Source of the DNA: Halomonas sp. BDJS001
GTDB taxonomy: Bacteria; Pseudomonadota; Gammaproteobacteria; Pseudomonadales; Halomonadaceae
DNA length: 64,000 nucleotides
Reading direction: 5' to 3'
Assembly (NCBI RefSeq): GCF_026104355.1
Contig: NZ_CP110535.1
Location: 1,612,001 to 1,676,000, forward strand
Shown: positions 1 through 64,000 of the stretch, piece after piece
How the letters are laid out: every line of letters begins with the position of its first letter
How positions within the stretch are numbered: the first letter of the stretch is position 1
Notes under the pieces: model-generated
Databases searched by the model: none
What the model was told of the DNA's origin: nothing
What the model saw: only the letters and a program-made list of their open reading frames with translations
Position numbers and translations under genes: made by a program

Positions 1-743
1 ACGGTATTGGTATTTGTACCTTGAGCCTTAATCGCTCGGTTGCCTTTGATGCTTACAAAGACAACCACGATACCGGCGGCTTTATTCTGATCGACCGTAT
101 GACCAACAATACGGTTGGCGCAGGCATGCTCCACTTCGCCTTACGGCGTAGTCAGAATATCCATATGCAACATGTGGATATTGATAAGCAGGCGCGTGCG
201 CTGGCAAAAGGCCAGAAGCCAGCCGTGCTGTGGTTCACCGGGCTTTCCGGGGCCGGTAAATCGACCATTGCTAACCTGGTTGAGAAGAAGCTCTTCGCCC
301 ATGGCCAGCACACCTACCTGCTGGATGGTGATAATGTGCGCCACGGCTTGAACCGTGATTTAGGCTTTACCGATGCTGACCGCGTTGAAAATGTGCGTCG
401 AGTGGCGGAAACCGCCAAGTTAATGGTGGATGCCGGGTTGATTGTGATGTCGGCGTTTATCTCGCCTTTCCGCAGCGAGCGCCAGTTGGCGCGGGATTTG
501 TTGGAAGCGGGTGAGTTCATCGAAATTTTTGTCGATGCACCGCTGGATGTCGTTGAGGCGCGCGATCCGAAAGGCCTGTATAAAAAGGCCCGCCGTGGTG
601 AGCTGAAGAACTTTACTGGCATTGATTCTGTCTATGAAGCACCTGAAGCGCCGGATGTGCATTTGAAAACATCCGAAATGGACGCGGAAGCAGCGGCCGA
701 CGCCGTAATTGCGGCACTGCGCGAACGCGGAATGATCAGTTGA
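1..743 (+). CDS. cysNC: CysN/CysC bifunctional sulfate adenylyltransferase subunit 1 / adenylylsulfate kinase, C-terminal part
   Basis: The reading frame is open from the window edge (codons in phase with base 3) and ends at 743, so the N-terminus lies outside. The first ~45 visible residues look like the last EF-Tu-like beta-barrel of CysN. They run straight into a complete APS kinase domain with the Walker A motif GLSGAGKST (nt 240-266) and the DGDNVRHGL and [10 protein letters not shown] segments typical of CysC. In this family the GTPase part helps make adenosine 5'-phosphosulfate from sulfate and ATP, and the kinase part phosphorylates it to PAPS in the cytoplasm. cysQ follows on the same strand, which supports a sulfate assimilation unit. 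The fusion is inferred from continuity of the frame; the GTPase motifs are not visible here. Confidence 0.93.
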
Positions 744-819
744 TTTGAATGCGCTAGCTGTCAGGTGGTGGCGAGGTTGGCCGCTGCTTGGCAGCTTTTT
801 TTATGCAAGGAAAAAAGCT

Positions 820-1608
820 ATGTCTGCAAACCCAATGTCTGTTATTGATCAAGCCCTGCTGGATGCCGTTGAAGGTATCGCTCGTGAAGCGGGCGATGCG
901 ATTATGAGCGTTTATGCCCGCGAGTTCAGCGTGGAAGAGAAGGAAGATAAAAGCCCGTTAACCGAGGCTGATAAAGCGGCGCACAACGTTATTGTTCGCG
1001 GCCTGAAGGCGCTTCCGGTGCAGTTTCCGATCCTCTCGGAAGAGGATATTGAGGGGTTTTCCGGTGCCGATGCAGAGGGCCGCTATTGGTTGGTCGACCC
1101 GCTTGATGGCACCAAAGAGTTCATCAAGCGTAACGGTGAATTCACCGTCAATATTGCTTTGATTGAAAACGGTAAGCCCGTGCTCGGCGTGGTGACCGCG
1201 CCTGCGCTAGAGGTGGGTTACGTTGCCGCGCGGGGGCTGGGCGCGTTTAAGGTTGAAGCGGATGGAAGCCGCAAGGCTATTTCCGTGGCAGGCAAGCCGA
1301 AAGCGGGCGTTACCTGGCGGGTAGTGGGGAGCCGTTCGCACCCCAGTCCTGATTTGGCCGCTTGGCTGGAAAAGTTGGGTGAGCACACCATGCTGCCCAT
1401 GGGCAGTTCGTTAAAGCTGTGCATCATTGCCGAAGGTTTTGCCGATGCCTACCCCCGCTTGGGGCCCACCTGCCTATGGGACACCGGCGCCGCCCATGCG
1501 GTAGTGCTCGAAGCAGGCGGTCGCGTAGAAACCCTGGAAGGCACCCCGCTTAGCTACGCCAACCCCAGCGAAAAGCTCAATCCCTATTTTGTGGTGTGGG
1601 GGCATTAA
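820..1608 (+). CDS. cysQ: 3'(2'),5'-bisphosphate nucleotidase CysQ
   Basis: A 262-residue inositol-monophosphatase-fold protein. The metal-binding motifs are visible: LSEEDIEG, then DPLDGTKEF, and the C-terminal LWDTGAAHAV. CysQ hydrolyses 3'-phosphoadenosine 5'-phosphate, the by-product of PAPS reduction, to AMP. Its place directly behind cysNC fits a role in sulfur assimilation. The open frame starts earlier (745), but the ATG at 820 has AAGGA eight bases upstream, and the extra 25 residues (Trp/Arg-rich) do not belong to the family, so 820 is preferred. Length is normal for CysQ. Confidence 0.93.
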   Translation: MSANPMSVIDQALLDAVEGIAREAGDAIMSVYAREFSVEEKEDKSPLTEADKAAHNVIVRGLKALPVQFPILSEEDIEGFSGADAEGRYWLVDPLDGTKEFIKRNGEFTVNIALIENGKPVLGVVTAPALEVGYVAARGLGAFKVEADGSRKAISVAGKPKAGVTWRVVGSRSHPSPDLAAWLEKLGEHTMLPMGSSLKLCIIAEGFADAYPRLGPTCLWDTGAAHAVVLEAGGRVETLEGTPLSYANPSEKLNPYFVVWGH

Positions 1609-1728
1609 GCCAAAGCGCCACCGTTTTTTGTTTTGCCAACCTTCTATATGCATAACGTGCACATGCCCTTGGAATCCCCACCGTCATGTGCCTGCGTGAT
1701 TGAGTAGCGCGTATATGGACTCCTCCTC

Positions 1729-1984
1729 GCTTGCAAGCACAAAAGGTCATAGCGGCACGGTCGACTGCTAGCGTATATCCGGTCTCGTAAAAGATGCCTA
1801 ACGTGTGGGCATCGGACCTTAATGGGCTATTCGCACGCCGGGTACCCGCAGGGTAAACGAGCTTTCATGCTCTACGCGCTACACGGTATGGCCCGGCGTC
1901 GGTTCGACCAGTTCGCCATCTCTCTGTGGTGTTGCAATCGGGGTGGTAGAACACTGGTTAAATGTTTCTGACCACGTCGCCTGC
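1729..1984 (-). ncRNA. candidate seekRNA/bridge RNA region of IS copy A
   Basis: Non-coding segment between the transposase stop and the right sub-terminal repeat, equivalent to 26886-27143 of the intact copy. It keeps the segment matching the target (ACGCGCTAC on the plus strand at about 1873-1881). See the intact copy for the reasoning. Transcription is not shown. Confidence 0.45.
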
Positions 1985-3009
1985 TTACGCCGCGGCAATA
2001 ACTCAGGGTTATACGGCACCTCGTAACGCGTGACGGCCCGCCATACGCGCTGTCTTGTTGGCTAGCGCCACAATCGCCACGTTACGATGTTTGCGCACGG
2101 CAAGATGCTTGATCCACTGACTAAGCCCGTCTTCTTGCCTGACGGCAAAACGCAGCACCGCTCGTGCGCCATGTACCATAGCTTTCGTAGATAACTGTTG
2201 CCACGCTACTAATCCCCAGCAGGCGCTCTCGTCGCCCGTGCTGTGTTGACGCGGGGTCAGCCTAACGAGGCGGCAAAGTCGCGTCCTCGCTTGTAAATAG
2301 CGCCGTCACCCAGCACACCCGATAAGGCACTGGCGGTGATGGGGCCAATGCCGCGCAGGGTCATTAAGCGTTTGGCGACGGGGTCAGTGTTGGCGTGCGT
2401 TTCAATGGCAGACGTTAATTGCGCAACGCGCTCGTCTAAATAACGGAGGTCATCCGCTAAGTCGGCCAGAAGGCAGCGAAAGCGGTCACTGAGCCATTGG
2501 TGGCATCCTCCAGCCAAAGAGGCAGCGCCCGCCAGCCAACTGCTGGATACCGGTGGGTGCAGTAAGCCATACTCACCGACGAGGCCACGGATTTGATTGG
2601 CCTTCGCCGTGCGCTGGCTAATCAGCTCTTCACGGATCCGGTGGGTGGCTTGGCAGTCCTGTTGATCAACGGTTTTTACGGCCACGAAGCGCATCGTAGG
2701 ACGGCCTAATGCTTCACAAATCGCTTCAGCATCTGCCCGATCATTTTTATTCGTTTTAACGTAGGCTTCACAGGTGGGCGGCGATCAGCTTGACCTGGTA
2801 ACCACGCGCTTGAAGTTCACGTGCCCAGTAGTGGGCAGACGCACAGGCTTCCATGCCGATGACAGCCCCTTGGGGCACACGGCGCAGATAGCTTCCAACC
2901 ACTTGGCCCGGGAATATTTACCCCGCCATTGAGGCTTCTCATGCCGGTCAACGCCATGTACGTGAAAGACAGACTTTGCGATATCCACACCAACTCGGCT
3001 AATGTTCAT
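1985..3009 (-). pseudogene. IS110-family DEDD transposase, frameshifted (copy A)
   Basis: The start at 3009 and the stop at 1985 match the intact 344-residue transposase at 25851-26885, but the frame is broken several times. The first ~50 residues (MNISRVGVDIAKSVFHVHG...) read through to a lost base where 'gctatctcgcgcc' became 'gctatctgcgcc' near 2890. The middle part (KTVDQQDCQATHRIREEL...) is in another frame at 2257-2694, and a 5-nt change near 2535 alters GIQQLRRAL. Most differences from the intact copy are 1-2 base indels rather than substitutions, so this may be either decay or poor sequence over a repeat. It is not expected to make active protein as written. Confidence 0.85.
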
Positions 3010-3106
3010 ATGGGCTTCTCCTGACTCTCAAGCTGATAGTTTTCCAACCACCTACCAGTATGGCGCACTGACGCCGGAGTAGGGTGAGGAGGAGTCCATC
3101 CCATTG

Positions 3107-3263
3107 GGTAACGAAGAACGCGAGCTCAGCGAGCGTTCGTAGGCACCCGCGAAAGGCGTCGGCACGACGCCCAAGGGCAACCAACCCACACTGCCCACAC
3201 GAGCCAAACTCCGGCACCGCTGCGCGCTGCTCCCGCGGGTGCGCTTCGCTTACCACGCGCTAC
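3107..3263. repeat. palindromic repeat unit 1 (interrupted by IS copy A)
   Basis: With the nine bases at 1704-1712 before the IS, this makes a ~166-bp unit bounded by GTAGCGCGTGGTAA and its inverse TTACCACGCGCTAC (3250-3263). Inside are the near-perfect hairpin GGCGTCGGCACGACGCC, and a GGCACCGCTGCGCGCTGC...GCGGGTGCGC segment that also folds on itself. The same parts recur in units at 3342, 4959, 5785, 25499 and 27276. Sequence beyond the unit (CTCAATCTCGCGTGCACATG) is also shared between copies. Confidence 0.8.
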
Positions 3264-3341
3264 TCAATCTCGCGTGCACATGCAGGTGGGGATGCCAAGG
3301 AAGTGTGCACGTCATCACGCCACCGAAATCGAGTGATTATC

Positions 3342-3496
3342 GCAGCGCGTGGTAACGAATCTCGCGAGGCACGAGCGAATGAGGCACCCGCGGGAGGCGT
3401 CGGAACGACGCCCTGTGGCAACCAACCATCACCGCCTACATGGGCCAACCCCGGCACCGCTGCGCGCTGCTCCCGCGGGTGCGCCGTAGGCTTACC
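3342..3496. repeat. palindromic repeat unit 2 (interrupted by IS copy B)
   Basis: Left end GCAGCGCGTGGTAA (one mismatch to GTAG). The core carries a perfect 7-bp hairpin GGCGTCG-GAA-CGACGCC and the GCACCGCTGCGCGC / CCCGCGGGTGCGC part. The right end is split by IS copy B: TTACC at 3492-3496 continues as ACGCGCTAC at 4896-4904. Same orientation as unit 1. Confidence 0.8.
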
Positions 3497-3593
3497 CAAT
3501 GGGATGGACTCCTCCTCACCCTACTCCGGCGTCAGTGCGCCATACTGGTAGGTGGTTGGAAAACTATCAGCTTGAGAGTCAGGAGAAGCCCAT

Positions 3594-4623
3594 ATGAACA
3601 TTAGCCGAGTTGGTGTGGATATCGCAAAAGTCTGTCTTTCCACGTACATGGCGTTGACCGGCATGAAGCCTCAATGGCGGGGTAAATATTCCGGGCCAAG
3701 TGGTTTGGAAGCTATCTCGCGCCGTGTGCCCCAAGGGGCTGTCATCGGCATGGAAGCCTGTGCGTCTGCCCACTACTGGGCACGTGAACTTCAAGCGCGT
3801 GGTTACCAGGTCAAGCTGATCGCCGCCCAATTCGTGAAGCCTTACGTTAAAACGAATAAAAATGATCGGGCAGATGCTGAAGCGATTTGTGAAGCATTAG
3901 GCCGTCCTACGATGCGCTTCGTGGCCGTAAAACGTTGATCAACAGGACTGCCAAGCCACCCACCGGATCCGTGAAGAGCTGATTAGCCAGCGCACGGCGA
4001 AGGCCAATCAAATCCGTGGCCTCGTCGGTGAGTATGGGTTTACTGCACCCACCGGTATCCAGCAGTTACGGCGGGCGCTGCCTCTTTGGCTGGAGGATGC
4101 CACCAATGGGCTCAGTGACCGCTTTCGCTGCCTTCTGGCCGACAGCGGATGACCTCCGTTATTTAGACGAGCGCGTTGCGCAATTAACGTCTGCCATTGA
4201 AACGCACGCCAACACTGACCCGTCGCCAAACGCTTAATGACCCTGCGCGGCATTGGCCCCATCACCGCCAGTGCCTTATCGGGTGTGCTGGGTGACGGCG
4301 CTATTTACAAGCGAGGACGCGACTTTGCCGCCTCGTTAGGGCTGACCCCGCGTCAACACAGCACGGGCGGACGAGAGCGCCTGTTGGGGATTAGTAAGCG
4401 TGGCAACAGTTATCTACGAAAGCTGTTGGTACATGGCGCACGAGCGGTGCTGCGTTTTGCCGTCAGGCAAGAAGACAGAGCTTAGTCAGTGGATCAAGCA
4501 TCTTGCCGTGCGCAAACATCGTAACGTGGCGATTGTGGCGCTAGCCAACAAGACAGCGCGTATGGCGTGGCCGTCACGCGTTACGAGGTGCCGTATAACC
4601 CTGAGTTGGCTGCCGCGGCGTAA
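3594..4623 (+). pseudogene. IS110-family DEDD transposase, frameshifted (copy B)
   Basis: Starts at the same ATG and ends at the same TAA as the intact transposase, but in three or more frames. Differences include an extra A in 'gcaaaagtctg', an extra C in 'ctttccacg', 2-nt losses at 'gtaaaacgttg' (near 3930) and 'gccgacagcgg' (near 4143), and single losses at 'gacccgtcgcc' (near 4221) and 'gcgtggccg'. The catalytic N-terminal DEDD region and the C-terminal Ser-containing Tnp20 region are both cut by these changes. Nearly all changes are short indels in runs. Confidence 0.85.
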
Positions 4624-4879
4624 GCGGGCGACGTGGTCAGAAACATTTAACCAGTGTTCCCACCACCCCGATTGCAACACCACAAGAGATGGCGAACTGG
4701 TCGAACCGACGCCAGGCCATACCGTGTAGCGCGTAGAGCATGAAAGCTCGTTTACCCTGCGGGTACCCGGCGTGCGAATAGCCCATTAAGGTCCGATGCC
4801 CACACGTTAGGCATCTTTTACGAGACCGGATATACGCTAGCAGTCGACCGTGCCGCTATGACCTTTTGTGCTTGCAAGC
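4624..4879 (+). ncRNA. candidate seekRNA/bridge RNA region of IS copy B
   Basis: Downstream non-coding part of copy B; it retains GTAGCGCGT followed by the small GAGC...GCTC hairpin and TTTACC, as in the intact copy. A 2-nt loss ('cacaagagatgg') and one A/G difference separate it from copy C. Expression is not shown. Confidence 0.45.
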
Positions 4880-4958
4880 GAGGAGGAGTCCATATACGCG
4901 CTACGGGTGCTCGCTCGATTCCGGTGGCATCCCCACCTGCATGTGCATGCGAGATTGA

Positions 4959-5125
4959 GTAGCGCGTGGTAAGCCTCGGGCGCACCCGCGAAAGCAGCGC
5001 GCAGCGGTGCCGGGGTTGGCCCGTGTAGGCGATGATGGTTCGGTGCCACTGGGCGTCGTTCCGACGCCTCCCGCGGGTGCCTACAAACGCTCGCTGAACT
5101 CGCGTTCTTCGTTACCACGCGCTAC
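4959..5125. repeat. complete palindromic repeat unit 3
   Basis: A complete 167-bp unit from GTAGCGCGTGGTAA (4959-4972) to TTACCACGCGCTAC (5112-5125), in the opposite orientation to units 1 and 2. It contains CGCAGCGGTGCCGGGGTTGG near the left and the hairpin GGGCGTCGTTCCGACGCC in the right half. It is an unoccupied version of the IS target. It follows IS copy B and precedes the antitoxin gene at 5205. Confidence 0.85.
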
Positions 5126-5204
5126 GGGGTGTGGTAATACTCGAATTTATTGTAAAAAGGGTGTCCAATGATTAACCAAGATGTGAGGGGGTTAGGAGGA
5201 TACG

Positions 5205-5411
5205 ATGTACGCGATTGAATTTGAAACCGATATCCAGGATGGTGTGGTCAATATTCCTGATGAGTATAAAGCGTTTGCTAATACGCATGCGCGTGTTGTT
5301 ATCTTGCTGGAAGATGATTCCGAAAGCTCGGATCTACGAGCATTTTCTGAACACTCTGCTGGATTGGTAGATGAATGGAGCAGTGCAGTTGAGGACGCAG
5401 TATGGAAGTGA
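5205..5411 (+). CDS. antitoxin of a PemK/MazF-like toxin-antitoxin pair
   Basis: A 68-residue acidic protein with an N-terminal beta-rich part (MYAIEFETDIQDGVVNIPDEY) of the type found in AbrB/MazE-like or related antitoxins, and a Ser/Glu-rich tail. A good ribosome site (TTAGGAGG) lies just upstream. Its last codons overlap the start of the toxin frame (ATG at 5402), the usual antitoxin-first, translationally coupled order. Assignment as antitoxin rests on that arrangement plus the toxin's family; the protein alone is too short for certainty. It would bind DNA and neutralise the toxin, but here the toxin is frameshifted. Confidence 0.65.
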   Translation: MYAIEFETDIQDGVVNIPDEYKAFANTHARVVILLEDDSESSDLRAFSEHSAGLVDEWSSAVEDAVWK

Positions 5412-5654
5412 GTCGAGGTGAACTCGTATTGTGCGAGTTCTACTTTTCCGACTCTAAACAGCGGAAACTCAGGCCCGTGATTGTTTTTAGGGATAACCTG
5501 CCTTTTGATGATTTTTGTCGGGGTTCCTGTCAGTAGCCAATTACATAGACTGCATAATGATGAATCGCTGCTTGAAGAAGCTGATTTAGAAGAAGGTGGT
5601 CTGCCAAAGCGTTCTAAAGTTATGGTAAGAAAAACATTTGTCATTTCAAAATAG
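5402..5654 (+). pseudogene. PemK/MazF-family mRNA interferase toxin, single frameshift
   Basis: Frame 1 gives MEVSRGELVLCEFYFSDS... and PVIVFRDNLPFDDF, matching the start of PemK/MazF-like endoribonucleases. The frame then stops after FCRGSCQ. One base fewer in the run 'gatttttgtcgg' (near 5510-5515) restores VGVPVSSQLHRL...GGLPKRSKVMVRKTFVISK up to the stop at 5652-5654, again matching the family's C-terminus. The restored length is ~83 residues, short but normal for this subgroup. Either the toxin is dead, leaving an orphan antitoxin, or there is a homopolymer error. Confidence 0.75.
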
Positions 5655-5784
5655 GTTGTTGTGAAGAAGTATGGTTCTTTAACAGCCGTACGCTTCCAAC
5701 AACTCCATCAGGATTTCTGTCGGTATTTTGATTGCTGTTGAGCACTCTTCTGGAATCCCCATTTCCATGTGCACGCGAGATTTA

Positions 5785-5914
5785 GTAGCGCGTGGTAAGC
5801 GAAGCGCACCCGTGGGAGCAGCGCGCAGCGGTGCCGGGGTTGGCCCGTGTAGGCGATGATGGTTCGGTGCCACTGGGCGTCGTTCCGCCGCCTCCCGCGG
5901 GTGCAGCCACTTGA
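5785..5914. repeat. palindromic repeat unit 4, right end missing, next to the RAYT gene
   Basis: Begins with GTAGCGCGTGGTAA (5785-5798) and follows unit 3 closely (GCAGCGGTGCCGGGGTTGGC, then a hairpin CGTCGTTCCGCCGCC with one stem mismatch) to ...CCCGCGGGTGCAGCC near 5914. It then loses the closing TTACCACGCGCTAC and meets the 3' end of the RAYT gene at 5929. The 5' flank (CATGTGCACGCGAGATTTA) is also the shared flank seen at units 1 and 3. Confidence 0.75.
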
Positions 5915-5928
5915 ATGCGTTTCCACTT

Positions 5929-6450
5929 TTATTCCCAATCCATATTGGCGACATCGGGGGCTTGTTGTGTGCCCCAGTCGGGGTCGTACCAGCCTTTTTG
6001 AACGCATTGTTGAAAGCTTGACCACTCCCAGTCCCGTGGGGCTTTCGTCCAGCCGTGTTTGACGGGGTTGTAGTGGATGTAATCCATATGGCGTTGCCAG
6101 TCGTTTTCGTCGCGAATGACGTGTTCCCAGAAGCCGCGCTGCCAGGCGTTATGGGTGCCGGGTGGAAAGAAGAATTCCTGTGAGGCGTATTTTTTGATAT
6201 CCCGCCAGCGTGAGGAGTAGTCGGCGTCGCCTTCAGGCAATCTCCACAGGCAGTGGAGGTGGTCTGGGAGCAGTACGAACGCATCCATTGCGAAAGGCTG
6301 CTCTTCTCGAACTCTACGAAAGGCGCGTCCTAGGGCATCAATATTAAGACGATCCGCCAGTAGTGGTTGTCGTGCGTAGGTGACGACGGTAAAAAAGTAG
6401 CAGCCGCCAGGAACATGCGCGCGTCGATAGGTTGCCACCCTTGCCTCCAT
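5929..6450 (-). CDS. REP-associated tyrosine transposase (RAYT, TnpA-REP, Y1 HUH superfamily)
   Basis: A 173-residue protein with the diagnostic features of the TnpA-REP group: the HUH motif as LLPDHLHCLW (His64 and His66), WQRGFWEHVIRDENDW, and the helix MDYIHYNPVKHG carrying the catalytic Tyr (Y124 or Y127). Such proteins cut and join single-stranded DNA at REP palindromes preceded by a GTAG/GGAG-type tetranucleotide and usually exist as single chromosomal copies next to their REPs. Here unit 4 of the GTAG-ended repeat lies directly at its 3' side, and other units lie within 3 kb. No inverted repeats bound the gene, so it is a domesticated or RAYT-type gene rather than a complete IS200-like element. 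Confidence 0.88.
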   Translation of the reverse strand: MEARVATYRRAHVPGGCYFFTVVTYARQPLLADRLNIDALGRAFRRVREEQPFAMDAFVLLPDHLHCLWRLPEGDADYSSRWRDIKKYASQEFFFPPGTHNAWQRGFWEHVIRDENDWQRHMDYIHYNPVKHGWTKAPRDWEWSSFQQCVQKGWYDPDWGTQQAPDVANMDWE

Positions 6451-6506
6451 GCAGAATGATTGGGTTATGAAGGCCTAGTGTAGCGCATCGTTATGGGTTG
6501 TGGGGG

Positions 6507-7028
6507 CTATGACTTGCTTAACGTATCGAGCGGTATTTCCAGATGCTGGGGCCGGTTGAGCACATTGAGCAGCACGATGGCGCGCTCTTCGCCTTTACAG
6601 CGGGTGAAGATGGCTTCCAGGTTTTTGAAGGGGCCGTCGGTGATGGTGACTTTCTCGCCGGCGTTGAAGTAGGTGTGAATGCCTTCCTTGCTGTGCGGCT
6701 GGGCGCGCAGGGTTTCGACGAGCTGCGAAGGCACTGAGACGGGCCTGTCGCCAAAGGTGAGCAGGCGCAGCACGCCGCGGGTGGAGCGAATTGGCCGCCA
6801 GTTGCTGACAAGCTGATCCAGGCAGATAAACAGGTAGTAGGGGAAGAGTGGTTCGGTCACCGTAGTGAGCTTGCCTTGACGCTTGCGTTGGCTATTCAGG
6901 ACAGGATGAAACACCTCAAAACCTTGGTTGGCGAGGTGCTCGGCAGCGCGAAATGATTCGCCCCCTTTACACTGAATAACGTACCAGGCGGGCGCTGCTG
7001 CGCCCTCCTGGTCATTGCAAACATCCAT
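6507..7028 (-). CDS. rfaH: transcription antiterminator RfaH (NusG paralogue)
   Basis: A 173-residue NusG-family protein. The NGN domain begins at AWYVIQCKGGESFRAAEHLANQGFE and the C-terminal KOW segment is GEKVTITDGPFKNLEAIF. The short length, the NGN sequence and the location at the end of a capsule operon point to RfaH rather than NusG. RfaH is recruited to RNA polymerase paused at ops sites and suppresses Rho termination in long surface polysaccharide operons. It starts 35 bp downstream of the AONS stop on the same strand and could be the last gene of that operon, giving positive feedback on a >14-kb transcript (inference). The start at 7028 is the first ATG of the frame; no strong alternative is seen. 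Confidence 0.88.
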   Translation of the reverse strand: MDVCNDQEGAAAPAWYVIQCKGGESFRAAEHLANQGFEVFHPVLNSQRKRQGKLTTVTEPLFPYYLFICLDQLVSNWRPIRSTRGVLRLLTFGDRPVSVPSQLVETLRAQPHSKEGIHTYFNAGEKVTITDGPFKNLEAIFTRCKGEERAIVLLNVLNRPQHLEIPLDTLSKS

Positions 7029-7063
7029 GCCATCATCCTTGCGTCTGGGAAAGCGTTACAAAA

Positions 7064-8389
7064 TTATGGCAGTAGCGTGGTGAGCGCATCAAGGGTCTGA
7101 TCAATGTGCGCCTGGGTGTGATCGCAGGAGAGAAAGAAGCGTAACCGTGCGCTTTTTTCGGGTACCGCCGGGTGCAGAATCGGCTGCACGTTGATGTGCT
7201 GTTCCAACAGGGCGTTGGAGAGCCGGGCCGCCGACGCGGAGCTGCCAATAATCACCGGTACGACCGCGGCGCCGACGCTTTTGCCGGTATCTAACCCGCG
7301 GGCAGTGGCCTGCTCGAGGAAGTAGCGGGAGATGGCGTGCAGGCGTTCTACCCGTTCGGGCTCTTGCTGCATCAATTGCAGCGCGGCCAGCGAAGGGGCG
7401 GCGACCTGGGCGGGCATGCCCACGCTGTAGAGAAAGCCGGGAGCCAGGTAGCGCAGCGTTTCCACCAGTGGCTTGCTGCCGGCGATATAACCGCCGCAGC
7501 CTGCCATGGCTTTACTCATGGTGCCCATCCAGATATCCACGTCACGCGGGTCGATATCAAAATACTCGCGCAGTCCCAGGCCAGTGTCGCCCATGACACC
7601 AAAGGAGTGAGCTTCATCGACCATCAGCCAGGACTGGTAGCGCTGCTTGAGCTCGATAAAACGGGGCAGCTCCGGGATGTCGCCGTCCATGCTGTAGAGC
7701 CCTTCGATCACCACCAGCACGCGTTCAAACTGATGCCGATGACGGGCCAGCAGGGCTTCCAGAGCGGCAGGGTCGTTATGGCTAAACGACATGCGCTTGG
7801 CACCGGAAAGCTGCGCCCCGACCAGCGAGCTGTTGTGGATATACTCGTCGTGGAGCACTAAATCCTTGGGGCCCAGCAGGTGGCCCAGGGTGGAGACATT
7901 GGTGGCGTGACCACTGACAAACACCACGGCGTCTTCAACGTTGTAGGCGGTGGCCAGTGCCTGTTCCAACTCCTGATGAATGGGCCGTTCGCCGGAGACC
8001 ACGCGACTGGCGGAGACCGAGGTGCCGTAACGCGCCACAGCATCGCAGGCGGCCTGATTGATGCGCGGGTCACCTGAGAAGCCGAGGTAGTTGTAGCTGG
8101 CAAAGTTGATGCAGGTCTGCCCATTGATCACGCTGGTCGCCCCGGCGGTGCCTTCGTGCACCTTGAAGAATGGGTCGACCAAGCCTAACTGGTCGGCGGC
8201 CTGGCGCATCATGGCAATTTGCTGGTAGCCGGGCTGGGCATCAAAGCGCGTGAAGCGCTCGGGCACTGTTCGCTGTTCAGTTCCTTGCCCGTTGGATGAC
8301 GGTGCGGCGGCGCTGGCAGCACGCGGCGCGGTACGCCTGCGTGCTTGTTCCAACAGTTGCTGTTTCAGTTCAGAGCGCTTGGCGGTCAT
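7064..8389 (-). CDS. alpha-oxoamine synthase (BioF/serine palmitoyltransferase-like, RkpG-like)
   Basis: A 441-residue fold-type I PLP enzyme. Visible are VDEAHSFG (Asp258 to the PLP nitrogen) and GTMSKAMAGCGGY with the Schiff-base Lys293. The family condenses an acyl thioester with a small amino acid, releasing CO2, to form a 2-amino-3-ketone. The ~45-residue Arg/Ala/Ser-rich N-terminal extension is beyond the usual AONS core. The ATG overlaps the stop of the PKS gene by 4 bp, so the two are translationally coupled. The PKS has no thioesterase, so this enzyme is the probable off-loader of the ACP-bound chain, as in other PKS-AONS pairs and the rhizobial rkpA-rkpG pair. The amino acid used cannot be read from the sequence. 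Confidence 0.88.
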   Translation of the reverse strand: MTAKRSELKQQLLEQARRRTAPRAASAAAPSSNGQGTEQRTVPERFTRFDAQPGYQQIAMMRQAADQLGLVDPFFKVHEGTAGATSVINGQTCINFASYNYLGFSGDPRINQAACDAVARYGTSVSASRVVSGERPIHQELEQALATAYNVEDAVVFVSGHATNVSTLGHLLGPKDLVLHDEYIHNSSLVGAQLSGAKRMSFSHNDPAALEALLARHRHQFERVLVVIEGLYSMDGDIPELPRFIELKQRYQSWLMVDEAHSFGVMGDTGLGLREYFDIDPRDVDIWMGTMSKAMAGCGGYIAGSKPLVETLRYLAPGFLYSVGMPAQVAAPSLAALQLMQQEPERVERLHAISRYFLEQATARGLDTGKSVGAAVVPVIIGSSASAARLSNALLEQHINVQPILHPAVPEKSARLRFFLSCDHTQAHIDQTLDALTTLLP

Positions 8390-11300
8390 GGTGTCTCAGT
8401 CGCGGGTGATGAAGAGGCAGACGCAGGCTCAGTGGTGAAGCCTTCCGCCCCGTGTTGTGCGGCCAGCGAGGCTATCGCATCTTGCGGAGCGTCTTCAACA
8501 TCGTCGTGCTGATGCATTTTCTGAATCAGTACGCCCGCCAGCTTGTCGAGGGTGGATGCTTCACTGAGCACCATGACTGACACCTGAACGCCTAAGCGGT
8601 TCTCGATAGCGGTCATTAGCTCAACGCCCATCAGGGAGTCAAAGCCCATATCGTAGACCGAACGGTGAATATCGAGCTTCTCTTCATCAATCAGCAGGAT
8701 GCTGGCCAGTTCGGCGCGCAGCAGGTCGGTGACGGTGCTGTGCAGTTCCTCCGGCGATAGGTCGGCCAGTAGGGCGCTGATGTCGTCGTCGGCATCCCGG
8801 CTGCCATCGTCGTCGCTGGCGCGGGCAATTTCGTTAAAGCGCGGTGCTTCAGCCGTCGGTAAGAAGCGGGCAAGCGCGCTCCACTCCAGTTCCAGCACGC
8901 CCAGGCTTGGCCCTGGGGTCAGCAGCATCTGTTCGAGTACTTTCAGCGCGTCCTCCGAGCGCAGCGCGGAGCCGCCCAGGCGCTCTTGCAGTGCATCCCG
9001 TGTACGGGTGTTGCGAGCCAGGAAGCCGACATCTTCAATGGCGCCCCAGCGTACGCAGGTGGCCGGTAAGCCCGCAGCGCGGCGGCTGGCGGCAAATGCT
9101 TCCAGCCAGTGGTTGGCGGCGACGTAGTTGGCCTGGCCAGGGTTGCCGAACAGCGTAGTGGCCGACGAGTAAAGCACGAAGAAGTCCAGCTCGGCCTCGC
9201 GGGTGAGTGCGTCCAGGTGGCGGGCACCGTCGATTTTAGGCGCTAGCACTTTCTGAATGCGTTCGGCGTCCAGGTTGCGGATCAAGCCGTCATCGATCAC
9301 CGTGGCGGCGTGCACGATGCCCCGCAGCGGTGCCAGTTCACCCTTGGCGCGCTCAAGTACATCGGCCAGCGCCCCACGGTCGGTAATATCGCAGGCGGCG
9401 GCAAGTACTGTAACCCCTTGCTGTTCAAACGCCGTTATCGCTGCCTGGGCCTCTTCACTGGCGGGGCCACTGCGGCTGAGCAGAATCAGCTGCCGTGCGC
9501 CTTTATCGACCAGCCATTGGGCGGTTCTTAACCCAAAACCACCCAGGCCGCCGGTGACCAGGTAGCTGGCATCCGCGGAGAGCTGCATCGTTGCGGTACC
9601 TAGCACGTCGTTTTTCGGCGGCGCGATAGGCTGCTCGTAAGTCACCACGACCTTGCCGATCTGGCGCGCCTGCTGCATGTAGCGGAAGGCGTCGATGACC
9701 TGGGTGTGGCTGAACGAGGTAAACGGCAGCGGGCTGAGGGTGCCGTCGTTAAACAGCGCCATCATCTCGCCAAACAGGCGCTGGGTAAGGGCGGGCTGCA
9801 CCTTCATTAGCTGGTCGGAGTCGATACCGAAGTAGCTGAGGTTGTTGCGGAACGGGCGCAGGCCTATATGGGTGTTTTCGTAGAAGTCGCGTTTACCCAG
9901 CTCCAGGAAGCGGCCGAATGGGCGCAGGGCGCGCAGGTTCTGGTTGATCGCTTCCCCAGCGAGTGAGTTAAGCACTACATCGACGCCTTCGCCTTGGGTA
10001 TCTTCGAGGATCTCTTCGGCGAAGGTGAGCGAGCGTGAGTCGTAAAGCCGCTCGATACCCATCAAACGCAGGAAGTCGCGCTTCTCTTCGGAGCCTACCG
10101 TGGCGTAGATTTCCGCCCCCAGCCACTGGGCAATTTGCAGTGCGGCGATGCCTACACCGCCAGCGGCGCCGTGAATCAGCACTTTCTCGCCAGGCTCGAC
10201 CCGCGCCAGGTGCTTGAGCGCGTAGTAGACCGTGAAGAAGGTGGTCGGAATCGTGGCCGCCGCGGCAAAGCTAATGCCCTCTGGCAGCGGTGCCACCGCG
10301 TGCTGGCTGGCGATGACCTTATCGCTGAAGCTGGCGGGCCCGAAGCCCACCACGGCTTGCCCTGGCGTCACATGGGTGACGTTGCTACCCACGCTTTCCA
10401 CCACGCCCGAAAACTCAAGGCCCAGGGTCGGCCCGGCAAAGCCGTTCTCGATCGCTTCGTCGGAGAGCAGGCCGAGGGTGTACATCACATCGCGGAAGTT
10501 GAGCCCGGTGGCTTTAACACGAATGACCACCTCATCGGAATCGGCTTCCGGTAGCGGACGCGGGCGCCAGGTTAATTGGCGCAACTGTCCAGGCATGGAG
10601 AAGCCCAGCGTCATCGCTTGGTGCGAGGGTCTGCCTTGATCCTCTGCTGCCGGGCGGGGTGCCGGTAGCGTGCGCAGTCGGGTCGCAAAACGATGGCCCT
10701 GATCATCAATCAGCGCTTCGTTTTCGCTATCCGGTTGAGCCAGCAGCTGCGCCCAGGCCTGTAGCGCAGATTCGCTCATCGTCGCCGGTACATCCAGCAG
10801 GTAGACGCTATGGCCGACGGCCTCGTTGGCCAGTGAGCGGCCAAAGCCCCACAGGGCGGCATCGCCAGGGGCTTCTATCTCGCTAAGGGCTTCGCTATCG
10901 CTAAGGGCTTCGCTATCGCTAAGGCCAGAGGCGGGTGTTGCCTGCCACAGCGCGCTAAGGCCGTTGGTGACCAGCCACAGGGAGGCGGCGAGTGAGTGCT
11001 GCTCCAGGGCCAGCGTCCACTGTAGCGCGTGCTCACAGCGTGCGGTTTGCGCCTCGGTGCTGCTGGCGCCGAGGCCACGCAGGTCGATGACATTGAGCGG
11101 TAGCTCTCCATGCTCACCCATTTCAGGTTGGGCGAGCGCTGGCTGGGTTAAAGCGTGTTCAAGCAGCTCGGCGGGTGTGCCTTGGCTGAGGCTGAGCAGG
11201 GCCGGGGCGTCTAGTGATCGCAGCGCTTCGACCAGGCTGGCGGCGAGCGCTTCGCTGTGGTCATCCGCGACCACCAAATGGCGCCGCTGAGTGGTGTTTG

Positions 11301-14300
11301 ATGCGCTGGTGGCGGTATCAAACGGGTAGTGAGCGTGGAGCAGGTAGGCACCGCTTTCGCTCTCTTCCAGCGCCATCGGTTCGGAGACCATAAAGCCCTG
11401 GTCGTTTAGCCAGCCGATAAGGGCCTCTTGCTCCAGCGCGGTTTGATCGATGCCGGGCGTGGCCAGCAGATCATCCAGCCAGCGGCTGGGGGCGATGCCG
11501 ATCAGCATCACCTGGGCACCGGGAGCTAGCTGTTCAGGTAAGGCTTCAATCAACTGACGCGTTGCGGCCGGGTGGGTGATATCCACGCTGACGAATGCCA
11601 ATTGGGCTTTTTCAACGTCGCTGGGGGCGGCTAACGCAGCAAACTCGTTTTGGTCTAAATGCTGCATATCCATCAGCGGGAAGCGCTCTTGCAACTGTTC
11701 CGCCTGATGGCGCGTGCTATCGAGGGTGGTGATCACGCGGTAGTGGGTAAGGTCGTGGTAAAGCGCCTGGGCGCTGCGTTCCAGCAGGCGTTCGCCTAAC
11801 GCTGGCGCGCTGGGGCCTGCTTCCAGCAGTTGCAAGCGCTGTCCACTTGGGAGTTCGGCGATCAGGGTATCGATTAGCTCGGCTAACTTGCCTGCCAGTG
11901 CCTGCCAGCCGCTTTCACCTACCAGCACACGGTTTAAGCGCGCCAAGTGGTCGTGGCTAATACCCAGGGTTTCCAGGTCACTCGTGCCGCTTCGCAGCGC
12001 CTGTTGGTGAAGCCCTAATCGGCCTACCAAGTGAATGGGCGCAAAGTAGTCGGGGTAGTCCTGCACCAGCAGTTGCCAGATAACGTCTGGCGAGTGTTGG
12101 GTTGCTTCGCTATCGACAGCGAGGCTCTGCTGGGCGAAGGCTGCGCTGAGGGTGTCGAGCAGCGGGGCGACTTCGTTGCCGTAACGCTGGCCGGTGCTTT
12201 CGCCGTAAGCGCTGGCGATATCGGCCAGGCGGGCGAGCGCATCGGCGGGCAGCGCCAGCGGCTCTGCCTGCAGTGGCGCTGGCGTGAGTTCCACGTCCAA
12301 ATAGCTGAAGTGCTGGTGATGGGCGCGGTTGAGACGAATCGCTTTGAAGCGGGTTTTGCTCAACACAGCGACCGCATTTCCGGCGGCATCATACAGCTCG
12401 AAATCAGCGGTGAAGGAGTGCGGCGCGCGCTTGCCCATCACGGCGCGGGCGAGAACCGGCACGCCTGCCTGGGTATTGACTTGAATGCGCTCCACGCGCA
12501 CCGGCACAAAGGCAAGCTGGGAAGCAAACTCGCTGTGCTGGGCCAGCAGCGGGATAAACATCTGGAAAGCGCTATCCAGAATGCCGGGGTGCACGTGCAA
12601 CGTGCTGAGCTGCGCCTGGACTTCATCCGAAAGGGCGATTTCCCCAATCACCGCATCGCCTTCAATCCAGCCCTGGGAAATCGCCTGGAAGGCGGGGCCG
12701 TAGTGCAGCCCAATACGCTCGGCCATCTCCAGATGGTCTGCCAGCGTGTAATCCGGTGCACGGGCGGGCAGTGCAGGGGCTTTGCGATTGAGTAAAAAGC
12801 CACGGCTTTCACGCATGGTGCGCGCCACGGCATTCAACTGCCACTCAACCCCGGTGGCTGGCTCGCGGGAGTGGATCTCCAGGCGGCCATCTTCCGGCAA
12901 GTAGGCCAACCGCATGGTGCGACCATGGGGGCCATCCAGCAGCAGCGGGGCGCGGATTTCCAGCTCTTCGATATCCAGTAGTGGGGAGTCTTTTAGCTGC
13001 AGCGCCGCCGCTAGCGTTAGCTCTACAAACCCCGCACCGGGGAACACCGCGCCTTCACCCACCACGTGGTCAGCCAGCCAGGGCTGACGCTGGGTGTCGA
13101 GTTGGCTCTCCCAGGTGTGTTCGTGCTGGGCTAACGGGTAGCCCAGCAGCGGGTGCTGGTAGTAGCGAGAAAGCAGGCCTTGGCTGTCACTGGTGCCGTG
13201 TACCCAGTGGTGACTACGCTGCCAGGCATAGCGGGGTAACGGTACGCGCTGCCCTTCCACAGGGAAGTAGCGGCTGCCCACAGCAAGACCGCTTAACAGC
13301 ACTTGACTTAAGCAGCGCTGCAAACCCTCAAGGCCCGGCTTATGGCGCTCGATGGTGCCAAACACCAGCCCCGGGCGCTCCAACTGGCGGAGTGACTCAT
13401 TAAGGTATCGGCGCAGTATGGGGTGGGCACCCATTTCTACAAATACGTTATGGCCTTGCTCGATCAGCGCGCTGGCGGCGGCTTCAAACAGCACCGGCTC
13501 ACGAATATTTTTCCACCAGTAGGTGGCATCCAACTCAAGACCGTCACTTAGCGCGCCGGTCACGGTGGAGTAGTAGGGGATCTGCGTGGGCCGTGGGGTA
13601 ATGTCCGCCAACGCGTCAATAACCCCGGCTTCAATGCTGTCCATCGCCGGGCTGTGGAAGGCGTAGTCCAGGGGGAGACGCTTGGCAAAGATATCCTGCT
13701 CGCTCAGGGCTGCTTCCAGGGCGCCGAGCTGCTGGCTGTCGCCTGCTAGCGTAATACCTTTCGGGCTGTTAATGCCGGCCAGGCAAACCTGATTGAACTC
13801 GGGCTTATCGAGCCACGCGGCGATGTCGTCGGCGCTCATGGCCACGGCGGTCATTTCGCCTTGGCCACGGGTTTTGCCCTGGTAGTCGCTGCGGTAGTAA
13901 ATCACTTTCACCGCATCTTCCAGGCTTAATGCGCCACTGGCCCAGGCGGCGGCTACTTCACCGACGCTGTGGCCAAATACCGCCGTGGGTGTGATGCCTT
14001 GTTCGTAAAGCCACTCGGTTAATGCCACTTGCAGGGCAAACAGCGCCGGCTGGGCGATCTCGGTTAAGCCGAAGCGGTTCTCCTCACTTTGACCATTACG
14101 ACCTTCGAGCTCGGCACGCAGTGAGAAATCACCGTACTGCTGAAAGAGGGCGTCGACGCGGTCAATGGCCTCAGCGAAAATCGGCGATTGGGCGAGCAGG
14201 TCGTGCCCCATGGTTTCCCACTGACAGCCGTTGCCATCGTAAACGAACACCGGGCCTACTGCCTTGGGGAGGCGCTCCAGCGTAATAACGCTGTTGGCTT

Positions 14301-15837
14301 CACCGGCGGCAAACTCGCTGAGTTGCACAGCGGCCTCTTCTGCCGTTTGGGCGTACAGCAGCGCGCCGTGGCTATGCTGGTCGCGGTGGTTGAACAGCGT
14401 ATAGGCGATATCGTAAAAGCTGGCGCCGTCGTTTTCGCGTAAGTCGTTTTCACGCAGAAAGTTAGCCAGGGCTTCAGCGCTTTGGCTAAGCGCGGCTTCA
14501 CTGCGGGCGCTAAGGCGAAGGGGTAGCGGTTGATCCGGCGTTTGTGGTTCGGGTTTTGCCCGCTCGGGCGGGCTTTCCAGAATAACGTGGGCGTTGGCAC
14601 CGCCAAAACCGAAGGAGTTCACGCCAATCACCAGGCGGCCCTGCTTCTTCAGCGGCTGTGCCTTGGTGACCACCGAGATATTCCACTCATCAAACTTGAT
14701 GCGCGGATTGAGTTTACGTATGCCGATGGTGGCGGGGACTTCGCGATGCTGAATGCTGTAGAGCGCCTTGGCCAAACCCGCCACGCCGGAGGCGGTTTCC
14801 AGGTGGCCCAGGTTGCTCTTTACCGAGCCAATCAGCAGCGGCGTTTTACGCTGCTGGCCGAGTGCTTCACCAATCGCGCGGGTTTCAATGGGGTCGCCAA
14901 CGGCGGTGCCGGTGCCGTGGGCTTCCAGGTAGTCGATTTCATCCGGCGAGATGCCCGCCTGCTGGTAGGCGCGCTTCATCAGGTCAATTTGGGCGCTGGG
15001 GTTAGGCACGGTCAGGCCGGATTTATAGCCATCGGTGTTGACCGCGGAGCCTGCCACGACGGCAATAATGTTGTCGCCGTCGGCGACGGCCTGGTCATAA
15101 TCCTTGAGTAGGAAAATGCCGGCCCCTTCCGAGCGCACATAGCCGTTGCCCGCTTCATCAAACACCTGACAGCGGCCAGTGGGTGAAAGCATGCTGGCTT
15201 TGGAGAAGATGATAAAGCCATAGGGGTGCAGGTGCAGGCTGATGCCGCCCGCCAGCGCCATTGTGGTTTCGCCACTGCGAATCGATTGGCAGGCCTGATG
15301 AAAGGCGACCATAGAGGACGAGCAGGCGGTATCCAGGGACATACTGGGGCCATGCAGGTCGAACACGTAGGACAATCGGTTAGAGGCGATGCTGGAGGTG
15401 TTGCCGGTGGCGGTGGAGGCATCGATTGCCGCCATGTCGTCTGCAATGCGATACGAGTAGTCGAGACTGGCAACGCCTAAAAATACTCCACACTGGCTGC
15501 CGCGCAGCGAGCTGGGAGGAATGCTGGCGTTTTCCATGGCTTCCCAGGCGAGCTCCAAGAGCATGCGCTGCTGGGGATCCATATTGGCCGCTTCGCGGGG
15601 CGAAATACCAAAAAACTCAGCGTCAAAACCACTGATATCGCCCAGGCTACCGGCGGCAAAGGTCACGCTGGTGCCGGGGTGGCGCTTATCCGGGTGTAAA
15701 AAGGCGTCGTGGCTCCAGCGATCGGCGGCCACTTCGGTAACTAAATCTTTTTCGGCTTGCAGGTCCTGCCAGAACGTTTCAGGGGTGGTGCCGGGGAAAC
15801 GATGGGCGGCGCCGATAATGGCAACGCGTTTAGTCAT
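8386..15837 (-). CDS. highly reducing type I polyketide synthase, KS-AT-DH-(degenerate MT)-ER-KR-ACP (RkpA-like)
   Basis: A 2483-residue single-module synthase. KS (1-425) has the DTACSSS nucleophile Cys172 and His307 (EAHGTGT) and His345 (NLGHLE). AT (~535-850) has GHSVGE and the AFHSP motif usual for malonyl-CoA. DH starts with ADHVVGEGAVFPG, where the HxxxGxxxxP Gly is replaced (Glu, flanked by Gly), and has the second motif LDSAFQ. A ~450-residue segment before the ER has only a weak motif-I remnant (LQLLEAGPS), so it is read as an inactive methyltransferase. ER has GAAGGVGIAA, KR has TGGLGGFGL and NYVAAN, and the ACP has MGFDSLMGVEL with the phosphopantetheine Ser. A full reducing loop without thioesterase fits iterative formation of a saturated chain. 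It overlaps both neighbours by 4 bp. Confidence 0.93.
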   Translation of the reverse strand: MTKRVAIIGAAHRFPGTTPETFWQDLQAEKDLVTEVAADRWSHDAFLHPDKRHPGTSVTFAAGSLGDISGFDAEFFGISPREAANMDPQQRMLLELAWEAMENASIPPSSLRGSQCGVFLGVASLDYSYRIADDMAAIDASTATGNTSSIASNRLSYVFDLHGPSMSLDTACSSSMVAFHQACQSIRSGETTMALAGGISLHLHPYGFIIFSKASMLSPTGRCQVFDEAGNGYVRSEGAGIFLLKDYDQAVADGDNIIAVVAGSAVNTDGYKSGLTVPNPSAQIDLMKRAYQQAGISPDEIDYLEAHGTGTAVGDPIETRAIGEALGQQRKTPLLIGSVKSNLGHLETASGVAGLAKALYSIQHREVPATIGIRKLNPRIKFDEWNISVVTKAQPLKKQGRLVIGVNSFGFGGANAHVILESPPERAKPEPQTPDQPLPLRLSARSEAALSQSAEALANFLRENDLRENDGASFYDIAYTLFNHRDQHSHGALLYAQTAEEAAVQLSEFAAGEANSVITLERLPKAVGPVFVYDGNGCQWETMGHDLLAQSPIFAEAIDRVDALFQQYGDFSLRAELEGRNGQSEENRFGLTEIAQPALFALQVALTEWLYEQGITPTAVFGHSVGEVAAAWASGALSLEDAVKVIYYRSDYQGKTRGQGEMTAVAMSADDIAAWLDKPEFNQVCLAGINSPKGITLAGDSQQLGALEAALSEQDIFAKRLPLDYAFHSPAMDSIEAGVIDALADITPRPTQIPYYSTVTGALSDGLELDATYWWKNIREPVLFEAAASALIEQGHNVFVEMGAHPILRRYLNESLRQLERPGLVFGTIERHKPGLEGLQRCLSQVLLSGLAVGSRYFPVEGQRVPLPRYAWQRSHHWVHGTSDSQGLLSRYYQHPLLGYPLAQHEHTWESQLDTQRQPWLADHVVGEGAVFPGAGFVELTLAAALQLKDSPLLDIEELEIRAPLLLDGPHGRTMRLAYLPEDGRLEIHSREPATGVEWQLNAVARTMRESRGFLLNRKAPALPARAPDYTLADHLEMAERIGLHYGPAFQAISQGWIEGDAVIGEIALSDEVQAQLSTLHVHPGILDSAFQMFIPLLAQHSEFASQLAFVPVRVERIQVNTQAGVPVLARAVMGKRAPHSFTADFELYDAAGNAVAVLSKTRFKAIRLNRAHHQHFSYLDVELTPAPLQAEPLALPADALARLADIASAYGESTGQRYGNEVAPLLDTLSAAFAQQSLAVDSEATQHSPDVIWQLLVQDYPDYFAPIHLVGRLGLHQQALRSGTSDLETLGISHDHLARLNRVLVGESGWQALAGKLAELIDTLIAELPSGQRLQLLEAGPSAPALGERLLERSAQALYHDLTHYRVITTLDSTRHQAEQLQERFPLMDMQHLDQNEFAALAAPSDVEKAQLAFVSVDITHPAATRQLIEALPEQLAPGAQVMLIGIAPSRWLDDLLATPGIDQTALEQEALIGWLNDQGFMVSEPMALEESESGAYLLHAHYPFDTATSASNTTQRRHLVVADDHSEALAASLVEALRSLDAPALLSLSQGTPAELLEHALTQPALAQPEMGEHGELPLNVIDLRGLGASSTEAQTARCEHALQWTLALEQHSLAASLWLVTNGLSALWQATPASGLSDSEALSDSEALSEIEAPGDAALWGFGRSLANEAVGHSVYLLDVPATMSESALQAWAQLLAQPDSENEALIDDQGHRFATRLRTLPAPRPAAEDQGRPSHQAMTLGFSMPGQLRQLTWRPRPLPEADSDEVVIRVKATGLNFRDVMYTLGLLSDEAIENGFAGPTLGLEFSGVVESVGSNVTHVTPGQAVVGFGPASFSDKVIASQHAVAPLPEGISFAAAATIPTTFFTVYYALKHLARVEPGEKVLIHGAAGGVGIAALQIAQWLGAEIYATVGSEEKRDFLRLMGIERLYDSRSLTFAEEILEDTQGEGVDVVLNSLAGEAINQNLRALRPFGRFLELGKRDFYENTHIGLRPFRNNLSYFGIDSDQLMKVQPALTQRLFGEMMALFNDGTLSPLPFTSFSHTQVIDAFRYMQQARQIGKVVVTYEQPIAPPKNDVLGTATMQLSADASYLVTGGLGGFGLRTAQWLVDKGARQLILLSRSGPASEEAQAAITAFEQQGVTVLAAACDITDRGALADVLERAKGELAPLRGIVHAATVIDDGLIRNLDAERIQKVLAPKIDGARHLDALTREAELDFFVLYSSATTLFGNPGQANYVAANHWLEAFAASRRAAGLPATCVRWGAIEDVGFLARNTRTRDALQERLGGSALRSEDALKVLEQMLLTPGPSLGVLELEWSALARFLPTAEAPRFNEIARASDDDGSRDADDDISALLADLSPEELHSTVTDLLRAELASILLIDEEKLDIHRSVYDMGFDSLMGVELMTAIENRLGVQVSVMVLSEASTLDKLAGVLIQKMHQHDDVEDAPQDAIASLAAQHGAEGFTTEPASASSSPATETP
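10880..10925. repeat. 18-bp tandem repeat inside the PKS linker
   Basis: TCGCTAAGGGCTTCGCTA is repeated twice exactly, plus ten bases of a third unit. On the coding strand it encodes SDSEAL repeats in a flexible linker between the degenerate MT and the ER. The unit is a multiple of three, so copy-number change would keep frame. Confidence 0.9.
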
Positions 15838-17459
15838 TCTTGCTCCTGAGGTTCTGGTTCTACCTTGATCACATCGCTACTTATATCGTGTCCAAACACC
15901 TGTTTGAATAACTGGACACCAAGTTCGTTTGCGGCTAATTCGAGTGGCTCATTAGTCGTTTCCCAATGCGCCGTTGCTAACCGCTCGCCTGCTGCTTTCC
16001 AATCCGCCGATGACCATATCATGTAGGGGGTGCGGCTATCTGGGGGCGTAAAGTGCGTATACGCCTGTGGCAGAATCGGCACATGATCCCCATACCAGCC
16101 TAGCAGCCCTGGTCGTTTTGCAGTATTTAGCGAATTTTTAACGCTGGCTAGCATCTTGTCGGATTCACTTAAATGCTGCAAATAGACCGCCAAATCACGC
16201 AGGTGGTCGGGTAACGGCCAAGGAGCTCCGGGCAGCGTATTGGCTAACGTTGCTTGGTTTGGTGCTTCTAAATGTAGCGGGCCGTGATTTTCCATGGTGA
16301 TAACAAACACAAATAGCGGTCTATTATCGTCATCTTCAAGCAGCCGTCCAATTTTTCGTGCAACCGCCTGGTCACTAACGTATTGACCGTTTTTATCGCT
16401 GCTCTGGAAGGCATTGATATCTATGAAGTGGTCAAAGCCTAATTGGGGTATCACCTTATGACGAAAATAGAAGCTCGCCAGGTACGGGTGCACGCACACC
16501 GTGCGGTAGCCTGCCGCTTTTAGCGCGCTCGCTAAACTGGGCATTGGATGGCGCGCAAGCGTGCGGTAAGGGTTGAACTGGCGAACACCCCAGTGGCCGG
16601 GTGCAATACCGGTTAATACCGCGCATTCGGTACGCACTGTGTTGGCACCCCAGGCGGGCACGTTTAATGCGCCATGCAGGGTGGCGTTTGCGCGGGTGGC
16701 ATCAAAATGGGGGAGCAGGTCGCTGTTGACTTCTGCACACCAGGGGCGCGGGTCGAAAAACGATTCGCTCTGTACCAGCACTACGTTGGGCAGTGGCTGC
16801 TCGCTCTGATGCGCGCTCGCCACCGCCGTTAAAGCGTGAAAGGGGGATTGCTCCGGCGCAGGCACGGGGGAGCGCATCAGTGCGACACCGTAAGCCCACA
16901 GGCTGGCGAATAGCCCCAAGCGGTGTAGGTCATCTGCGGGGCGTAAGGTAATGGAGGGTAGCCTACCCACGCTCAATACCAGTAGAAAAGCACCTGCTGC
17001 TATTAACCCCAGCGCATTGGATAAAAAACGGCTGGCACCCTGGCTGGTTACCAGTGAGCCTTCCCAGTAAAAGAAGCCGCCAATCGCTACCGCAGCGGCG
17101 CTGCTGGCGGCAATCGCCAAGCCAACCCCGAAGAAAGGTACGTAGAGGCGCGGGTGGAGAATGGCGTCCCAGAAGTATTCAAAGTCGTGGCAGATAAACG
17201 GCTCGTTGAGCGTATGCGATTTAGCATTGCTCGACTGCACGACGACCAGTTGCAGCGAGAGAAACACCATCACCGCAAACCACGGGCGCTGGAGTAGCAG
17301 CACCAGCACTCCGAAAAGCAGTAGCCATGTGCCAAGGTGGACACTATTGGCGGCTGCTCCGCGCTGCCAAAAAGGGCGCGGCCGCGGGCTGAGCAGGGCT
17401 TCAAACGCGCCGCTTATCAACAGCCCCAATAGCAGCGGCCCTATCAGCGCGCTAATCAT
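15834..17459 (-). CDS. membrane sulfatase-fold protein (LTA-synthase/RkpI-like phosphotransferase)
   Basis: A 541-residue protein with about five N-terminal membrane helices (for example GPLLLGLLISGAFEALL and LLFGVLVLLLQ), then a periplasmic alkaline-phosphatase-fold domain. Visible sulfatase/LTA-synthase features are VVLVQSESFFDPRPW, GANTVRTECAVLTGI (the nucleophile Thr in TVRTE), VITMENHGPLH and WYGDHVPILP near the C-terminus. Relatives transfer phosphoglycerol or phosphoethanolamine from phospholipids onto glycans or lipids outside the inner membrane. In this operon it may decorate the capsule or its lipid anchor (inference); it overlaps the PKS start by 4 bp and the SDR stop by 8 bp. Confidence 0.85.
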   Translation of the reverse strand: MISALIGPLLLGLLISGAFEALLSPRPRPFWQRGAAANSVHLGTWLLLFGVLVLLLQRPWFAVMVFLSLQLVVVQSSNAKSHTLNEPFICHDFEYFWDAILHPRLYVPFFGVGLAIAASSAAAVAIGGFFYWEGSLVTSQGASRFLSNALGLIAAGAFLLVLSVGRLPSITLRPADDLHRLGLFASLWAYGVALMRSPVPAPEQSPFHALTAVASAHQSEQPLPNVVLVQSESFFDPRPWCAEVNSDLLPHFDATRANATLHGALNVPAWGANTVRTECAVLTGIAPGHWGVRQFNPYRTLARHPMPSLASALKAAGYRTVCVHPYLASFYFRHKVIPQLGFDHFIDINAFQSSDKNGQYVSDQAVARKIGRLLEDDDNRPLFVFVITMENHGPLHLEAPNQATLANTLPGAPWPLPDHLRDLAVYLQHLSESDKMLASVKNSLNTAKRPGLLGWYGDHVPILPQAYTHFTPPDSRTPYMIWSSADWKAAGERLATAHWETTNEPLELAANELGVQLFKQVFGHDISSDVIKVEPEPQEQE

Positions 17460-18297
17460 GGGGCGTGTCTCCCGGGTGATTAAAGCCCAGGCGTTTGATC
17501 AACCACTGAGAAATGCCTGCGGGCAGTACCGCCAGCCACCAGGTGCCAAAATTGAGCGGGAAGGGGAAGCTGATGCGTGCACGGTTGGCAGTGATACCGC
17601 GCTTAATGACCTTGGCGGCGCGTTCGGGTGGCCACTCCCAGGGCTTGGGGCCGGGCATGGCTTCGCACATTGGGGAGGTGACATAGCCGGGCATGACTAC
17701 CGTTACACCAATGCCCTGAGGCGCGAGCAGACCACGTAACCCTTCGCCATAGGCTTTGATACCTGCTTTGCTGGCGCTATAGCTGGGAGTGGTGGGTAAG
17801 CCGTGCCATGCGGCAAGCGAGCTGATCAGCACCAGTTGGCCGCTGCCGCGGGTCTGCATGGCAGGTACCAGGTGTTGCACCATGGCGATGGGGGTTTTCA
17901 GGTTGATATCCAGCAGCGCCTGCACGTCTGCCCAGGGCTCTAAGGTATCAGGCCCTTGGGGGTGGGTATTCTTGCCCGCGTTGGCAATCACGATATCCGG
18001 CACTTGTTGGGCGCAGAGTTCGGCCAGCCAGCCCTTCAGCGCGTGGTCATCGGTCAGATCGATGGTGGATAGGGTGACCTGGGCGCCTTGTTGGCGGCAA
18101 GTGGTGGCAAGCGTCTCTAGCTTCTCCTGCTGGCGTCCGTGCAGCACCAAATGGGTGCTGGGATCGGCATAGGCGCTTGCCAGGGCACCCCCAATCGCGC
18201 CAGTGGCACCGGTGATCAGGACGCAGCGGTTATTAGGCGGCTGTTTCGTCGTCGCTTTCCCAGTAACGGTCACAGTTTCTGTCACAGAATCAGTCAC
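17452..18297 (-). CDS. short-chain dehydrogenase/reductase, 3-ketosphinganine-reductase/RkpH-like
   Basis: A 281-residue classical SDR with TGATGAIG at 29-36, NAG at 106-108, Ser160 and YSASK (Tyr173, Lys177). The C-terminal WWLAVLPAGISQWLIKRLGF helix looks membrane-associated, as in 3-ketodihydrosphingosine reductases. In the operon it is placed to reduce the ketone formed by the AONS to an amino alcohol (inference). The first ~25 residues (Thr/Val-rich) precede the Rossmann fold, and the true start may be internal. It overlaps kpsS by 4 bp and the sulfatase gene by 8 bp. Confidence 0.86.
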   Translation of the reverse strand: MTDSVTETVTVTGKATTKQPPNNRCVLITGATGAIGGALASAYADPSTHLVLHGRQQEKLETLATTCRQQGAQVTLSTIDLTDDHALKGWLAELCAQQVPDIVIANAGKNTHPQGPDTLEPWADVQALLDINLKTPIAMVQHLVPAMQTRGSGQLVLISSLAAWHGLPTTPSYSASKAGIKAYGEGLRGLLAPQGIGVTVVMPGYVTSPMCEAMPGPKPWEWPPERAAKVIKRGITANRARISFPFPLNFGTWWLAVLPAGISQWLIKRLGFNHPGDTPHD

Positions 18298-19535
18298 AGC
18301 AACTTCTCCAGCGGCGACGGGCAGGCTTCGAGTATGCGGGCGGCGTTATCCACGGCTAAATCGATGCCGGGCTGGCAGTAGTAGCCTCCATTAACCTGAA
18401 CGGCATGCATGACGGTCTTTTGAAAATAGCCAAAGAGCTCGCCGTTGGGCGGCTGCGGCTGCTGCCAAAAATCTGCCAGGTCGCCTTGATAGGTCAGTCC
18501 ATCTAAATTGTAGATCGGATCGCTAAGCGCATAGGTGGGGCAGTTTTTCTCCAGCGACACGATGCCCACGGTGCTGTTAACGGTCACATTTCCTCTGGCG
18601 TGTTTGAGCAGGGCGTTGAGATCCCCCGACTCCAGATAGACGATGCGCCCTTGCAAGCCATGGCGTTCGGCAAGCTTCTTGATGATCTTGGGGTAATTGA
18701 CCAAGCCCATATCCAAAGGATGGTTCTTGATGCAGAGCTGTGTCTCGCTGGGTGCGTGTTTGGCGAACGATGCCATTACGTCGTCCATCACTTCCTGCAT
18801 ATTGGCGTAGGGGGAGTGATCGCGAATTTGCGCATCGCTATTTAACTGCAGCGGCAGCATAAAGTAGGGACGACCGCTTTCGATCAGCGCTTTGATGCGC
18901 GCCGCATCGCGTTTTTTCCAAACGGCTTTTAGCTGGGTAAATCTCTTGAGATAGCCTGCGTACTCAATGGGGGCGGTGATTGGCGCGTGATTGCGGTAGT
19001 GCGGCGCGACCAGCGGATTGGCCAGCCCGGCCAAGTGGTAGCTAACATCGTGTATGGCACGAATTTTAAAAGATGAACGGAAGCGCACCGGTGCGGGCGA
19101 CTCGGGCAGCGCTTTGCCAGTCTCATAAAACCAATTGGGGTCACGGGGCAGCAGCGAGTGGCCGTTAACCCCTTCGCGTTCCAGCGTTATCCAGAACGGG
19201 CGAAAGTAGCCCTCTTCAAATACGTGGGTGCGTACGCCTGCGGCGGCGGCATTATTGACCGCGGGGCGATGAACAGGGCGACGATCACCGAACACTACCT
19301 GGTCGGTGATGGCGTACTGCTCCCAGAGTGATTTGATATAACCGGGTAATTCAGCGGTAGGGCCCCGAAACAGGTGGCTTTCACCGTGGGTGCGCTGCCA
19401 ATAGGCAATATCGCCCCCATTAAAGTTGACCTTAACGACTCGGTGCCCATCGTTAACCAAACGCTTGGCCAAGCGTTGGTAAAAGGGTGAACAAACGCCC
19501 TGCAAAAATAAGAATGCACGCTTCTGATGCTTCAA
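18294..19535 (-). CDS. kpsS: capsule polysaccharide beta-Kdo transferase KpsS
   Basis: A 413-residue protein with the KpsS signature near the N-terminus (FLFLQGVCSPFYQRLAKRL, LPGYIKSLWEQYAITDQVVFGDRRP) and the C-terminal VNSTVGIVSLEKNCPTYALSD donor-site region. KpsS adds the first Kdo to the lysophosphatidylglycerol acceptor in group 2 capsule assembly, and KpsC extends the chain. It lies one base after kpsC and overlaps the SDR gene, so it is part of the same coupled operon. Here the acceptor may be the lipid made by the PKS/AONS/SDR genes rather than a phospholipid (inference). Confidence 0.9.
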   Translation of the reverse strand: MKHQKRAFLFLQGVCSPFYQRLAKRLVNDGHRVVKVNFNGGDIAYWQRTHGESHLFRGPTAELPGYIKSLWEQYAITDQVVFGDRRPVHRPAVNNAAAAGVRTHVFEEGYFRPFWITLEREGVNGHSLLPRDPNWFYETGKALPESPAPVRFRSSFKIRAIHDVSYHLAGLANPLVAPHYRNHAPITAPIEYAGYLKRFTQLKAVWKKRDAARIKALIESGRPYFMLPLQLNSDAQIRDHSPYANMQEVMDDVMASFAKHAPSETQLCIKNHPLDMGLVNYPKIIKKLAERHGLQGRIVYLESGDLNALLKHARGNVTVNSTVGIVSLEKNCPTYALSDPIYNLDGLTYQGDLADFWQQPQPPNGELFGYFQKTVMHAVQVNGGYYCQPGIDLAVDNAARILEACPSPLEKLL

Positions 19536-19536
19536 C

Positions 19537-21543
19537 TCAATGCCTTCCGATCAACAAGTTACGATAACAGCGGTAGAGATGCTGTTTCCATGTAAGGATG
19601 TTTTTTTGGTTTCTTGCCTGTTCCAACAGGCTGACGACGGTTTCAGCATTGCATAGCTGGCGGGTCGTTGGATCCACATAGCCGGGGTAGAGAATCAGTG
19701 TCCCGGCAACCAGCGCATCCAGCGAGAGTGAGCGCGTACGACGTGGGCAGCTAAGCGCATCCTGCGTTAGGCCCCAGCCAGCATAAAACGGTAGCCCGTA
19801 GGTGCTGACTTCTCGCTGGCGCAAAAGTGCTTCAAATCCGGTCAAGGAGCTCATCGTATGCACTGCATCGACGCGCTCTAACAGGGTGGCGATGTCGATG
19901 TCGCTGGCATCTAGATCATACAGGCGTTTGGCTTTGGTATCGAGTGCCCCGACACGCGCACCGCTCAATACGTCTGGATGCGCTTTGTAAATGATGTAGG
20001 CATCCGGATGGGCGCTACGTACGGCGTTCAACAGCCCGCTATTGGTATTGATGTGCGGCGAGCCGGTGGCAATTGAGGCATCGCTCTCGACCTGGCCGGG
20101 CACTAATATGGTGTAACGATCCTGGGGCAGCTCGACCTCTGACTGGCCACGCACGTTGTATTTGGATAGCTTGAGCGCCACCAACCTTTCACGTAAATAC
20201 CGGGCGCGTAGCAGCAGGTCGTCGCTAAAGTGGCTGCTATTGAGTAGCTCTTCCAAGTCGCTGGGCTGGCTGGGGTCGTAATAGATGCCTTGGGAATCAA
20301 TCACCAGTGACAATGGCTGGGTGAGATCGACCCCCAGACCCACCGAGCGAATAAAGCCATCTTCCATGCGCCATAGGTTGGCCATGTGCTGAGCGTGCTG
20401 GCGTTTAAAGTCAGCATCAATACGGCTCGACCACACCAACTGCCGTTCGTCGGGCTGTTTATTGGCTGCCAGTTCGGCTTGAAAATTCACCTGAGCAGCG
20501 GGACCTAAAAAATCGCCAATGAAGCGCCGTTTCCATGAGGAGAAACCACACGCCCGCCAGTTGCCCCGGTAGCGCTCCTGCTGGCGCTTTTGGTCGGCGA
20601 TTAAGGCAAGCGTCTCTTCCAGCGTGGCGGACTGCCGAGTGTAAGGGTTGGCGTAGCGGCAGTAGCGCAAATAGGCGGCAGCAAACACCTCAACTAATGT
20701 GCGTTTAACGCGCCGGCGGTGGCAGGGCAGTTGGTCATGGGTAAGCCCCCAGCCCGCGTAAAACGGAATGCCGAAGCAGTGTACCTGCTTATCGGCCAGC
20801 AGGGCCTCAAAGCCAAGCTGGCTGGTGACCACATAGACATGGTCGACCTGATCAAATAGTGCCCAGGGGTTAAGGTCTTCGCCGATTACCTGGCAGCGCG
20901 GATGAGCAGCAGCGTTAAGCAGGTGGCCCTGTTTCTTCCCGGCGATGACATCCGGATGGATCTTGACCAGAATATCGCTGTCCGGGTGCTCTGCTAACGC
21001 GGTCTCGAGCATTTGGTCGAAGCTACTAGCGCTGGCGCCGCCGTAATGAATAGAGGCATCCCCGGCGGTTTGGTCAACCACCAGCACGCGCCCTCGGCTG
21101 TTACTGTCAATAGGTCGGTCGGGGGCGTGGTTATATTTGGAGAGCCGGTGGTGGGCAATCAGCGCCATACAGCGCTCCGCCTGGGCTAACTCCTCAGCGT
21201 CGAACGTGGCCGTATTAAGCCAGTTTTCTAAATCAGAAGGGCGTGATGCGTCGTAATAAATACCGCATTCATCAACCACCAGGCTGTGCGGCTGAAATCC
21301 GTTTACGCCTAATCCTAACGAGCGTATGAAGCCATCTTCCAATGCGATGTACGCTAGCTGACGACGCTGGGCATACTGTCTGGCACGGACGCTGGTGGGC
21401 TTTAATCCCCAGCCAATCACGGCGTCGGGTTGGGGCTTAAGTGCACTTATTCTGGTGAATTGGTCAAATTCGGACAGCAGCGCAGGCAGGGCAACCAGCT
21501 TGCGAATACCTGAAGATGTGTAACCTGCTGTTCGTTTCGCCAT
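19537..21543 (-). CDS. kpsC: capsule polysaccharide dual beta-Kdo transferase KpsC
   Basis: A 668-residue protein with two homologous halves, as expected for KpsC. The pair DGFIRSLGLGVNGFQPHSLV / DGFIRSVGLGVDLTQPLSLV and the pair FGIPFYAGWGLTHD / YGLPFYAGWGLTQD mark each glycosyltransferase. The two domains alternate beta-2,4 and beta-2,7 Kdo linkages in the poly-Kdo linker of group 2 capsules, at the cytoplasmic face. It is the first gene of the minus-strand operon running down to rfaH; the 267 bp upstream separate it from the divergent diguanylate cyclase gene and should hold the promoter. Confidence 0.93.
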   Translation of the reverse strand: MAKRTAGYTSSGIRKLVALPALLSEFDQFTRISALKPQPDAVIGWGLKPTSVRARQYAQRRQLAYIALEDGFIRSLGLGVNGFQPHSLVVDECGIYYDASRPSDLENWLNTATFDAEELAQAERCMALIAHHRLSKYNHAPDRPIDSNSRGRVLVVDQTAGDASIHYGGASASSFDQMLETALAEHPDSDILVKIHPDVIAGKKQGHLLNAAAHPRCQVIGEDLNPWALFDQVDHVYVVTSQLGFEALLADKQVHCFGIPFYAGWGLTHDQLPCHRRRVKRTLVEVFAAAYLRYCRYANPYTRQSATLEETLALIADQKRQQERYRGNWRACGFSSWKRRFIGDFLGPAAQVNFQAELAANKQPDERQLVWSSRIDADFKRQHAQHMANLWRMEDGFIRSVGLGVDLTQPLSLVIDSQGIYYDPSQPSDLEELLNSSHFSDDLLLRARYLRERLVALKLSKYNVRGQSEVELPQDRYTILVPGQVESDASIATGSPHINTNSGLLNAVRSAHPDAYIIYKAHPDVLSGARVGALDTKAKRLYDLDASDIDIATLLERVDAVHTMSSLTGFEALLRQREVSTYGLPFYAGWGLTQDALSCPRRTRSLSLDALVAGTLILYPGYVDPTTRQLCNAETVVSLLEQARNQKNILTWKQHLYRCYRNLLIGRH

Positions 21544-21646
21544 AGATAAGGTCGCGGTGAGGAAACAGGATAAGGTGTAGGCGGGCGAACATACGTGATT
21601 TGTAGGGGGTTATCAATTCAGGTTTTGTAAGTGCTCACTCTTTTTT

Positions 21647-21654
21647 CTACCCGC
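21647..21654 (-). promoter_or_regulatory. weak ops-like element upstream of kpsC
   Basis: On the minus strand, 104-111 bp before the kpsC ATG, GCGGGTAG is followed by a run of A. It differs from the ops core GGCGGTAG at two positions. It is listed only because rfaH belongs to this operon and an ops site would be expected here. Confidence 0.25.
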
Positions 21655-21810
21655 AGCAACCATTTGCATGATAAAAAAAAATTGTCTTAAGTTTGGTTTA
21701 TTCAACGCGCATAATTGCTACTTTTTTGGTAAGTTTGTTTGCTCTCTGTATCGTTGATACTGCTCTGGCGAACCTGGAGTTAAGTAAAGGATGCATAAAA
21801 AGGATAATCG

Positions 21811-23832
21811 GTGCGCTTTGCCCATCTGCTAAAAAATCTATTTTCTTTCAGTTCGTTAAAGGGCCGGCTTCTGCTGGGGCTCTCTTTTACCTTGTTGTTG
21901 CTGATCGCGTTGGTGCTGGGCATGGCGTGGCAATTAGGTAAGACCATGGTGCAGGAAGCGAATATGTCGCACCTGCGCTATGAAGCCACCTTGCTCGCTG
22001 ATGAGGTCACTCAACAAATTGATATGCGCATTGAGGCGTTAGAGCGATTAAGCGAAATGATAGGCCCCACTGATGATGCGAGCTGGATCAGCCACCAGCT
22101 GCGGCAGAACGATAGCCTCATGGCATGGTTCGAGGGCATTGTGGTGGCCAACCGCGATGGAAGGATTATTGCCGACTGGCCCGCTATCGTTGGCAGGGTA
22201 GGGCTTGAAACCGCCGAGCTTGAGTATTTTCGTATGCTGCGTGGTATTCGCCATCCCTATGTTAGCGAACCTTTCATAGGCCGGGCGAGCGGCATGCCGA
22301 TGGTGTTGGTGGGGGTGCCTCGTTTCACCGAACAGGGCGATTTTGATGGCTTTGTGGGGGGGATTCTTAGCCTGGACTCAGGGGGGATATTTAGCCGTTT
22401 AGCCAAAGTACGCCTGGGCGAAAAAGGCTATGCAGGCATTGCGACGTCCTCTGGGAAAGTTTTATATCATCCAAACAGTTCATTGATTAATGCTTCTGTG
22501 CCCAGTAAGGAGTTTAACCCCTGGTTGGACTTGGCGCTGGATGGCTGGGAGGGGGATGCCGTAGGGCAACTTGTGCAAGGGGAGATGGCGCTTCAATCCT
22601 ATACGCAGGTCTGGTCTGCCGGTTGGGTCGTTGGTCTTTACTTGCCCATCTCTGAAGCGCAACTTCCGTTAGCCGATTTTATCAGGCAGCTATGGTGGAC
22701 ATGGGTGGTGCTGGTGCTACTCATTTTCCCGCTGCTTTGGTGGATGCTGGGGCGCGTGCTTTCACCCTTGAAGCATTTGGAAAAGCAGATTGGTGAGGTG
22801 GGATTAGGGCACCGTGAGAGCATCAGTTTGGCGACCAACATGCAAGAGTTACAGCAGGTGGCGAGCACCTTTAATCGCGTGGAAGATGAGCGGCAGTTGC
22901 TGCTAGGCAACCTTCAAGAGCGCGAGGCGTTTCTTGACTCAGTGCTCAATGCGGCGCCTCAGGGCATGTTTGTCGCCAATATGAAGGGCAATATTACCTA
23001 TATGAACCCCGCGCTACTGGAGATGCTGGGGATATCCACTGACGTACCCATGCAAACATGGCTTAAGCAGGTTCATACTGACGATGTCGACGGTGCGAAG
23101 GATATGTGGCTGCACAGCCTGCAAACCGGCAGCGATTTTGTCCGCCAGTTGCGTTTCTTACGCAGTGATAATGAGCTGCTGTGGCTGGATATTCATGCCC
23201 GTGTGGTAATGCTCTCCCAGGATGGGCATACCCTCGGTTTAGTGGGGGTCGTCAAAGATATTACCGAGCGTCGTCAACAGGAAGCCATTCAGCGCTGGGA
23301 GGCGGAGCATGATCCCTTAACCGGCCTGTTGAATCGCCGAGGCTTTGAGCGCCGCCTGGAAGAAGCATTTGCCGACTTCCAAAAAACCAGCACGCCTTCA
23401 GCCCTTTTGCTGTTTGATCTGGATCACTTCAAGCCCATTAATGACGAAGGTGGCCACGCCCTAGGCGACGAAATGTTGCGCCGTATCGCCCAGGTGGTTG
23501 CCTGGGACGTGCGTCGTAGTGACCACGTGGCGCGCCAGGGGGGCGACGAGTTTGGCGTGCTGTTGCCCAGCTGTACGCTGTCTCAGGCAAAGAAAATCGC
23601 AGAGTCACTGCGCCAATCAGTCAGTGAAATCTCCGTCAGCCATGCAGGCAAAGAGTACAGGGTCACCTTAAGTATTGGTGTGACTACCTTTGATGATATT
23701 GATACCAGCGTGGAGGATGTTTTGGCGCGTGCCGATGCCGGCAGTTACAAAGCCAAAGAGCACGGGCGTGATGGGGTGGTGGTTAATATGCCCAACGATG
23801 ATGTCATGGAGCTCTTTGATCAGCTTAAATAG
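21811..23832 (+). CDS. Cache-HAMP-PAS-GGDEF diguanylate cyclase
   Basis: A 673-residue membrane sensor. TM1 is at ~19-41, then a ~250-residue periplasmic Cache-type domain, TM2 at ~292-313 (TWVVLVLLIFPLLWWML), a HAMP-like stretch, PAS at ~375-490 and GGDEF at ~495-665. The active-site GGDEF is intact (RQGGDEFGVLLP) and RRSD lies five residues before it, which fits the product-inhibition I-site. It would make c-di-GMP in response to a small extracellular ligand; the ligand cannot be predicted. The GTG start at 21811 has AAAAAGGA seven bases upstream. It is divergent from the capsule operon, so a link between c-di-GMP and capsule is possible but not shown. Confidence 0.9.
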   Translation: MRFAHLLKNLFSFSSLKGRLLLGLSFTLLLLIALVLGMAWQLGKTMVQEANMSHLRYEATLLADEVTQQIDMRIEALERLSEMIGPTDDASWISHQLRQNDSLMAWFEGIVVANRDGRIIADWPAIVGRVGLETAELEYFRMLRGIRHPYVSEPFIGRASGMPMVLVGVPRFTEQGDFDGFVGGILSLDSGGIFSRLAKVRLGEKGYAGIATSSGKVLYHPNSSLINASVPSKEFNPWLDLALDGWEGDAVGQLVQGEMALQSYTQVWSAGWVVGLYLPISEAQLPLADFIRQLWWTWVVLVLLIFPLLWWMLGRVLSPLKHLEKQIGEVGLGHRESISLATNMQELQQVASTFNRVEDERQLLLGNLQEREAFLDSVLNAAPQGMFVANMKGNITYMNPALLEMLGISTDVPMQTWLKQVHTDDVDGAKDMWLHSLQTGSDFVRQLRFLRSDNELLWLDIHARVVMLSQDGHTLGLVGVVKDITERRQQEAIQRWEAEHDPLTGLLNRRGFERRLEEAFADFQKTSTPSALLLFDLDHFKPINDEGGHALGDEMLRRIAQVVAWDVRRSDHVARQGGDEFGVLLPSCTLSQAKKIAESLRQSVSEISVSHAGKEYRVTLSIGVTTFDDIDTSVEDVLARADAGSYKAKEHGRDGVVVNMPNDDVMELFDQLK

Positions 23833-23948
23833 TCTCTGGTAAGCGAGCGTTCTGTTCCAAACATTAGGCACCACTTGCCAGTCGACAAACATTGCCCGGC
23901 AGTACAGTATAAGCAGGTGCTAAATTTGAGGCTGACCGAGATACCGTT

Positions 23949-24896
23949 GTGAACCTACTTGAACTGTTTGCCCGCACGCTGGATGTCACCCTGCCTGTCT
24001 TCGCGATGGTATTTGTTGGACTGGGGCTTAAGCGCTTGAAATGGATCGATAGCGCTTTTGTCTCGACCGCCTCAGCGCTGGTATTTAAAGCAACGCTCCC
24101 CACCTTGATTTTCCTCAGTTTGATAAAAGCCGATTTAAGCGTTGCTCTAGACGTTTCGCTAATGGTGTTGTTTGCGGCTGCAACGCTCGGCCAGTTTTTG
24201 CTCAGTTGGGCATGGGCGCACTACCGAGTGGCCCGCCAGGATCGCGGTATTTACGTTCAGGGCGCGTTTCGCGGTAACTGTGGGGTGGTGGGCTTAGCAC
24301 TGGCGGCGGGAATGTACGGTAACTATGGCCTTTCAGCGGGTAGTCTTTTGCTGGGCGTGGTAATTGTGATGTACAACGCGCTTTCGGTTGTCGTGCTGGC
24401 ATTTTACCAACCCGGCCAATCCACCGATTGGCGCAGCCTGCTCAAACATGTGGCCACCAACCCGCTGATTATCTCGGTGTTTGCGGCACTACCTTTTACG
24501 GCGCTTTCGATCCCTTTGCCCTCCTGGGTGATCACCTCCGGCGACTATTTTGCCTCGTTAACACTGCCATTGGCGCTGATTTGTATTGGCGCGACGCTCT
24601 CCGTTTCGAGCATGCGCGACAGCAGCCAAGTGGCACTCGGCGCTAGCCTGATGAAGATGGTCACGCTCCCGGTTCTCTCCACGTTGGCGGCCTGGATGGT
24701 GGGCTTTTCAGGCGAGCAGTTGGGCCTATTGTTCCTATTCTTCGCCAGCCCCACCGCCGCCGCCAGCTTTGTGATGGTGAAAGCGATAGGCGGGAATGTG
24801 TCATTGGCCGCCAATATCATCGCCATCACCACGCTAATGGCGAGCATTACCGTGACACTAGGCATCTTCGCGCTGCGTTTGCTCGGCTGGATATAG
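23949..24896 (+). CDS. AEC family permease
   Basis: A 315-residue, ~10-helix membrane protein with the auxin-efflux-carrier family pattern: two five-helix halves, GAFRGNCGVVGLALA in the first and SPTAAASFVMVKAIGG in the second. Bacterial AEC members move small carboxylates such as malate or malonate; the substrate is unknown here. It starts with GTG at 23949 and is followed by tRNA-Arg, so it appears to be monocistronic. Confidence 0.85.
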   Translation: MNLLELFARTLDVTLPVFAMVFVGLGLKRLKWIDSAFVSTASALVFKATLPTLIFLSLIKADLSVALDVSLMVLFAAATLGQFLLSWAWAHYRVARQDRGIYVQGAFRGNCGVVGLALAAGMYGNYGLSAGSLLLGVVIVMYNALSVVVLAFYQPGQSTDWRSLLKHVATNPLIISVFAALPFTALSIPLPSWVITSGDYFASLTLPLALICIGATLSVSSMRDSSQVALGASLMKMVTLPVLSTLAAWMVGFSGEQLGLLFLFFASPTAAASFVMVKAIGGNVSLAANIIAITTLMASITVTLGIFALRLLGWI

Positions 24897-24973
24897 CAGG
24901 AATAGCGCAACGCGGTTGGCCCTACCTAAGTCGACGCGTTATACTACGCGCCCGCTAGTTTTAGACCACGTTT

Positions 24974-25050
24974 GTCCCTGTAGCTCAGTAGGATAGAGCA
25001 GCCGCCTCCTAAGCGGCAGGTCGCAGGTTCGACTCCTGCCAGGGACGCCA
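24974..25050 (+). tRNA. tRNA-Arg (anticodon CCU)
   Basis: A 77-nt cloverleaf can be folded by eye: acceptor GTCCCTG/CAGGGAC, anticodon stem GCCGC/GCGGC with loop CTCCTAA (anticodon CCT), T arm GCAGG-TTCGACT-CCTGC, and an encoded CCA end. It reads AGG codons. The repeat- and IS-containing stretch begins ~450 bp downstream, but no phage integrase or duplicated tRNA 3' end was found. Confidence 0.96.
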
Positions 25051-25213
25051 ACGGGCTATCTACGAATTGTTCCTACCTGACTTTGTTCTCCTTATAACAT
25101 CTTGTGATGATGTGCTTAGGGTAAGTATTTGCTTGTTTTGATGTGTAATGGCTATTAGATATTGCTCTTCACCTCCATACTGCATCGACGAATAATAATT
25201 AAAGGGAAAGCCC

Positions 25214-25498
25214 GTGCTTATCAAAGCAATGATATTAATGCTGGCGCTATGTTTCGCCAGTGTGGCAAGCGCTGAACAAACGCCCGATATGCCTGGTCAA
25301 TGGATAACCCAAGCCGAACTTATCGTGAGCGGTGAAGAAACCGAGTGCGACCTAGTGTTTGATACGATACCCGAAGAGCTTTTATTTGCTCAGGGCGGAT
25401 GCTGTCGCACCTGCTCCAAAGGAAAAGCATGCGGTAACTCATGCATTAGTCGTAACTATACCTGCCATCAACCGAGAGGCTGCGCTTGCAATGGTTAG
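25214..25498 (+). CDS. small secreted cysteine-rich protein of unknown function
   Basis: A 94-residue protein with a clear signal peptide (MLIKAMILMLALCFASVASA) and a mature region ending in a Cys-rich motif: CCRTCSKGKACGNSC, then CHQPRGCAC. Eight cysteines in the last 32 residues suggest disulfide bonding or metal binding in the periplasm. Similar 'GK-CG-xCI' tails occur in small exported proteins of unknown function in proteobacteria. The GTG start at 25214 follows AAAGGGAAAG. Its last 17 bases begin a 113-bp segment repeated 159 bp further on, so the 3' end of this gene took part in a duplication. Confidence 0.65.
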   Translation: MLIKAMILMLALCFASVASAEQTPDMPGQWITQAELIVSGEETECDLVFDTIPEELLFAQGGCCRTCSKGKACGNSCISRNYTCHQPRGCACNG

Positions 25499-25753
25499 GT
25501 CAAGGCATTAGGAGGCGGAACGACGCCCAAATCCACTTCAGCCAAACCCCGGCACCGCTGCGCGCTGCTCCCGCGGGTGCGCTGTAGGCTTACCACGCGC
25601 TACGAAACCCACCGACTTAGCTTCGTGCACATCCCGTAGCGCGCTTGCAATGGTTAGGTCAAGGCATTAGGAGGCGGAACGACGCCCAAATCCACTTCAG
25701 CCAAACCCCGGCACCGCTGCGCGCTGCTCCCGCGGGTGCGCTGTAGGCTTACC
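25482..25753. repeat. 113-bp direct duplication, period 159 bp, carrying repeat unit 5
   Basis: Bases 25482-25594 are repeated exactly at 25641-25753. Each copy holds the last codons of the Cys-rich gene, GGCGGAACGACGCC, the GGCACCGCTGCGCGCTGC segment and TTACC. The first copy continues into an intact ACGCGCTAC (empty IS target); the second continues into IS copy C. Identity over the full length points to a recent event. Confidence 0.9.
25590..25603 (+). other. empty IS1111 target site
   Basis: TTACCACGCGCTAC is uninterrupted here, 151 bp upstream of the same sequence split by IS copy C. Other unoccupied copies are at 3250-3263 and 5112-5125, and in inverse form at 4959-4972, 5785-5798 and 27276-27289. 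It defines the insertion point as TTACC^ACGCGCTAC. Confidence 0.85.
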
Positions 25754-25850
25754 CAATGGGATGGACTCCTCCTCACCCTACTCCGGCGTCAGTGCGCCAT
25801 ACTGGTAGGTGGTTGGAAAACTATCAGCTTGAGAGTCAGGAGAAGCCCAT

Positions 25851-26885
25851 ATGAACATTAGCCGAGTTGGTGTGGATATCGCAAAGTCTGTCTTTCACGT
25901 ACATGGCGTTGACCGGCATGAGAAGCCTCAATGGCGGGGTAAATATTCCCGGGCCAAGTGGTTGGAAGCTATCTCGCGCCGTGTGCCCCAAGGGGCTGTC
26001 ATCGGCATGGAAGCCTGTGCGTCTGCCCACTACTGGGCACGTGAACTTCAAGCGCGTGGTTACCAGGTCAAGCTGATCGCCGCCCAATTCGTGAAGCCTT
26101 ACGTTAAAACGAATAAAAATGATCGGGCAGATGCTGAAGCGATTTGTGAAGCATTAGGCCGTCCTACGATGCGCTTCGTGGCCGTAAAAACCGTTGATCA
26201 ACAGGACTGCCAAGCCACCCACCGGATCCGTGAAGAGCTGATTAGCCAGCGCACGGCGAAGGCCAATCAAATCCGTGGCCTCGTCGGTGAGTATGGGTTT
26301 ACTGCACCCACCGGTATCCAGCAGTTACGGCGGGCGCTGCCTCTTTGGCTGGAGGATGCCACCAATGGGCTCAGTGACCGCTTTCGCTGCCTTCTGGCCG
26401 ACTTAGCGGATGACCTCCGTTATTTAGACGAGCGCGTTGCGCAATTAACGTCTGCCATTGAAACGCACGCCAACACTGACCCCGTCGCCAAACGCTTAAT
26501 GACCCTGCGCGGCATTGGCCCCATCACCGCCAGTGCCTTATCGGGTGTGCTGGGTGACGGCGCTATTTACAAGCGAGGACGCGACTTTGCCGCCTCGTTA
26601 GGGCTGACCCCGCGTCAACACAGCACGGGCGGACGAGAGCGCCTGTTGGGGATTAGTAAGCGTGGCAACAGTTATCTACGAAAGCTGTTGGTACATGGCG
26701 CACGAGCGGTGCTGCGTTTTGCCGTCAGGCAAGAAGACGGGCTTAGTCAGTGGATCAAGCATCTTGCCGTGCGCAAACATCGTAACGTGGCGATTGTGGC
26801 GCTAGCCAACAAGACAGCGCGTATGGCGTGGGCCGTCACGCGTTACGAGGTGCCGTATAACCCTGAGTTGGCTGCCGCGGCGTAA
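25851..26885 (+). CDS. IS110-family DEDD transposase/recombinase (IS1111 group)
   Basis: A 344-residue protein. The N-terminal RuvC-like DEDD domain shows VGVDIAKSVFHVHG (first Asp), IGMEACASAHYWA (Glu) and KTNKNDRADAEAICEA (the last two Asp). A coiled middle part follows, then the C-terminal Tnp20 domain with LRGIGPITASAL and the GLTPRQHSTGGRERLLGISKRG region holding the catalytic Ser. Such recombinases use an RNA from the element's non-coding end to choose the target. The ATG at 25851 follows GTCAGGAGAAGCCCAT, a good ribosome site. It is complete, unlike copies A and B. Confidence 0.95.
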   Translation: MNISRVGVDIAKSVFHVHGVDRHEKPQWRGKYSRAKWLEAISRRVPQGAVIGMEACASAHYWARELQARGYQVKLIAAQFVKPYVKTNKNDRADAEAICEALGRPTMRFVAVKTVDQQDCQATHRIREELISQRTAKANQIRGLVGEYGFTAPTGIQQLRRALPLWLEDATNGLSDRFRCLLADLADDLRYLDERVAQLTSAIETHANTDPVAKRLMTLRGIGPITASALSGVLGDGAIYKRGRDFAASLGLTPRQHSTGGRERLLGISKRGNSYLRKLLVHGARAVLRFAVRQEDGLSQWIKHLAVRKHRNVAIVALANKTARMAWAVTRYEVPYNPELAAAA

Positions 26886-27143
26886 GCGGGCGACGTGGTC
26901 AGAAACATTTAACCAGTGTTCCCACCACCCCGATTGCAACACCACAAGAGAGATGGCGAACTGGTCGAACCGACGCCGGGCCATACCGTGTAGCGCGTAG
27001 AGCATGAAAGCTCGTTTACCCTGCGGGTACCCGGCGTGCGAATAGCCCATTAAGGTCCGATGCCCACACGTTAGGCATCTTTTACGAGACCGGATATACG
27101 CTAGCAGTCGACCGTGCCGCTATGACCTTTTGTGCTTGCAAGC
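26886..27143 (+). ncRNA. candidate seekRNA/bridge RNA of the IS1111 element
   Basis: This is the ~258-nt non-coding region between transposase stop and right sub-terminal repeat, the place where IS1111-group elements encode their guide RNA. It contains GTAGCGCGT (26990-26998), the exact reverse complement of the target's right half ACGCGCTAC. TTACC at 27016-27020 matches the target's left half, and a small GAGC/GCTC hairpin sits between them. CCCATT (27046-27051) is complementary to AATGGG of the left end, as expected for donor recognition. Several further hairpins (for example CTGCGGGTACCCGGCG) are evident. The guide role is inferred from these matches and from IS1111/IS110 biology; no transcript is shown. 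Confidence 0.6.
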
Positions 27144-27275
27144 GAGGAGGAGTCCATATACGCGCTACTAAATCACGCCTGCACATGAAGGCGGGGATTC
27201 CAAGGGAGTGTGCACGTTATGCATATGGCCTTGGCACATAATCACACCACAGAAATCGCGTGAGTACACATACCC

Positions 27276-27365
27276 GTAGCGCGTGGTAACGAAGAACGCG
27301 ATTTCAACGAGTGTTCGCAGGCACCCGCGAATGGCGGCGGAACGACGCCCAGTGGCACCCGACCC
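27276..27365. repeat. partial palindromic repeat unit 6
   Basis: Starts with GTAGCGCGTGGTAA (27276-27289), followed by CGAAGAACGCG, GGCACCCGCGAATGGCGGCG and CGACGCCCAGTGGC as in unit 1, then fades out by about 27365. The segment between IS copy C and this unit (27161-27275) also resembles the spacer at 3264-3341 (GGGGATTCCAAGG, GTGTGCACGT), so repeat plus spacer seem to have been copied together. Confidence 0.7.
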
Positions 27366-27481
27366 AACTTGCAAGCATGCAAGGTGAACTTCGACTATCC
27401 TTGAGTCATTTACTGCTTGTTACCCGGGATACTTGGCGGAACAGTGCCTGGAGCCCATTCCGACTGCGGGAGGCTCTCAAC

Positions 27482-28423
27482 ATGGAGTTTAAGGATTATT
27501 ATCAGATGCTCGGCGTGGAGAAGTCCGCAACGTCCGAGGAGATTAAAAAAGCCTACCGCAAGCTGGCTCGTAAGTTTCATCCTGATGTGAGCAAAGAGCC
27601 GGATGCCGAGCAGCGTATGCAGGAAATCAATGAGGCCAAGGCAGTGCTGTCTGATCCCGAGAAGCGTCTCGCCTATGACCAACTGGCTGAGCAGTATCAC
27701 TCTGGCCAGGATTTCCATCCCCCTCCGGACTGGGATGCAGGTTTTGAGTTCAGCGGCCGTGGCTTCGAGGAGGCTGACCTCGGTGAATTCAGTGATTTCT
27801 TTGCGAATATTTTCGGCCATGCGCGCCGCCCAAGAAGAGGCGCCGGCGGGCATCAAATGCGTGGCGAAGATCGTCACGCCAAGGTAGTTATTGATCTCGA
27901 AGATGCCTACCTCGGTGCTACCCGGCCGATCACGTTGCTTGTGCCACAGGCCGATGCCCAAGGTCGCGTCAGTTCTAAAGAACATACCCTCAACGTGCGC
28001 ATACCCAAAGGCGTTAAAGCGGGCCAGCATATCCGTCTTACGGGGCAGGGCGGCCCCGGTGTCGGCGGGGGATCTCCGGGGGATCTGTTCCTTGAGATCC
28101 ACTTTACCCCCAACTCGCGTTACCGTGTTGAAGGGCGTGATGTGTATCAGACGGTACCGGTCACGCCCTGGGAGGCTGCGTTAGGTGCCAGCATTGAAAT
28201 CCCCACCCCTTCCGGGGGGGTGAAACTTAAGGTGCCTCCTGGCTCTCAAACAGGGCGCCGGTTGCGCTTGAAGGGGCGTGGTATTCCTGGGCCTGAGTCG
28301 GGCGATCTGTATGTGGAATTAGAGGTCGTACTGCCCCCAGCCAATAGCGATAAGGCGCGGAAACTCTACGAAACCATGGCGCGGGAAATGGCTTTTAATC
28401 CGCGCCAACGCAAGGGAGGCTAA
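27482..28423 (+). CDS. cbpA: DnaJ-class curved DNA-binding co-chaperone CbpA
   Basis: A 313-residue protein with an N-terminal J domain carrying HPD at 33-35, a Gly/Phe-containing linker (FEFSGRGFEE) and the two C-terminal substrate-binding folds (IPKGVKAGQHIRLTGQGGPG, PSGGVKLKVPPGSQTGRRLR), but no Cys zinc centre. This is the CbpA architecture: a DnaK co-chaperone that also binds curved DNA in stationary phase. The start at 27482 has GGGAGG eight bases upstream; the 57 extra codons upstream come from repeat DNA. cbpM follows three bases after the stop, confirming the identification. Confidence 0.93.
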   Translation: MEFKDYYQMLGVEKSATSEEIKKAYRKLARKFHPDVSKEPDAEQRMQEINEAKAVLSDPEKRLAYDQLAEQYHSGQDFHPPPDWDAGFEFSGRGFEEADLGEFSDFFANIFGHARRPRRGAGGHQMRGEDRHAKVVIDLEDAYLGATRPITLLVPQADAQGRVSSKEHTLNVRIPKGVKAGQHIRLTGQGGPGVGGGSPGDLFLEIHFTPNSRYRVEGRDVYQTVPVTPWEAALGASIEIPTPSGGVKLKVPPGSQTGRRLRLKGRGIPGPESGDLYVELEVVLPPANSDKARKLYETMAREMAFNPRQRKGG

Positions 28424-28426
28424 GCC

Positions 28427-28750
28427 ATGGTACAGCGGGCTACTATTAGCGGTGATCTAATTGATGAGGCGACCCTGTCCCTTGAAGAGTTGGCGCGTGC
28501 TTGCTCAGTGGAAACCTCCTGGGTCATCGAGCGTATTGAGCGTGGCTTACTGGCTGATGGCTCGCCTTTTGTGGCGAGCTGGCGTTTCACCAGCTTTGAT
28601 TTGATCCGTGCCCGGCGAATGCGTCAGTTGGAACGCGATTTTGAGGCCGTGCCCGAACTTGCCGCACTAACGGCCGACCTAATTGAGGAAAACCAGCGAC
28701 TTAAAGATCGAATGCGCGCTGCTGGGCTTTGCGGAAATCCTGCCCGATAG
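28427..28750 (+). CDS. cbpM: CbpA modulator CbpM (MerR-like helix-turn-helix)
   Basis: A 107-residue protein with the CbpM pattern: LSLEELARACSVETSWVIERIERGLL at the N-terminus and a C-terminal amphipathic helix ending ENQRLKDRMRAAG. CbpM binds the J domain of CbpA and blocks its action on DnaK and DNA. Genes for the pair are adjacent and on the same strand, as usual. Confidence 0.9.
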   Translation: MVQRATISGDLIDEATLSLEELARACSVETSWVIERIERGLLADGSPFVASWRFTSFDLIRARRMRQLERDFEAVPELAALTADLIEENQRLKDRMRAAGLCGNPAR

Positions 28751-28923
28751 GGGGCGCGGGCAGTGGTGTCGCCCGTGCTATTAGTGCTTTTGTTTATGCG
28801 AAAATGCAATATTAGTATTAATACGATCACCCTAATCTTGTTGAAAGCAAACAATAAAAAATTAAGGGTCGTGGTTGGATCTTTTTAATTGGTTTTTGTA
28901 TATTTTTAACCGCGATATAAAAG

Positions 28924-28937
28924 TTGATCTATGTCAT
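28924..28937 (+). promoter_or_regulatory. possible FNR/Anr-type box
   Basis: TTGATCTATGTCAT agrees with the TTGAT-N4-ATCAA family at most positions and with the box at 36390 at 12 of 14. It lies 80 bp before the gene at 29018, a usual activating distance. A regulator with an FNR-like recognition helix is encoded at 34446-35147. Confidence 0.4.
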
Positions 28938-29017
28938 AGAAAGCTGGCTTTCATCCACTCTAGTATGCACCCGTGGGTACCACTTTGTCTCTTTCTCATT
29001 ACCCAAAGGTCGTAAAC

Positions 29018-29503
29018 ATGAATAATCTAGCAGCTCTTTCTCTTCTGCCTCAAGAGCAGTTAAATTTAGCCTATTCTAATGAAGCTGGTGAGCTAAAACG
29101 CTATAAATGGCTAGCCCTTACTTTTCTGCCTTTTGATTCATCGGTTAGTCGCTTGATGACGGCGATTAGCATGGAGTGCGTGCACCGCCTTTGTAATTTA
29201 CAAGAGGTGGCTAGGAAAATGGATCTCTGTGCTTGCGTTAATGCTGAGACGTTAGAACAAAGCCCTTTGCTCAATACAAAAGAATCGCATTTTTTTGTAG
29301 TGGATGATCAAATGGGAGATCAAATTCTTGCCAGCGCTGAAGAGGCTGCTAAACTTTCGTGTGCTTTTTTTGTCTGGTTGCTAGAGACCAATGCCACTCC
29401 TGAGCTACATAATACTTTATTCCAATTTGTAACGCAGAAGAGTAATGAGTTTCGCATCATACAGGAGTGTCGCGAACAGCGGGCTATAGGTTTTTATAAG
29501 TAG
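29018..29503 (+). CDS. hypothetical protein, possibly ferritin-like
   Basis: 161 residues, mostly helical. I do not recognise it firmly. The start EAGELKRYKWLALTFLPFD, followed ~28 residues later by MECVHRL, gives an E-x(n)-ExxH pattern like the first half of a rubrerythrin/ferritin di-iron site. The second half (KSNEFRII) lacks a clear ExxH. The ATG at 29018 (AAAGGT upstream) is preferred over the longer frame from 28973. It stands alone, with an FNR/Anr-like box upstream, before a GGDEF gene. Confidence 0.5.
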   Translation: MNNLAALSLLPQEQLNLAYSNEAGELKRYKWLALTFLPFDSSVSRLMTAISMECVHRLCNLQEVARKMDLCACVNAETLEQSPLLNTKESHFFVVDDQMGDQILASAEEAAKLSCAFFVWLLETNATPELHNTLFQFVTQKSNEFRIIQECREQRAIGFYK

Positions 29504-29569
29504 CTTGTTGCATTCAAAGCTGAAATAGAGTTTTGTACATATAGACGCTCATATCCGTGAGGTGTGTTC

Positions 29570-30571
29570 ATGCTTTCTTCAGTATGCAATAAACCGGATT
29601 TTTTTAGCTGTTTTGATTGCGATTTTAATTCAGTGGCTAAAAGCCTTTGGGAGTGTTTCCCTAAAGAGATGATGATCGTACGTGTTACTGAACGAAATCA
29701 CTATATCATTGAAGAGATTAAGAATCTGCAACCTGCTGAATTTAGCAATCATCTAGTAAGTGTGGGTAAACCCTTCCGAAATCTACTTCCATCCCCTCTA
29801 GCTGAGGAGTTGATCGTAAACTGCACACGCTGCGTAAAAGGGGTAGTGCCTGTTAATTTTGAAGTGGCGGGTGGGTGCTTCAATACAGGGGATAACCAGC
29901 GCAGCTTTAGGCTTCTTCTATTTCCTATCATGCATCAACCAGGGGTAGTGTCGCATCTACTCTGTATCGTCTTGAACTCAGATATGACCAGCATGACGCA
30001 GATTGCGACATACTCCGAGCAAGAAGTGGAGCGCCGGGTTATAGAGCGTACCGCTGAGTTGGTAGCTACCAATTTGCATCTGACCTACCTGGCTACCCAT
30101 GATGGCCTCACGCAAACGTATAATCGGCTCCATCTCCTTGATTTGGCTAACACTGAGTTCAAGCGGGCTGTTCGTTATGGCTTATCGCTCTGTGTGATGA
30201 TGTTGGATATTGACCACTTTAAGACTATCAATGATGAGCAGGGGCACGCGGCGGGTGATCATATGCTGAAAACGCTTGCCCATGCGATGCGTTCTACGGT
30301 GCGCGATTGGGATTTGGTGGGTCGGTATGGTGGGGACGAATTTATTATCATCTTACCTGAAACGGATATCCAAGGCGCCCAGGTGATAGCAGAGCGACTG
30401 AGTAACACTCTGCAGAGTGCCAGGCTATCTGTCAGCATTGGCATCGCCACGCTTGAACTGAATGATCGCTGCATTGATGATTTGATCAACCGTGCCGATC
30501 ACTTGCTACTGAATGCCAAGCGAAACGGCCGCAACCGTATTGAATGTACTTCTTATGCGCTCACAGCCTGA
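29570..30571 (+). CDS. GGDEF-domain protein (probable diguanylate cyclase)
   Basis: 334 residues without signal peptide or membrane helix. The N-terminal ~155 residues may be a PAS-like sensory domain (I see no diagnostic motif), followed by a short coiled segment (YSEQEVERRVIERTAELVA). The C-terminal GGDEF domain has an intact active site (RYGGDEFIIILPE) and RDWD five residues upstream as I-site. It would make c-di-GMP in the cytoplasm in response to an internal signal. The ATG at 29570 has GAGG seven bases upstream; a GTG two codons earlier is possible. Confidence 0.85.
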   Translation: MLSSVCNKPDFFSCFDCDFNSVAKSLWECFPKEMMIVRVTERNHYIIEEIKNLQPAEFSNHLVSVGKPFRNLLPSPLAEELIVNCTRCVKGVVPVNFEVAGGCFNTGDNQRSFRLLLFPIMHQPGVVSHLLCIVLNSDMTSMTQIATYSEQEVERRVIERTAELVATNLHLTYLATHDGLTQTYNRLHLLDLANTEFKRAVRYGLSLCVMMLDIDHFKTINDEQGHAAGDHMLKTLAHAMRSTVRDWDLVGRYGGDEFIIILPETDIQGAQVIAERLSNTLQSARLSVSIGIATLELNDRCIDDLINRADHLLLNAKRNGRNRIECTSYALTA

Positions 30572-30710
30572 TGAGTGCTTAATAAAAGCAAAGAAATCTT
30601 CACTTTATTTGATGTCATTGTCTAATGTTCATGTATTTGGACAGAAATTATTTTAATGCAAGGTTAGCTTTGGTGGTTTTTTAAACTCGTGAGTACCTTT
30701 ATTTAGAGTA

Positions 30711-31295
30711 CTAAAGATCTTCAAGCTCTTGCGCGTCACGAACCATGCGCATCGCTTCGTGCTGTTCAAGCGTGAGGAGGTTGTTCAGTAGCTCATTTGC
30801 AACTACTGACTCTGCACGTAGCGCCAAATAGCGATAAAGCTCTATGATTTTGTTATGTATGGTTACGATTGAGCGCATGATTTCTGCGAAGGTCATGTTG
30901 CTGTAGTCAATATTGTCGAGGGCGATAGCGTGCTTGTCGAAGTACTCTACACACCATGTGTGAATGGCAGCTGACTGGGCATCCTGCTCGCTCAGTGCCA
31001 AGACACGGCTCAGCTCTTTTTCATGTAGTGATAGATAATCAAGCAGCATGAGCATTTTTTCATTTTTTGTTGAAAGCGATGCTTTTTCTAAGCTATTAGC
31101 TAAGTTAGTGTGTAATAAACGCGTCATCTTCAACAATTGTTGAACAGTTTCGACTGACATGTTTTGTCCAGCTTTGGTTAGAGTTTTGATTTCTTTAGTT
31201 TTACGCTGTGCTATGTTTTGCACCAGCGACACTCTTGGGGTTTCCACGTTAAGCACAGAGACCTTGTGTATTCGCCTCTTGGTTACGTCAACCAT
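30711..31295 (-). CDS. helical hypothetical protein, possibly ferritin/rubrerythrin-like
   Basis: 194 residues, almost entirely helical. From Met47 onward (MSVETVQQLLKMTRLLH...) four helices can be drawn. YLSLHEKELSRVL in the second helix and LEQHEAMRMVRDA in the last have Glu/His spacing that could bind metal, but no full di-iron motif is certain. The start is doubtful: 31295 gives a basic N-terminal extension, while 31157 (Met47) has a weak GGA upstream. It lies between the GGDEF gene and the acyl-CoA synthetase gene, in a stress/low-oxygen context. Function unknown. Confidence 0.5.
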   Translation of the reverse strand: MVDVTKRRIHKVSVLNVETPRVSLVQNIAQRKTKEIKTLTKAGQNMSVETVQQLLKMTRLLHTNLANSLEKASLSTKNEKMLMLLDYLSLHEKELSRVLALSEQDAQSAAIHTWCVEYFDKHAIALDNIDYSNMTFAEIMRSIVTIHNKIIELYRYLALRAESVVANELLNNLLTLEQHEAMRMVRDAQELEDL

Positions 31296-31624
31296 AGCAC
31301 TCGTTACTTTCTACTTGAATCCATACAGGTTTTTATGATGTGTTTGACTGTAACGTTGTTATGGTCGTCGATTTTACCTCCCAGAGCTGAAAAATAGTAT
31401 AGAAGCTAATAGGCTCCCTGGCGTATCTATTAATCAATGCTTTGATGCTGTAGATCAATATTTTTGCTGTTAGTAAACAGTTGCGGCAACAAGTAGTGTC
31501 ATACAATGATTTAGTCCATGTCATTTCTCACGCAAAGCGAGTGTGAGGGTCAATCTTCTTGCTTCAGATGACTTTACTAACGAGGTGAGGCGTCCCGAAA
31601 TCCCACGATGATCGGAGATGTTAG
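31296..31624. other. AT-rich intergenic region
   Basis: 329 bp between divergent genes. I see no convincing coding frame or RNA. TTGAT and ATCAA half-sites occur at 31442-31458, but seven bases apart, which does not fit an FNR box. It must contain the promoters of both neighbours. Confidence 0.5.
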
Positions 31625-34264
31625 ATGTCGATTCGCAATTTAGACGTACTGTTCTCCCCTGAAACAATTGCCCTCATCGGTGCTAGCAACCAGCCTGGGT
31701 CGGTGGGGGCCGTGTTGGCACGCAATTTACTCTGTGCTGGTTTTGCCGGGCCGGTGCTAACCGTCAACCCTGAACTACCACTCTGTTAGTGAACTGCCAC
31801 TGACTCCTGACTTGGCAATCATCGCGACCCCGCCGGAGAGCGTGCCGGGCTTGATCAAGGAACTTGGCGAGCGGGGCTGTCGTGCGGCGGTGGTTATTAC
31901 CGCAGGCTTTGGTGAAGGAGAGCAGGCGGATGGCAAGGCGCTTCAGCAGGCAATGCTTGAGGCGGCACGCCCTTATCTAATGCGAATTGTAGGGCCCAAC
32001 TGTTTGGGTATTTTGGCTCCTCACAAGGGTATCAATGCCAGTTTCGCTCATCTTACCCCTCTGAAGGGCGATATCGCTTTCGTTACCCAGTCGGGGGCTG
32101 TGGCAACATCAATCCTCGACTGGGCATCGGCGCGCGGGATCGGCTTCTCATATATCATTTCGCTAGGCGCAATGAGCGATGTTGATTTTGGCGATGTGCT
32201 CGACTTCCTGGCGCTTGACCCAAAAACGCACTCCATTCTGCTCTACGTCGAGGCCATTTCGGACGCACGTAAATTCTTGTCGGCTGCACGCATGGCTTCA
32301 CGAAACAAGCCGGTCGTGGTGGTGAAAGCCGGCCGCAGTGATGAAGGTGCCAAAGCGGCGCTTTCGCATACTGGGGCTCTGGCGGGATCCGATGCTATCT
32401 ATGACGCTGCCTTTAGGCGTGCGGGAATGCTTCGGGTGAAAACCCTGGATGAACTATTTCAGGCGGCAGGAACGCTTGCCACGGGCATCCGCGTGCAGGG
32501 AGATCGGCTGGCTATACTCACCAACGGTGGCGGGGTCGGTGTGTTAGCCGTGGATGAACTGATCGATGTGGGTGGCCACTTGGCAGAGCTCTCCGAGGCG
32601 ACCTTGGCGCGTTTGAATGCCGTGTTGCCCAAGGCTTGGTCACACGCCAATCCCGTTGATATTCTCGGCGATGCATCGGGCCAACGCTATGCAGAGGCGG
32701 TTAACGTACTGCTTGATGAACGCGGTGCTGATGCACTCTTCGTTATTAACTGCCCAGTCGCGGTTACCGACAGTTTGGAGGCTGCTCAAGCGTTAATCAC
32801 GACACTTGAGAAACATCGGCTGCCCGTTTTGACCTGTTGGCTCGGCGAAGGCGCGCCCGCAGAAGCCCGACGACTGTTTGCGGAGAAACGTATCCCCTCG
32901 TATGGCACGCCGGAGCAGGCGGTTCGTGCCTTTTGCACCTCTCCAGCTACTGTCGCAATCAGCGAGCCCTTATGGAGACGCCAGCGTCTGTTTCTGATCT
33001 TATTACCATCGACACGACTAGCGCGAACGCGATTATTGATCGTGTAACTGATGAGGGCCGGAGTGTACTGACGGAACCTGAAGCATCAGCTGTCTTGGCT
33101 GCCTATGGCATACCTACGGTGCCAGCCATGTTGGCTCGCACGCCGGAGGAGGCCAGTCACGCAGCAGAGCAGTTGGGCTTCCCGGTTGTGCTGAAAATTT
33201 TGTCGCGCGATATTTCTCACAAGTCTGATATCGGGGGCGTGCAGCTAAATTTGGCTTCGTCCGAGGCCGTGTTTCTGGCGGCCGAGAATATGCTTAGGGT
33301 CATTCACCATGAGGCTCCCACGGCACGGGTCGATGGTTTCAATGTGCAACCGATGATTCGACGTCCAGGGGCGCATGAACTCATTTTAGGCGTCGCTGAA
33401 GATCGCGTTTTTGGCCCCGTGATTCTGTTTGGGCAGGGTGGTAAAGCCGTTGAAGTCATTGGTGACCGCGTGGTTGGTTTGCCCCCGCTTAACTCACTGC
33501 TGGCTCAAGATATGATCAGCTCGACACGCATATCGCGTCTGTTGAAAGGTTATCGTGATCGGCCGGCAGCTGATTTGGAAGCAATCACGCTCACGTTGAT
33601 AAAATTGTCACAACTGGCCAGCGACTTGGAGCGCGTAGTCGAACTGGATATCAACCCGCTGTTGGCTGACGCCTCTGGTGTGATGGCTTTGGATGCGCGC
33701 ATCGTGATTAGATACAGTCAGCGACAACGGCTGCCAATGGCCATCCGCCCTTATCCCAAGCAGCTCGCCCAAACAATCACGACACGCAGTGGCCAAGCCT
33801 ATTGCTTGCGCCCCATACGCCCCGAAGACGAATCGGCGCTGGTTCACATGCTGGGTCAGTCTTCTCCCAGTGATGTGCGGTTGCGCTTCTTTGCAGCCAT
33901 CAGAAAGTTTGACTATGCCTTTGCGGCGCGACTAACCCAGATAGATTACGACCGGGAAATGGCCTTTGTAGCGATACCTTCTGGCAGCGACGAGATTGTG
34001 GGGGTAGTGCGCCTGTCTGCCGATCCCGATAAAGATAAAGCGGAGTTTGCGGTCATGGTGCGTAGTGATTTTAAAGGAACCGGGCTGGGTTATAGCCTTA
34101 TGCAGCAGATAATTGATTTTGCACGCATGAACGCGATTAAGCAGCTATTTGCGGATGTGCTGCGGGAGAATCACCCAATGCTAAAGATGGTAAAAGAGTT
34201 TGGTTTTCTGGTGCTACCAACGAACCATCAGGCAGATAGCGTCACCGTCGTGCTTAATCTGTAA
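31625..34264 (+). pseudogene. NDP-forming acyl-CoA synthetase fused to GNAT acetyltransferase (Pat/PatZ-like), frame disrupted
   Basis: The ATG at 31625 (GGAG upstream) begins the CoA-binding domain (LFSPETIALIGAS...). The frame breaks after VLTVNPEL (near 31775), where about eight residues of the family are also missing, and resumes at YHSVSELPLTPDLAI. A second break is at 'cgtgccttttgcacc' (near 32930), where one more T would join AVRAF to LHLSSYCRNQRALMETP. Then follow the ATP-grasp part (YGIPTVPAML, LKILSRDISHKSDIGGV) and a C-terminal GNAT domain (LRPIRPEDE...GTGLGYSLMQQ). Members acetylate lysines of metabolic enzymes or act as acyl-CoA ligases. Otherwise well conserved, so sequence error is a real alternative to loss. 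Confidence 0.8.
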
Positions 34265-34445
34265 TGGAAGCTCATCGCCGAACCGATGGTTAACTCTTTC
34301 GCCAATATAAGTGCTTTTAAAGTTGCGGTAACGAGCGCCCAGGATGTTGTTTTTTATAATGCGTACTGTGTAAAAGGAAAGCGATAAAGCACGCCTGTAC
34401 CCAGCATGGAAGCGGTTTCTTAGAAGAGTGTTGTCTGCGATAAGT

Positions 34446-35147
34446 TCACTTCCTTTTTGCAGCTATAGACGCTAACGCTTCAAGGTCTACTATGCAGTAC
34501 TCATGACCACGTGCTGTTAATATACCTTGCTGCTGAAAGCGGTTGATGAGGCGACTGAGTGTCTCTACTGCCATACAGAGATAGTCGGCCATTTCTTGTC
34601 GCGACATGGCCAGTCTGAAAGAGTAGGGCGAATAGCCCCGAGCAAAAAAACTCCTCGACATTGCAGCAAAAAAACAGGCTAATCTGACGTCTGCAGGCTG
34701 GCTAATCATTTGCCACATTCGTGAGTGTTCAAGGCTCATGGCCCGACTCAAGCAGCGCAGCAATTGCATATGGTTAGTTTGAAGGTTGGGAAACTCTTCA
34801 ATTCGTCTAAAGGGGATGTGCAGTAAACCGGATGTTTCAATGGCAATCACGGTACCTGCATAAAATCCCTCGCCAATAGCATCTAGGCCAATAATGTCGT
34901 CAGGTAGAAAAAAGTGTGTAAGCTGCTCATTGTCGTTTTTGCACTGAAGCGTTTGTTTTAGCATGCCAGATTGTACGATGTATAAGCCTTGAAAAGCATC
35001 CCCTTGGTATAATAGCGTTTTTTTTCTACGCAAGATTAATATGGATCGAGATAGGTTTTTCAACTCTTGTACAATTAAAAGGGAAGAGTGACTGGAAGTC
35101 GCTCGTTGTTCGAGATATGGCTTATCCAAACCAGTAAACGTTTCCAT
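34446..35147 (-). CDS. CRP/FNR-family regulator with FNR-like DNA specificity, no Fe-S cysteines
   Basis: 233 residues: a cyclic-nucleotide-binding-type sensor domain (~35-150, FQGLYIVQSGMLKQ, LPDDIIGLDAI), a dimer helix and a winged helix (~170-225). The recognition helix is VETLSRLINRFQQ; the Glu, Ser and Arg that contact TTGAT half-sites in FNR are conserved. The N-terminus lacks the FNR cysteine cluster, so it should not sense oxygen by Fe-S; DNR- or FixK-like behaviour is possible. Candidate sites are at 28924 and 36390. Low-oxygen loci in other proteobacteria pair such regulators with Hsp20, PHA-synthase-like and acyl-CoA synthetase genes, as here. Confidence 0.85.
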   Translation of the reverse strand: METFTGLDKPYLEQRATSSHSSLLIVQELKNLSRSILILRRKKTLLYQGDAFQGLYIVQSGMLKQTLQCKNDNEQLTHFFLPDDIIGLDAIGEGFYAGTVIAIETSGLLHIPFRRIEEFPNLQTNHMQLLRCLSRAMSLEHSRMWQMISQPADVRLACFFAAMSRSFFARGYSPYSFRLAMSRQEMADYLCMAVETLSRLINRFQQQGILTARGHEYCIVDLEALASIAAKRK

Positions 35148-35506
35148 ACGTTTTACCCTAGATTCTGCAACGAAAATTAGTGCAAGCGCCGTGAGCCACG
35201 AACGATTTTTAAAAATGGTTTTACCGTAAGTATTGTAATTCAGTTAGTTATGTGTTTTTTTTGATTTTTTAGACGCTGGCGAAATTAAGCGTAGAAGAGA
35301 TTTTGAGTTGTGCAATACGAAAAAAGTAGGTGTTTTTTATATTTGAAGTTTATTTAAAAAATGGCTGTTCGTGATGATTCTTAAGTTAAAAAAGAGGGGG
35401 GCAATATTAGGTAGCACCCTGAAGCTGCATCTTGCCAGTTAATTCAGTCTTGGCGTTTCTCTGGCGAACCAGTGTTCGACTGGTCTTGTCGAAAAGAAAG
35501 CCTTGT
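35148..35506. other. AT-rich intergenic region without a visible gene
   Basis: 359 bp between the start of the FNR-like gene and the stop of the PHA-synthase remnant. Long A and T runs; no open frame with family resemblance, no clear hairpin terminator. It should include the promoter for the regulator. Confidence 0.5.
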
Positions 35507-36208
35507 TCATGGCTGCTTCACGTAGCTCCCCGGTGCATCTTCTAATGGCGGATAGTCGTTTGACCCTAGAGTTGGCTTTCTAACCAGAGGCCCTGAGCGT
35601 TTCTCAAGCCAGATTTGCCACTCTTCCCACCAGGAGCCTGGCTGTATGGTTGTGCTCTCAAGCCAAGTGTCGGGGTCAATATAACTATCTTTTTCATGGG
35701 CCACCGTTATTCGGTAGTGCCGGTGAGGGTGCTCAGGAGGGCTAATAATGCCCGCATTATGGCCACCGCTGGTGAGCAGGAAAGTGATTTCAGGTGCATC
35801 AGAAAGCAAGTGCAGTCTGTAAGTGGATCGCCAAGGTGCAACGTGGTCCCATTCGGTGCCGACACAGAAGATCGGTACCTGTATATCGCTAAGCGCTACT
35901 GGGTGGTCATCCACCCGCAAGCTAGGGTCGCGAAAGCGACGATCCTGAGGTAAGGGGATAATGCAAGGAGGGGCATTGCGGTCAAAAGCCGAATGGCTAG
36001 CCCAGGAAAGCAAGCGTAGCTGTTTTTTAAGCGCTTTTTGTAGCAAATGAGCTTGGGTTCCTGGCGAAAGGGCCAGGCTGGATAGCCAGTCCAAATAAGT
36101 AAGCATGACCGACGAGGGTGAAATACCCATAGTCAGCCCCGCCAGTGAAGCACGCACTAGTCTATCAATATCTTGGTGCTGAGAATTTTCGTAAAACATA
36201 TGTCTCAT
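35507..36208 (-). pseudogene. PHA-synthase-like (PhaC family) protein with the catalytic core deleted in frame
   Basis: The 233-residue frame begins like the N-terminal domain of PhaC-like proteins (RLVRASLAGLTMGISPSSVM, YLDWLSSLALSPGTQ, PLPQDRRFRDP) and ends like their C-terminus (VALSDIQVPIFCVGTEWDHV, FLLTSGGHNAGIISPPEHPH, GSWWEEWQIWL). The piece between, normally ~300 residues with the lipase box GxCxG and catalytic Cys and Asp, is absent; the join is at about RDPSLRV-DDHPVAL (near 35915). Only the His region remains. The frame stays open, so a short protein may be made, but polymerase activity is not expected. It is divergent from hsp20, with an FNR/Anr-type box between them. Confidence 0.8.
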
Positions 36209-36389
36209 GCCTCACGTGCGGTTATTAACATGGGCGCAGTTACGCTTATCTAGTATCAGTGTCTATTTCACTCTTCAGTTTGGTCGCTGACGAGGAAAAC
36301 TCAAGCTCTGAAATTTATATTTTATAAAAAGCAGTTGCTAAGAATAATTATCAAGGGTGTTGGATGAATTTTGGGTGTTATGTTCTGTT

Positions 36390-36403
36390 TTGATCTAGGT
36401 CAA
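36390..36403 (+). promoter_or_regulatory. FNR/Anr-type box in the phaC-like/hsp20 divergent region
   Basis: TTGATCTAGGTCAA matches TTGAT-N4-(A/G)TCAA. It sits 171 bp before the hsp20 ATG and 182 bp before the phaC-like start, so it could serve either promoter. The rest of the 36209-36573 spacer is AT-rich and shows no gene. Confidence 0.6.
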
Positions 36404-36573
36404 TTTTTACGTATGTTAATACTTTTTGATGACTTTAATAATCTACTTTTCATTTGGGGTTGGGCTATAAAAAATAAAATGGTTATTTGTGATCATTGAG
36501 AGAATTTGTCGATACTGAAATGGGCAATATGTTTTGTATTGCTTGTGTGAAAAACCTAAGTAGGAGTGATGAA

Positions 36574-37081
36574 ATGAACAAGACTGCCATCAAACCTTCA
36601 GTAGAGGATAAAAGTAATGCCCAGACACCTAGTCGTGCATTGAGCCCCTTGGATGAGTTTGACCGTATGATGGAAGGGTTTTTTGAACGCAGTTGGATGA
36701 AACCCTTCTTTAAAGACGATGTATTGAAAGAGCGCTTGGGGCTGTTCTCTCAACGCAACCCTAAGGTTGATATTATTGATCGCGAAAAGGAAATAATAGT
36801 ACGTGCTGAAGTTTCTGGAATTGATCGAAAAGAATTGGAGGTTGAAGTGACTGAGCATTCGGTAATATTGAAAGGTCAGCGGTCTGGTGAGACTGAAGAA
36901 AAAAGGATGAGTATTTTTATTCGGAAATATGCAAGGCTCTTTTTCTAGGACGGTTGCTTTACCCGCTGAAGTGGATGCGCAAAATGCTGACGCTAAGTTT
37001 AAGGATGGTATCTTGACAATTACTTTGCCTAAAGAAAAAAAGACTTCACGACGTAAGTTAGACGTTAAATTAGCCAGCTGA
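36574..37081 (+). pseudogene. Hsp20 small heat-shock protein, two single-base frameshifts
   Basis: Starts at the ATG at 36574 (TAGGAG seven bases upstream; the earlier frame start is not supported). The alpha-crystallin domain is recognisable: PKVDIIDREKEIIVRAEVSG, then LEVEVTEHSVILKGQ. One A too few in 'gaagaaaaaagg' (near 36900) shifts out of frame, DEYFYSEIC is in the next frame, and one G too few in 'tgcaaggctc' (near 36933) shifts again to SRTVALPAEVDA...FKDGILTITLPK up to the stop at 37079. Restored, the protein is ~169 residues, normal for Hsp20. Two losses in short homopolymers 35 bases apart suggest sequencing error. Confidence 0.8.
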
Positions 37082-37170
37082 GTCAGGTAAGTAATTGTTA
37101 ATAGGTAATGTGTGCTAACTGAAAGTGTCTGCGCCTAAGTTCACTCATACGGTTAAAGGAGATATAGCTA

Positions 37171-37819
37171 TGTTTAAGTCAGATACTCAAATTCAGCAAG
37201 ATGTGCTTGCTGAACTCAATGGGAATCCTCCGTTCGCGCTACAGATATTGGAGTGGAGGTGAAAGACGGCATTGTGACACTGGCTGGGCATGTCGATAGC
37301 TATGCAGAGAAGTGGCATGCAGAAACCGCAGCACAGAGAGTCAGCGGTGTGAAAGGGGTTGCGGTAGAAATTGACGTGAAGTTGCCAGGAAGTAATCAGC
37401 GCACCGATGCGGATATCGCACGAGCGGTGAAGAACACGCTGGAGTGGAATGTATTTATACCCAATGATCCGTTGAAAGTAATGGTAGAGGATGGTTGGGT
37501 GACGCTGACTGGAGAAGTTCCCTGGGAGTATCAACGCCGTTTGGCTGCTAGTTCTATCCGCTACCTGGCCGGTGTTACCGGTGTTAGCAATCAAATCGTT
37601 CTAAAACCTAAGCCGACGGCGGCGGCTGTCAAGGCTGATATTGAAGCCTCACTGAAACGTAGGGCTGTTCAGGATGCTAACGCCATCAAAGTAGAAGTGC
37701 ATGATCATGATGTAACACTGAGTGGGAAGGTGCACAGCCTCGCAGAAAAAAACTTAATACATAATGCGGTCTGGAATTCACCCGGTGTTTGGAAGGTTAC
37801 AGATAATATAAAAACTTAA
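37171..37819 (+). pseudogene. BON-domain protein (OsmY-like), single frameshift
   Basis: The ATG at 37171 follows AAAGGAGATATAGCT. The frame starts MFKSDTQIQQDVLAEL and breaks at 'ctcaatggg' (near 37220); one more A gives LKWESSVRATDIGVEVKDG, which joins the long open frame from 37253. Three BON repeats follow: VKDGIVTLAGHV, VEDGWVTLTGEVPWEYQ and VHDHDVTLSGKVHSL. BON proteins of this kind are stress-induced and bind membranes or other surfaces. Restored length ~216 residues. It lies 89 bp after hsp20 and may be cotranscribed. Confidence 0.8.
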
Positions 37820-37842
37820 TGCGTTGGCTGTTGAGAAGGGGG

Positions 37843-37887
37843 AAGGGTCGACGAATCCCAGGGGGGAGCGACGACCCTTTGTCTTTT
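37843..37887 (+). terminator. possible Rho-independent terminator after the BON gene
   Basis: AAGGGTCG (37843-37850) pairs with CGACCCTT (37872-37879), with a 21-nt loop, and is followed by TGTCTTTTT. The stem is GC-rich, but the loop is long. It lies 24 bp after the BON stop. Confidence 0.5.
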
Positions 37888-38078
37888 TGGCTTCGCTTTT
37901 CTGGAATGTAGTGGGGGGAGATTGGTGTTGACGCTGGCGTTATGAGCGCCCCGACTTTGCGCAGGGCGTTGGCGTGTTGTATGCCCCGAGGCAAACTGTG
38001 TATCTGGATACGTTGGCGCATCAGGTATCCTCTACGCTTCCCTATCCCACCGTCTGACTCTTGCCAAGGAAGTTACCC

Positions 38079-38567
38079 ATGTTTTCCCCAAAACGCGTTG
38101 TCCTCACCTCGTTCATCGTTATGTTTGCGCTACTGCCACCCACGCTATTCGCCCAGGATGCCCACATTGGCAGCGTGCGTACCGAGTTCAAGCTGCTGGG
38201 CCCGAACAACACCATTGAAGTGGAGCGCTTCGATGACCCTAAGGTTGAGGGTATTTCCTGTTATCTCTCCTATTCGCAGATTGGCGGAATCTCTGGTGCG
38301 GTGGGGCTGGCTGAGGAGGCCAGTGAGGCGAGCGTGGCGTGTCGGCAGACAGGGGAGATTGTCTTCGACCCCGCGGAAGTAGAGGAGCAAGAGGTAATTT
38401 TTAGTCAACGCCGCTCGGCGCTTTTCAAGAATATGCGCGTCGTGCGCATGCATGATGCAGAAACAGAGACCTTTGTGTACCTGACCTATAGCACCAAGCT
38501 GGTTGATGGCTCGCCTAAAAATGCGATTACGGCTGTTCACTACGGTGATTTAGGAGGCGGGCAATAA
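38079..38567 (+). CDS. creA: CreA family protein (exported)
   Basis: 162 residues with a signal peptide (VLTSFIVMFALLPPTLFA) and the CreA pattern: IGSVRTEFKLLGPNNTIEVE, DPKVEGISCYLSYSQIGG, EEASEASVACRQTG. The family is widespread and periplasmic, of uncertain function despite its name (catabolite regulation). The ATG at 38079 has AAGGA eight bases before it. It is convergent with the CAP-domain gene, 15 bp between stops. Confidence 0.88.
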   Translation: MFSPKRVVLTSFIVMFALLPPTLFAQDAHIGSVRTEFKLLGPNNTIEVERFDDPKVEGISCYLSYSQIGGISGAVGLAEEASEASVACRQTGEIVFDPAEVEEQEVIFSQRRSALFKNMRVVRMHDAETETFVYLTYSTKLVDGSPKNAITAVHYGDLGGGQ

Positions 38568-38582
38568 TTGATTCATGGGCGC

Positions 38583-39158
38583 CTAGCGAGGATTGCCGAA
38601 CGTTTGTGTCCAGTAGGTCGAGTAGCGCGACTCTGGATCTGCGGCTTTCGCCATGCCCATCTCGGTAAAGGCGCCATTCATGATGTTGCGGCAGTGGCCG
38701 GGGCTGTCTAGCCAGCCTGCTACTACGGCAGAGACTGAGGTGTGGCCAGCGGCGATATTTTCCCCCACGGCTTGCCATGTGTAATCCTGATTACCCACCC
38801 GTTGCTCGATACCTGCGCCCTCCGGGCCGGTATGGCTAAAGTAGTCATTCTCGGCCATATCTTTGGAGTGGCTTTCGGCCGCTGCTTCAAGCTTGCAGCT
38901 CCATGTTAACGGCTCTGCGGCCTCGAACGGTTGGTCACCGCATTGGCGTGCTTGGCTACGCGCTTCGTTGACTTGAGAGAGCATTGACTGCTGCTGATCG
39001 TTGGGCTCGCATTCACCCTGATGGGTAGCATCATCTCTCTGGGGCTGATCATTGGCCCATGAAGTGGATGAAACCATGAGCATGATGATGATCAGGCTGA
39101 AGAAAAGCGCCCCGGCAGCGGGGCGCTTGGGTAGAAAGTTACCCACCGAACTTTTCAT
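38583..39158 (-). CDS. CAP/SCP-like domain exported protein
   Basis: About 191 residues: a signal anchor (AGALFFSLIIIMLMVSSTSWA) and a CAP domain with LEAAAESHSKDMAENDYFSH, AVGENIAAGHTSVSAVV and WLDSPGHCRNIMNG, holding the His/Glu/His residues of the CAP cavity. Bacterial CAP proteins are extracellular or periplasmic, of mostly unknown function. The ATG at 39158 or 39167 (three codons earlier) are both possible; either overlaps the 3' end of the upstream gene by ~20-30 bp. Confidence 0.85.
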   Translation of the reverse strand: MKSSVGNFLPKRPAAGALFFSLIIIMLMVSSTSWANDQPQRDDATHQGECEPNDQQQSMLSQVNEARSQARQCGDQPFEAAEPLTWSCKLEAAAESHSKDMAENDYFSHTGPEGAGIEQRVGNQDYTWQAVGENIAAGHTSVSAVVAGWLDSPGHCRNIMNGAFTEMGMAKAADPESRYSTYWTQTFGNPR

Positions 39159-39627
39159 TCTCACCAAGGTTCGGCGTAGCGTCCTTTTTGAGGTTAGCTT
39201 TGGCTATTTCGTAGAGCTGGAACGTCTTGCTCTCTTTGGCTTTCCAGTGCTCGCCCATCTCAACTTTAATTTCCAGTAGGGCAACATCTGGGTCGTCTTT
39301 ACCTTCCGGGAACCAGGCAGCGACGAAGGGGTTCCAGTATTTCTCGATTAGTTCGCGGTTATCGGTCAGGTTGGCTTTGCCCGATAGCGAGACATAAACA
39401 CCATCCTCCTGATCGGAGAAGCTAAGGCACACATCGTGATCGCTTTTGGTTTCAAATACTTTTTCGGCACTGCGGCGGGTGAAGAACCATAGGGTGCCGT
39501 CGTACTCATCTTGCACCAAGTGCATGGGCCGGGCGCGCGGTGTGTCGTTATCCAAGGTTACGAGCATGCCGACTTTGATATCTTTGATCATCTTCCAGAT
39601 TTTCTGCTTATGCTCTGGGCTGGACAT
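39139..39627 (-). CDS. general stress protein 26-like flavin-binding split-barrel protein
   Basis: 162 residues of the pyridoxamine 5'-phosphate oxidase-like fold: KDIKVGMLVTLDNDTPRARP, LWFFTRRSAEKVFE, VYVSLSGKANLTDN and WFPEGKDDPDVALLEI. Relatives (GSP26/YdaG type) bind FMN or FAD and are induced by stress; the substrate is unknown. It overlaps the downstream CAP gene, so they may be cotranscribed. Confidence 0.87.
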   Translation of the reverse strand: MSSPEHKQKIWKMIKDIKVGMLVTLDNDTPRARPMHLVQDEYDGTLWFFTRRSAEKVFETKSDHDVCLSFSDQEDGVYVSLSGKANLTDNRELIEKYWNPFVAAWFPEGKDDPDVALLEIKVEMGEHWKAKESKTFQLYEIAKANLKKDATPNLGENEKFGG

Positions 39628-39762
39628 AATTTCAGTTTCCTTATGAAATGGGTTTATATATGAACACGACTATCTTTATGTATATAGCCTGTATAAGGTT
39701 AGCTGCTATTTTTGATAACAGCAAACTGACCCTCCCGCATCGCTCTCGGCAGATGCAGGCTC

Positions 39763-40158
39763 TTATTCTTGGGGCTGCATGAGTGCTTCGAGCTCATCTG
39801 CACGATTGGTCGTTTCGGTAAGTACGCAGGAGTTGGCACTTACCCTCGCCAAGGTGCCACCTTCCGGGTCGGCATAAAAATCACAGTTAGCCTCCTTATA
39901 CGCAATCCAAGCTCGCTGGGCGGTTAGCAGTTGCTCTTTACGACTCTCACTCAACTGGTTGCGCAGTTGCTGGTAGTTGTCGTTAAGCCGCTTATCTTCG
40001 CGTTCAAACTCTTCCGTAATGCATGCCACAATGTCCACGGTGCTGACCGCGCTTTCCAGACAGGCATCATGAGACTGCCGTGCTTCTTCACCATAAACGA
40101 CAGCACTCGCCAGTAGGGTGGTGCTGAACAGGCAGAGCGGAAGTAGGAAGTGTTTCAT
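39763..40158 (-). CDS. LprI-like lysozyme-inhibitor-domain protein (DUF1311)
   Basis: 131 residues with a signal peptide (LLPLCLFSTTLLASAVVYG) and a helical DUF1311/LprI domain: LNDNYQQLRNQL, LLTAQRAWIAYKEANCDFYAD and C-terminal CVLTETTNRADELE. Four conserved Cys (two pairs) are present. LprI proteins inhibit C-type lysozyme; many homologues are only known as exported proteins. Confidence 0.82.
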   Translation of the reverse strand: MKHFLLPLCLFSTTLLASAVVYGEEARQSHDACLESAVSTVDIVACITEEFEREDKRLNDNYQQLRNQLSESRKEQLLTAQRAWIAYKEANCDFYADPEGGTLARVSANSCVLTETTNRADELEALMQPQE

Positions 40159-40297
40159 TAGGCTTTTCTCTATTGCGGTGCTGACACTGAGCCGACACTG
40201 GTTATTGGGATTGGCAACTTCGTCATTGATCTACGAATATGAAGGGTAGCCGATGAATGGCTAGGTCAACAGGCCCTGGGAACGAAGGAAGATCACA

Positions 40298-40558
40298 ATG
40301 TCGGTAGGTATGGGTAACTTATATCGCTACTTAGCAATGCCTATGGTGCTGCTGCTCGCTGGCTGTGCCAGCAGCGGGGGAGGCCCGGATTCTGAAAATC
40401 AGATGACGCAATATGCCGCTGAATACTGCAGAAGCCTTGGCGGAGAGAATGAAATTCGCGAAAGCAGCCTGGGCACCGGTCGCTACTGCCGCTTGCCTGA
40501 TGGGCGGGTTGAAAATGAGTGGAAGCTATACCGTACTGAGCGTCTCGATAATGACTAG
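40298..40558 (+). CDS. DUF333 lipoprotein
   Basis: 86 residues. Signal peptide with lipobox LLAGC, then the DUF333 core AAEYCRSLGGENEIRESSLG...YCRLPDGRVENEWKLYR. Expected to be anchored in the outer membrane; function unknown. It stands alone between minus-strand genes. Confidence 0.8.
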   Translation: MSVGMGNLYRYLAMPMVLLLAGCASSGGGPDSENQMTQYAAEYCRSLGGENEIRESSLGTGRYCRLPDGRVENEWKLYRTERLDND

Positions 40559-40604
40559 TCGACACCGTTGATGCCGCTGAGGTCAGTCACTGGATGTAAA
40601 GGGC

Positions 40605-40922
40605 TTAGCTCTTCTTGGTGGTATGCCTTTTTTGAAACTCAATCAGAAACGCTAGCAGCCCGCATGCCAGTGCTGGCAGCAGCACATCAAGCACTGAGTC
40701 TAACGTCCACGCACCCCAGACGCCTTCAAACATGCCGACCGGTAGCGTTTCGCCCCACGCCCATCCACGCTGAATGCCTAGCCGGTATTCGTGCTGCGCG
40801 ATCTCGCGCCCGAGCAGTATTGCCAGCGGAATAACACCGGCTACACGTGCAGAAACAAACGGCAGTAGAGAGAGTTGAATTAGTAAAGCGATAATGACGT
40901 GCTCTAAATGTGTAACGTCCAT
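40605..40922 (-). CDS. small membrane protein of unknown function next to the GAK genes
   Basis: 105 residues from the ATG at 40922, which has TAGGAG eight bases upstream; the longer frame from 41015 reads through sequence between genes. Three or four hydrophobic segments (VIIALLIQLSLLPFV, VAGVIPLAILLGREIA, LDVLLPALACGLLAFLI) and a basic C-terminus (FQKRHTTKKS). The loop GWAWGETLPVGMFEGVWG is notable. No family recognised. It is the last gene of the minus-strand GAK run (102 bp after the amphi-Trp gene). Confidence 0.55.
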   Translation of the reverse strand: MDVTHLEHVIIALLIQLSLLPFVSARVAGVIPLAILLGREIAQHEYRLGIQRGWAWGETLPVGMFEGVWGAWTLDSVLDVLLPALACGLLAFLIEFQKRHTTKKS

Positions 40923-41024
40923 TTCCATGCTCCTACCGCCTTTCCTGAGCCGAAAGGGCTCTGGCGCAAACATGGGCATCATACTCCCATATTCATATGG
41001 TAGGGCACGGGGCATCTGTGGAGC

Positions 41025-41306
41025 CTAGCGTTTACCCGCCTTGGTTTTAATTTTGGGTGGCGTATCGGCAAGCGCTTTCTCTTTGGTGCGCCATTTAATC
41101 TTTACTTCCACCTCCTGTTTGTCGCCTTCATCACTGGCGCGTAGGGAGACTTGCAGCAACTGCTGGGGCGTCAGCACCAGCTCGCCTTCGCTCTCCTGGA
41201 AGGCTAACTCGCCCTTATTGATCGCATTTGCCAGGGTGATCAACAGCTCCTGAGTTGCCTGACGATCCAGCAGCGAGTCGTGGCTGAATTTGGTTTTGGA
41301 CTTCAT
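41025..41306 (-). CDS. amphi-Trp domain protein (GAK system)
   Basis: 93 residues with the amphi-Trp pattern: LITLANAINKGELAFQESEGE, LVLTPQQLLQVSLRA and EVEVKIKWR, then a Lys-rich tail. Amphi-Trp proteins are small, of unknown function, and a defining part of GAK clusters. It starts directly after the stop of the metallophosphatase gene. Confidence 0.8.
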   Translation of the reverse strand: MKSKTKFSHDSLLDRQATQELLITLANAINKGELAFQESEGELVLTPQQLLQVSLRASDEGDKQEVEVKIKWRTKEKALADTPPKIKTKAGKR

Positions 41307-42647
41307 TTAGTGGGCTCCCACCCGTTTCTCTTTGAGGCCGGGGTTGAACACTTTTGCCTGAGGGTAGTCACAGCTCAGGCCGACCACACCGCGCTTTTTG
41401 TCGATTAACGTTACCCCTACACCGCAGCCATCGAGCCCCTCGTTTTTACGCGAGTGGGCGTCCAGGGTGATATCGGCTTCGATATGAATCAGGCCGTTTT
41501 TAAGCGTGACCCGCTGGCCAAAGTGTTGGTTGATATGGCCGTGAACCAGTACCTGAATGCCTGCCTGTCGGGCAATGTAGGCGCCGCGGGGTGTAAGGGG
41601 CAGGTCTGCTTTACGGTATTTGGTTCTGAAGGTGTTGGCTAAAGGGCCGTAATAGAAACTGAACAGATTCTGGTGCATCAGGTTTTGTTTGAAGGCGCGG
41701 TTGGCATACTTGACGCCGTGATTGGCGAGCAGTACGGCCATGTGGTCATCGAGGCCTGCATGCAGGAACAGAAAGGAGCCGCGCTTTTTAACCAGCCGCA
41801 TGCGGCGGAAAAACCAGCTAAACTCCCCTGACTTTTTGAGGAACAGCGAACGGCACTTCATCGCGGCGGCGTAGACCTGGGAGAGCGATAGGCCGTTTTT
41901 TGCACAGTGCGCTTCAAAGTTCTGGGCTTTGGTCGTCATCTTGCTAATTTCACGCGCTATGCCCTCATCCGTTAGAAATCCGGCGGCATAGAAGGGGAAG
42001 TTCTCGAACCAGTCGCTGCCTGGAAACAGCGCTTGTCGGCACGCCTCTTCTGACGGTACGCCTTTGTCCCACTGGGTGTCGGCCAGGTATTGATCGAAGA
42101 CTTCCTTGAAGAGTGGCACCACCTTTTTACCCATGCGCACAAAAAGGTGCTGGCTACCGGCGTCCGTGTCGCGTTCCAGGGAAAGCAGCCCCATCAACAG
42201 GCGTAGGTCATGGTTACCGGCCAGCAGAGTGACCTTGGCGTTGAGGCGGTATAAGTGGGCCAGGCTGCGCAGCATCATCAGGTTGCTGGGTCCTTTATCC
42301 AGGCAGTCGCCGCCCACCACGATGTCGGCATGTTTGCCGAATTTGGTCAGTGCATATTCACATAGGTGAGCACCGTCACGTTCGATCACCCCGGCGGCAA
42401 TCAGCGATGCCTCGAAGGCCTCGGCATCCGCATGGGGGTCTGAGATAAATACCACCGGCTTTTTGGGCCAGGAGAAGCCCTTTTTCTGTGCGCGCTTAGC
42501 AAAGGTGCTTAGCGCCTCGTCGTGATTGACCGAGCTGGAATCGTCGGGCCAGGGTGTCCACTCCGTGGGCAGGCGAGCCAGGATGGCATGGTGATAGGGG
42601 TGGTCGGTCACTTTTGGAATAACATTGAACGCGGTCATGGAAGCCAT
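41307..42647 (-). CDS. metallophosphoesterase (calcineurin-like)
   Basis: 446 residues. Metal-binding motifs are in order: FISDPHADAEAF, IVVGGDCLDKGPSN, LLAGNHDLRLL and VHGHINQHFG. Its fold suggests phosphomonoesterase or diesterase activity in the cytoplasm; the long insert between the third and fourth motifs is not typical of small Ser/Thr phosphatases. Placed in the GAK operon between a histidine phosphatase and the amphi-Trp gene, it may reverse a phosphorylation made by the two kinases (inference). Confidence 0.85.
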   Translation of the reverse strand: MASMTAFNVIPKVTDHPYHHAILARLPTEWTPWPDDSSSVNHDEALSTFAKRAQKKGFSWPKKPVVFISDPHADAEAFEASLIAAGVIERDGAHLCEYALTKFGKHADIVVGGDCLDKGPSNLMMLRSLAHLYRLNAKVTLLAGNHDLRLLMGLLSLERDTDAGSQHLFVRMGKKVVPLFKEVFDQYLADTQWDKGVPSEEACRQALFPGSDWFENFPFYAAGFLTDEGIAREISKMTTKAQNFEAHCAKNGLSLSQVYAAAMKCRSLFLKKSGEFSWFFRRMRLVKKRGSFLFLHAGLDDHMAVLLANHGVKYANRAFKQNLMHQNLFSFYYGPLANTFRTKYRKADLPLTPRGAYIARQAGIQVLVHGHINQHFGQRVTLKNGLIHIEADITLDAHSRKNEGLDGCGVGVTLIDKKRGVVGLSCDYPQAKVFNPGLKEKRVGAH

Positions 42648-42665
42648 CTTGTAGGTCGCTATTGT

Positions 42666-43355
42666 TTAATCGAGTGGGTCAGCCGACTGGCGCTGTTTCC
42701 AGTTGCCGTACAGTCGGCTCCAGCCTTGGTGGTGCCGCTCGAAAACGACCGGATGACCATGAAACATACTTAACCGTTTAATATCGCTGAAGGGTATGAC
42801 ATCTAAATGATAGCTCGCGTGGCGAAGGGAGGCGCCGTGGCCCACTATCAGTTGCAGTTGCTTACCCGCAAACCGCGGCGATGACGCTAAAAGCGTTTGT
42901 AGATGGGCAGCAACCCGTTTGCCAGCCTCTAACAGGGACTCCGCGCCATCGAAGGGCAGCCTGAAATCGCTGGCCGATTTCCAGCCCGCTGGAAGCGGCT
43001 CAAGGCGGGGGTCTAAAGCAACGATGCGCTCTATTTCTTGAACGCTCAGGTTGGCCAGTGCCCCTACGCTGCGTTCACGTAGGGCTGAAAAGCTGCGCGA
43101 GCAGGATGACTCTATAAAAAACGGGGCTAGCTCTTCCCGGTAGATCTCGGCGGTTTGCCAGGCTCTTAGTAGCGTCGAGCAGTGTATCTCGGCATTGAGC
43201 TGATAGCCTGATGTGGCTAGCCATTCGCCGAATTGCTGCGCCTGCTCTCGAACCTCTTCCGCACCCTTTTCCGTGAGGGGGTAGGGCTGCAGGGCGCTGG
43301 GCGTATTCGCCAACTGCGCATACTCGCCGTGGCGAATCAGTGCCAGCGCCACCAT
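42666..43355 (-). CDS. histidine phosphatase superfamily protein
   Basis: 229 residues. LALIRHGEYAQ carries the RHG catalytic motif, IVGHGASLRHAS the second His, with a conserved Glu in ALRERSVG. This branch covers phosphoglycerate-mutase-like and SixA-like phosphatases; the substrate is unknown. Its ATG overlaps the stop of the HprK-like kinase gene (both at 43355), so the kinase and phosphatase are translationally coupled. Confidence 0.88.
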   Translation of the reverse strand: MVALALIRHGEYAQLANTPSALQPYPLTEKGAEEVREQAQQFGEWLATSGYQLNAEIHCSTLLRAWQTAEIYREELAPFFIESSCSRSFSALRERSVGALANLSVQEIERIVALDPRLEPLPAGWKSASDFRLPFDGAESLLEAGKRVAAHLQTLLASSPRFAGKQLQLIVGHGASLRHASYHLDVIPFSDIKRLSMFHGHPVVFERHHQGWSRLYGNWKQRQSADPLD

Positions 43356-44464
43356 TAGAGAATGCCCCTCTCTTGGAGTAGCGCAATGGCCCGTGCAAAG
43401 TCGATAGCGCCGGTGAGACGCAGTACTTCAACGCCCGCTAGGTGGTCTGCATAGATCTGGGCAGATTGGGCTTGTTCAGTGGGAAAGCTGCCATCCGCGT
43501 GTTGAAAAAATGGTCCTGGGCTTTTGCGTAACCCCTCCAGAGCCTCTGGCGTGGTGGCAATATCCACGCTGCTCAGCGCGGTGGGTGCGGTTGAGTCTAA
43601 TGCCCAGTCCAGCAGAACCAAGTGTTTAAGCGTGCCGGATAGGGCGGTTTTATCCGCACCGTAGGCGTTAGGGATCAGCACATCGTACTTCTGCTCGATA
43701 CCCCATAGCTGGCTGCTGGGCATGTGCTCAAACCGGGTACGCTCATGGGCAGGCAGTATGTCGATCAAGCGCGGCGAGTTGATCAGCGTGCCTGGGTTAA
43801 CGCGGGGGTGTTTGGCCACCCCAAGAATGTTTATCTGGCCGTTTGCGGGCTTAAACAGAATCCGGTCATTGGAGAGAAAACTCGCCTTGGCGGTTTCCAG
43901 TGCTTTCAGCATCAGGGTGGATTTACCGCCACCGGAACTGGCGGCAATAGCCGTGACGTTGCCATCAATATCGAAAGCCGAGGCGTGGCCAAGCAGGTAA
44001 CCATGGCGTTGGTGATGATTGAGAAACTGGTTGTTAATAAAGTTGATGACTTGTGAGGGGTGCCTGGTTAGCTCACCCACCGCGAGCGGCGCCGTTAACG
44101 ACTGGAACAGCACCATCCCGGTGCGTACTTTATGAATCCAGCGCCCTTGGGGCGTATCCACGTAGGCCTCTTTCAGCCCTAGAGTACTGGTCTTGGCCCG
44201 CTTGACCGCTGTCCACTCGCGGTCGCTGGTATCCACCTGTTGATCCAGTAGCCATACCGGTAGCTCTGGCTGGTCAAGGGTATGGAAGTCTTTCGGGAGC
44301 AGACCAGACGCCGTTAAGCCAGCGTAGTAACTCTCCAGATGGTCAAGAATGGCCGGTTGTTCGGCCCGCACGCGCACCGTTAAGCCATTGAACGTCAGCG
44401 GTAGCGCATAGTGACACGCGGCCTTGGCCTGAATGATGTGCTGGTCGTCAAAAAGATTGATCAT
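43355..44464 (-). CDS. HprK-related kinase B (GAK system)
   Basis: 369 residues. The P-loop ASSGGGKS is at ~175-182, in an HprK-like fold (GHASAFDIDGNVTAIAASSG, FLSNDRILFKP, WGIEQKYDVLIPNAYG). It lacks the N-terminal domain of true HPr kinase, as in the group named HprK-related kinase B. A protein or small-molecule kinase role is inferred from the fold; no target is known. Its ends overlap both neighbours by one to a few bases. Confidence 0.88.
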   Translation of the reverse strand: MINLFDDQHIIQAKAACHYALPLTFNGLTVRVRAEQPAILDHLESYYAGLTASGLLPKDFHTLDQPELPVWLLDQQVDTSDREWTAVKRAKTSTLGLKEAYVDTPQGRWIHKVRTGMVLFQSLTAPLAVGELTRHPSQVINFINNQFLNHHQRHGYLLGHASAFDIDGNVTAIAASSGGGKSTLMLKALETAKASFLSNDRILFKPANGQINILGVAKHPRVNPGTLINSPRLIDILPAHERTRFEHMPSSQLWGIEQKYDVLIPNAYGADKTALSGTLKHLVLLDWALDSTAPTALSSVDIATTPEALEGLRKSPGPFFQHADGSFPTEQAQSAQIYADHLAGVEVLRLTGAIDFARAIALLQERGIL

Positions 44465-45387
44465 TAGCCTGCCTCTGCTGTTGCTGCCTCTGCTGTCTCT
44501 GGCTCAAGTTGGCTCAGCACATAGTCACCCAGCTTTTCGGCGGCATCGATGCCACAGCCTTTTTTGGCGCCGCTAAACCCGCCAAAGGCGGAGACCTCAA
44601 ACACCACGGGGCCTGCGTCGGTCAAGGCAATGTCCACAGTGGTAAAGCTGAGATCGAAGCATGCCTGGGCTTTGCGGCCAAGTTCAATCAGTTCAGGGCT
44701 GGCTTCATAGCGTTGGTATTTGCCGCCACTGTGGATCGTCGTGTTCCAGGCTTTGCCATCGCTAACGCGGGCATAGGTACACAGGTACTCGCCGCCTAGA
44801 AATACCATGCCTAGATCCTGTCCGCCCAGGTTAACGAATTGCTGAAGGTAAAACAGACCATGTTTGGCCTTAAACTTTTCAAGCTTTTGGGTGTTGGCTT
44901 TTTCACCGTCTGCCGCTTTTAGCACCACCATGCCGCGGGCTTTGGTTGAGTAGAGCGGTTTTAGGATCGCTTTGCCAAACGCTTGAATCGCCTCCAGCGC
45001 AGCAGCCGTGTTCTCGGTAACTCGAGTTGGGGGCAGCGGGACGCCGCCTGCTGCCAGGGCGGCGGTGCCTTCCAGTCGATTAATTAAACGGCTTACCTGG
45101 TGCGGGCTGCTAAAGCAGCGCACTCCCTGTGCTTCGAGGCTGCTGAGCATGCGGAGTCGGTCGTCTGCGGCAGGGGAGTAATCCTGGCTTATTTTTTTGA
45201 TGATCACCCCATCAAGTGTATTGAGCAGGGTGTCCCGATAACGCAACTGGCCTGTTTCAAGCTCCAGTACGACGTCCGCCATATCGACGACGCAGCGGTA
45301 GCCGGTGCGCTGCTCTAAGTGCGTCGCCAATACTTCGGTTGACCATTTGCCAGGTATCCCGATGACTGCAATCCGCTTATTAATCAC
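44464..45387 (-). CDS. ATP-grasp enzyme of the GAK system
   Basis: 307 residues, RimK-like. ATP-grasp features: AILKPLYSTKARGMVVLK (loop and Lys), FYLQQFVNLGGQDLGMVFLG and the metal site VVFEVSAFGGFSGAKKG in place of the usual E-x-N. Such enzymes ligate a carboxylate to an amine or thiol using ATP, for example adding residues to a protein tail. Its own C-terminus is Glu/Ala-rich. It overlaps the APH-like gene by 8 bp and the kinase gene by one base. Confidence 0.88.
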   Translation of the reverse strand: MINKRIAVIGIPGKWSTEVLATHLEQRTGYRCVVDMADVVLELETGQLRYRDTLLNTLDGVIIKKISQDYSPAADDRLRMLSSLEAQGVRCFSSPHQVSRLINRLEGTAALAAGGVPLPPTRVTENTAAALEAIQAFGKAILKPLYSTKARGMVVLKAADGEKANTQKLEKFKAKHGLFYLQQFVNLGGQDLGMVFLGGEYLCTYARVSDGKAWNTTIHSGGKYQRYEASPELIELGRKAQACFDLSFTTVDIALTDAGPVVFEVSAFGGFSGAKKGCGIDAAEKLGDYVLSQLEPETAEAATAEAG

Positions 45388-47020
45388 TAAAAATGTCCTC
45401 TAGGGGAAGCCGGTACTTATCACTGTGCTCAGGGTTTAGAAGCGTCACAGCCTCTAGCAGGTAGCTCGCTCTAAGGGCGAGCCTGGTGGCAAAAGGCTTG
45501 TCATAAATAAAGCGTGTGGAAGTGGCAAAGGAGCGACCTAGGGCGATCGCCAGCCGGGCGTCAAAATGGGTATCGCTACTCTGCTTGGCAAACCGACGAG
45601 CAAACTGATAGAGCTGCCCGATTAATGCCATTAGTTCGGCTCTAGGGCCAGCGTCCATAATGGGCAGCCGATAAATCGACGCCATCAGTACGGAGAGATC
45701 CTGCACATAATCTGAGTAGGAGGCGCGGTGTAGGTCAATGAAATAGATGCGATTTTTGAGGTCGTCATAAATGAGGTTATCGACGTTAAAGTCGCCGTGG
45801 ATCAGCACGGAAAATGGCGCCCTCAACTGACTCTCCAGGGCCTCAACCCGATCAATCAGCTCGTCAAAGCTGGGGCGTGGCAGTCCGCAAATCGTCTGGC
45901 GTTCTTTAAACAGCGTCGAGTGGGTGTGGCGGGTTTCCGGCATGCGTTTACGCAATTGCTGCATATACTCGGCCTGCGCGGGTTCTGGCGTGCGCGAGCT
46001 CTTCCAGATTTTTCTCAACGTCCGCTGGAGTGTACGGATAAGTTGATTGGCGGATTTCCACTGGCTGTTTAACAGCAGTGACTCAAGGGTTCGGCCTGGG
46101 AGGTGTTCGATGACCATTGATCCCAGCTCGTTCCCTTGCTCCACGTGGTGCGAGAGCACCGTGGGCGCCACCTTGGGGTAGACCCGCTTCCATTGATCGA
46201 CCCCGTACAGCTCTTCAATGACTTTCTGACTTTCACCCTCCTTGTAGACGGCCATCCTGCTGCCGGCGGCGTGCTCGGCTTTCAGTGTGGCGATGGTGCT
46301 GCCGCTGCGGGTAAGCGCCAGCCGCTCAACGGTAAATTCGTCGCTTTGGGCAGTCATCGCATGGGCGGCGTCTTGCAACTGCTTGTAGTTTTGTAAGCGT
46401 ACAGCTGGGCCAAAGTTGGTGGCGAGCAGGGCGTCGGCGAGTTCGGAGAGCAGGTGGATCATACGATGAAGCTGAAAATCCACCACGGCGCTGTGTTTGG
46501 CGCCTGAGTTGTCAGGGGCGAAAACTGTCGTTAAACGGTTAGTTATTTTGGGTATTCGGCGGCCTATTTTAAGGCCTTGGCGAATGTTTGCGTCATCGAC
46601 GTTGATGATCACCAGCTTCAATGATTTACCTACCAGCCGAATCAGCTTGGCGTACTCTTTTCGTGACTTATCGGGAAGCTGTTTTAGCGCCTTGATGGCG
46701 ATGAATTCAAGGCAGGCTTGGCCAAGCTGGTCAAGCAATCGGGCTAAACGCTCAAGGGATTTGGATTGTTGAAAACCCTGTCCATCGACTTTGCGTCGCT
46801 GCACATCCATGGCGACAGCAAGCTCGACTTTCTCAAGCAGTGTGCTTCTATACCCTTTGCGATTGATGAGGCGCTGCGCGAGCGATTCACTAGGCTGGGT
46901 CACATAAACTTCAACTAACTCGAAGTGATTTTCAACTTCGAATCGTAGAAAATAGAAATGCTCCAAAATCGACGTATTGATACGCTGCCTCACCGAGATA
47001 AAGTGCGCTTGGATAGCCAC
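45380..47020 (-). CDS. PhoU-like domain fused to aminoglycoside-phosphotransferase-like kinase (GAK cluster)
   Basis: 546 residues. The N-terminal ~220 residues are helical and resemble PhoU-like proteins (HFYFLRFEVENHFELVEVYV, LHRMIHLLSELADALLATN). The rest is an APH-type kinase with the catalytic loop VLIHGDFNVDNLIYDD (HxDxxxxN) and the metal site IYFIDLHRAS. APH-fold kinases phosphorylate small hydroxyl compounds or proteins. First gene of the minus-strand operon, divergent from the CofD-like gene with 75 bp between starts. The fusion is unusual; the PhoU likeness is from pattern only. Confidence 0.75.
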   Translation of the reverse strand: MAIQAHFISVRQRINTSILEHFYFLRFEVENHFELVEVYVTQPSESLAQRLINRKGYRSTLLEKVELAVAMDVQRRKVDGQGFQQSKSLERLARLLDQLGQACLEFIAIKALKQLPDKSRKEYAKLIRLVGKSLKLVIINVDDANIRQGLKIGRRIPKITNRLTTVFAPDNSGAKHSAVVDFQLHRMIHLLSELADALLATNFGPAVRLQNYKQLQDAAHAMTAQSDEFTVERLALTRSGSTIATLKAEHAAGSRMAVYKEGESQKVIEELYGVDQWKRVYPKVAPTVLSHHVEQGNELGSMVIEHLPGRTLESLLLNSQWKSANQLIRTLQRTLRKIWKSSRTPEPAQAEYMQQLRKRMPETRHTHSTLFKERQTICGLPRPSFDELIDRVEALESQLRAPFSVLIHGDFNVDNLIYDDLKNRIYFIDLHRASYSDYVQDLSVLMASIYRLPIMDAGPRAELMALIGQLYQFARRFAKQSSDTHFDARLAIALGRSFATSTRFIYDKPFATRLALRASYLLEAVTLLNPEHSDKYRLPLEDIFSD

Positions 47021-47095
47021 TGTATTTTAGTGTAACCAGTATAAATAACCGTGCCGTCATTTACGTTACATGTTTCTTACAGTACAAAGACTTGT

Positions 47096-48331
47096 ATGAA
47101 AAAAAGACGTTTTATCGGTACCCGAATGTGCCTGCCCCGTGAGATTGGCAAGGGGCGGGATCTACGCCTGGCCCGATACCGGAAAGCTCCCGAGCTGGGG
47201 CCGAAAATACTCTTCTTTAGTGGCGGTACGGCACTGAAAGGCTTTTCAGAAGTGTTGACGGACTATACCCATAACTCCATTCATCTGGTGACGCCGTTTG
47301 ATTCTGGGGGCAGCTCGGCAGAGTTGCGCCGGGCCTTCGCAATGCCTGCCGTGGGCGACTTGAGAGCACGTCTGCTGGCGCTGGCTGACGACTCAGTCAC
47401 TGGCCACCCAGAAGTGGCGGCGCTTTTCTCTCATCGTCTTTCTGCGCAGGGGCAGGACGAGGCAGCGGTCAAGGCAGCCCTGGAGCAAAACCTGCGGGCC
47501 CTTGTCAGTGCCAAGCACCCGCTGCTTAAAGCGATCGCTGAGCCCATGCGTTCACTGATCCAGAGCTATATCGCTGCCTTCTACAAACATATGCCAAAGG
47601 ATTTTAGCCTCGCTGGCGCCAGCGTGGGGAACCTTATCTTGACCGGCGGCTACCTGATTCATGAGCGCTCCCTGGATCCCATCGCTTTTCTGTTTGGCCA
47701 GTTGATCAAAACCCGCGGAACCGTTCGCACCACGACAGACGCCAACCTTCAACTGGAGGTGTTGCTAGCGAATGGGCGAAAAATTATTGGCCAGCACCGC
47801 TTTACCGGTAAAGAGATGGCGGAAATCGATTCACCTATCCAAGCGATAAAATTATCCGGTGAGGCGGATGATATCGATACCCTGGATGCCTCCAAGGTGT
47901 GCAAAGAGACCCGTAATCTTATCGATTCGGCAGAGCTGATCGTCTTCCCACCGGGCAGTTTTTACAGCAGTGTCATTGCCAACCTGCTGCCTAAAGGGGT
48001 GGATAGAGCATTGGCTAAAAATCCGTCAGCCAAGGTGTATGTGCCGAGTTTGGGCACGGATCTTGAAACGCTTGGCATGACGCTGGTGGATCAGGTTCAA
48101 GTGCTCAATGCACACTTGTCTGGCACACTGGAGCCCTTGTCGTCTAAGCGCTCCTCCATCGATTTTTTACTGTTTGATTCGCAACTGCTCAGTGTTTCTC
48201 CCCAACAGATTGAGACCATCCGCGATGAAATGGGAATACAAGTGATTGACCTGGATCTTGCCCCGGAGAACGCTGAAAGCCACCGTTATGATGACGTTAA
48301 GCTGGCTGAAGCGCTGCTGGGGTTGACCTGA
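47096..48331 (+). CDS. CofD-like protein of the GAK system
   Basis: 411 residues. ILFFSGGTALKGFSEVLTD is the nucleotide-binding start of the CofD/YvcK superfamily, followed by HLVTPFDSGGSSAELRRAF, GASVGNLILTGGYL and IVFPPGSFYSSVIANLLPKG. CofD transfers 2-phospholactate from LPPG/EPPG to F420 precursors, but YvcK members act in metabolism and cell shape without a known reaction; no F420 genes are seen here. The ATG at 47096 is chosen over 47051 (GTG without ribosome site). It is divergent from the other GAK genes and followed 5 bp later by cdhR. Confidence 0.87.
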   Translation: MKKRRFIGTRMCLPREIGKGRDLRLARYRKAPELGPKILFFSGGTALKGFSEVLTDYTHNSIHLVTPFDSGGSSAELRRAFAMPAVGDLRARLLALADDSVTGHPEVAALFSHRLSAQGQDEAAVKAALEQNLRALVSAKHPLLKAIAEPMRSLIQSYIAAFYKHMPKDFSLAGASVGNLILTGGYLIHERSLDPIAFLFGQLIKTRGTVRTTTDANLQLEVLLANGRKIIGQHRFTGKEMAEIDSPIQAIKLSGEADDIDTLDASKVCKETRNLIDSAELIVFPPGSFYSSVIANLLPKGVDRALAKNPSAKVYVPSLGTDLETLGMTLVDQVQVLNAHLSGTLEPLSSKRSSIDFLLFDSQLLSVSPQQIETIRDEMGIQVIDLDLAPENAESHRYDDVKLAEALLGLT

Positions 48332-48335
48332 TTTC

Positions 48336-49316
48336 ATGCGTCTTAATTATCAAGGCCCGCTGCCGGAAATGGTCGGATTTTTACTGCTGCCGCAGTTTTC
48401 CATGATGGCCTTTTTTGCGGCGGTGGAGCCGCTACGAATAGCCAACCGCATCGCCCATCGTCCGCTATTCGACTGGACATTAATCAGCGCTGATGGGGGG
48501 CCGGTGACGGCATCTAACGGCATGACCCTGATAGCCGATCAAGCAACGGCGGAGGTGCACCACCTACCTTCCCTGGCGGTGTGTAGTGGCTTTACCCCCG
48601 AAGCGCATCTTACCCGACCGTTAATGGCCTGGCTGCATCAGTTGGATCAGGCGGGCTGCTGCCTGGGCGGTATCGATACGGGGGCGTTTCTGCTCGCCGC
48701 GACAGGATTGTTAAAGCACGAACGGGTGGCGCTGCACTGGGAGAGCCTGCCCGCCTTTCGCGAGCGTTTTCCGGGCATTGATACCACTGATGAGCTTTAC
48801 GAGTTGGGTGAGCGACGTTTCTCCTGCGCGGGTGGTGCAGCGGCGATGGATATGGCGCTTGAAGTGATTGCGCGGCGGCATGGCGCGAAGTTGGCCATCG
48901 ATGTCTCTGAGCAGCTTATTCATGACCGGATTCGTACCCGCAGCGACCAGCAGCGCATGGCGTTGGTGAAGCGCTTAGGTACGCATAACCGGCGGGTTGT
49001 GGAGGCGGTGGCGTTAATGGAGCAGAACCTTGAAGAGCCACTTCCCCTCGAAGAGATAGCCAGCCGAGTAGACGTATCGGTGCGCCAACTACAGCGCCTG
49101 TTTGAGCAGGAGCTAAACGTAACTCCGCGCCAGTGGTATTTGCAGCTGCGCGTTAAGCGCGCCCGGCGGCTGCTGGCGGAGACCGATCTCGCGGTGCTGG
49201 CGGTGGGCGTAGCCTGTGGGTTTAATTCCTCCTCTAGCTTTGCGCGTACCTTTCGTGCCCATTACGGCTACTCGCCCCGGCAGGTTCGTTCTGGCATGGC
49301 GGATAAAGAGCTTTAA
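48336..49316 (+). CDS. cdhR: carnitine-responsive AraC/GlxA-family activator CdhR
   Basis: 326 residues. An N-terminal DJ-1/PfpI-like ligand domain (1-~195: MVGFLLLPQFSMMAFFAAVE, LGGIDTGAFLLAATGLL) and a C-terminal double helix-turn-helix (~225-320: LEEIASRVDVSVRQLQRLF, VACGFNSSSSFARTFRAHYG). In Pseudomonas the homologue next to the carnitine genes activates them in the presence of carnitine. caiX follows on the same strand and the cdhABC genes lie beyond it, which fixes the identification. Confidence 0.87.
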   Translation: MRLNYQGPLPEMVGFLLLPQFSMMAFFAAVEPLRIANRIAHRPLFDWTLISADGGPVTASNGMTLIADQATAEVHHLPSLAVCSGFTPEAHLTRPLMAWLHQLDQAGCCLGGIDTGAFLLAATGLLKHERVALHWESLPAFRERFPGIDTTDELYELGERRFSCAGGAAAMDMALEVIARRHGAKLAIDVSEQLIHDRIRTRSDQQRMALVKRLGTHNRRVVEAVALMEQNLEEPLPLEEIASRVDVSVRQLQRLFEQELNVTPRQWYLQLRVKRARRLLAETDLAVLAVGVACGFNSSSSFARTFRAHYGYSPRQVRSGMADKEL

Positions 49317-49422
49317 AGCGCAATGAGTGTCGTGTAATGCATGGCAAGTGTCGCCTTATGCCTAGTAGTAAGGAGACAGCCGCGCATACTGACTAAACCC
49401 AACGAATAAGAGGTTTAGCTAA

Positions 49423-50436
49423 ATGTCTGCCACGACTATCTTTCCCAAGACTATCTCTCCCAAAACCGTCTCTCCCAAAACCATCTCTGCCAAGACCCTC
49501 TCTCCCACCACCAAGTCATTGTCGGTAACAGCTGGCTTGTTACTCTCTGCGTTTGCTGCCACTCCGGCCATGGCGGAGCTTGATGAACTGCGTTTTGGGG
49601 TGCCGCCATGGCCTGGGGTGACGGTGAAGTCCGAAGTGGCCGCCCAACTACTCGAGGCCATGGGGTATGAGACCCGCCAGCAGGATTTAGCCGTGAGCGT
49701 TATTCTGGAAGGCCTGACGCGTAACGATCTGGAAATTTATTTAGGTGGCTGGTACCCGGTTCAGACCGATATGGTCGAGCCCTTGGTGGCCGACGGCAAA
49801 GTAGAAAAAGTTGTTTCCAATATCCGCGGCGCCAATTCGGGGCTGGTGGTTCCTCAGTATGTGTACGATGCCGGCGTTACCACGGTCGCTGAACTGGCAG
49901 AACACCGTGACCGCTTTGATGGTGAAATCCAGGGCATTGAAGCGGGCACCGGCATCAACGATGCCATTCTCAACGCCATCGATAATGACCTTGCCGGGCT
50001 AGGCGATTGGCAGCTCCGTGAAAGCTCAACGTCGGCCATGTTGGCCCAGGCTGAGCAGAAAATGGCCGATGAGGAGTGGGTGACCTTTGTCGGCTGGGAG
50101 CCCCACTGGATGAACGTGAGCTTCGATTTGGCCTACTTGGCCGACAGCGATGATGCGGGCGTGGCTTCCATTGAAAGCACGGTATGGACAATTACCCCTG
50201 CCAGCCTGGCGGACGAAGCGCCGGAGGTTCACCGCTTCCTGTCGCAGTACGTGATCGATATCGAAGACCAGAACGAATGGGTACACGAGTATAGCTACGA
50301 AGACCGCCCGGCGGATGAAGTGGCCCATGAGTGGATTGGTAATAATCTAGACACCGTGGCTGAGTGGCTCGACGGTGTCAAAACCCGCGATGGCGAGTCC
50401 GCGATTGAGCAGGTGCGGGCCCAGTTCGATTCTTAA
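49423..50436 (+). CDS. caiX: carnitine/betaine-type ABC transporter substrate-binding protein CaiX
   Basis: 337 residues. After a signal region (SVTAGLLLSAFAATPAMA), the mature protein follows the OpuAC/ChoX fold: LRFGVPPWPGVTVKSEVAAQ, DLEIYLGGWYPVQTDM, EEWVTFVGWEPHWMNVSFD (the Trp-rich cage for quaternary ammonium). It delivers carnitine to the choline/betaine ABC core, whose other subunits are not in this window. The first 29 residues, before the hydrophobic core, are five copies of a five-residue repeat, which is unusual for a signal peptide n-region. No other start precedes the mature protein. Confidence 0.9.
   Translation: MSATTIFPKTISPKTVSPKTISAKTLSPTTKSLSVTAGLLLSAFAATPAMAELDELRFGVPPWPGVTVKSEVAAQLLEAMGYETRQQDLAVSVILEGLTRNDLEIYLGGWYPVQTDMVEPLVADGKVEKVVSNIRGANSGLVVPQYVYDAGVTTVAELAEHRDRFDGEIQGIEAGTGINDAILNAIDNDLAGLGDWQLRESSTSAMLAQAEQKMADEEWVTFVGWEPHWMNVSFDLAYLADSDDAGVASIESTVWTITPASLADEAPEVHRFLSQYVIDIEDQNEWVHEYSYEDRPADEVAHEWIGNNLDTVAEWLDGVKTRDGESAIEQVRAQFDS
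49435..49509. repeat. 15-bp tandem repeat (x5) in the caiX signal region
   Basis: Five imperfect units of the type ACYNTCTCTCCCAAR, encoding TIFPK, TISPK, TVSPK, TISAK and TLSPT. The unit keeps frame and repeats just before the hydrophobic core of the signal peptide. Confidence 0.9.
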
Positions 50437-50462
50437 CCCGGTTCGGTTCTTAAATAGTTTAT

Positions 50463-51295
50463 TTATCCATCAAGCCGCTGCTTGAGTGCGTGGCAGAAAT
50501 CCTGCCACGCACTGCCCATTTCGGGGAGCTGCGATTGGGCGTGAAGGGCGGCGTGTACCATCTGCGGCGCTCTACGATAGCCCACGGAGGCGCCTGCTGC
50601 TCGCCAGTTGGCCACTGCGGCTTCGATAGGCTGAGTTAGCGGGTCGTGCTCTACTGTCAGGATTTCCATGCTCTGGGAAGGAGAACGGCCATCCCGCTGA
50701 GCGGCGATAATCTCAGGGCACTGTTTGCGAATGCTGAGCACATCGTGGCGCGAAAGCAGTGGGGCATCTTCACCCAAGCAAGCTGGCGAAAGTTCGCCAA
50801 CGGGCGGGTAAATTAACCCTAGCGGCGGCGCTTCACTCAGCGGGTGGGCAAGGTCGATAGCTAGTCGCCCGCCAGCGCTGTCACCCACCAGTGCAATAGG
50901 TTGAATGGCTGTTAACACCGTTTGGCAGTCTGCCAGCATGGTGGGGTACGTTACTTCCGGTGCCAGCCGGTAGTTAACGCTGACCACTTCGCGCTCAAGC
51001 TGCTGGGCCAAGCTGGCAGCGGGGCCATGGTGGCTCTCTGTTGAGCCGATGGTAAAACCGCCGCCATGTATAAACAGCACGACACCCGGCGCTTGCTGCT
51101 GAGGAGTAAAGCGGCGCACGCTAACGCCATTAATACTGCCATCTTCGACCCGCATACCGGCCGGTCGGGTGGGGCGAACGAGCGGCAGAACTTGTCGTAA
51201 GCGCGCCTTACCTGAGGCAGGGGCTGCTCCTCCATTACCGCCAGCCCTGCGCTAAAGCGCTGAATAAAGGCGTCTACATTCATCGCTACTGTCAT
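50463..51295 (-). pseudogene. alpha/beta hydrolase of the carnitine operon, N-terminal frameshift
   Basis: From the ATG at 51295 the frame reads VDAFIQRFSAGLAVM and KFCRSFAPPDRP, a normal start for acetyl-esterase/lipase-like hydrolases. It continues in another frame at 51155 with MRVEDGSINGVSVRRF, VLFIHGGGFTIGS (oxyanion loop HGGG), VGDSAGGRLAIDLA (nucleophile Ser) and the C-terminal VHAAL His. A single indel near 51160-51200 joins them. Pseudomonas carnitine loci have a similar hydrolase here, thought to release carnitine from acyl-carnitine. The 230-residue downstream frame keeps the whole catalytic part and could still be made. Confidence 0.7.
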
Positions 51296-51297
51296 CC

Positions 51298-51753
51298 TTA
51301 GCGCCGAATACCGATGGTGCGCCCGGCAAGTTCTGGCCAGGCACTGCTATCTGCTTTGGGCAGTGTTGCAATGCGATTCGCGATTGCTTCAGGAAACGGG
51401 CTTGGACGCCCAGACGCTTGTTTCATGCCCATCAGCATCTGCTCGCTGGTCGCTACCAGGTTGTCTTCGTCATCGAACAGGGTGAAAAAGAGGTGCAGGC
51501 GCTTTGTGTCGCTATCGAGCAATGTAAATCCTACGTTTAGCGCTTGGCCTTGGTGTGCCTCGCGGCGGTAGCAGAGGTGCGTTTCCAAGGTATAGATCGT
51601 ATAGCCGTAGTGCTCACGGCCCGCTTTATCCAGCCCAATGTAGTCAATCAGTGCTTCACAGGCCAGGGAGAAAACGCGGGCGTACTCCGCGTCGTTCATA
51701 TGCCCGTTGTAGTCGACCCACTCGGGAGCGACCTGGGTCTTATAAATGATCAT
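51298..51753 (-). CDS. cdhB: betainyl-CoA thioesterase CdhB
   Basis: 151 residues of the hot-dog 4-hydroxybenzoyl-CoA thioesterase type: VAPEWVDYNGHMNDAEYARV (catalytic Asp in VDYNGHM), LETHLCYRREAHQG, FFTLFDDEDNLVATSEQMLM. In carnitine breakdown it splits betainyl-CoA to glycine betaine and CoA. The ATG overlaps the cdhA stop by one base and the hydrolase start follows two bases after its stop, so the genes form a single operon. Confidence 0.88.
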   Translation of the reverse strand: MIIYKTQVAPEWVDYNGHMNDAEYARVFSLACEALIDYIGLDKAGREHYGYTIYTLETHLCYRREAHQGQALNVGFTLLDSDTKRLHLFFTLFDDEDNLVATSEQMLMGMKQASGRPSPFPEAIANRIATLPKADSSAWPELAGRTIGIRR

Positions 51754-52706
51754 TAAATGCGTCCCTCCAAGCCTTCGGCTTCTGGCCAGTACTTATGCAC
51801 CACTTCAAGCAGCTCGACCAGGAAGTCATCCCGGCGGCGGTCAAGCGTGGCCACTGAACGACCCGCGGCTTGATGTTCACAGCCTTCTACCACTTTATCA
51901 ATCAGTTCGTCGGTGAGTTCTGGGGCTTCCAGTTTGGTCCAGGGCAGTTTTAACGCCGGGCCGAACTGCTCCAGCATATGGCGCATGCCGGGCTCGCCGC
52001 CCGCCAGGTGGAAGGTCAAGAAAGTGCCCATCAACGGCCAGCGCAGCCCACAGCCGTAAACCACCGCCGCATCGATCTCTTCGGTGGTGGCCACCCCATC
52101 GTTGACCAGATGCAGGGCTTCCCGCCATAGCGCTTCCATTAAGCGGTCGGCGATATGGCCCTCTATTTCTCGGCGAACCACTAACGGCCGCATGGCGAGG
52201 GCCTGATAGAGTTTCTGGGCGGTGGCAATCTGGGCGGTCTGGGTTGATTCGCCGCCCACAAGCTCCACCAGCGGTAGTAAATACACCGGGTTGAAGGGGT
52301 GAGCGACGATCACGCGACCAGGCGCTTGGCGGCAGTTCCGCTGTAGATCACTGGGTTTAAAGCCAGAAGTCGACGAGCCAATGATAACGTCCGGCGTGGC
52401 AGCGGCATCAATGGCGGCCAGAGTTTCTTGCTTAAGCGGTAGCCGCTCGGGCACGTTCTCCTGAATCAGATCAGCGCCGCTCACGGCCTCTTCTATTGTA
52501 GCCACAAACGTTAGCCGCTCAGGGCTGGCATTAGGTGACAGGCCTAGCTGGGTTAACGAAGGCCAGGCGTTGTCGATAAATGCACGGGTGCGCGTAGGTG
52601 CTGATGGGTCTGGATCAAACGCAACCACGTCCCAGCCTTGGGCGAGGGCGCGGGCAATCCAGCCATTGCCAATCACGCCGGTACCAATCACGGCTAAACG
52701 GCTCAT
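51753..52706 (-). CDS. cdhA: L-carnitine dehydrogenase CdhA
   Basis: 317 residues of the 3-hydroxyacyl-CoA-dehydrogenase fold: Rossmann motif [38 protein letters not shown] and the C-terminal domain with [20 protein letters not shown]. It oxidises L-carnitine to 3-dehydrocarnitine with NAD+. It lies between cdhC (4-bp overlap) and cdhB (1-bp overlap), the order known from Pseudomonas. Confidence 0.92.
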
Positions 52707-53611
52707 GCGTCACCTCCTGCCGGAGCGCGCAGCTCTGGGTCACGTAACCTAAGATGCGCGCGTGTTTCCGCTGGCGTCATTACCCGGGCACCGAGGTTTT
52801 CAATAATGGTTGAGGCTTTCTCGACCAGTTGGCCGTTAGTGGCCAGCACGCCTTTCTCTAGAAACAAGTTATCTTCCAACCCCACTCGTGCGTGACCACC
52901 CAGCAGCACCGCTTGAGCGACCATGGGCATCTGGTGGCGGCCAATGCCGAACGCTGCCCAGTTGGCGTTTTCTGGCAACTTGTTGCGCATGGCGAGCATG
53001 GTTTCGGTGTCTGCTTCGGCGCCCCAGGGGATGCCCAGGCAGAGCTGATAGAGTGGGTCATCATCGATCAAGCCCTCTTGTTGAAGCTGGCGGGCAAACC
53101 AGACATGGCCCAGATCAAAGCACTCAAGCTCCGGCTTGACACCTGCGGCTTGCACCAAACGGGCGTGCTCACGTAGCCAGTCGGCGGGATTCACGTAGAC
53201 CATGTCGCCAAAGTTGAGGCTACCGCAATCCAGCGTACACAGCTCGGGGAGCAGCTCGCCGACTGGGGCATGGCGTTCGGCGGGCGTTTGAATATCGGTG
53301 CCTGGGCCGCCGCGGGTCGGGTCTGTGGCATCCGGTATCCAGTCGCCGCCGCCGCCCGCGGTGATGTTCATCACAATATCCACATCGGCCTCGCGTACGC
53401 GCTCCATCACCTCGCGGAAATGGTCGGTCGAATGGCTAATGCCGCCGGTCTCCGGGTCGCGAACGTGGATATGCGCGATGCTAGCCCCGGCACGGGCCGC
53501 TTCAATGCAGGAAGCGGCGATAGCCTTGGGTGTAACAGGCACATTGGGATTTTTTGCGGTGGTATCACCTGCGCCAGTGACGGCACAGGTGAGGATGACA
53601 TTGCGGTTCAT
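52703..53611 (-). CDS. cdhC: 3-dehydrocarnitine:acetyl-CoA trimethylamine transferase CdhC (BKACE family)
   Basis: 302 residues of the beta-keto acid cleavage enzyme family. Zn-binding and active-site motifs: [14 protein letters not shown] (HxH), [11 protein letters not shown] near the C-terminus, and [20 protein letters not shown]. It reacts dehydrocarnitine with acetyl-CoA to give acetoacetate and betainyl-CoA. First gene of the minus-strand operon cdhC-cdhA-cdhB-hydrolase; the 252 bp upstream contain no gene and should hold the CdhR-controlled promoter. Confidence 0.9.
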
Positions 53612-53863
53612 GGCGTGCTCTCTAGTCAGCGGTTTATTCGCTTACCAGTGTGTCGCGGTGGGTAAACATTAGTTGTCGTAAAGCGACATTCGCTATACAC
53701 AAAATGCAGTTTTGATCCTCGCTAATTAATTCACTGCTCCTAACTCCTATCTCCTCATTATGCGAGCGGTAAATATTGACCGGCATGGCTGCCGATCTAA
53801 ACTGAAGAAGCCCATGGCAAAGTTGATAACAATTACAAACAACACTAGGAAGGAGTGCCTTCA

Positions 53864-55141
53864 ATGTCCTATAAACCCGTTCTGCGGCCGCTATCTACGT
53901 TCATCACTTCTGCGGTGATCATCGGCTTACCTGCCGTTGCGACTGCCAATGAGCCTGAGCTCAGCCAAACTGAGGTGTTAACCGGTCTAGAAAACCCGTG
54001 GGATATGGCCTTTTTACCGGATGGGACGATGTTTTACACCGAGCGCTGTCGAGGGCTGTCGGTACGGCTGCCCGGTGGTGAGGTAGAGCACCTGCTAGGC
54101 ATGGAAGGCACGGACGAGTATGCCACCACCGCCGATGATCTTGTTTGCGAGGGGCAGGCTGGGATGAACGGTGTGGCAGTCGATCCTGATTTTGACGAAA
54201 ACCGCACGGTCTACGTTTACTCTGCTTCCAACATGTCTGAGCCACGCACCAATCGTGTGCTGCGCATGACGGTAAACAGTGAGTTTAATGAGGTATCGGA
54301 TCGTACCGATATTGTCGAGGATATTCCGTACAAGCCTGCCGCCACCGACCATCCGTTCGGTGATGCTGGCGCCCATAACGGTGGCCGTATTCGCTTCAGC
54401 CCCGAGGATGGCTATCTTTATGTGACTACTGGCGATAACCATAATAGCGAGATTCCTCAGTCGCCGGAGCTGCTAGGGGGAAAAGTTCTGCGTATTGACC
54501 GGGATGGCGAGGCTGCCGAGGGTAACGAACCACCAGAGGGCTTCGATCCTCGCATCTATACCTATGGTCACCGTAACGTACAGGGCATTACCTTCCACCC
54601 GAACACCGGCCAGCCCATCGTGACGGAACACGGCCCCTGGCATTCGGATGAGATCAATGCGTTGGTCAATGGTGGTAACAGTGGCTGGGATCCGAAACCC
54701 AATATGGCGGGTCGTGGCGACTGCCCGGACGATTACTGCGGTTACGAGCCTAATCAGACCGAGGGGATGGATCCCAAAGAGCGTGCAGCCTATATGCCGG
54801 TGACGGACACCGAAACCTACCCCGACGCCATGAAGCCGGCCTGGGGCAACGACGGACTTTCGCAAGGCATCTCATCTGCCGAGTTTCTGACCGGTGAGCA
54901 GTGGGGCAACTGGGATGGCCGTCTGATTGTTGGTTTTATGGGCATCGGTTTCGGAGGCACTTCTGTAGGGCAGCGCATTAACCTGATCGATATTGCCGAG
55001 GATGGTCTTTCGGTCAATGACGTTGCTGAGATGCCGCTGCCCATGGGGGCGGCCCGCTTCCGGTCGATAGTGCTGGGCCCGGAGGGAGATCTTTATACCG
55101 CAGTTGATGAAGGCAGTATTTACCGCATCACACCGGAGTGA
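53864..55141 (+). CDS. PQQ-dependent aldose sugar dehydrogenase-like protein, periplasmic
   Basis: 425 residues with a signal peptide (STFITSAVIIGLPAVATA) and the beta-propeller of soluble glucose/aldose dehydrogenases: LTGLENPWDMAFLPDGTMFY, GMNGVAVDPDFDENRTVYVY, DAGAHNGGRIRFSPEDGYLY, YGHRNVQGITFHPNTGQPIV and EHGPWHSDEINALVNGGNSG. These hold the catalytic His and PQQ-binding residues. It oxidises sugars in the periplasm. The ATG at 53864 follows AAGGAG by eight bases. A cytochrome c gene follows 100 bp later and is a likely electron acceptor. Confidence 0.88.
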   Translation: MSYKPVLRPLSTFITSAVIIGLPAVATANEPELSQTEVLTGLENPWDMAFLPDGTMFYTERCRGLSVRLPGGEVEHLLGMEGTDEYATTADDLVCEGQAGMNGVAVDPDFDENRTVYVYSASNMSEPRTNRVLRMTVNSEFNEVSDRTDIVEDIPYKPAATDHPFGDAGAHNGGRIRFSPEDGYLYVTTGDNHNSEIPQSPELLGGKVLRIDRDGEAAEGNEPPEGFDPRIYTYGHRNVQGITFHPNTGQPIVTEHGPWHSDEINALVNGGNSGWDPKPNMAGRGDCPDDYCGYEPNQTEGMDPKERAAYMPVTDTETYPDAMKPAWGNDGLSQGISSAEFLTGEQWGNWDGRLIVGFMGIGFGGTSVGQRINLIDIAEDGLSVNDVAEMPLPMGAARFRSIVLGPEGDLYTAVDEGSIYRITPE

Positions 55142-55148
55142 GTTATTG

Positions 55149-55180
55149 GCAGCCGCGCTGGCGTATGCCTGTGCGGCTGC
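55149..55180 (+). terminator. hairpin after the sugar dehydrogenase gene
   Basis: GCAGCCGC (55149-55156) pairs perfectly with GCGGCTGC (55173-55180), with a 16-nt loop. No T run follows directly, so it may be an mRNA-stabilising or Rho-assisted element rather than a strict terminator; cytochrome c lies downstream on the same strand. Confidence 0.4.
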
Positions 55181-55240
55181 GCTGTCTTCAAGCCGTTTTA
55201 AGCTTTTTGATTAAAAACACTCCAATGGGAAAAGGTCTCT

Positions 55241-55558
55241 ATGAAGGCATCACTTTTTTTCGTTATTGCGACGGCGCTGCTAATGGAGTCGGCTACTCTG
55301 CAGGCGGCAGATAAGTTGGCTGGAGAAACACTCTATGCGGACGCATGCGCTCAGTGTCACGGCCCAAATGCACAAGGGATGGCTAGCTTTCCATCGCTTA
55401 GTGGTCGGGACGCGGAGTATATTACTTCTCGCCTTGAAACGTATCGGGCTGGTGAAAAGGTGGGGTCAAACTCCTTTTTGATGATCCCCAACGCCACCGA
55501 TTTGTCGGATGATGATATTGCTAACCTTGCCGCCTTTCTCACTGAGAGTGACGAGTGA
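55241..55558 (+). CDS. class I c-type cytochrome, periplasmic
   Basis: 105 residues: signal peptide (LFFVIATALLMESATLQA), haem-binding CAQCH (Cys36, Cys39, His40) and a Met ligand candidate in SFLMIPNATDLSDDD. A single-haem cytochrome c of the cytochrome c553/c5 size. Located behind the sugar dehydrogenase, it probably takes its electrons (inference). Confidence 0.9.
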   Translation: MKASLFFVIATALLMESATLQAADKLAGETLYADACAQCHGPNAQGMASFPSLSGRDAEYITSRLETYRAGEKVGSNSFLMIPNATDLSDDDIANLAAFLTESDE

Positions 55559-55637
55559 CTCTCTTCTTTGTACATTAGCTTCTAGTAGGTTTGACCTGTT
55601 TATTTCATGGGGTCATTCCTCATCATAAAGAGCAGTG

Positions 55638-56393
55638 TCAGCCCGCGTGGGAACTGGCATCGACAGGGTACCGACTACCCAGCCGATAGCGCATGGAGGG
55701 ATGCAGAAACTTAACGTAGGTGACTACCCGTGAAGCACTCCATGTGCGACGCATTAACGCTAAGCATGGCTCGTTGGTATCGATCTCAAGCGCTTTAGCA
55801 TCTTCATCCGAGGGCAGTAGTGCGTCTACGATATGTTCTATCTCATCTACAGGGATGGTGTTAAGTAAGTAGCGCGAAGGTTGGAGCGTGTCATCGAACT
55901 GCTGGAGAATAAAATCAGGGGCCATCGCTGGCGAAACATAGCGATCCTCAAGCTGGACGGCGAGGTCTTCCTCATAGTGAACGCAGCGCAGATGATAAAC
56001 CGAACTGCCTGTCGTTAGCTCAAGCGCTGAGGCAATGGTGAATGGTGCCGCGACACGACCGAGTTCGAGCACTTCACAATGGTAACGATGGCCGCGGGAA
56101 ATGATCTCATCGGCGATATTGGCTATTTGTAATAAATTGGAGTGCGGTTTGCGCTCGGCAATAAAAGTCCCCACCCCACTGGTACGTTCTAGGTAACCCT
56201 CGTTGGTCAATTCCCGCAAAGCCCGATTTATCGTCATTCGTGACATGCCTAATTCGTTAACCAACTGATTTTCAGATGGAATCATATCTCCAGGCTTCCA
56301 GAAACCTGAGGCTGTTCGCTCAAGTACAAACTGTTTGGCCTGTAAATAGAGTGCTTTTGGAGTGGCCACGCTATCAGTATCGGTTTTTTTCAT
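55638..56393 (-). CDS. hutC: histidine-utilisation repressor HutC (GntR family)
   Basis: 251 residues. A GntR winged helix at ~15-80 (PGDMIPSENQLVNELGMSRM, TINRALRELTNEGYLERTSG) and a UTRA ligand domain (~100-240). Position among histidine genes, and a HutC-type palindrome at 60908, support HutC, which binds urocanate or related ligands and represses hut genes. It is separated from the aminotransferase gene by 132 bp and may have its own promoter. Confidence 0.85.
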   Translation of the reverse strand: MKKTDTDSVATPKALYLQAKQFVLERTASGFWKPGDMIPSENQLVNELGMSRMTINRALRELTNEGYLERTSGVGTFIAERKPHSNLLQIANIADEIISRGHRYHCEVLELGRVAAPFTIASALELTTGSSVYHLRCVHYEEDLAVQLEDRYVSPAMAPDFILQQFDDTLQPSRYLLNTIPVDEIEHIVDALLPSDEDAKALEIDTNEPCLALMRRTWSASRVVTYVKFLHPSMRYRLGSRYPVDASSHAG

Positions 56394-56525
56394 TCGCTAT
56401 TCCGGTGATGACAAATTAGGCCGAGTCGCTCGTAACCTCTTAATAAGTAAACTATCTAAGGTGACGCTAGCGTTGGCAATAGTCTTATGGTCAACCATTC
56501 TGTAGTGTGAATGAAGCGACCTGGC

Positions 56526-57674
56526 TCAGAAAGTATCATGGTTATGACTCAATGCGACTGGTGACAGTAAGGCAGATAGCGCTGCTAGAAACTGGTCGTT
56601 TTGCTCGCGGCTACCTATCGAGACCCGCACCCAGTGGGTGTATCCCGGCTCACGCCATGGTTTAACGATCACTCCGTGAGTAAGCAGTGTTTCATGCAAG
56701 GCGTCTGATGTCTGATCTGTTTTGAAAAACAGGAAGTTAGCCCGAGAAGACACTACCGTTAGATGCATGTCTCTAAGCGCCTTGGTAACACGCTCGCGTT
56801 CGCGAATGGTCTCTTCAAGCCCCGTATTTAGGTGAGTTTCATCCTGCAGTGCCGCAAGTGCTGCCACTTGAGCGAGACGGTTGACGTTAAATGGCGTGCG
56901 TAGGCGATCAATCAGGTCGGCAAGCACGGGACTACTCACAATGCCATAGCCCAGGCGTAATCCTGCCAGGGCGTAGGCTTTTGAGAAGGTGCGCAAAACG
57001 ATCCATGGTGTTTCCTGTTGGGATAGTCGAGCCAGTACATCCGGGTAGTCGGGACTCGCCTGGGCGTACTCGTAATAGGCCTCGTCGAAGACGAGTAGGG
57101 TGGCGGGTGTTAACGCATTAAGCAGTTGATCTAACTGATTGGCTGATAGCGTGCTGCCCACCGGATTGGAAGGTGAAGAGAACATCAGCATACGTGGCGG
57201 CTCAATGAGCGCTTCAAGCAGCCCATCAATATCGAAACGTCCGCCATCTAACATGGGTACGGCGTGAATATGCGCACCAAGCGAGTGCGGATATAGCGTA
57301 TGCAGACCAAAAGCAGGTGTGATAGTGACCAAGGTGTCACCGTGATCAAGAAACACCCGGCACAAAATCGCAATCAGATCTTCTGAGCCATTTCCAAATA
57401 CCAGCCGCTCGGGTGCAACCTTGAGACGTGCCGCGAGCGCATCCCGTAACAGGCCACAGGAGGCGTCAGGGTAAAGGCCACTATCGGTGATAGCGCTAGC
57501 GATGGCGGTGGCTACCTGGGGTGAGGGGCCATACGGGTTTTCATTGCTACCGAGTTTGGCAATTTTTGACACACCAAAGCGCTTGCCTACCTGCTCGCTG
57601 GAAAGCCCTGCATTGTAGCCTTCGAGTTCGCGAACTTCCCGGCGCGCGAGAGGAGAGGGGTCGAGAGGCAGCAT
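56526..57674 (-). CDS. HisC-like (histidinol-phosphate type) aminotransferase in a histidine uptake operon
   Basis: 382 residues of fold-type I PLP enzymes: KLGSNENPYGPSP, FGNGSEDLIAILCRVF, VFDEAYYEY, TFSKAYALAGLRLGYG with the PLP Lys, and VRVSIGSREQNDQFL at the C-terminus. It resembles HisC, but its place beside an ABC transporter and HutC rather than his biosynthesis genes suggests catabolic transamination of histidine or an aromatic analogue (inference). The ATG shares a base with the stop of the ATPase gene (57674), indicating translational coupling. Confidence 0.85.
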   Translation of the reverse strand: MLPLDPSPLARREVRELEGYNAGLSSEQVGKRFGVSKIAKLGSNENPYGPSPQVATAIASAITDSGLYPDASCGLLRDALAARLKVAPERLVFGNGSEDLIAILCRVFLDHGDTLVTITPAFGLHTLYPHSLGAHIHAVPMLDGGRFDIDGLLEALIEPPRMLMFSSPSNPVGSTLSANQLDQLLNALTPATLLVFDEAYYEYAQASPDYPDVLARLSQQETPWIVLRTFSKAYALAGLRLGYGIVSSPVLADLIDRLRTPFNVNRLAQVAALAALQDETHLNTGLEETIRERERVTKALRDMHLTVVSSRANFLFFKTDQTSDALHETLLTHGVIVKPWREPGYTHWVRVSIGSREQNDQFLAALSALLSPVALSHNHDTF

Positions 57675-58558
57675 TAGTTCGCTTGCTCCGTTGTGGTATG
57701 CCAGAAGGCGTTGCGGTCAAGATAGTTCTGTAAAAACTGGCGCAGGCGGGGATGCTGGGTGTCGCGGAATACTTCGCTGGGCGTACCACGGGTAACGATA
57801 CTGCCTTGATCAAGGAAGACGACGGTGTCAGCAACTTGGGCGGCAAAGCCCATCTCATGAGTCACTACTACCATGGTCATGCCTTCAAGAGCGAGCTGTT
57901 TCATCACTGCCAATACCTCGCCCACCAGCTCAGGGTCGAGTGCTGAGGTAGGCTCATCGAAGAGCATAATCTTGGGCTCCATCGCTAGTGCCCGGGCAAT
58001 GGCCACGCGCTGCTGTTGGCCGCCGGAAAGCCGTGCGGGGTACTCCTTGGCCTTCTCTGCCAGGCCAACCTTGTCGAGCACTTCCATAGCGCGTTTTTCA
58101 GCTTCGCTGCGCTTGAGCCGACGCACTCTTACCAGGGCCTCGGTGACATTGCCCAGCGCTGTCATATGTGGCCATAAGTTGAACTGCTGAAAAACGATGC
58201 CAAGATTGCGCCGGGCCTGATTGAGGCGGGTGCGCCCGGCGTGCTGGCGGCGCCCCCGGTCATCAATTTCCCAGCCGAGTAGGCGCCCCTCGATATGAAT
58301 CTCCCCTTCGTCATACTCTTCAAGAAAGGCCATGCTGCGCAGAAGCGTACTTTTACCCGACCCCGATGGGCCAATCAGGCAGACCACCTCTGAGTGATGC
58401 ACATCCAGGTTGATATCAGTGAGTACCTGATGTTTGCCGAAGCGCTTGCCAACGGCGGAAAGATGAATAATGGGGGGCGCCTTATCCGCCCCTTTTTGCG
58501 TAGCTTCGACCAAAGCCGCTGCAGGGGTGGATGTGGACGACGATAGGGAAAGTGGCAT
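57674..58558 (-). CDS. polar amino acid ABC transporter ATP-binding protein
   Basis: 294 residues from the ATG at 58558 (AGGAG seven bases upstream); 48 codons of the longer frame before it are not family sequence. Walker [10 protein letters not shown], signature [14 protein letters not shown], Walker [13 protein letters not shown] and the His switch VVTHEMGFA are intact. GlnQ/HisP-like. A ~45-residue N-terminal extension ([17 protein letters not shown]) is longer than usual. Works with the two permeases and binding protein upstream. Confidence 0.92.
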
Positions 58559-58571
58559 AGCTAGCTCCTGT

Positions 58572-59233
58572 TCAGCGCTGTAAGTAGGTGCCGACGCGGT
58601 GCTCAAGCCACCTGCCCACCCGCGAGGTGATCTCAATAAGTAGCAGGTAGGCGATGCAGAGAACCAATAGTGTTTCAATAAAGGTAAACGTGCGGGTACC
58701 AATGCCCGTGAGCACGGCGGTTAACTCAGGAACGGTGATAATCGACAGAACGGCGGTCTCTTTGCATAGAATCGTCAGCATATTGACGATCGCTGGCAGG
58801 ATCAGTACCAGCATTTGAGGCAGCTGTATGCGCCACATAAGCTGCAGGCGACCTAGTCCCAGGCACTCGCCAGCTTCCAGTTGCCCGCGGGGACGGCGGC
58901 GAAGCCGCTACGAAAAATCTCCGCGAAATAGACGCTGCTGTAGAAAGCGATGCAGAGCACCCCAGCGGTAATCGCGCCGAGACGTACACCGAATGATGGG
59001 CCGCCGTAGTAGACCAGAAACAGGATCACCAAAAAGGGGGTGCCGCGTACCAGCTCAATAAACACTCTCAATATGAGCTGCAGTGGCCGACCACCAAAGA
59101 GCATCAGCGCAGCGATAAACAGCCCCGTTACCAACCCCAATACGCTACCCACCAGCCAGGTATAAATGGTGACTAAAAAAGCGCCCCGGATGGCGTCGGC
59201 ATTGGCGGTAATAATGGATAGATCGAAAATCAC
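58572..59233 (-). pseudogene. polar amino acid ABC transporter permease, single frameshift
   Basis: The first part (59233-58853) reads VGSVLGLVTGLFIAALMLFG and LVRGTPFLVILFLVYYGGPS, ending prematurely after AAVPAGNWKLASAWD. One more G in 'ccgcgggcaactgg' (near 58890) restores AGQLEAGECLGLGRLQLMW and joins the second frame, with PQMLVLILPAIVNMLTILCK (the EAA loop and permease core). Restored length ~220 residues, the size of its partner. Both halves are otherwise perfectly conserved in pattern, so an error in the run of G is likely. Confidence 0.8.
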
Positions 59234-59895
59234 GCCAGACTCCTCTCTAGGTGACGCTCAAGTCGGCGTCCGAACATGGTCAACGGTATGTTGATCAGGC
59301 AGTAGATCCCGGCCAGCACCAGGTAGTGCTGGAAGAACAAGTAGTCTGAAGAGGCCAGGTTCTGGGCCACCCGGGTGAGATCTGCTAGACCGACGACCGA
59401 TACCAGCGCCGAGGCTTTAATCAGTAATACCAACTCGTTTACCAGTGAGGGCAGGGTGCTTTGAACCGCTTGGGGCAGCTCGATGCGTAGCAAAATAGCG
59501 GGACGGCTCATGCCTAATAAATGGGCGGCTTCACGCTGACCAGAGGGAATCGCCAACAGCCCCCCGCGTAATATCTCTGCGATATAAGCGCCTGAGCAGA
59601 GCGAGAGCGCCATAACGGCGGCTACCATGGGGGACAGGTTGGGTAGCCCGAACATCGGTGCCAAGTAGTAGATAACCAGTAGCTGGACGAGTAGCGGAAC
59701 TCCTCGAAAGATAAAGATATAGCTGCCGCCGATGCGCCGCAGTAAGGGCATTTTGGCCAATTGCATGCTGGCAATAAGGGTGCCAATCACAAAGCCGATG
59801 GCATTGCCTAACAGCGACGTCTGAAGCGTGATAAGGAGCGCCTTACCCAGCAGCGGCAGGCTAAAGAGAAAAGTCGGCCAGTCGAACATTGGCAA
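59230..59895 (-). CDS. polar amino acid ABC transporter permease
   Basis: 221 residues, five membrane helices, HisM/GlnP type. ITLQTSLLGNAIGFVIGTLI, FIFRGVPLLVQLLVIYYLAP, GAYIAEILRGGLLAIPSGQ and the EAA loop QREAAHLLGMSRPAILLRIE. It overlaps the next permease gene by 4 bp and lies 72 bp after the binding protein gene. Confidence 0.92.
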   Translation of the reverse strand: MPMFDWPTFLFSLPLLGKALLITLQTSLLGNAIGFVIGTLIASMQLAKMPLLRRIGGSYIFIFRGVPLLVQLLVIYYLAPMFGLPNLSPMVAAVMALSLCSGAYIAEILRGGLLAIPSGQREAAHLLGMSRPAILLRIELPQAVQSTLPSLVNELVLLIKASALVSVVGLADLTRVAQNLASSDYLFFQHYLVLAGIYCLINIPLTMFGRRLERHLERSLA

Positions 59896-59967
59896 GATCC
59901 CCGGAGGTGAGGGAGTGCGTGCTGGGCGGCATATGCAGCGGTTGCCTCAGCACGCGTTGGAGGCAGA

Positions 59968-60801
59968 TTAGATCTCGGGTTCAAAATCTTCGCTGGGAAT
60001 GTCCATTGGTGCGCCGAACCACTTGGTTTGCAGCTCCGAGAGGCTGCCATCTTCGTGCATGGATAGAAGTACCTCGTTGATAGCTTCAACTAAGGAAGCG
60101 GACTCCTCATCGTTGCGTGCCATATAGCCAAAGTAGGCGGGTTGACCAAAAGGTGGTTGGACAACCTCGAACATGGGGCGCTGTGTCGCGGTATAAGCAA
60201 TATTGGGTAGCGAGTTCGCCACTGCATCAATTCGCCCAGCGGCAAGGTCGGCGTAGGTTTGGCTATAATCAACATACTCGGTAATGGTGGGCGGCTCCGG
60301 CAGCTCAGCCGCAAACGTCTTTAGCTGCTCTAGTTGCGCTGTGCCGCGCCCACCACCGGCCGCTTTACCCGAAATATCTTCAGGCGTTTGAATAGAGTCG
60401 TCGTCAGCACGTTTTAAAATAGCGACCGTGGCATCGGCGATAGGCAAGGTGAAGTTGTAGCGTAGTTTGCGTTCCTGGGTAATCATCGCGGGGCCCGCAA
60501 CGAAGTCGTAATTTCCAGCCTCAAGGCCGGGGAGTACGCTGGGCCAGGGTAGGTCGATCCAGTTAATAGTGACCCCGAGTTCATTACCAACACGCTCCAT
60601 AAGCTCGAGGTTGAGGCCGCTCTGCTGACCAGCGTCTAAGTATGCAAAGGGAGCGAAGTGAAACTCTGTGCCGACGTTGAGGACGCCACGCTCTTTGACA
60701 TCGTCAAGCAGGTCTGCAGAAGCAGCGGTGACCGCTAAACAGAGGCCAAGGCCTAGCGTTAGCTTAGAGAGTGACTGCTTGAGTAGATTGGGCTTTTTCA
60801 T
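59968..60801 (-). CDS. amino-acid ABC transporter substrate-binding protein
   Basis: 277 residues from the ATG at 60801; the 67 codons before it are promoter DNA (they include the HutC site). Signal peptide (LGLGLCLAVTAASA), then the family 3 binding fold: RGVLNVGTEFHFAPFAYLDA, NLELMERVGNELGVTINWID, GNYDFVAGPAMITQERKLRY, DLAAGRIDAVANSLPN. The carboxylate-binding Arg of amino-acid binders is likely the one in ITQERKLRY. Likely ligand histidine or a breakdown product, inferred from neighbours. Confidence 0.88.
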   Translation of the reverse strand: MKKPNLLKQSLSKLTLGLGLCLAVTAASADLLDDVKERGVLNVGTEFHFAPFAYLDAGQQSGLNLELMERVGNELGVTINWIDLPWPSVLPGLEAGNYDFVAGPAMITQERKLRYNFTLPIADATVAILKRADDDSIQTPEDISGKAAGGGRGTAQLEQLKTFAAELPEPPTITEYVDYSQTYADLAAGRIDAVANSLPNIAYTATQRPMFEVVQPPFGQPAYFGYMARNDEESASLVEAINEVLLSMHEDGSLSELQTKWFGAPMDIPSEDFEPEI

Positions 60802-60907
60802 TGAGTAATGACTCCATGGGGCTAAGGGGCGGTGTGACTGACAATACGTATCAGCCTTCAGAACTTCCCCTATGTAAAAGCAAACTACATGCCAAAAAGT
60901 ACTTACC

Positions 60908-60917
60908 TGTATATACA
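60908..60917. promoter_or_regulatory. HutC-type operator upstream of the ABC transporter operon
   Basis: TGTATATACA, a perfect 10-bp palindrome within CCTGTATATACATAG. It agrees with the core described for HutC sites in hut promoters of Pseudomonas and relatives. It lies 107 bp upstream of the binding protein start and 122 bp after the FAD-oxidase stop. Confidence 0.65.
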
Positions 60918-61038
60918 TAGCCGTTTTGCGGATTCTGGCGTTAAATCGTCCACAACACCTTGCACAGTTTGGGGGCATGCCGCCGTCAATAAGGGCGACC
61001 AAATTGAGCGGCTTAGCCGAGCTGTTTAACTGAGTTGT

Positions 61039-62427
61039 TTAATGAAGCAATTTGCCGGGATTAAGAATGCCGTTAGGGTCGAGGGTATGTTTGAGTGCGC
61101 GCATAACCTCCATCACTTCAGGGCGGACACTGTGGTGTAAGAAATCGCGCTTGAGCAGGCCGATACCATGTTCGGCAGAGATTGAACCGTGGTATTCGCC
61201 GACCAAACGATAGATCTCAGCTTCGATAGCATGGCGAATCTCTGGTGCATCCTCGGCTAGCGAGCGGCCATCCACGGTTAGGTGTAGATTGCTGTCGCCG
61301 ATATGGCCGAAGTTGACGATGCTGATGCCCGGCCAGCGCTGCTGCAGCATCTCGCCAGCGGCTTCGACGAAGGCGCCGATGGTTGGAATTGGAAGACTGA
61401 TGTCGAAATTGATCGGCGCCAACTTGAGCGGGAATTCGCCGGTCGCCTCACGGATCGCCCATAATTCACGGGCTTGTGTCGTGCTGCTTGCCAGTACCGC
61501 ATCTTCCACCTCGCCCGTTTCAATGGCAGCTTCTAGGGCCCTCTCCAGATGATTGGCATCGCCTTCGGCCTCGCACAACACGTAAAGAGCGTAGCTTGTG
61601 GGCAGCGGTGGCTGACTGTCTCTCCAGTCGCAGCTCATGGTGTAAAAATCCTGCCACATCACCTCAAATGCCTCTAGCGCTAACCCTGCGCCGCGTAGGT
61701 GGTGGAGTAATGTCACTGCTGCCTTATAGTTGGGTAGCCCACACAGCACTGTATGGGATTCGCCTTGGGGCGGTGCCATACGTAGCACGGCGCGGGTGAT
61801 AATACCAAGGGTGCCTTCGGCGCCGATAAAGCAGTGCTTAAGGTCGTAACCGGTATTGTTCTTGATCATGCCGTTCATCAAGTCGAGAATCCGGCCATCC
61901 GCTAGCACTACCTCCAGGCCGAGCACCTGGTCGCGGGTCATGCCGTGACGAATAACCCCATGGCCGCCAGCGTTAGTGGCAATAGTGCCACCAATCTGAC
62001 AGCTTCCACGAGCGCCAAAATCGACCGGATAGCGAAAGCCAGCATCTTTAGCCTCATTCTGCACCACTTCAAGCGTGGTGCCCGCCCGCACTGTCAGCGT
62101 GGCGGCGTCGTGATCAACGCTCTCCACGCCGGTGAGGCGAGAAAGCGATACCGCGATGCTATCGGCATTGGGCACTGCCGCGCCCGCTAAGCCAGTCATT
62201 CCCCCCTGGGGAACCACCGCGCGGCGATGTTCATGACATAGCCGTAGCAGCCTGGAGACCTCTTCACTACTGGTAGGACGTACCAGCGCCAGCGGTCGGC
62301 AGGCGGCATGGCCCGTCCAGTCGCTGAAGCAGGACTCAGGAATCGTCTCACCCAGCAGTACGCTGTCACCAAAGCCATCGCGTAGTAAGTCCAAGAAGAC
62401 GTCCTTATTGGCTGGATCAACACTCAC
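61039..62427 (-). CDS. FAD-linked 2-hydroxyacid dehydrogenase (GlcD/D-lactate dehydrogenase type)
   Basis: 462 residues. FAD-binding PCMH motifs (RAVVPQGGMTGLAGAAVPN, GGTIATNAGGHGVIRHGMTR, CFIGAEGTLGIITRAVLRM) and C-terminal catalytic His region (VNFGHIGDSNLHLTV, SAEHGIGLLKRDFL). It oxidises a D-2-hydroxyacid to the 2-oxoacid and passes electrons to the respiratory chain. Between hutH and the HutC-box transporter, a good guess for the substrate is imidazole-lactate, giving imidazole-pyruvate for the HisC-like aminotransferase; this is inference only. Confidence 0.87.
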   Translation of the reverse strand: MSVDPANKDVFLDLLRDGFGDSVLLGETIPESCFSDWTGHAACRPLALVRPTSSEEVSRLLRLCHEHRRAVVPQGGMTGLAGAAVPNADSIAVSLSRLTGVESVDHDAATLTVRAGTTLEVVQNEAKDAGFRYPVDFGARGSCQIGGTIATNAGGHGVIRHGMTRDQVLGLEVVLADGRILDLMNGMIKNNTGYDLKHCFIGAEGTLGIITRAVLRMAPPQGESHTVLCGLPNYKAAVTLLHHLRGAGLALEAFEVMWQDFYTMSCDWRDSQPPLPTSYALYVLCEAEGDANHLERALEAAIETGEVEDAVLASSTTQARELWAIREATGEFPLKLAPINFDISLPIPTIGAFVEAAGEMLQQRWPGISIVNFGHIGDSNLHLTVDGRSLAEDAPEIRHAIEAEIYRLVGEYHGSISAEHGIGLLKRDFLHHSVRPEVMEVMRALKHTLDPNGILNPGKLLH

Positions 62428-62488
62428 GGTAGATCTCCCCTAGTAGTTTCTCTCTGGTGGCTTAATGGGTGCGTAGCGTCGTTGCATG

Positions 62489-64000
62489 TTATTCCTCAGC
62501 GTAGAGCCGTGAGCGGGGCAGTAGCGTCTCGAAGGCAGCGTCGGTAACAAAGCGCTGTGCGGCGACGAGGTCGGGAGCGAAATAGCGGTCACGCGAATAA
62601 CGGGTGACCTCACGGCGAATAGTCGCCAGGGCTTCTTCGAGGGAGGGGGAGGAGGTTAGGGGGCGGTGGAACTCAACCCCCTGGGCCGCTGCCAGCAATT
62701 CAATCGCCACCACGGCGCTGGAATTGAATGCCATATCGGCCAGCCGCCTTGCCGCGAAGGTGGCCATGGAGACGTGATCCTCTTGATTGGCTGAGGTGGG
62801 TAAGCTATCGACCGAGGCTGGGTGTGCCAGGGTTTTGTTCTCTGAGGCTAATGCGGCGGCGCTGACCTGAGCGATCATAAAGCCAGAGTTGAGCCCGCTC
62901 TCTTCGACCAGGAAGGCTGGTAAGCCTGAAAGCGCCGGATCGACAAGTTGGGCGATGCGGCGTTCCGACAGTGCGCCGATTTCCGAGATCACCAGCGCCA
63001 ACACATCCGACGCCATGGCAACCGGCTCGGCATGGAAGTTGCCCCCGGAAAGCACATCGCCATTATCGAAAACCAGTGGATTGTCGGAGACCGCATTGGC
63101 CTCACGCAGAAACACATTGGCAGCGAAACGAAGATGATCCAGGCAGGCGCCCATCACCTGGGGCTGGCAGCGCAGCGAGTAGGGGTCTTGAACACGCGGG
63201 CAGTCGCGGTGGGATTCGCGTACCCGGCTGCCAGCCAGCAGTTCGCGGTAGAAAACGGCGGCATCCCGCTGACCGGGGTGACCACGAACGGCCTGAATAC
63301 GCTCGTCAAATGGGGTATCCGACCCTTTTAAGGCATCCACCGTCAGGCTCCCTGCCACCACGGCGGCGGTGAATAGCTTCTCGGTGGCGAACAGCCCACG
63401 AAGCGCCAACGCGGTGGATACCTGGGTGCCGTTGATCAGTGCCAACCCCTCCTTGGGGGCCAGAGTAAGCGGTTCGATACCGGCCAGGGCCAGCCCCTCA
63501 CTGGCGGGCATCTCGCGACCTTGGTGACGCATGCGACCCTCGCCAAGCAGGGTGGCCGCCATATGTGCCAGCGGCGCTAGATCCCCCGAGGCGCCAACCG
63601 AACCCTTGGCAGGAATACAGGGATAGACCCGCGCATTGTAAAGCGCCAATAGGCTTTCAATAATCAGCCAGCGGACGCCAGAGTGGCCACGAGCCAGCGA
63701 CGTCGCCTTGAGGGCCAGAATCAGTCCCACGGTGGCGTCATCCAGACTGTCGCCGACCCCGGTGCTGTGTGACAGCACCAGGTTACGCTGCAGCTCTGTC
63801 AGCGAGGCGCGTGGTATGGAGGTTTGGGCCAGCACGCCAAAGCCGGTATTAATACCGTAAACGGTGCGGCCGCTGTCGAGAATGGCGCTGACCGTGGCTT
63901 CGGCCTGAGCGACCCTAATCCGGCTCTCCTCATTGAGTTCGATAGTGGGGCTACCCTCAAAAAGCTCGCGCAGTGTTGCAAGCGTTAGTTGGCCTGGGGA
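62489..64000 (-). CDS. hutH: histidine ammonia-lyase HutH, 5' end outside the window
   Basis: 503 residues are visible, in frame to the window edge, so only a few N-terminal residues are missing. The MIO-forming ASGD is in [20 protein letters not shown], with [14 protein letters not shown] just upstream. Near the C-terminal side lie [17 protein letters not shown] and [20 protein letters not shown]; the [16 protein letters not shown] segment is also typical. It deaminates histidine to urocanate, the first step of hut catabolism. It runs in the same direction as the FAD-oxidase, 61 bp upstream of it. Confidence 0.95.

What the first reader, a model, noticed from the sequence alone, without database searches (positions are those of the whole stretch)
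26886..27159. IS1111 non-coding end carries a guide that matches its own target
The non-coding part between transposase stop and right end contains GTAGCGCGT, the exact reverse complement of the right target half ACGCGCTAC, and 17 bases later TTACC, identical to the left target half. They flank a small hairpin. CCCATT, complementary to AATGGG of the left end, lies 25 bases further. This is what a seekRNA/bridge RNA of an IS1111-group element should look like, and all three copies in the window carry it and sit in that target.
Basis: partly seen in the sequence, partly recalled or inferred. Interest (0 to 1): 0.85.

Follow-up and report, generated by a model that had tools for sequence, protein, structure and literature searches.

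The report
IS1111 element with target-guiding RNA
This is a mobile DNA element whose non-coding end encodes a small guide RNA that matches both the place where the element inserts and the element's own ends; such RNA-guided elements have been known since 2024, and relatives show that guide and target change together.

Summary
The element (25754-27160) is an IS1111-group member of the IS110 family: RNA-guided DEDD transposase, 12-bp subterminal repeats, non-coding region downstream. In 82 dereplicated relatives with 58 different left-target 5-mers, guide and target change together: cognate match score 926 versus 413 +/- 16 when targets are permuted (maximum 494 of 100,000). Of 83 pairs with at least 80% identical non-coding background but different left targets, 83 favour the cognate pairing. 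An unbiased column scan returned TTACC and GTAGCGCG. The fold has compensatory changes in 18 of 27 pairs, and a covariance model built without this subfamily finds all three window copies (E at most 3.3e-29). That bears on a point where the two 2024 papers differ (target guide only versus bispecific bridge RNA). One oddity: empty targets in this genome's repeats carry an extra central base that all 10 copies examined lack. New member of a known kind; transcription was not testable.

The parts
25749..25753 (+). left target half TTACC (host repeat)
25754..25760 (+). left terminal extension CAATGGG (7 bp); bases 3-7 are the right-donor sequence read by the RDG
25761..25772 (+). left subterminal inverted repeat ATGGACTCCTCC (12 bp, perfect)
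   Evidence: 12 of 12 for the identical ends of copy L002
25851..26885 (+). IS110/IS1111 transposase, 344 aa; PF01548 + PF02371; NCBIfam NF033542 'IS110 family RNA-guided transposase'
   Evidence: candidate DEDD residues D9, E54, D91, D94 and S258 assigned by motif, from recall (positions)
26886..27145 (+). non-coding region downstream of tnp
26951..27106 (+). guide RNA core (156 nt): match to a covariance model built from relatives without this subfamily, 113.2 bits, E 9e-31
26952..26956 (+). GATGG: pairs inside the RNA with 27047-27051 (overlapping the donor guide); resembles the left end AATGG
26990..26998 (+). right target guide (RTG) GTAGCGCG, complementary to top strand CGCGCTAC (27161-27168); the T at 26998 can also pair with A27160
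27000..27013 (+). hairpin GAGC/GCTC between the two target guides (helix 5)
27016..27021 (+). left target guide (LTG) TTACC, same as the left target top strand (pairs with the bottom strand), plus core base C27021
27046..27050 (+). right donor guide (RDG) CCCAT, complementary to left-end bases 3-7 (ATGGG)
27094..27100 (+). left donor guide (LDG) ATATA + core C + G, same as the right-end tip ATATA followed by CG
27146..27157 (+). right subterminal inverted repeat GGAGGAGTCCAT
27158..27160 (+). right terminal extension ATA (3 bp; possibly 2 bp, see oddity)
27161..27168 (+). right target half CGCGCTAC (host repeat)
1712..3106 (-). second copy of the element; guide RNA match 1766-1921 (E 9e-31); transposase frame broken
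3497..4896 (+). third copy of the element; guide RNA match 4687-4842 (E 3.3e-29); transposase frame broken
25590..25603 (+). an unoccupied target TTACCACGCGCTAC (others: 3250-3263 +, 4959-4972 -, 5112-5125 +, 5785-5798 -, 27276-27289 -)

Best explanation
The 3' non-coding region of this IS1111-group element specifies a bispecific guide RNA (seekRNA/bridge RNA) of about 156 nt. It binds the element's own DEDD transposase and directs its insertion. [quoted passage not shown] Shown here: the sequence matches, conserved fold, covariation of target guides with target, covariation of donor guides with ends. Inferred from experiments on relatives in the cited papers: transcription, protein binding, circle formation, strand exchange.
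For: Unbiased scan of all non-coding columns against 28 target positions, 83 dereplicated relatives: best same-sequence diagonal is TTACC vs -5..-1 (match 0.86-0.96 vs 0.27-0.39 permuted), and the 14 best complementary diagonals all lie at 26988-26999, the top ones GTAGCGCG vs +9..+2. Cognate vs permuted 926 vs 413 +/- 16.5 in 82; of 83 background-matched pairs the cognate sum beats the swapped sum in 83 (LTG alone 82) and both cognates beat both swaps in 77. Loci not used before: 183 vs 89.3 +/- 9.0 for 18 of 33; with ends found without guides 112 vs 57.9 +/- 7.5 for 12 of 34, one of them a duplicate of an earlier locus. Left target changes at least 60 times on the transposase tree. Donor guides: LDG dinucleotide equals right-end dinucleotide in 80 of 82, with at least 10 changes of that dinucleotide on the tree; RDG pairs with LE6 in 81 of 82 and with LE7 in 69 of 82 (80 with G-U); core base identical in left end, right target, LTG and LDG in 77 of 82. 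Structure: 97.1% of cells paired, 18 of 27 pairs with two-sided changes, covariation score 0.528 vs 0.168 shuffled and at most 0.108 slid (the structure was derived from the same alignment, which favours it somewhat). Covariance model without this subfamily hits all three window copies.
Against: No transcript or activity data. Some elements sit in sites that their guide matches poorly (L170, L035; L185). In 32 of 82 at least one other element's target matches as well as or better than its own (shared or similar targets count). Independent-pair tests for donor guides are few: they never go the opposite way, but p-values are 0.03 to 1. RDG bases overlap an internal helix, so part of their conservation is structural. 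Siddiquee et al. report that the 82-nt ISEc11 seekRNA suffices for movement (PMC11187229, section 10 read), which argues against a donor loop being essential.
Confidence: 0.91

Rival explanations
1. Target guide only: the RNA reads the target by base pairing, while the element's ends are recognised by protein contacts with the subterminal repeats; the donor-side matches reflect RNA structure or shared ancestry.
For: The 82-nt ISEc11 seekRNA, described with target matches only, is enough for movement (PMC11187229, sections 8-10 read). RDG overlaps an internal helix. Ends vary little, few independent switches.
Against: The LDG is in no helix of the consensus structure and follows the right-end dinucleotide in 80 of 82, at least 10 tree changes. 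RDG base 163 follows LE7 (80 of 82 with G-U), although in 77 of 82 it does not pair with the next internal base; in three elements where the internal partner changed (L077, L106, L143), RDG still pairs with the left end.
Confidence: 0.13
2. The matches are relics, for instance target DNA captured into the non-coding region, with no guide function.
For: Short matches such as TTACC and CCCATT occur often by chance.
Against: The same two columns match different targets in many relatives, inside a fold with compensatory changes.
Confidence: 0.01
3. The region is a structured 3' UTR or regulatory RNA of the transposase gene, and target choice lies in the protein.
For: Strong conserved fold just downstream of tnp.
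Against: Targets switch between elements with 80-93% identical non-coding background, and it is the guide columns that switch with them.
Confidence: 0.03

Closest known systems
IS1111-family elements with seekRNA (ISEc11, ISKpn4, ISPst6, ISPa11), PMC11187229
   Same: DEDD transposase of similar size, subterminal repeats with 7/3 extensions, non-coding region downstream of tnp, top-strand complement 5' of bottom-strand match, insertion into a foldable repeat (like ISPa11 in REP, ISKpn4 in attC)
   Different: Own target and guide; a donor-guide pair is visible here that the paper does not describe in the sections read; the empty target has one extra central base
Bridge RNA of IS110/IS1111 elements (IS621 and predicted IS1111 members), PMC11208160
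   Same: Target loop and donor loop, four guide segments sharing a core base; the paper predicts donor-binding nucleotides in a multiloop for many IS1111 orthologues, as here
   Different: IS621 has the RNA in the left end, upstream of tnp, with LTG before RTG; here it lies in the right end with RTG before LTG and RDG before LDG
IS621 and ISCro4 recombinases of known structure (PDB 8wt6, 9t56)
   Same: The two solved transposases that the sequence search finds (E 9.8e-7 and 5.3e-7)
   Different: The matched stretch lies in the C-terminal half of the transposase (residues 190-337 and 212-337)

Membership tests
IS1111 group of the IS110 family | DEDD (RuvC-like) plus Transposase_20 transposase | tested here: met
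   PF01548 E 2e-15, PF02371 E 1.3e-21; NF033542 331.7 bits, cut-off 140
IS1111 group of the IS110 family | subterminal inverted repeats of 11-13 bp | tested here: met
   12 of 12
IS1111 group of the IS110 family | terminal extensions of 7 bp left and 3 bp right, no target duplication | tested here: inconclusive
   Reads as 7/3 and no duplication, but relative to the empty repeat one base is missing, so 7/2 plus a target A is also possible
IS1111 group of the IS110 family | long non-coding region downstream of tnp | tested here: met
   26886-27145
IS1111 seekRNA | complement of target top strand lies 5' of the bottom-strand match | tested here: met
   RTG 26990-26997 before LTG 27016-27020; covariation
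IS1111 seekRNA | RNA of 70-100 nt (and 145-170 nt precursor) bound to the transposase | not testable with these tools
   needs small-RNA sequencing; the predicted core is 156 nt
Bridge RNA | second loop with left and right donor guides pairing with the joined ends | tested here: met
   sequence and covariation only: LDG 80 of 82, RDG LE6 81 of 82; binding not tested
IS110 group proper (IS621-like) | RNA in the left end, upstream of tnp; no long subterminal repeats | tested here: not met
   RNA is in the right end; 12-bp repeats
Rfam family | match at gathering score | tested here: not met
   none over the element; the one match at relaxed threshold is a miRNA family at E 0.51

The most novel reading that the evidence does not exclude
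IS1111 seekRNAs are complete bridge RNAs: besides the target they read both element ends through an LDG and an RDG, with one core base shared by left end, target, LTG and LDG. In the free RNA the RDG is masked by an internal copy of the left end (GATGG), so that donor loading would require strand exchange. In this subfamily the target carries one extra central base that is lost on insertion.
Probability: 0.35. Interest if true: 0.6.

Novelty: new member of a known kind. Interest (0 to 1): 0.42.

Why it matters
It is an independent, comparative confirmation, from raw sequence, that IS1111 elements choose targets by RNA guides, with a large set of natural re-targetings (58 left-target 5-mers in 82 elements). 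The donor-guide covariation bears on a point where the two 2024 papers differ: a target-only seekRNA, or a bispecific bridge RNA. It says which bases to change to find out, and yields compact systems to test in laboratory E. coli.

Tried and rejected
Pre-existing targets without the central base as the explanation of the missing base: rejected for this genome. Only 2 of 182 pattern matches in five genomes lack the extra base, and neither has a second site within its 500-600 fetched bases, so by eye they lie outside the palindromic repeats, while 10 of 10 copies examined lack it. One of the five genomes (G249) shows a single pattern match (with T), so its target repeat was not seen. G221 has a third, weaker transposase match that was not examined.

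Tandem copies that would show the circle junction (ATATA|CAATGGG or ATAT|CAATGGG): none in 275 genomes with one exact pattern, so the 7/3 versus 7/2 question stays open.

Rfam: no family. Automatic sTIR choice by best 12-mer alone picked host repeats for several loci; it was replaced by bounded positions plus the AAT of the left end. L057 came out with wrong ends and was dropped. A first run on new loci found ends in 12 of 34, three of them (L202, L208, L216) wrongly, as one search showed, and L185 with a poor match. The second run used donor guides to find ends (19 of 34), so its donor columns are not an independent test. On rechecking, L190 proved identical to L075 and was removed (18 of 33). 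L186 was not given to these runs because its locus ends at the transposase; the 29 loci are the best matches of a longer list.

Rows dropped: 171 loci read, 168 with a transposase hit, 32 without acceptable ends (the frameshifted window copy L004 among them), 4 more with short flanks or N, 83 after 95% dereplication, 82 without L057. The fold alignment used 57 of 68 available sequences; the covariance model used 39.

Full report
What is there. The window lies at 1612001-1676000 of a 4.97-Mb single-contig genome. The nearest named relatives with the element (95-97% transposase identity) are Halomonas and Vreelandella records. The element is 1407 bp, 25754-27160: CAATGGG, subterminal repeat ATGGACTCCTCC, transposase 25851-26885, non-coding region, GGAGGAGTCCAT, ATA. 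The transposase matches PF01548 and PF02371 and NCBIfam's 'IS110 family RNA-guided transposase'. Five copies exist in the genome, three of them in the window. The 344-aa frame is intact in the copies at 25754, L172 and L173 and broken in the copies at 1712 and 3497, while all five keep the guide RNA.

The observation. GTAGCGCGT arises in 63 of 20,000 shuffles of the stretch; TTACC (7702) and CCCATT (2050) are common by chance; GTAGCGCGT with TTACC within 30 bases arises in 3 of 20,000.

Collecting relatives. The transposase was sought in 275 genomes of the family (86 with a match, the window's own included) and in the genome contigs (80 best of 403 relatives kept). Further copies were taken by place. 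Of 171 loci, 168 had a transposase hit and 136 had recognisable ends; 83 remained after removing four with short flanks or N and dereplicating non-coding regions at 95%; 82 after dropping L057, whose ends were mis-set.

Guide and target change together. I compared every non-coding column with every target position from -14 to +14 and ranked diagonals against 300 permutations, without telling the script where the guides were. The best same-sequence diagonal is TTACC (27016-27020) against -5 to -1 (match 0.86-0.96, permuted 0.27-0.39). The 14 best complementary diagonals all lie at 26988-26999; the top ones are GTAGCGCG (26990-26997) against +9 to +2 (0.46-0.66 against 0.22-0.29, except +3, which varies little: 0.81 against 0.65). 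Scored as pairs, cognates match 4.59 of 5 (LTG) and 6.71 of 8 (RTG); non-cognates 1.55 and 3.41. The total is 926 against a permuted mean of 413, sd 16.5, maximum 494 of 100,000; 50 of 82 match their own target strictly better than every other. Among 83 pairs with at least 80% identical non-coding background and left targets differing at two or more of five bases, the cognate sum beats the swapped sum in 83 (LTG alone 82) and both cognates beat both swaps in 77. The left target changes at least 60 times on the transposase tree. Example: L160 (right target CGCAATGA, guide TCATTGCG) and L151 (CGCGATGA, TCATCGCG), with 93% identical background.

Check on new loci. A covariance model built from 39 relatives without this subfamily finds the three window copies at E 9e-31, 9e-31 and 3.3e-29, the next best hit at 0.023, the five genomic copies and nothing else at E up to 0.001, and hits at E up to 1e-10 in 62 of 369 genomes drawn evenly from the class, the window's own included. 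Of 34 loci not used before, one (L190) turned out identical to L075 and was removed; of the other 33 both ends were found in 18, with guide-target score 183 against 89.3 +/- 9.0, maximum 133 of 20,000. With ends found without guides, 12 of 34, L190 included: 112 against 57.9 +/- 7.5. Against: L185, on a Citrobacter plasmid, matches its flanks in only 2 of 5 and 2 of 8; L170 and L035 match poorly too.

Structure. On 57 sequences the consensus has 27 pairs, 97.1% of cells paired, 18 pairs with two-sided changes, covariation score 0.528 (shuffled 0.168; slid partners at most 0.108); the structure was derived from this alignment, which favours it somewhat. The two target guides lie on either side of a small hairpin inside a covarying 8-bp stem. 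The single sequence folds only moderately better than shuffles (z -2.1), so the evidence for structure is comparative.

Donor guides. CCCAT (27046-27050) is complementary to left-end bases 3-7. It changes with them: left end CAATGAG goes with CTCAT, CAATGGT with ACCAT, CAATGAA with TTCAT. Watson-Crick pairing with LE6 holds in 81 of 82 and with LE7 in 69 of 82 (80 with G-U). ATATA at 27094-27098 equals the right-end tip; its variable dinucleotide equals that of the element in 80 of 82, with at least 10 changes on the tree, the exceptions being L012 and L020. The base after the LTG, the base after the LDG, the first base of the left end and the first base of the right target are the same in 77 of 82. 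Independent tree pairs never contradict the link but are few (p 0.03 to 1). CCATT also pairs inside the RNA with GATGG (26952-26956), so part of its conservation could be structural. Against that: in 77 of 82 the base that faces LE7 does not pair with the next internal base, and three elements whose internal partner changed keep pairing with the left end.

An oddity. In five genomes 180 of 182 matches to the target pattern have one extra central base, mostly A (TTACC-A-CGCGCTAC); the two without it show no second site nearby and appear to lie outside the repeats. One of these genomes (G249) has a single match, with T. The 10 copies examined in these genomes (five in the window's own genome, five in four relatives) read TTAC(C or G)|CAATGGG...ATA|CG(C or T)GCTAC. 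In other genomes empty targets have no extra base: 88 of 88, 6 of 6, 1 of 1. Either insertion removes the base, or the right end of this subfamily is 2 bp. Tandem copies that would decide were not found in 275 genomes.

The target. The 14-bp site stands at both ends of a palindromic unit of about 165 bp (163 and 167 in the two folded), which can fold as one long hairpin (about -88 kcal/mol). The genome has 33 pattern matches, 23 of them between 1.556 and 1.640 Mb, around the window. Use of foldable repeats as targets is known for ISPa11 (REP) and ISKpn4 (attC) (PMC11187229, section 8 read).

Comparison with the known. PMC11187229 (outline, first part of the text, sections 8-10, 13, 14 and passages read) defines the IS1111 seekRNA: downstream region, 7/3 extensions, top-strand complement before bottom-strand match, all seen here with the caveat on 7/3. 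PMC11208160 (passages read) predicts bridge RNAs in 93.0% of IS1111 elements and potential donor nucleotides in a multiloop in many IS1111 orthologues, with manual inspection of six elements, three per group. My paper searches listed no further study of IS1111 guides in the library held; most subscription papers and bioRxiv are outside it. So the kind is known, this member and its target are not described there as far as these searches show, and the comparative support for donor guides in the IS1111 group is the useful addition.

How it most likely works. The RNA from the right end binds the transposase. On insertion, the target loop pairs with both strands of TTACC/CGCGCTAC, and the donor loop pairs with the joined ends ATA|CAATGGG of the circle, around a shared core C. 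Pairing and fold are shown comparatively; transcription, binding and strand exchange are inferred from the experiments in the two papers.

Noticed in passing
window 4959-5125, 25590-25603, 27276-27289 and other sites: A dispersed palindromic repeat (163 and 167 bp in two examples, ends GTAGCGCGTGGTAA ... TTACCACGCGCTAC) folds into one long hairpin and forms arrays; 33 end-pattern matches in this genome (6 in the window), 46, 43 and 59 in three related genomes, one in a fourth.
   Followed up: partly
window 1712-3106 and 3497-4896: Two inverted copies of the element lie 390 bp apart, both with frameshifted transposases but near-intact guide RNAs; they might move in trans.
   Followed up: partly
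window 5000-25700: Between the copies lie two capsule polysaccharide synthesis proteins (PF05159), a 2483-aa polyketide synthase, an aminotransferase and a sulfatase (10 ORFs scanned): a surface-polysaccharide-like locus flanked by copies of one element.
   Followed up: no
L185 1151-2553: A relative on a Citrobacter freundii IncC plasmid sits in a site that its guides do not match (2 of 5, 2 of 8), possibly an off-target landing.
   Followed up: no
L126, L127, L017: Three copies in one genome (G260) with non-coding regions 99.7-100% alike sit in rather different targets, a sign of relaxed targeting.
   Followed up: no
L012 and L020, right flank: Both elements have a right end reading AGT followed by the same flank GCGCCAGGCGAAGCC, unlike their guides; perhaps a truncated or replaced right end.
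   Followed up: no
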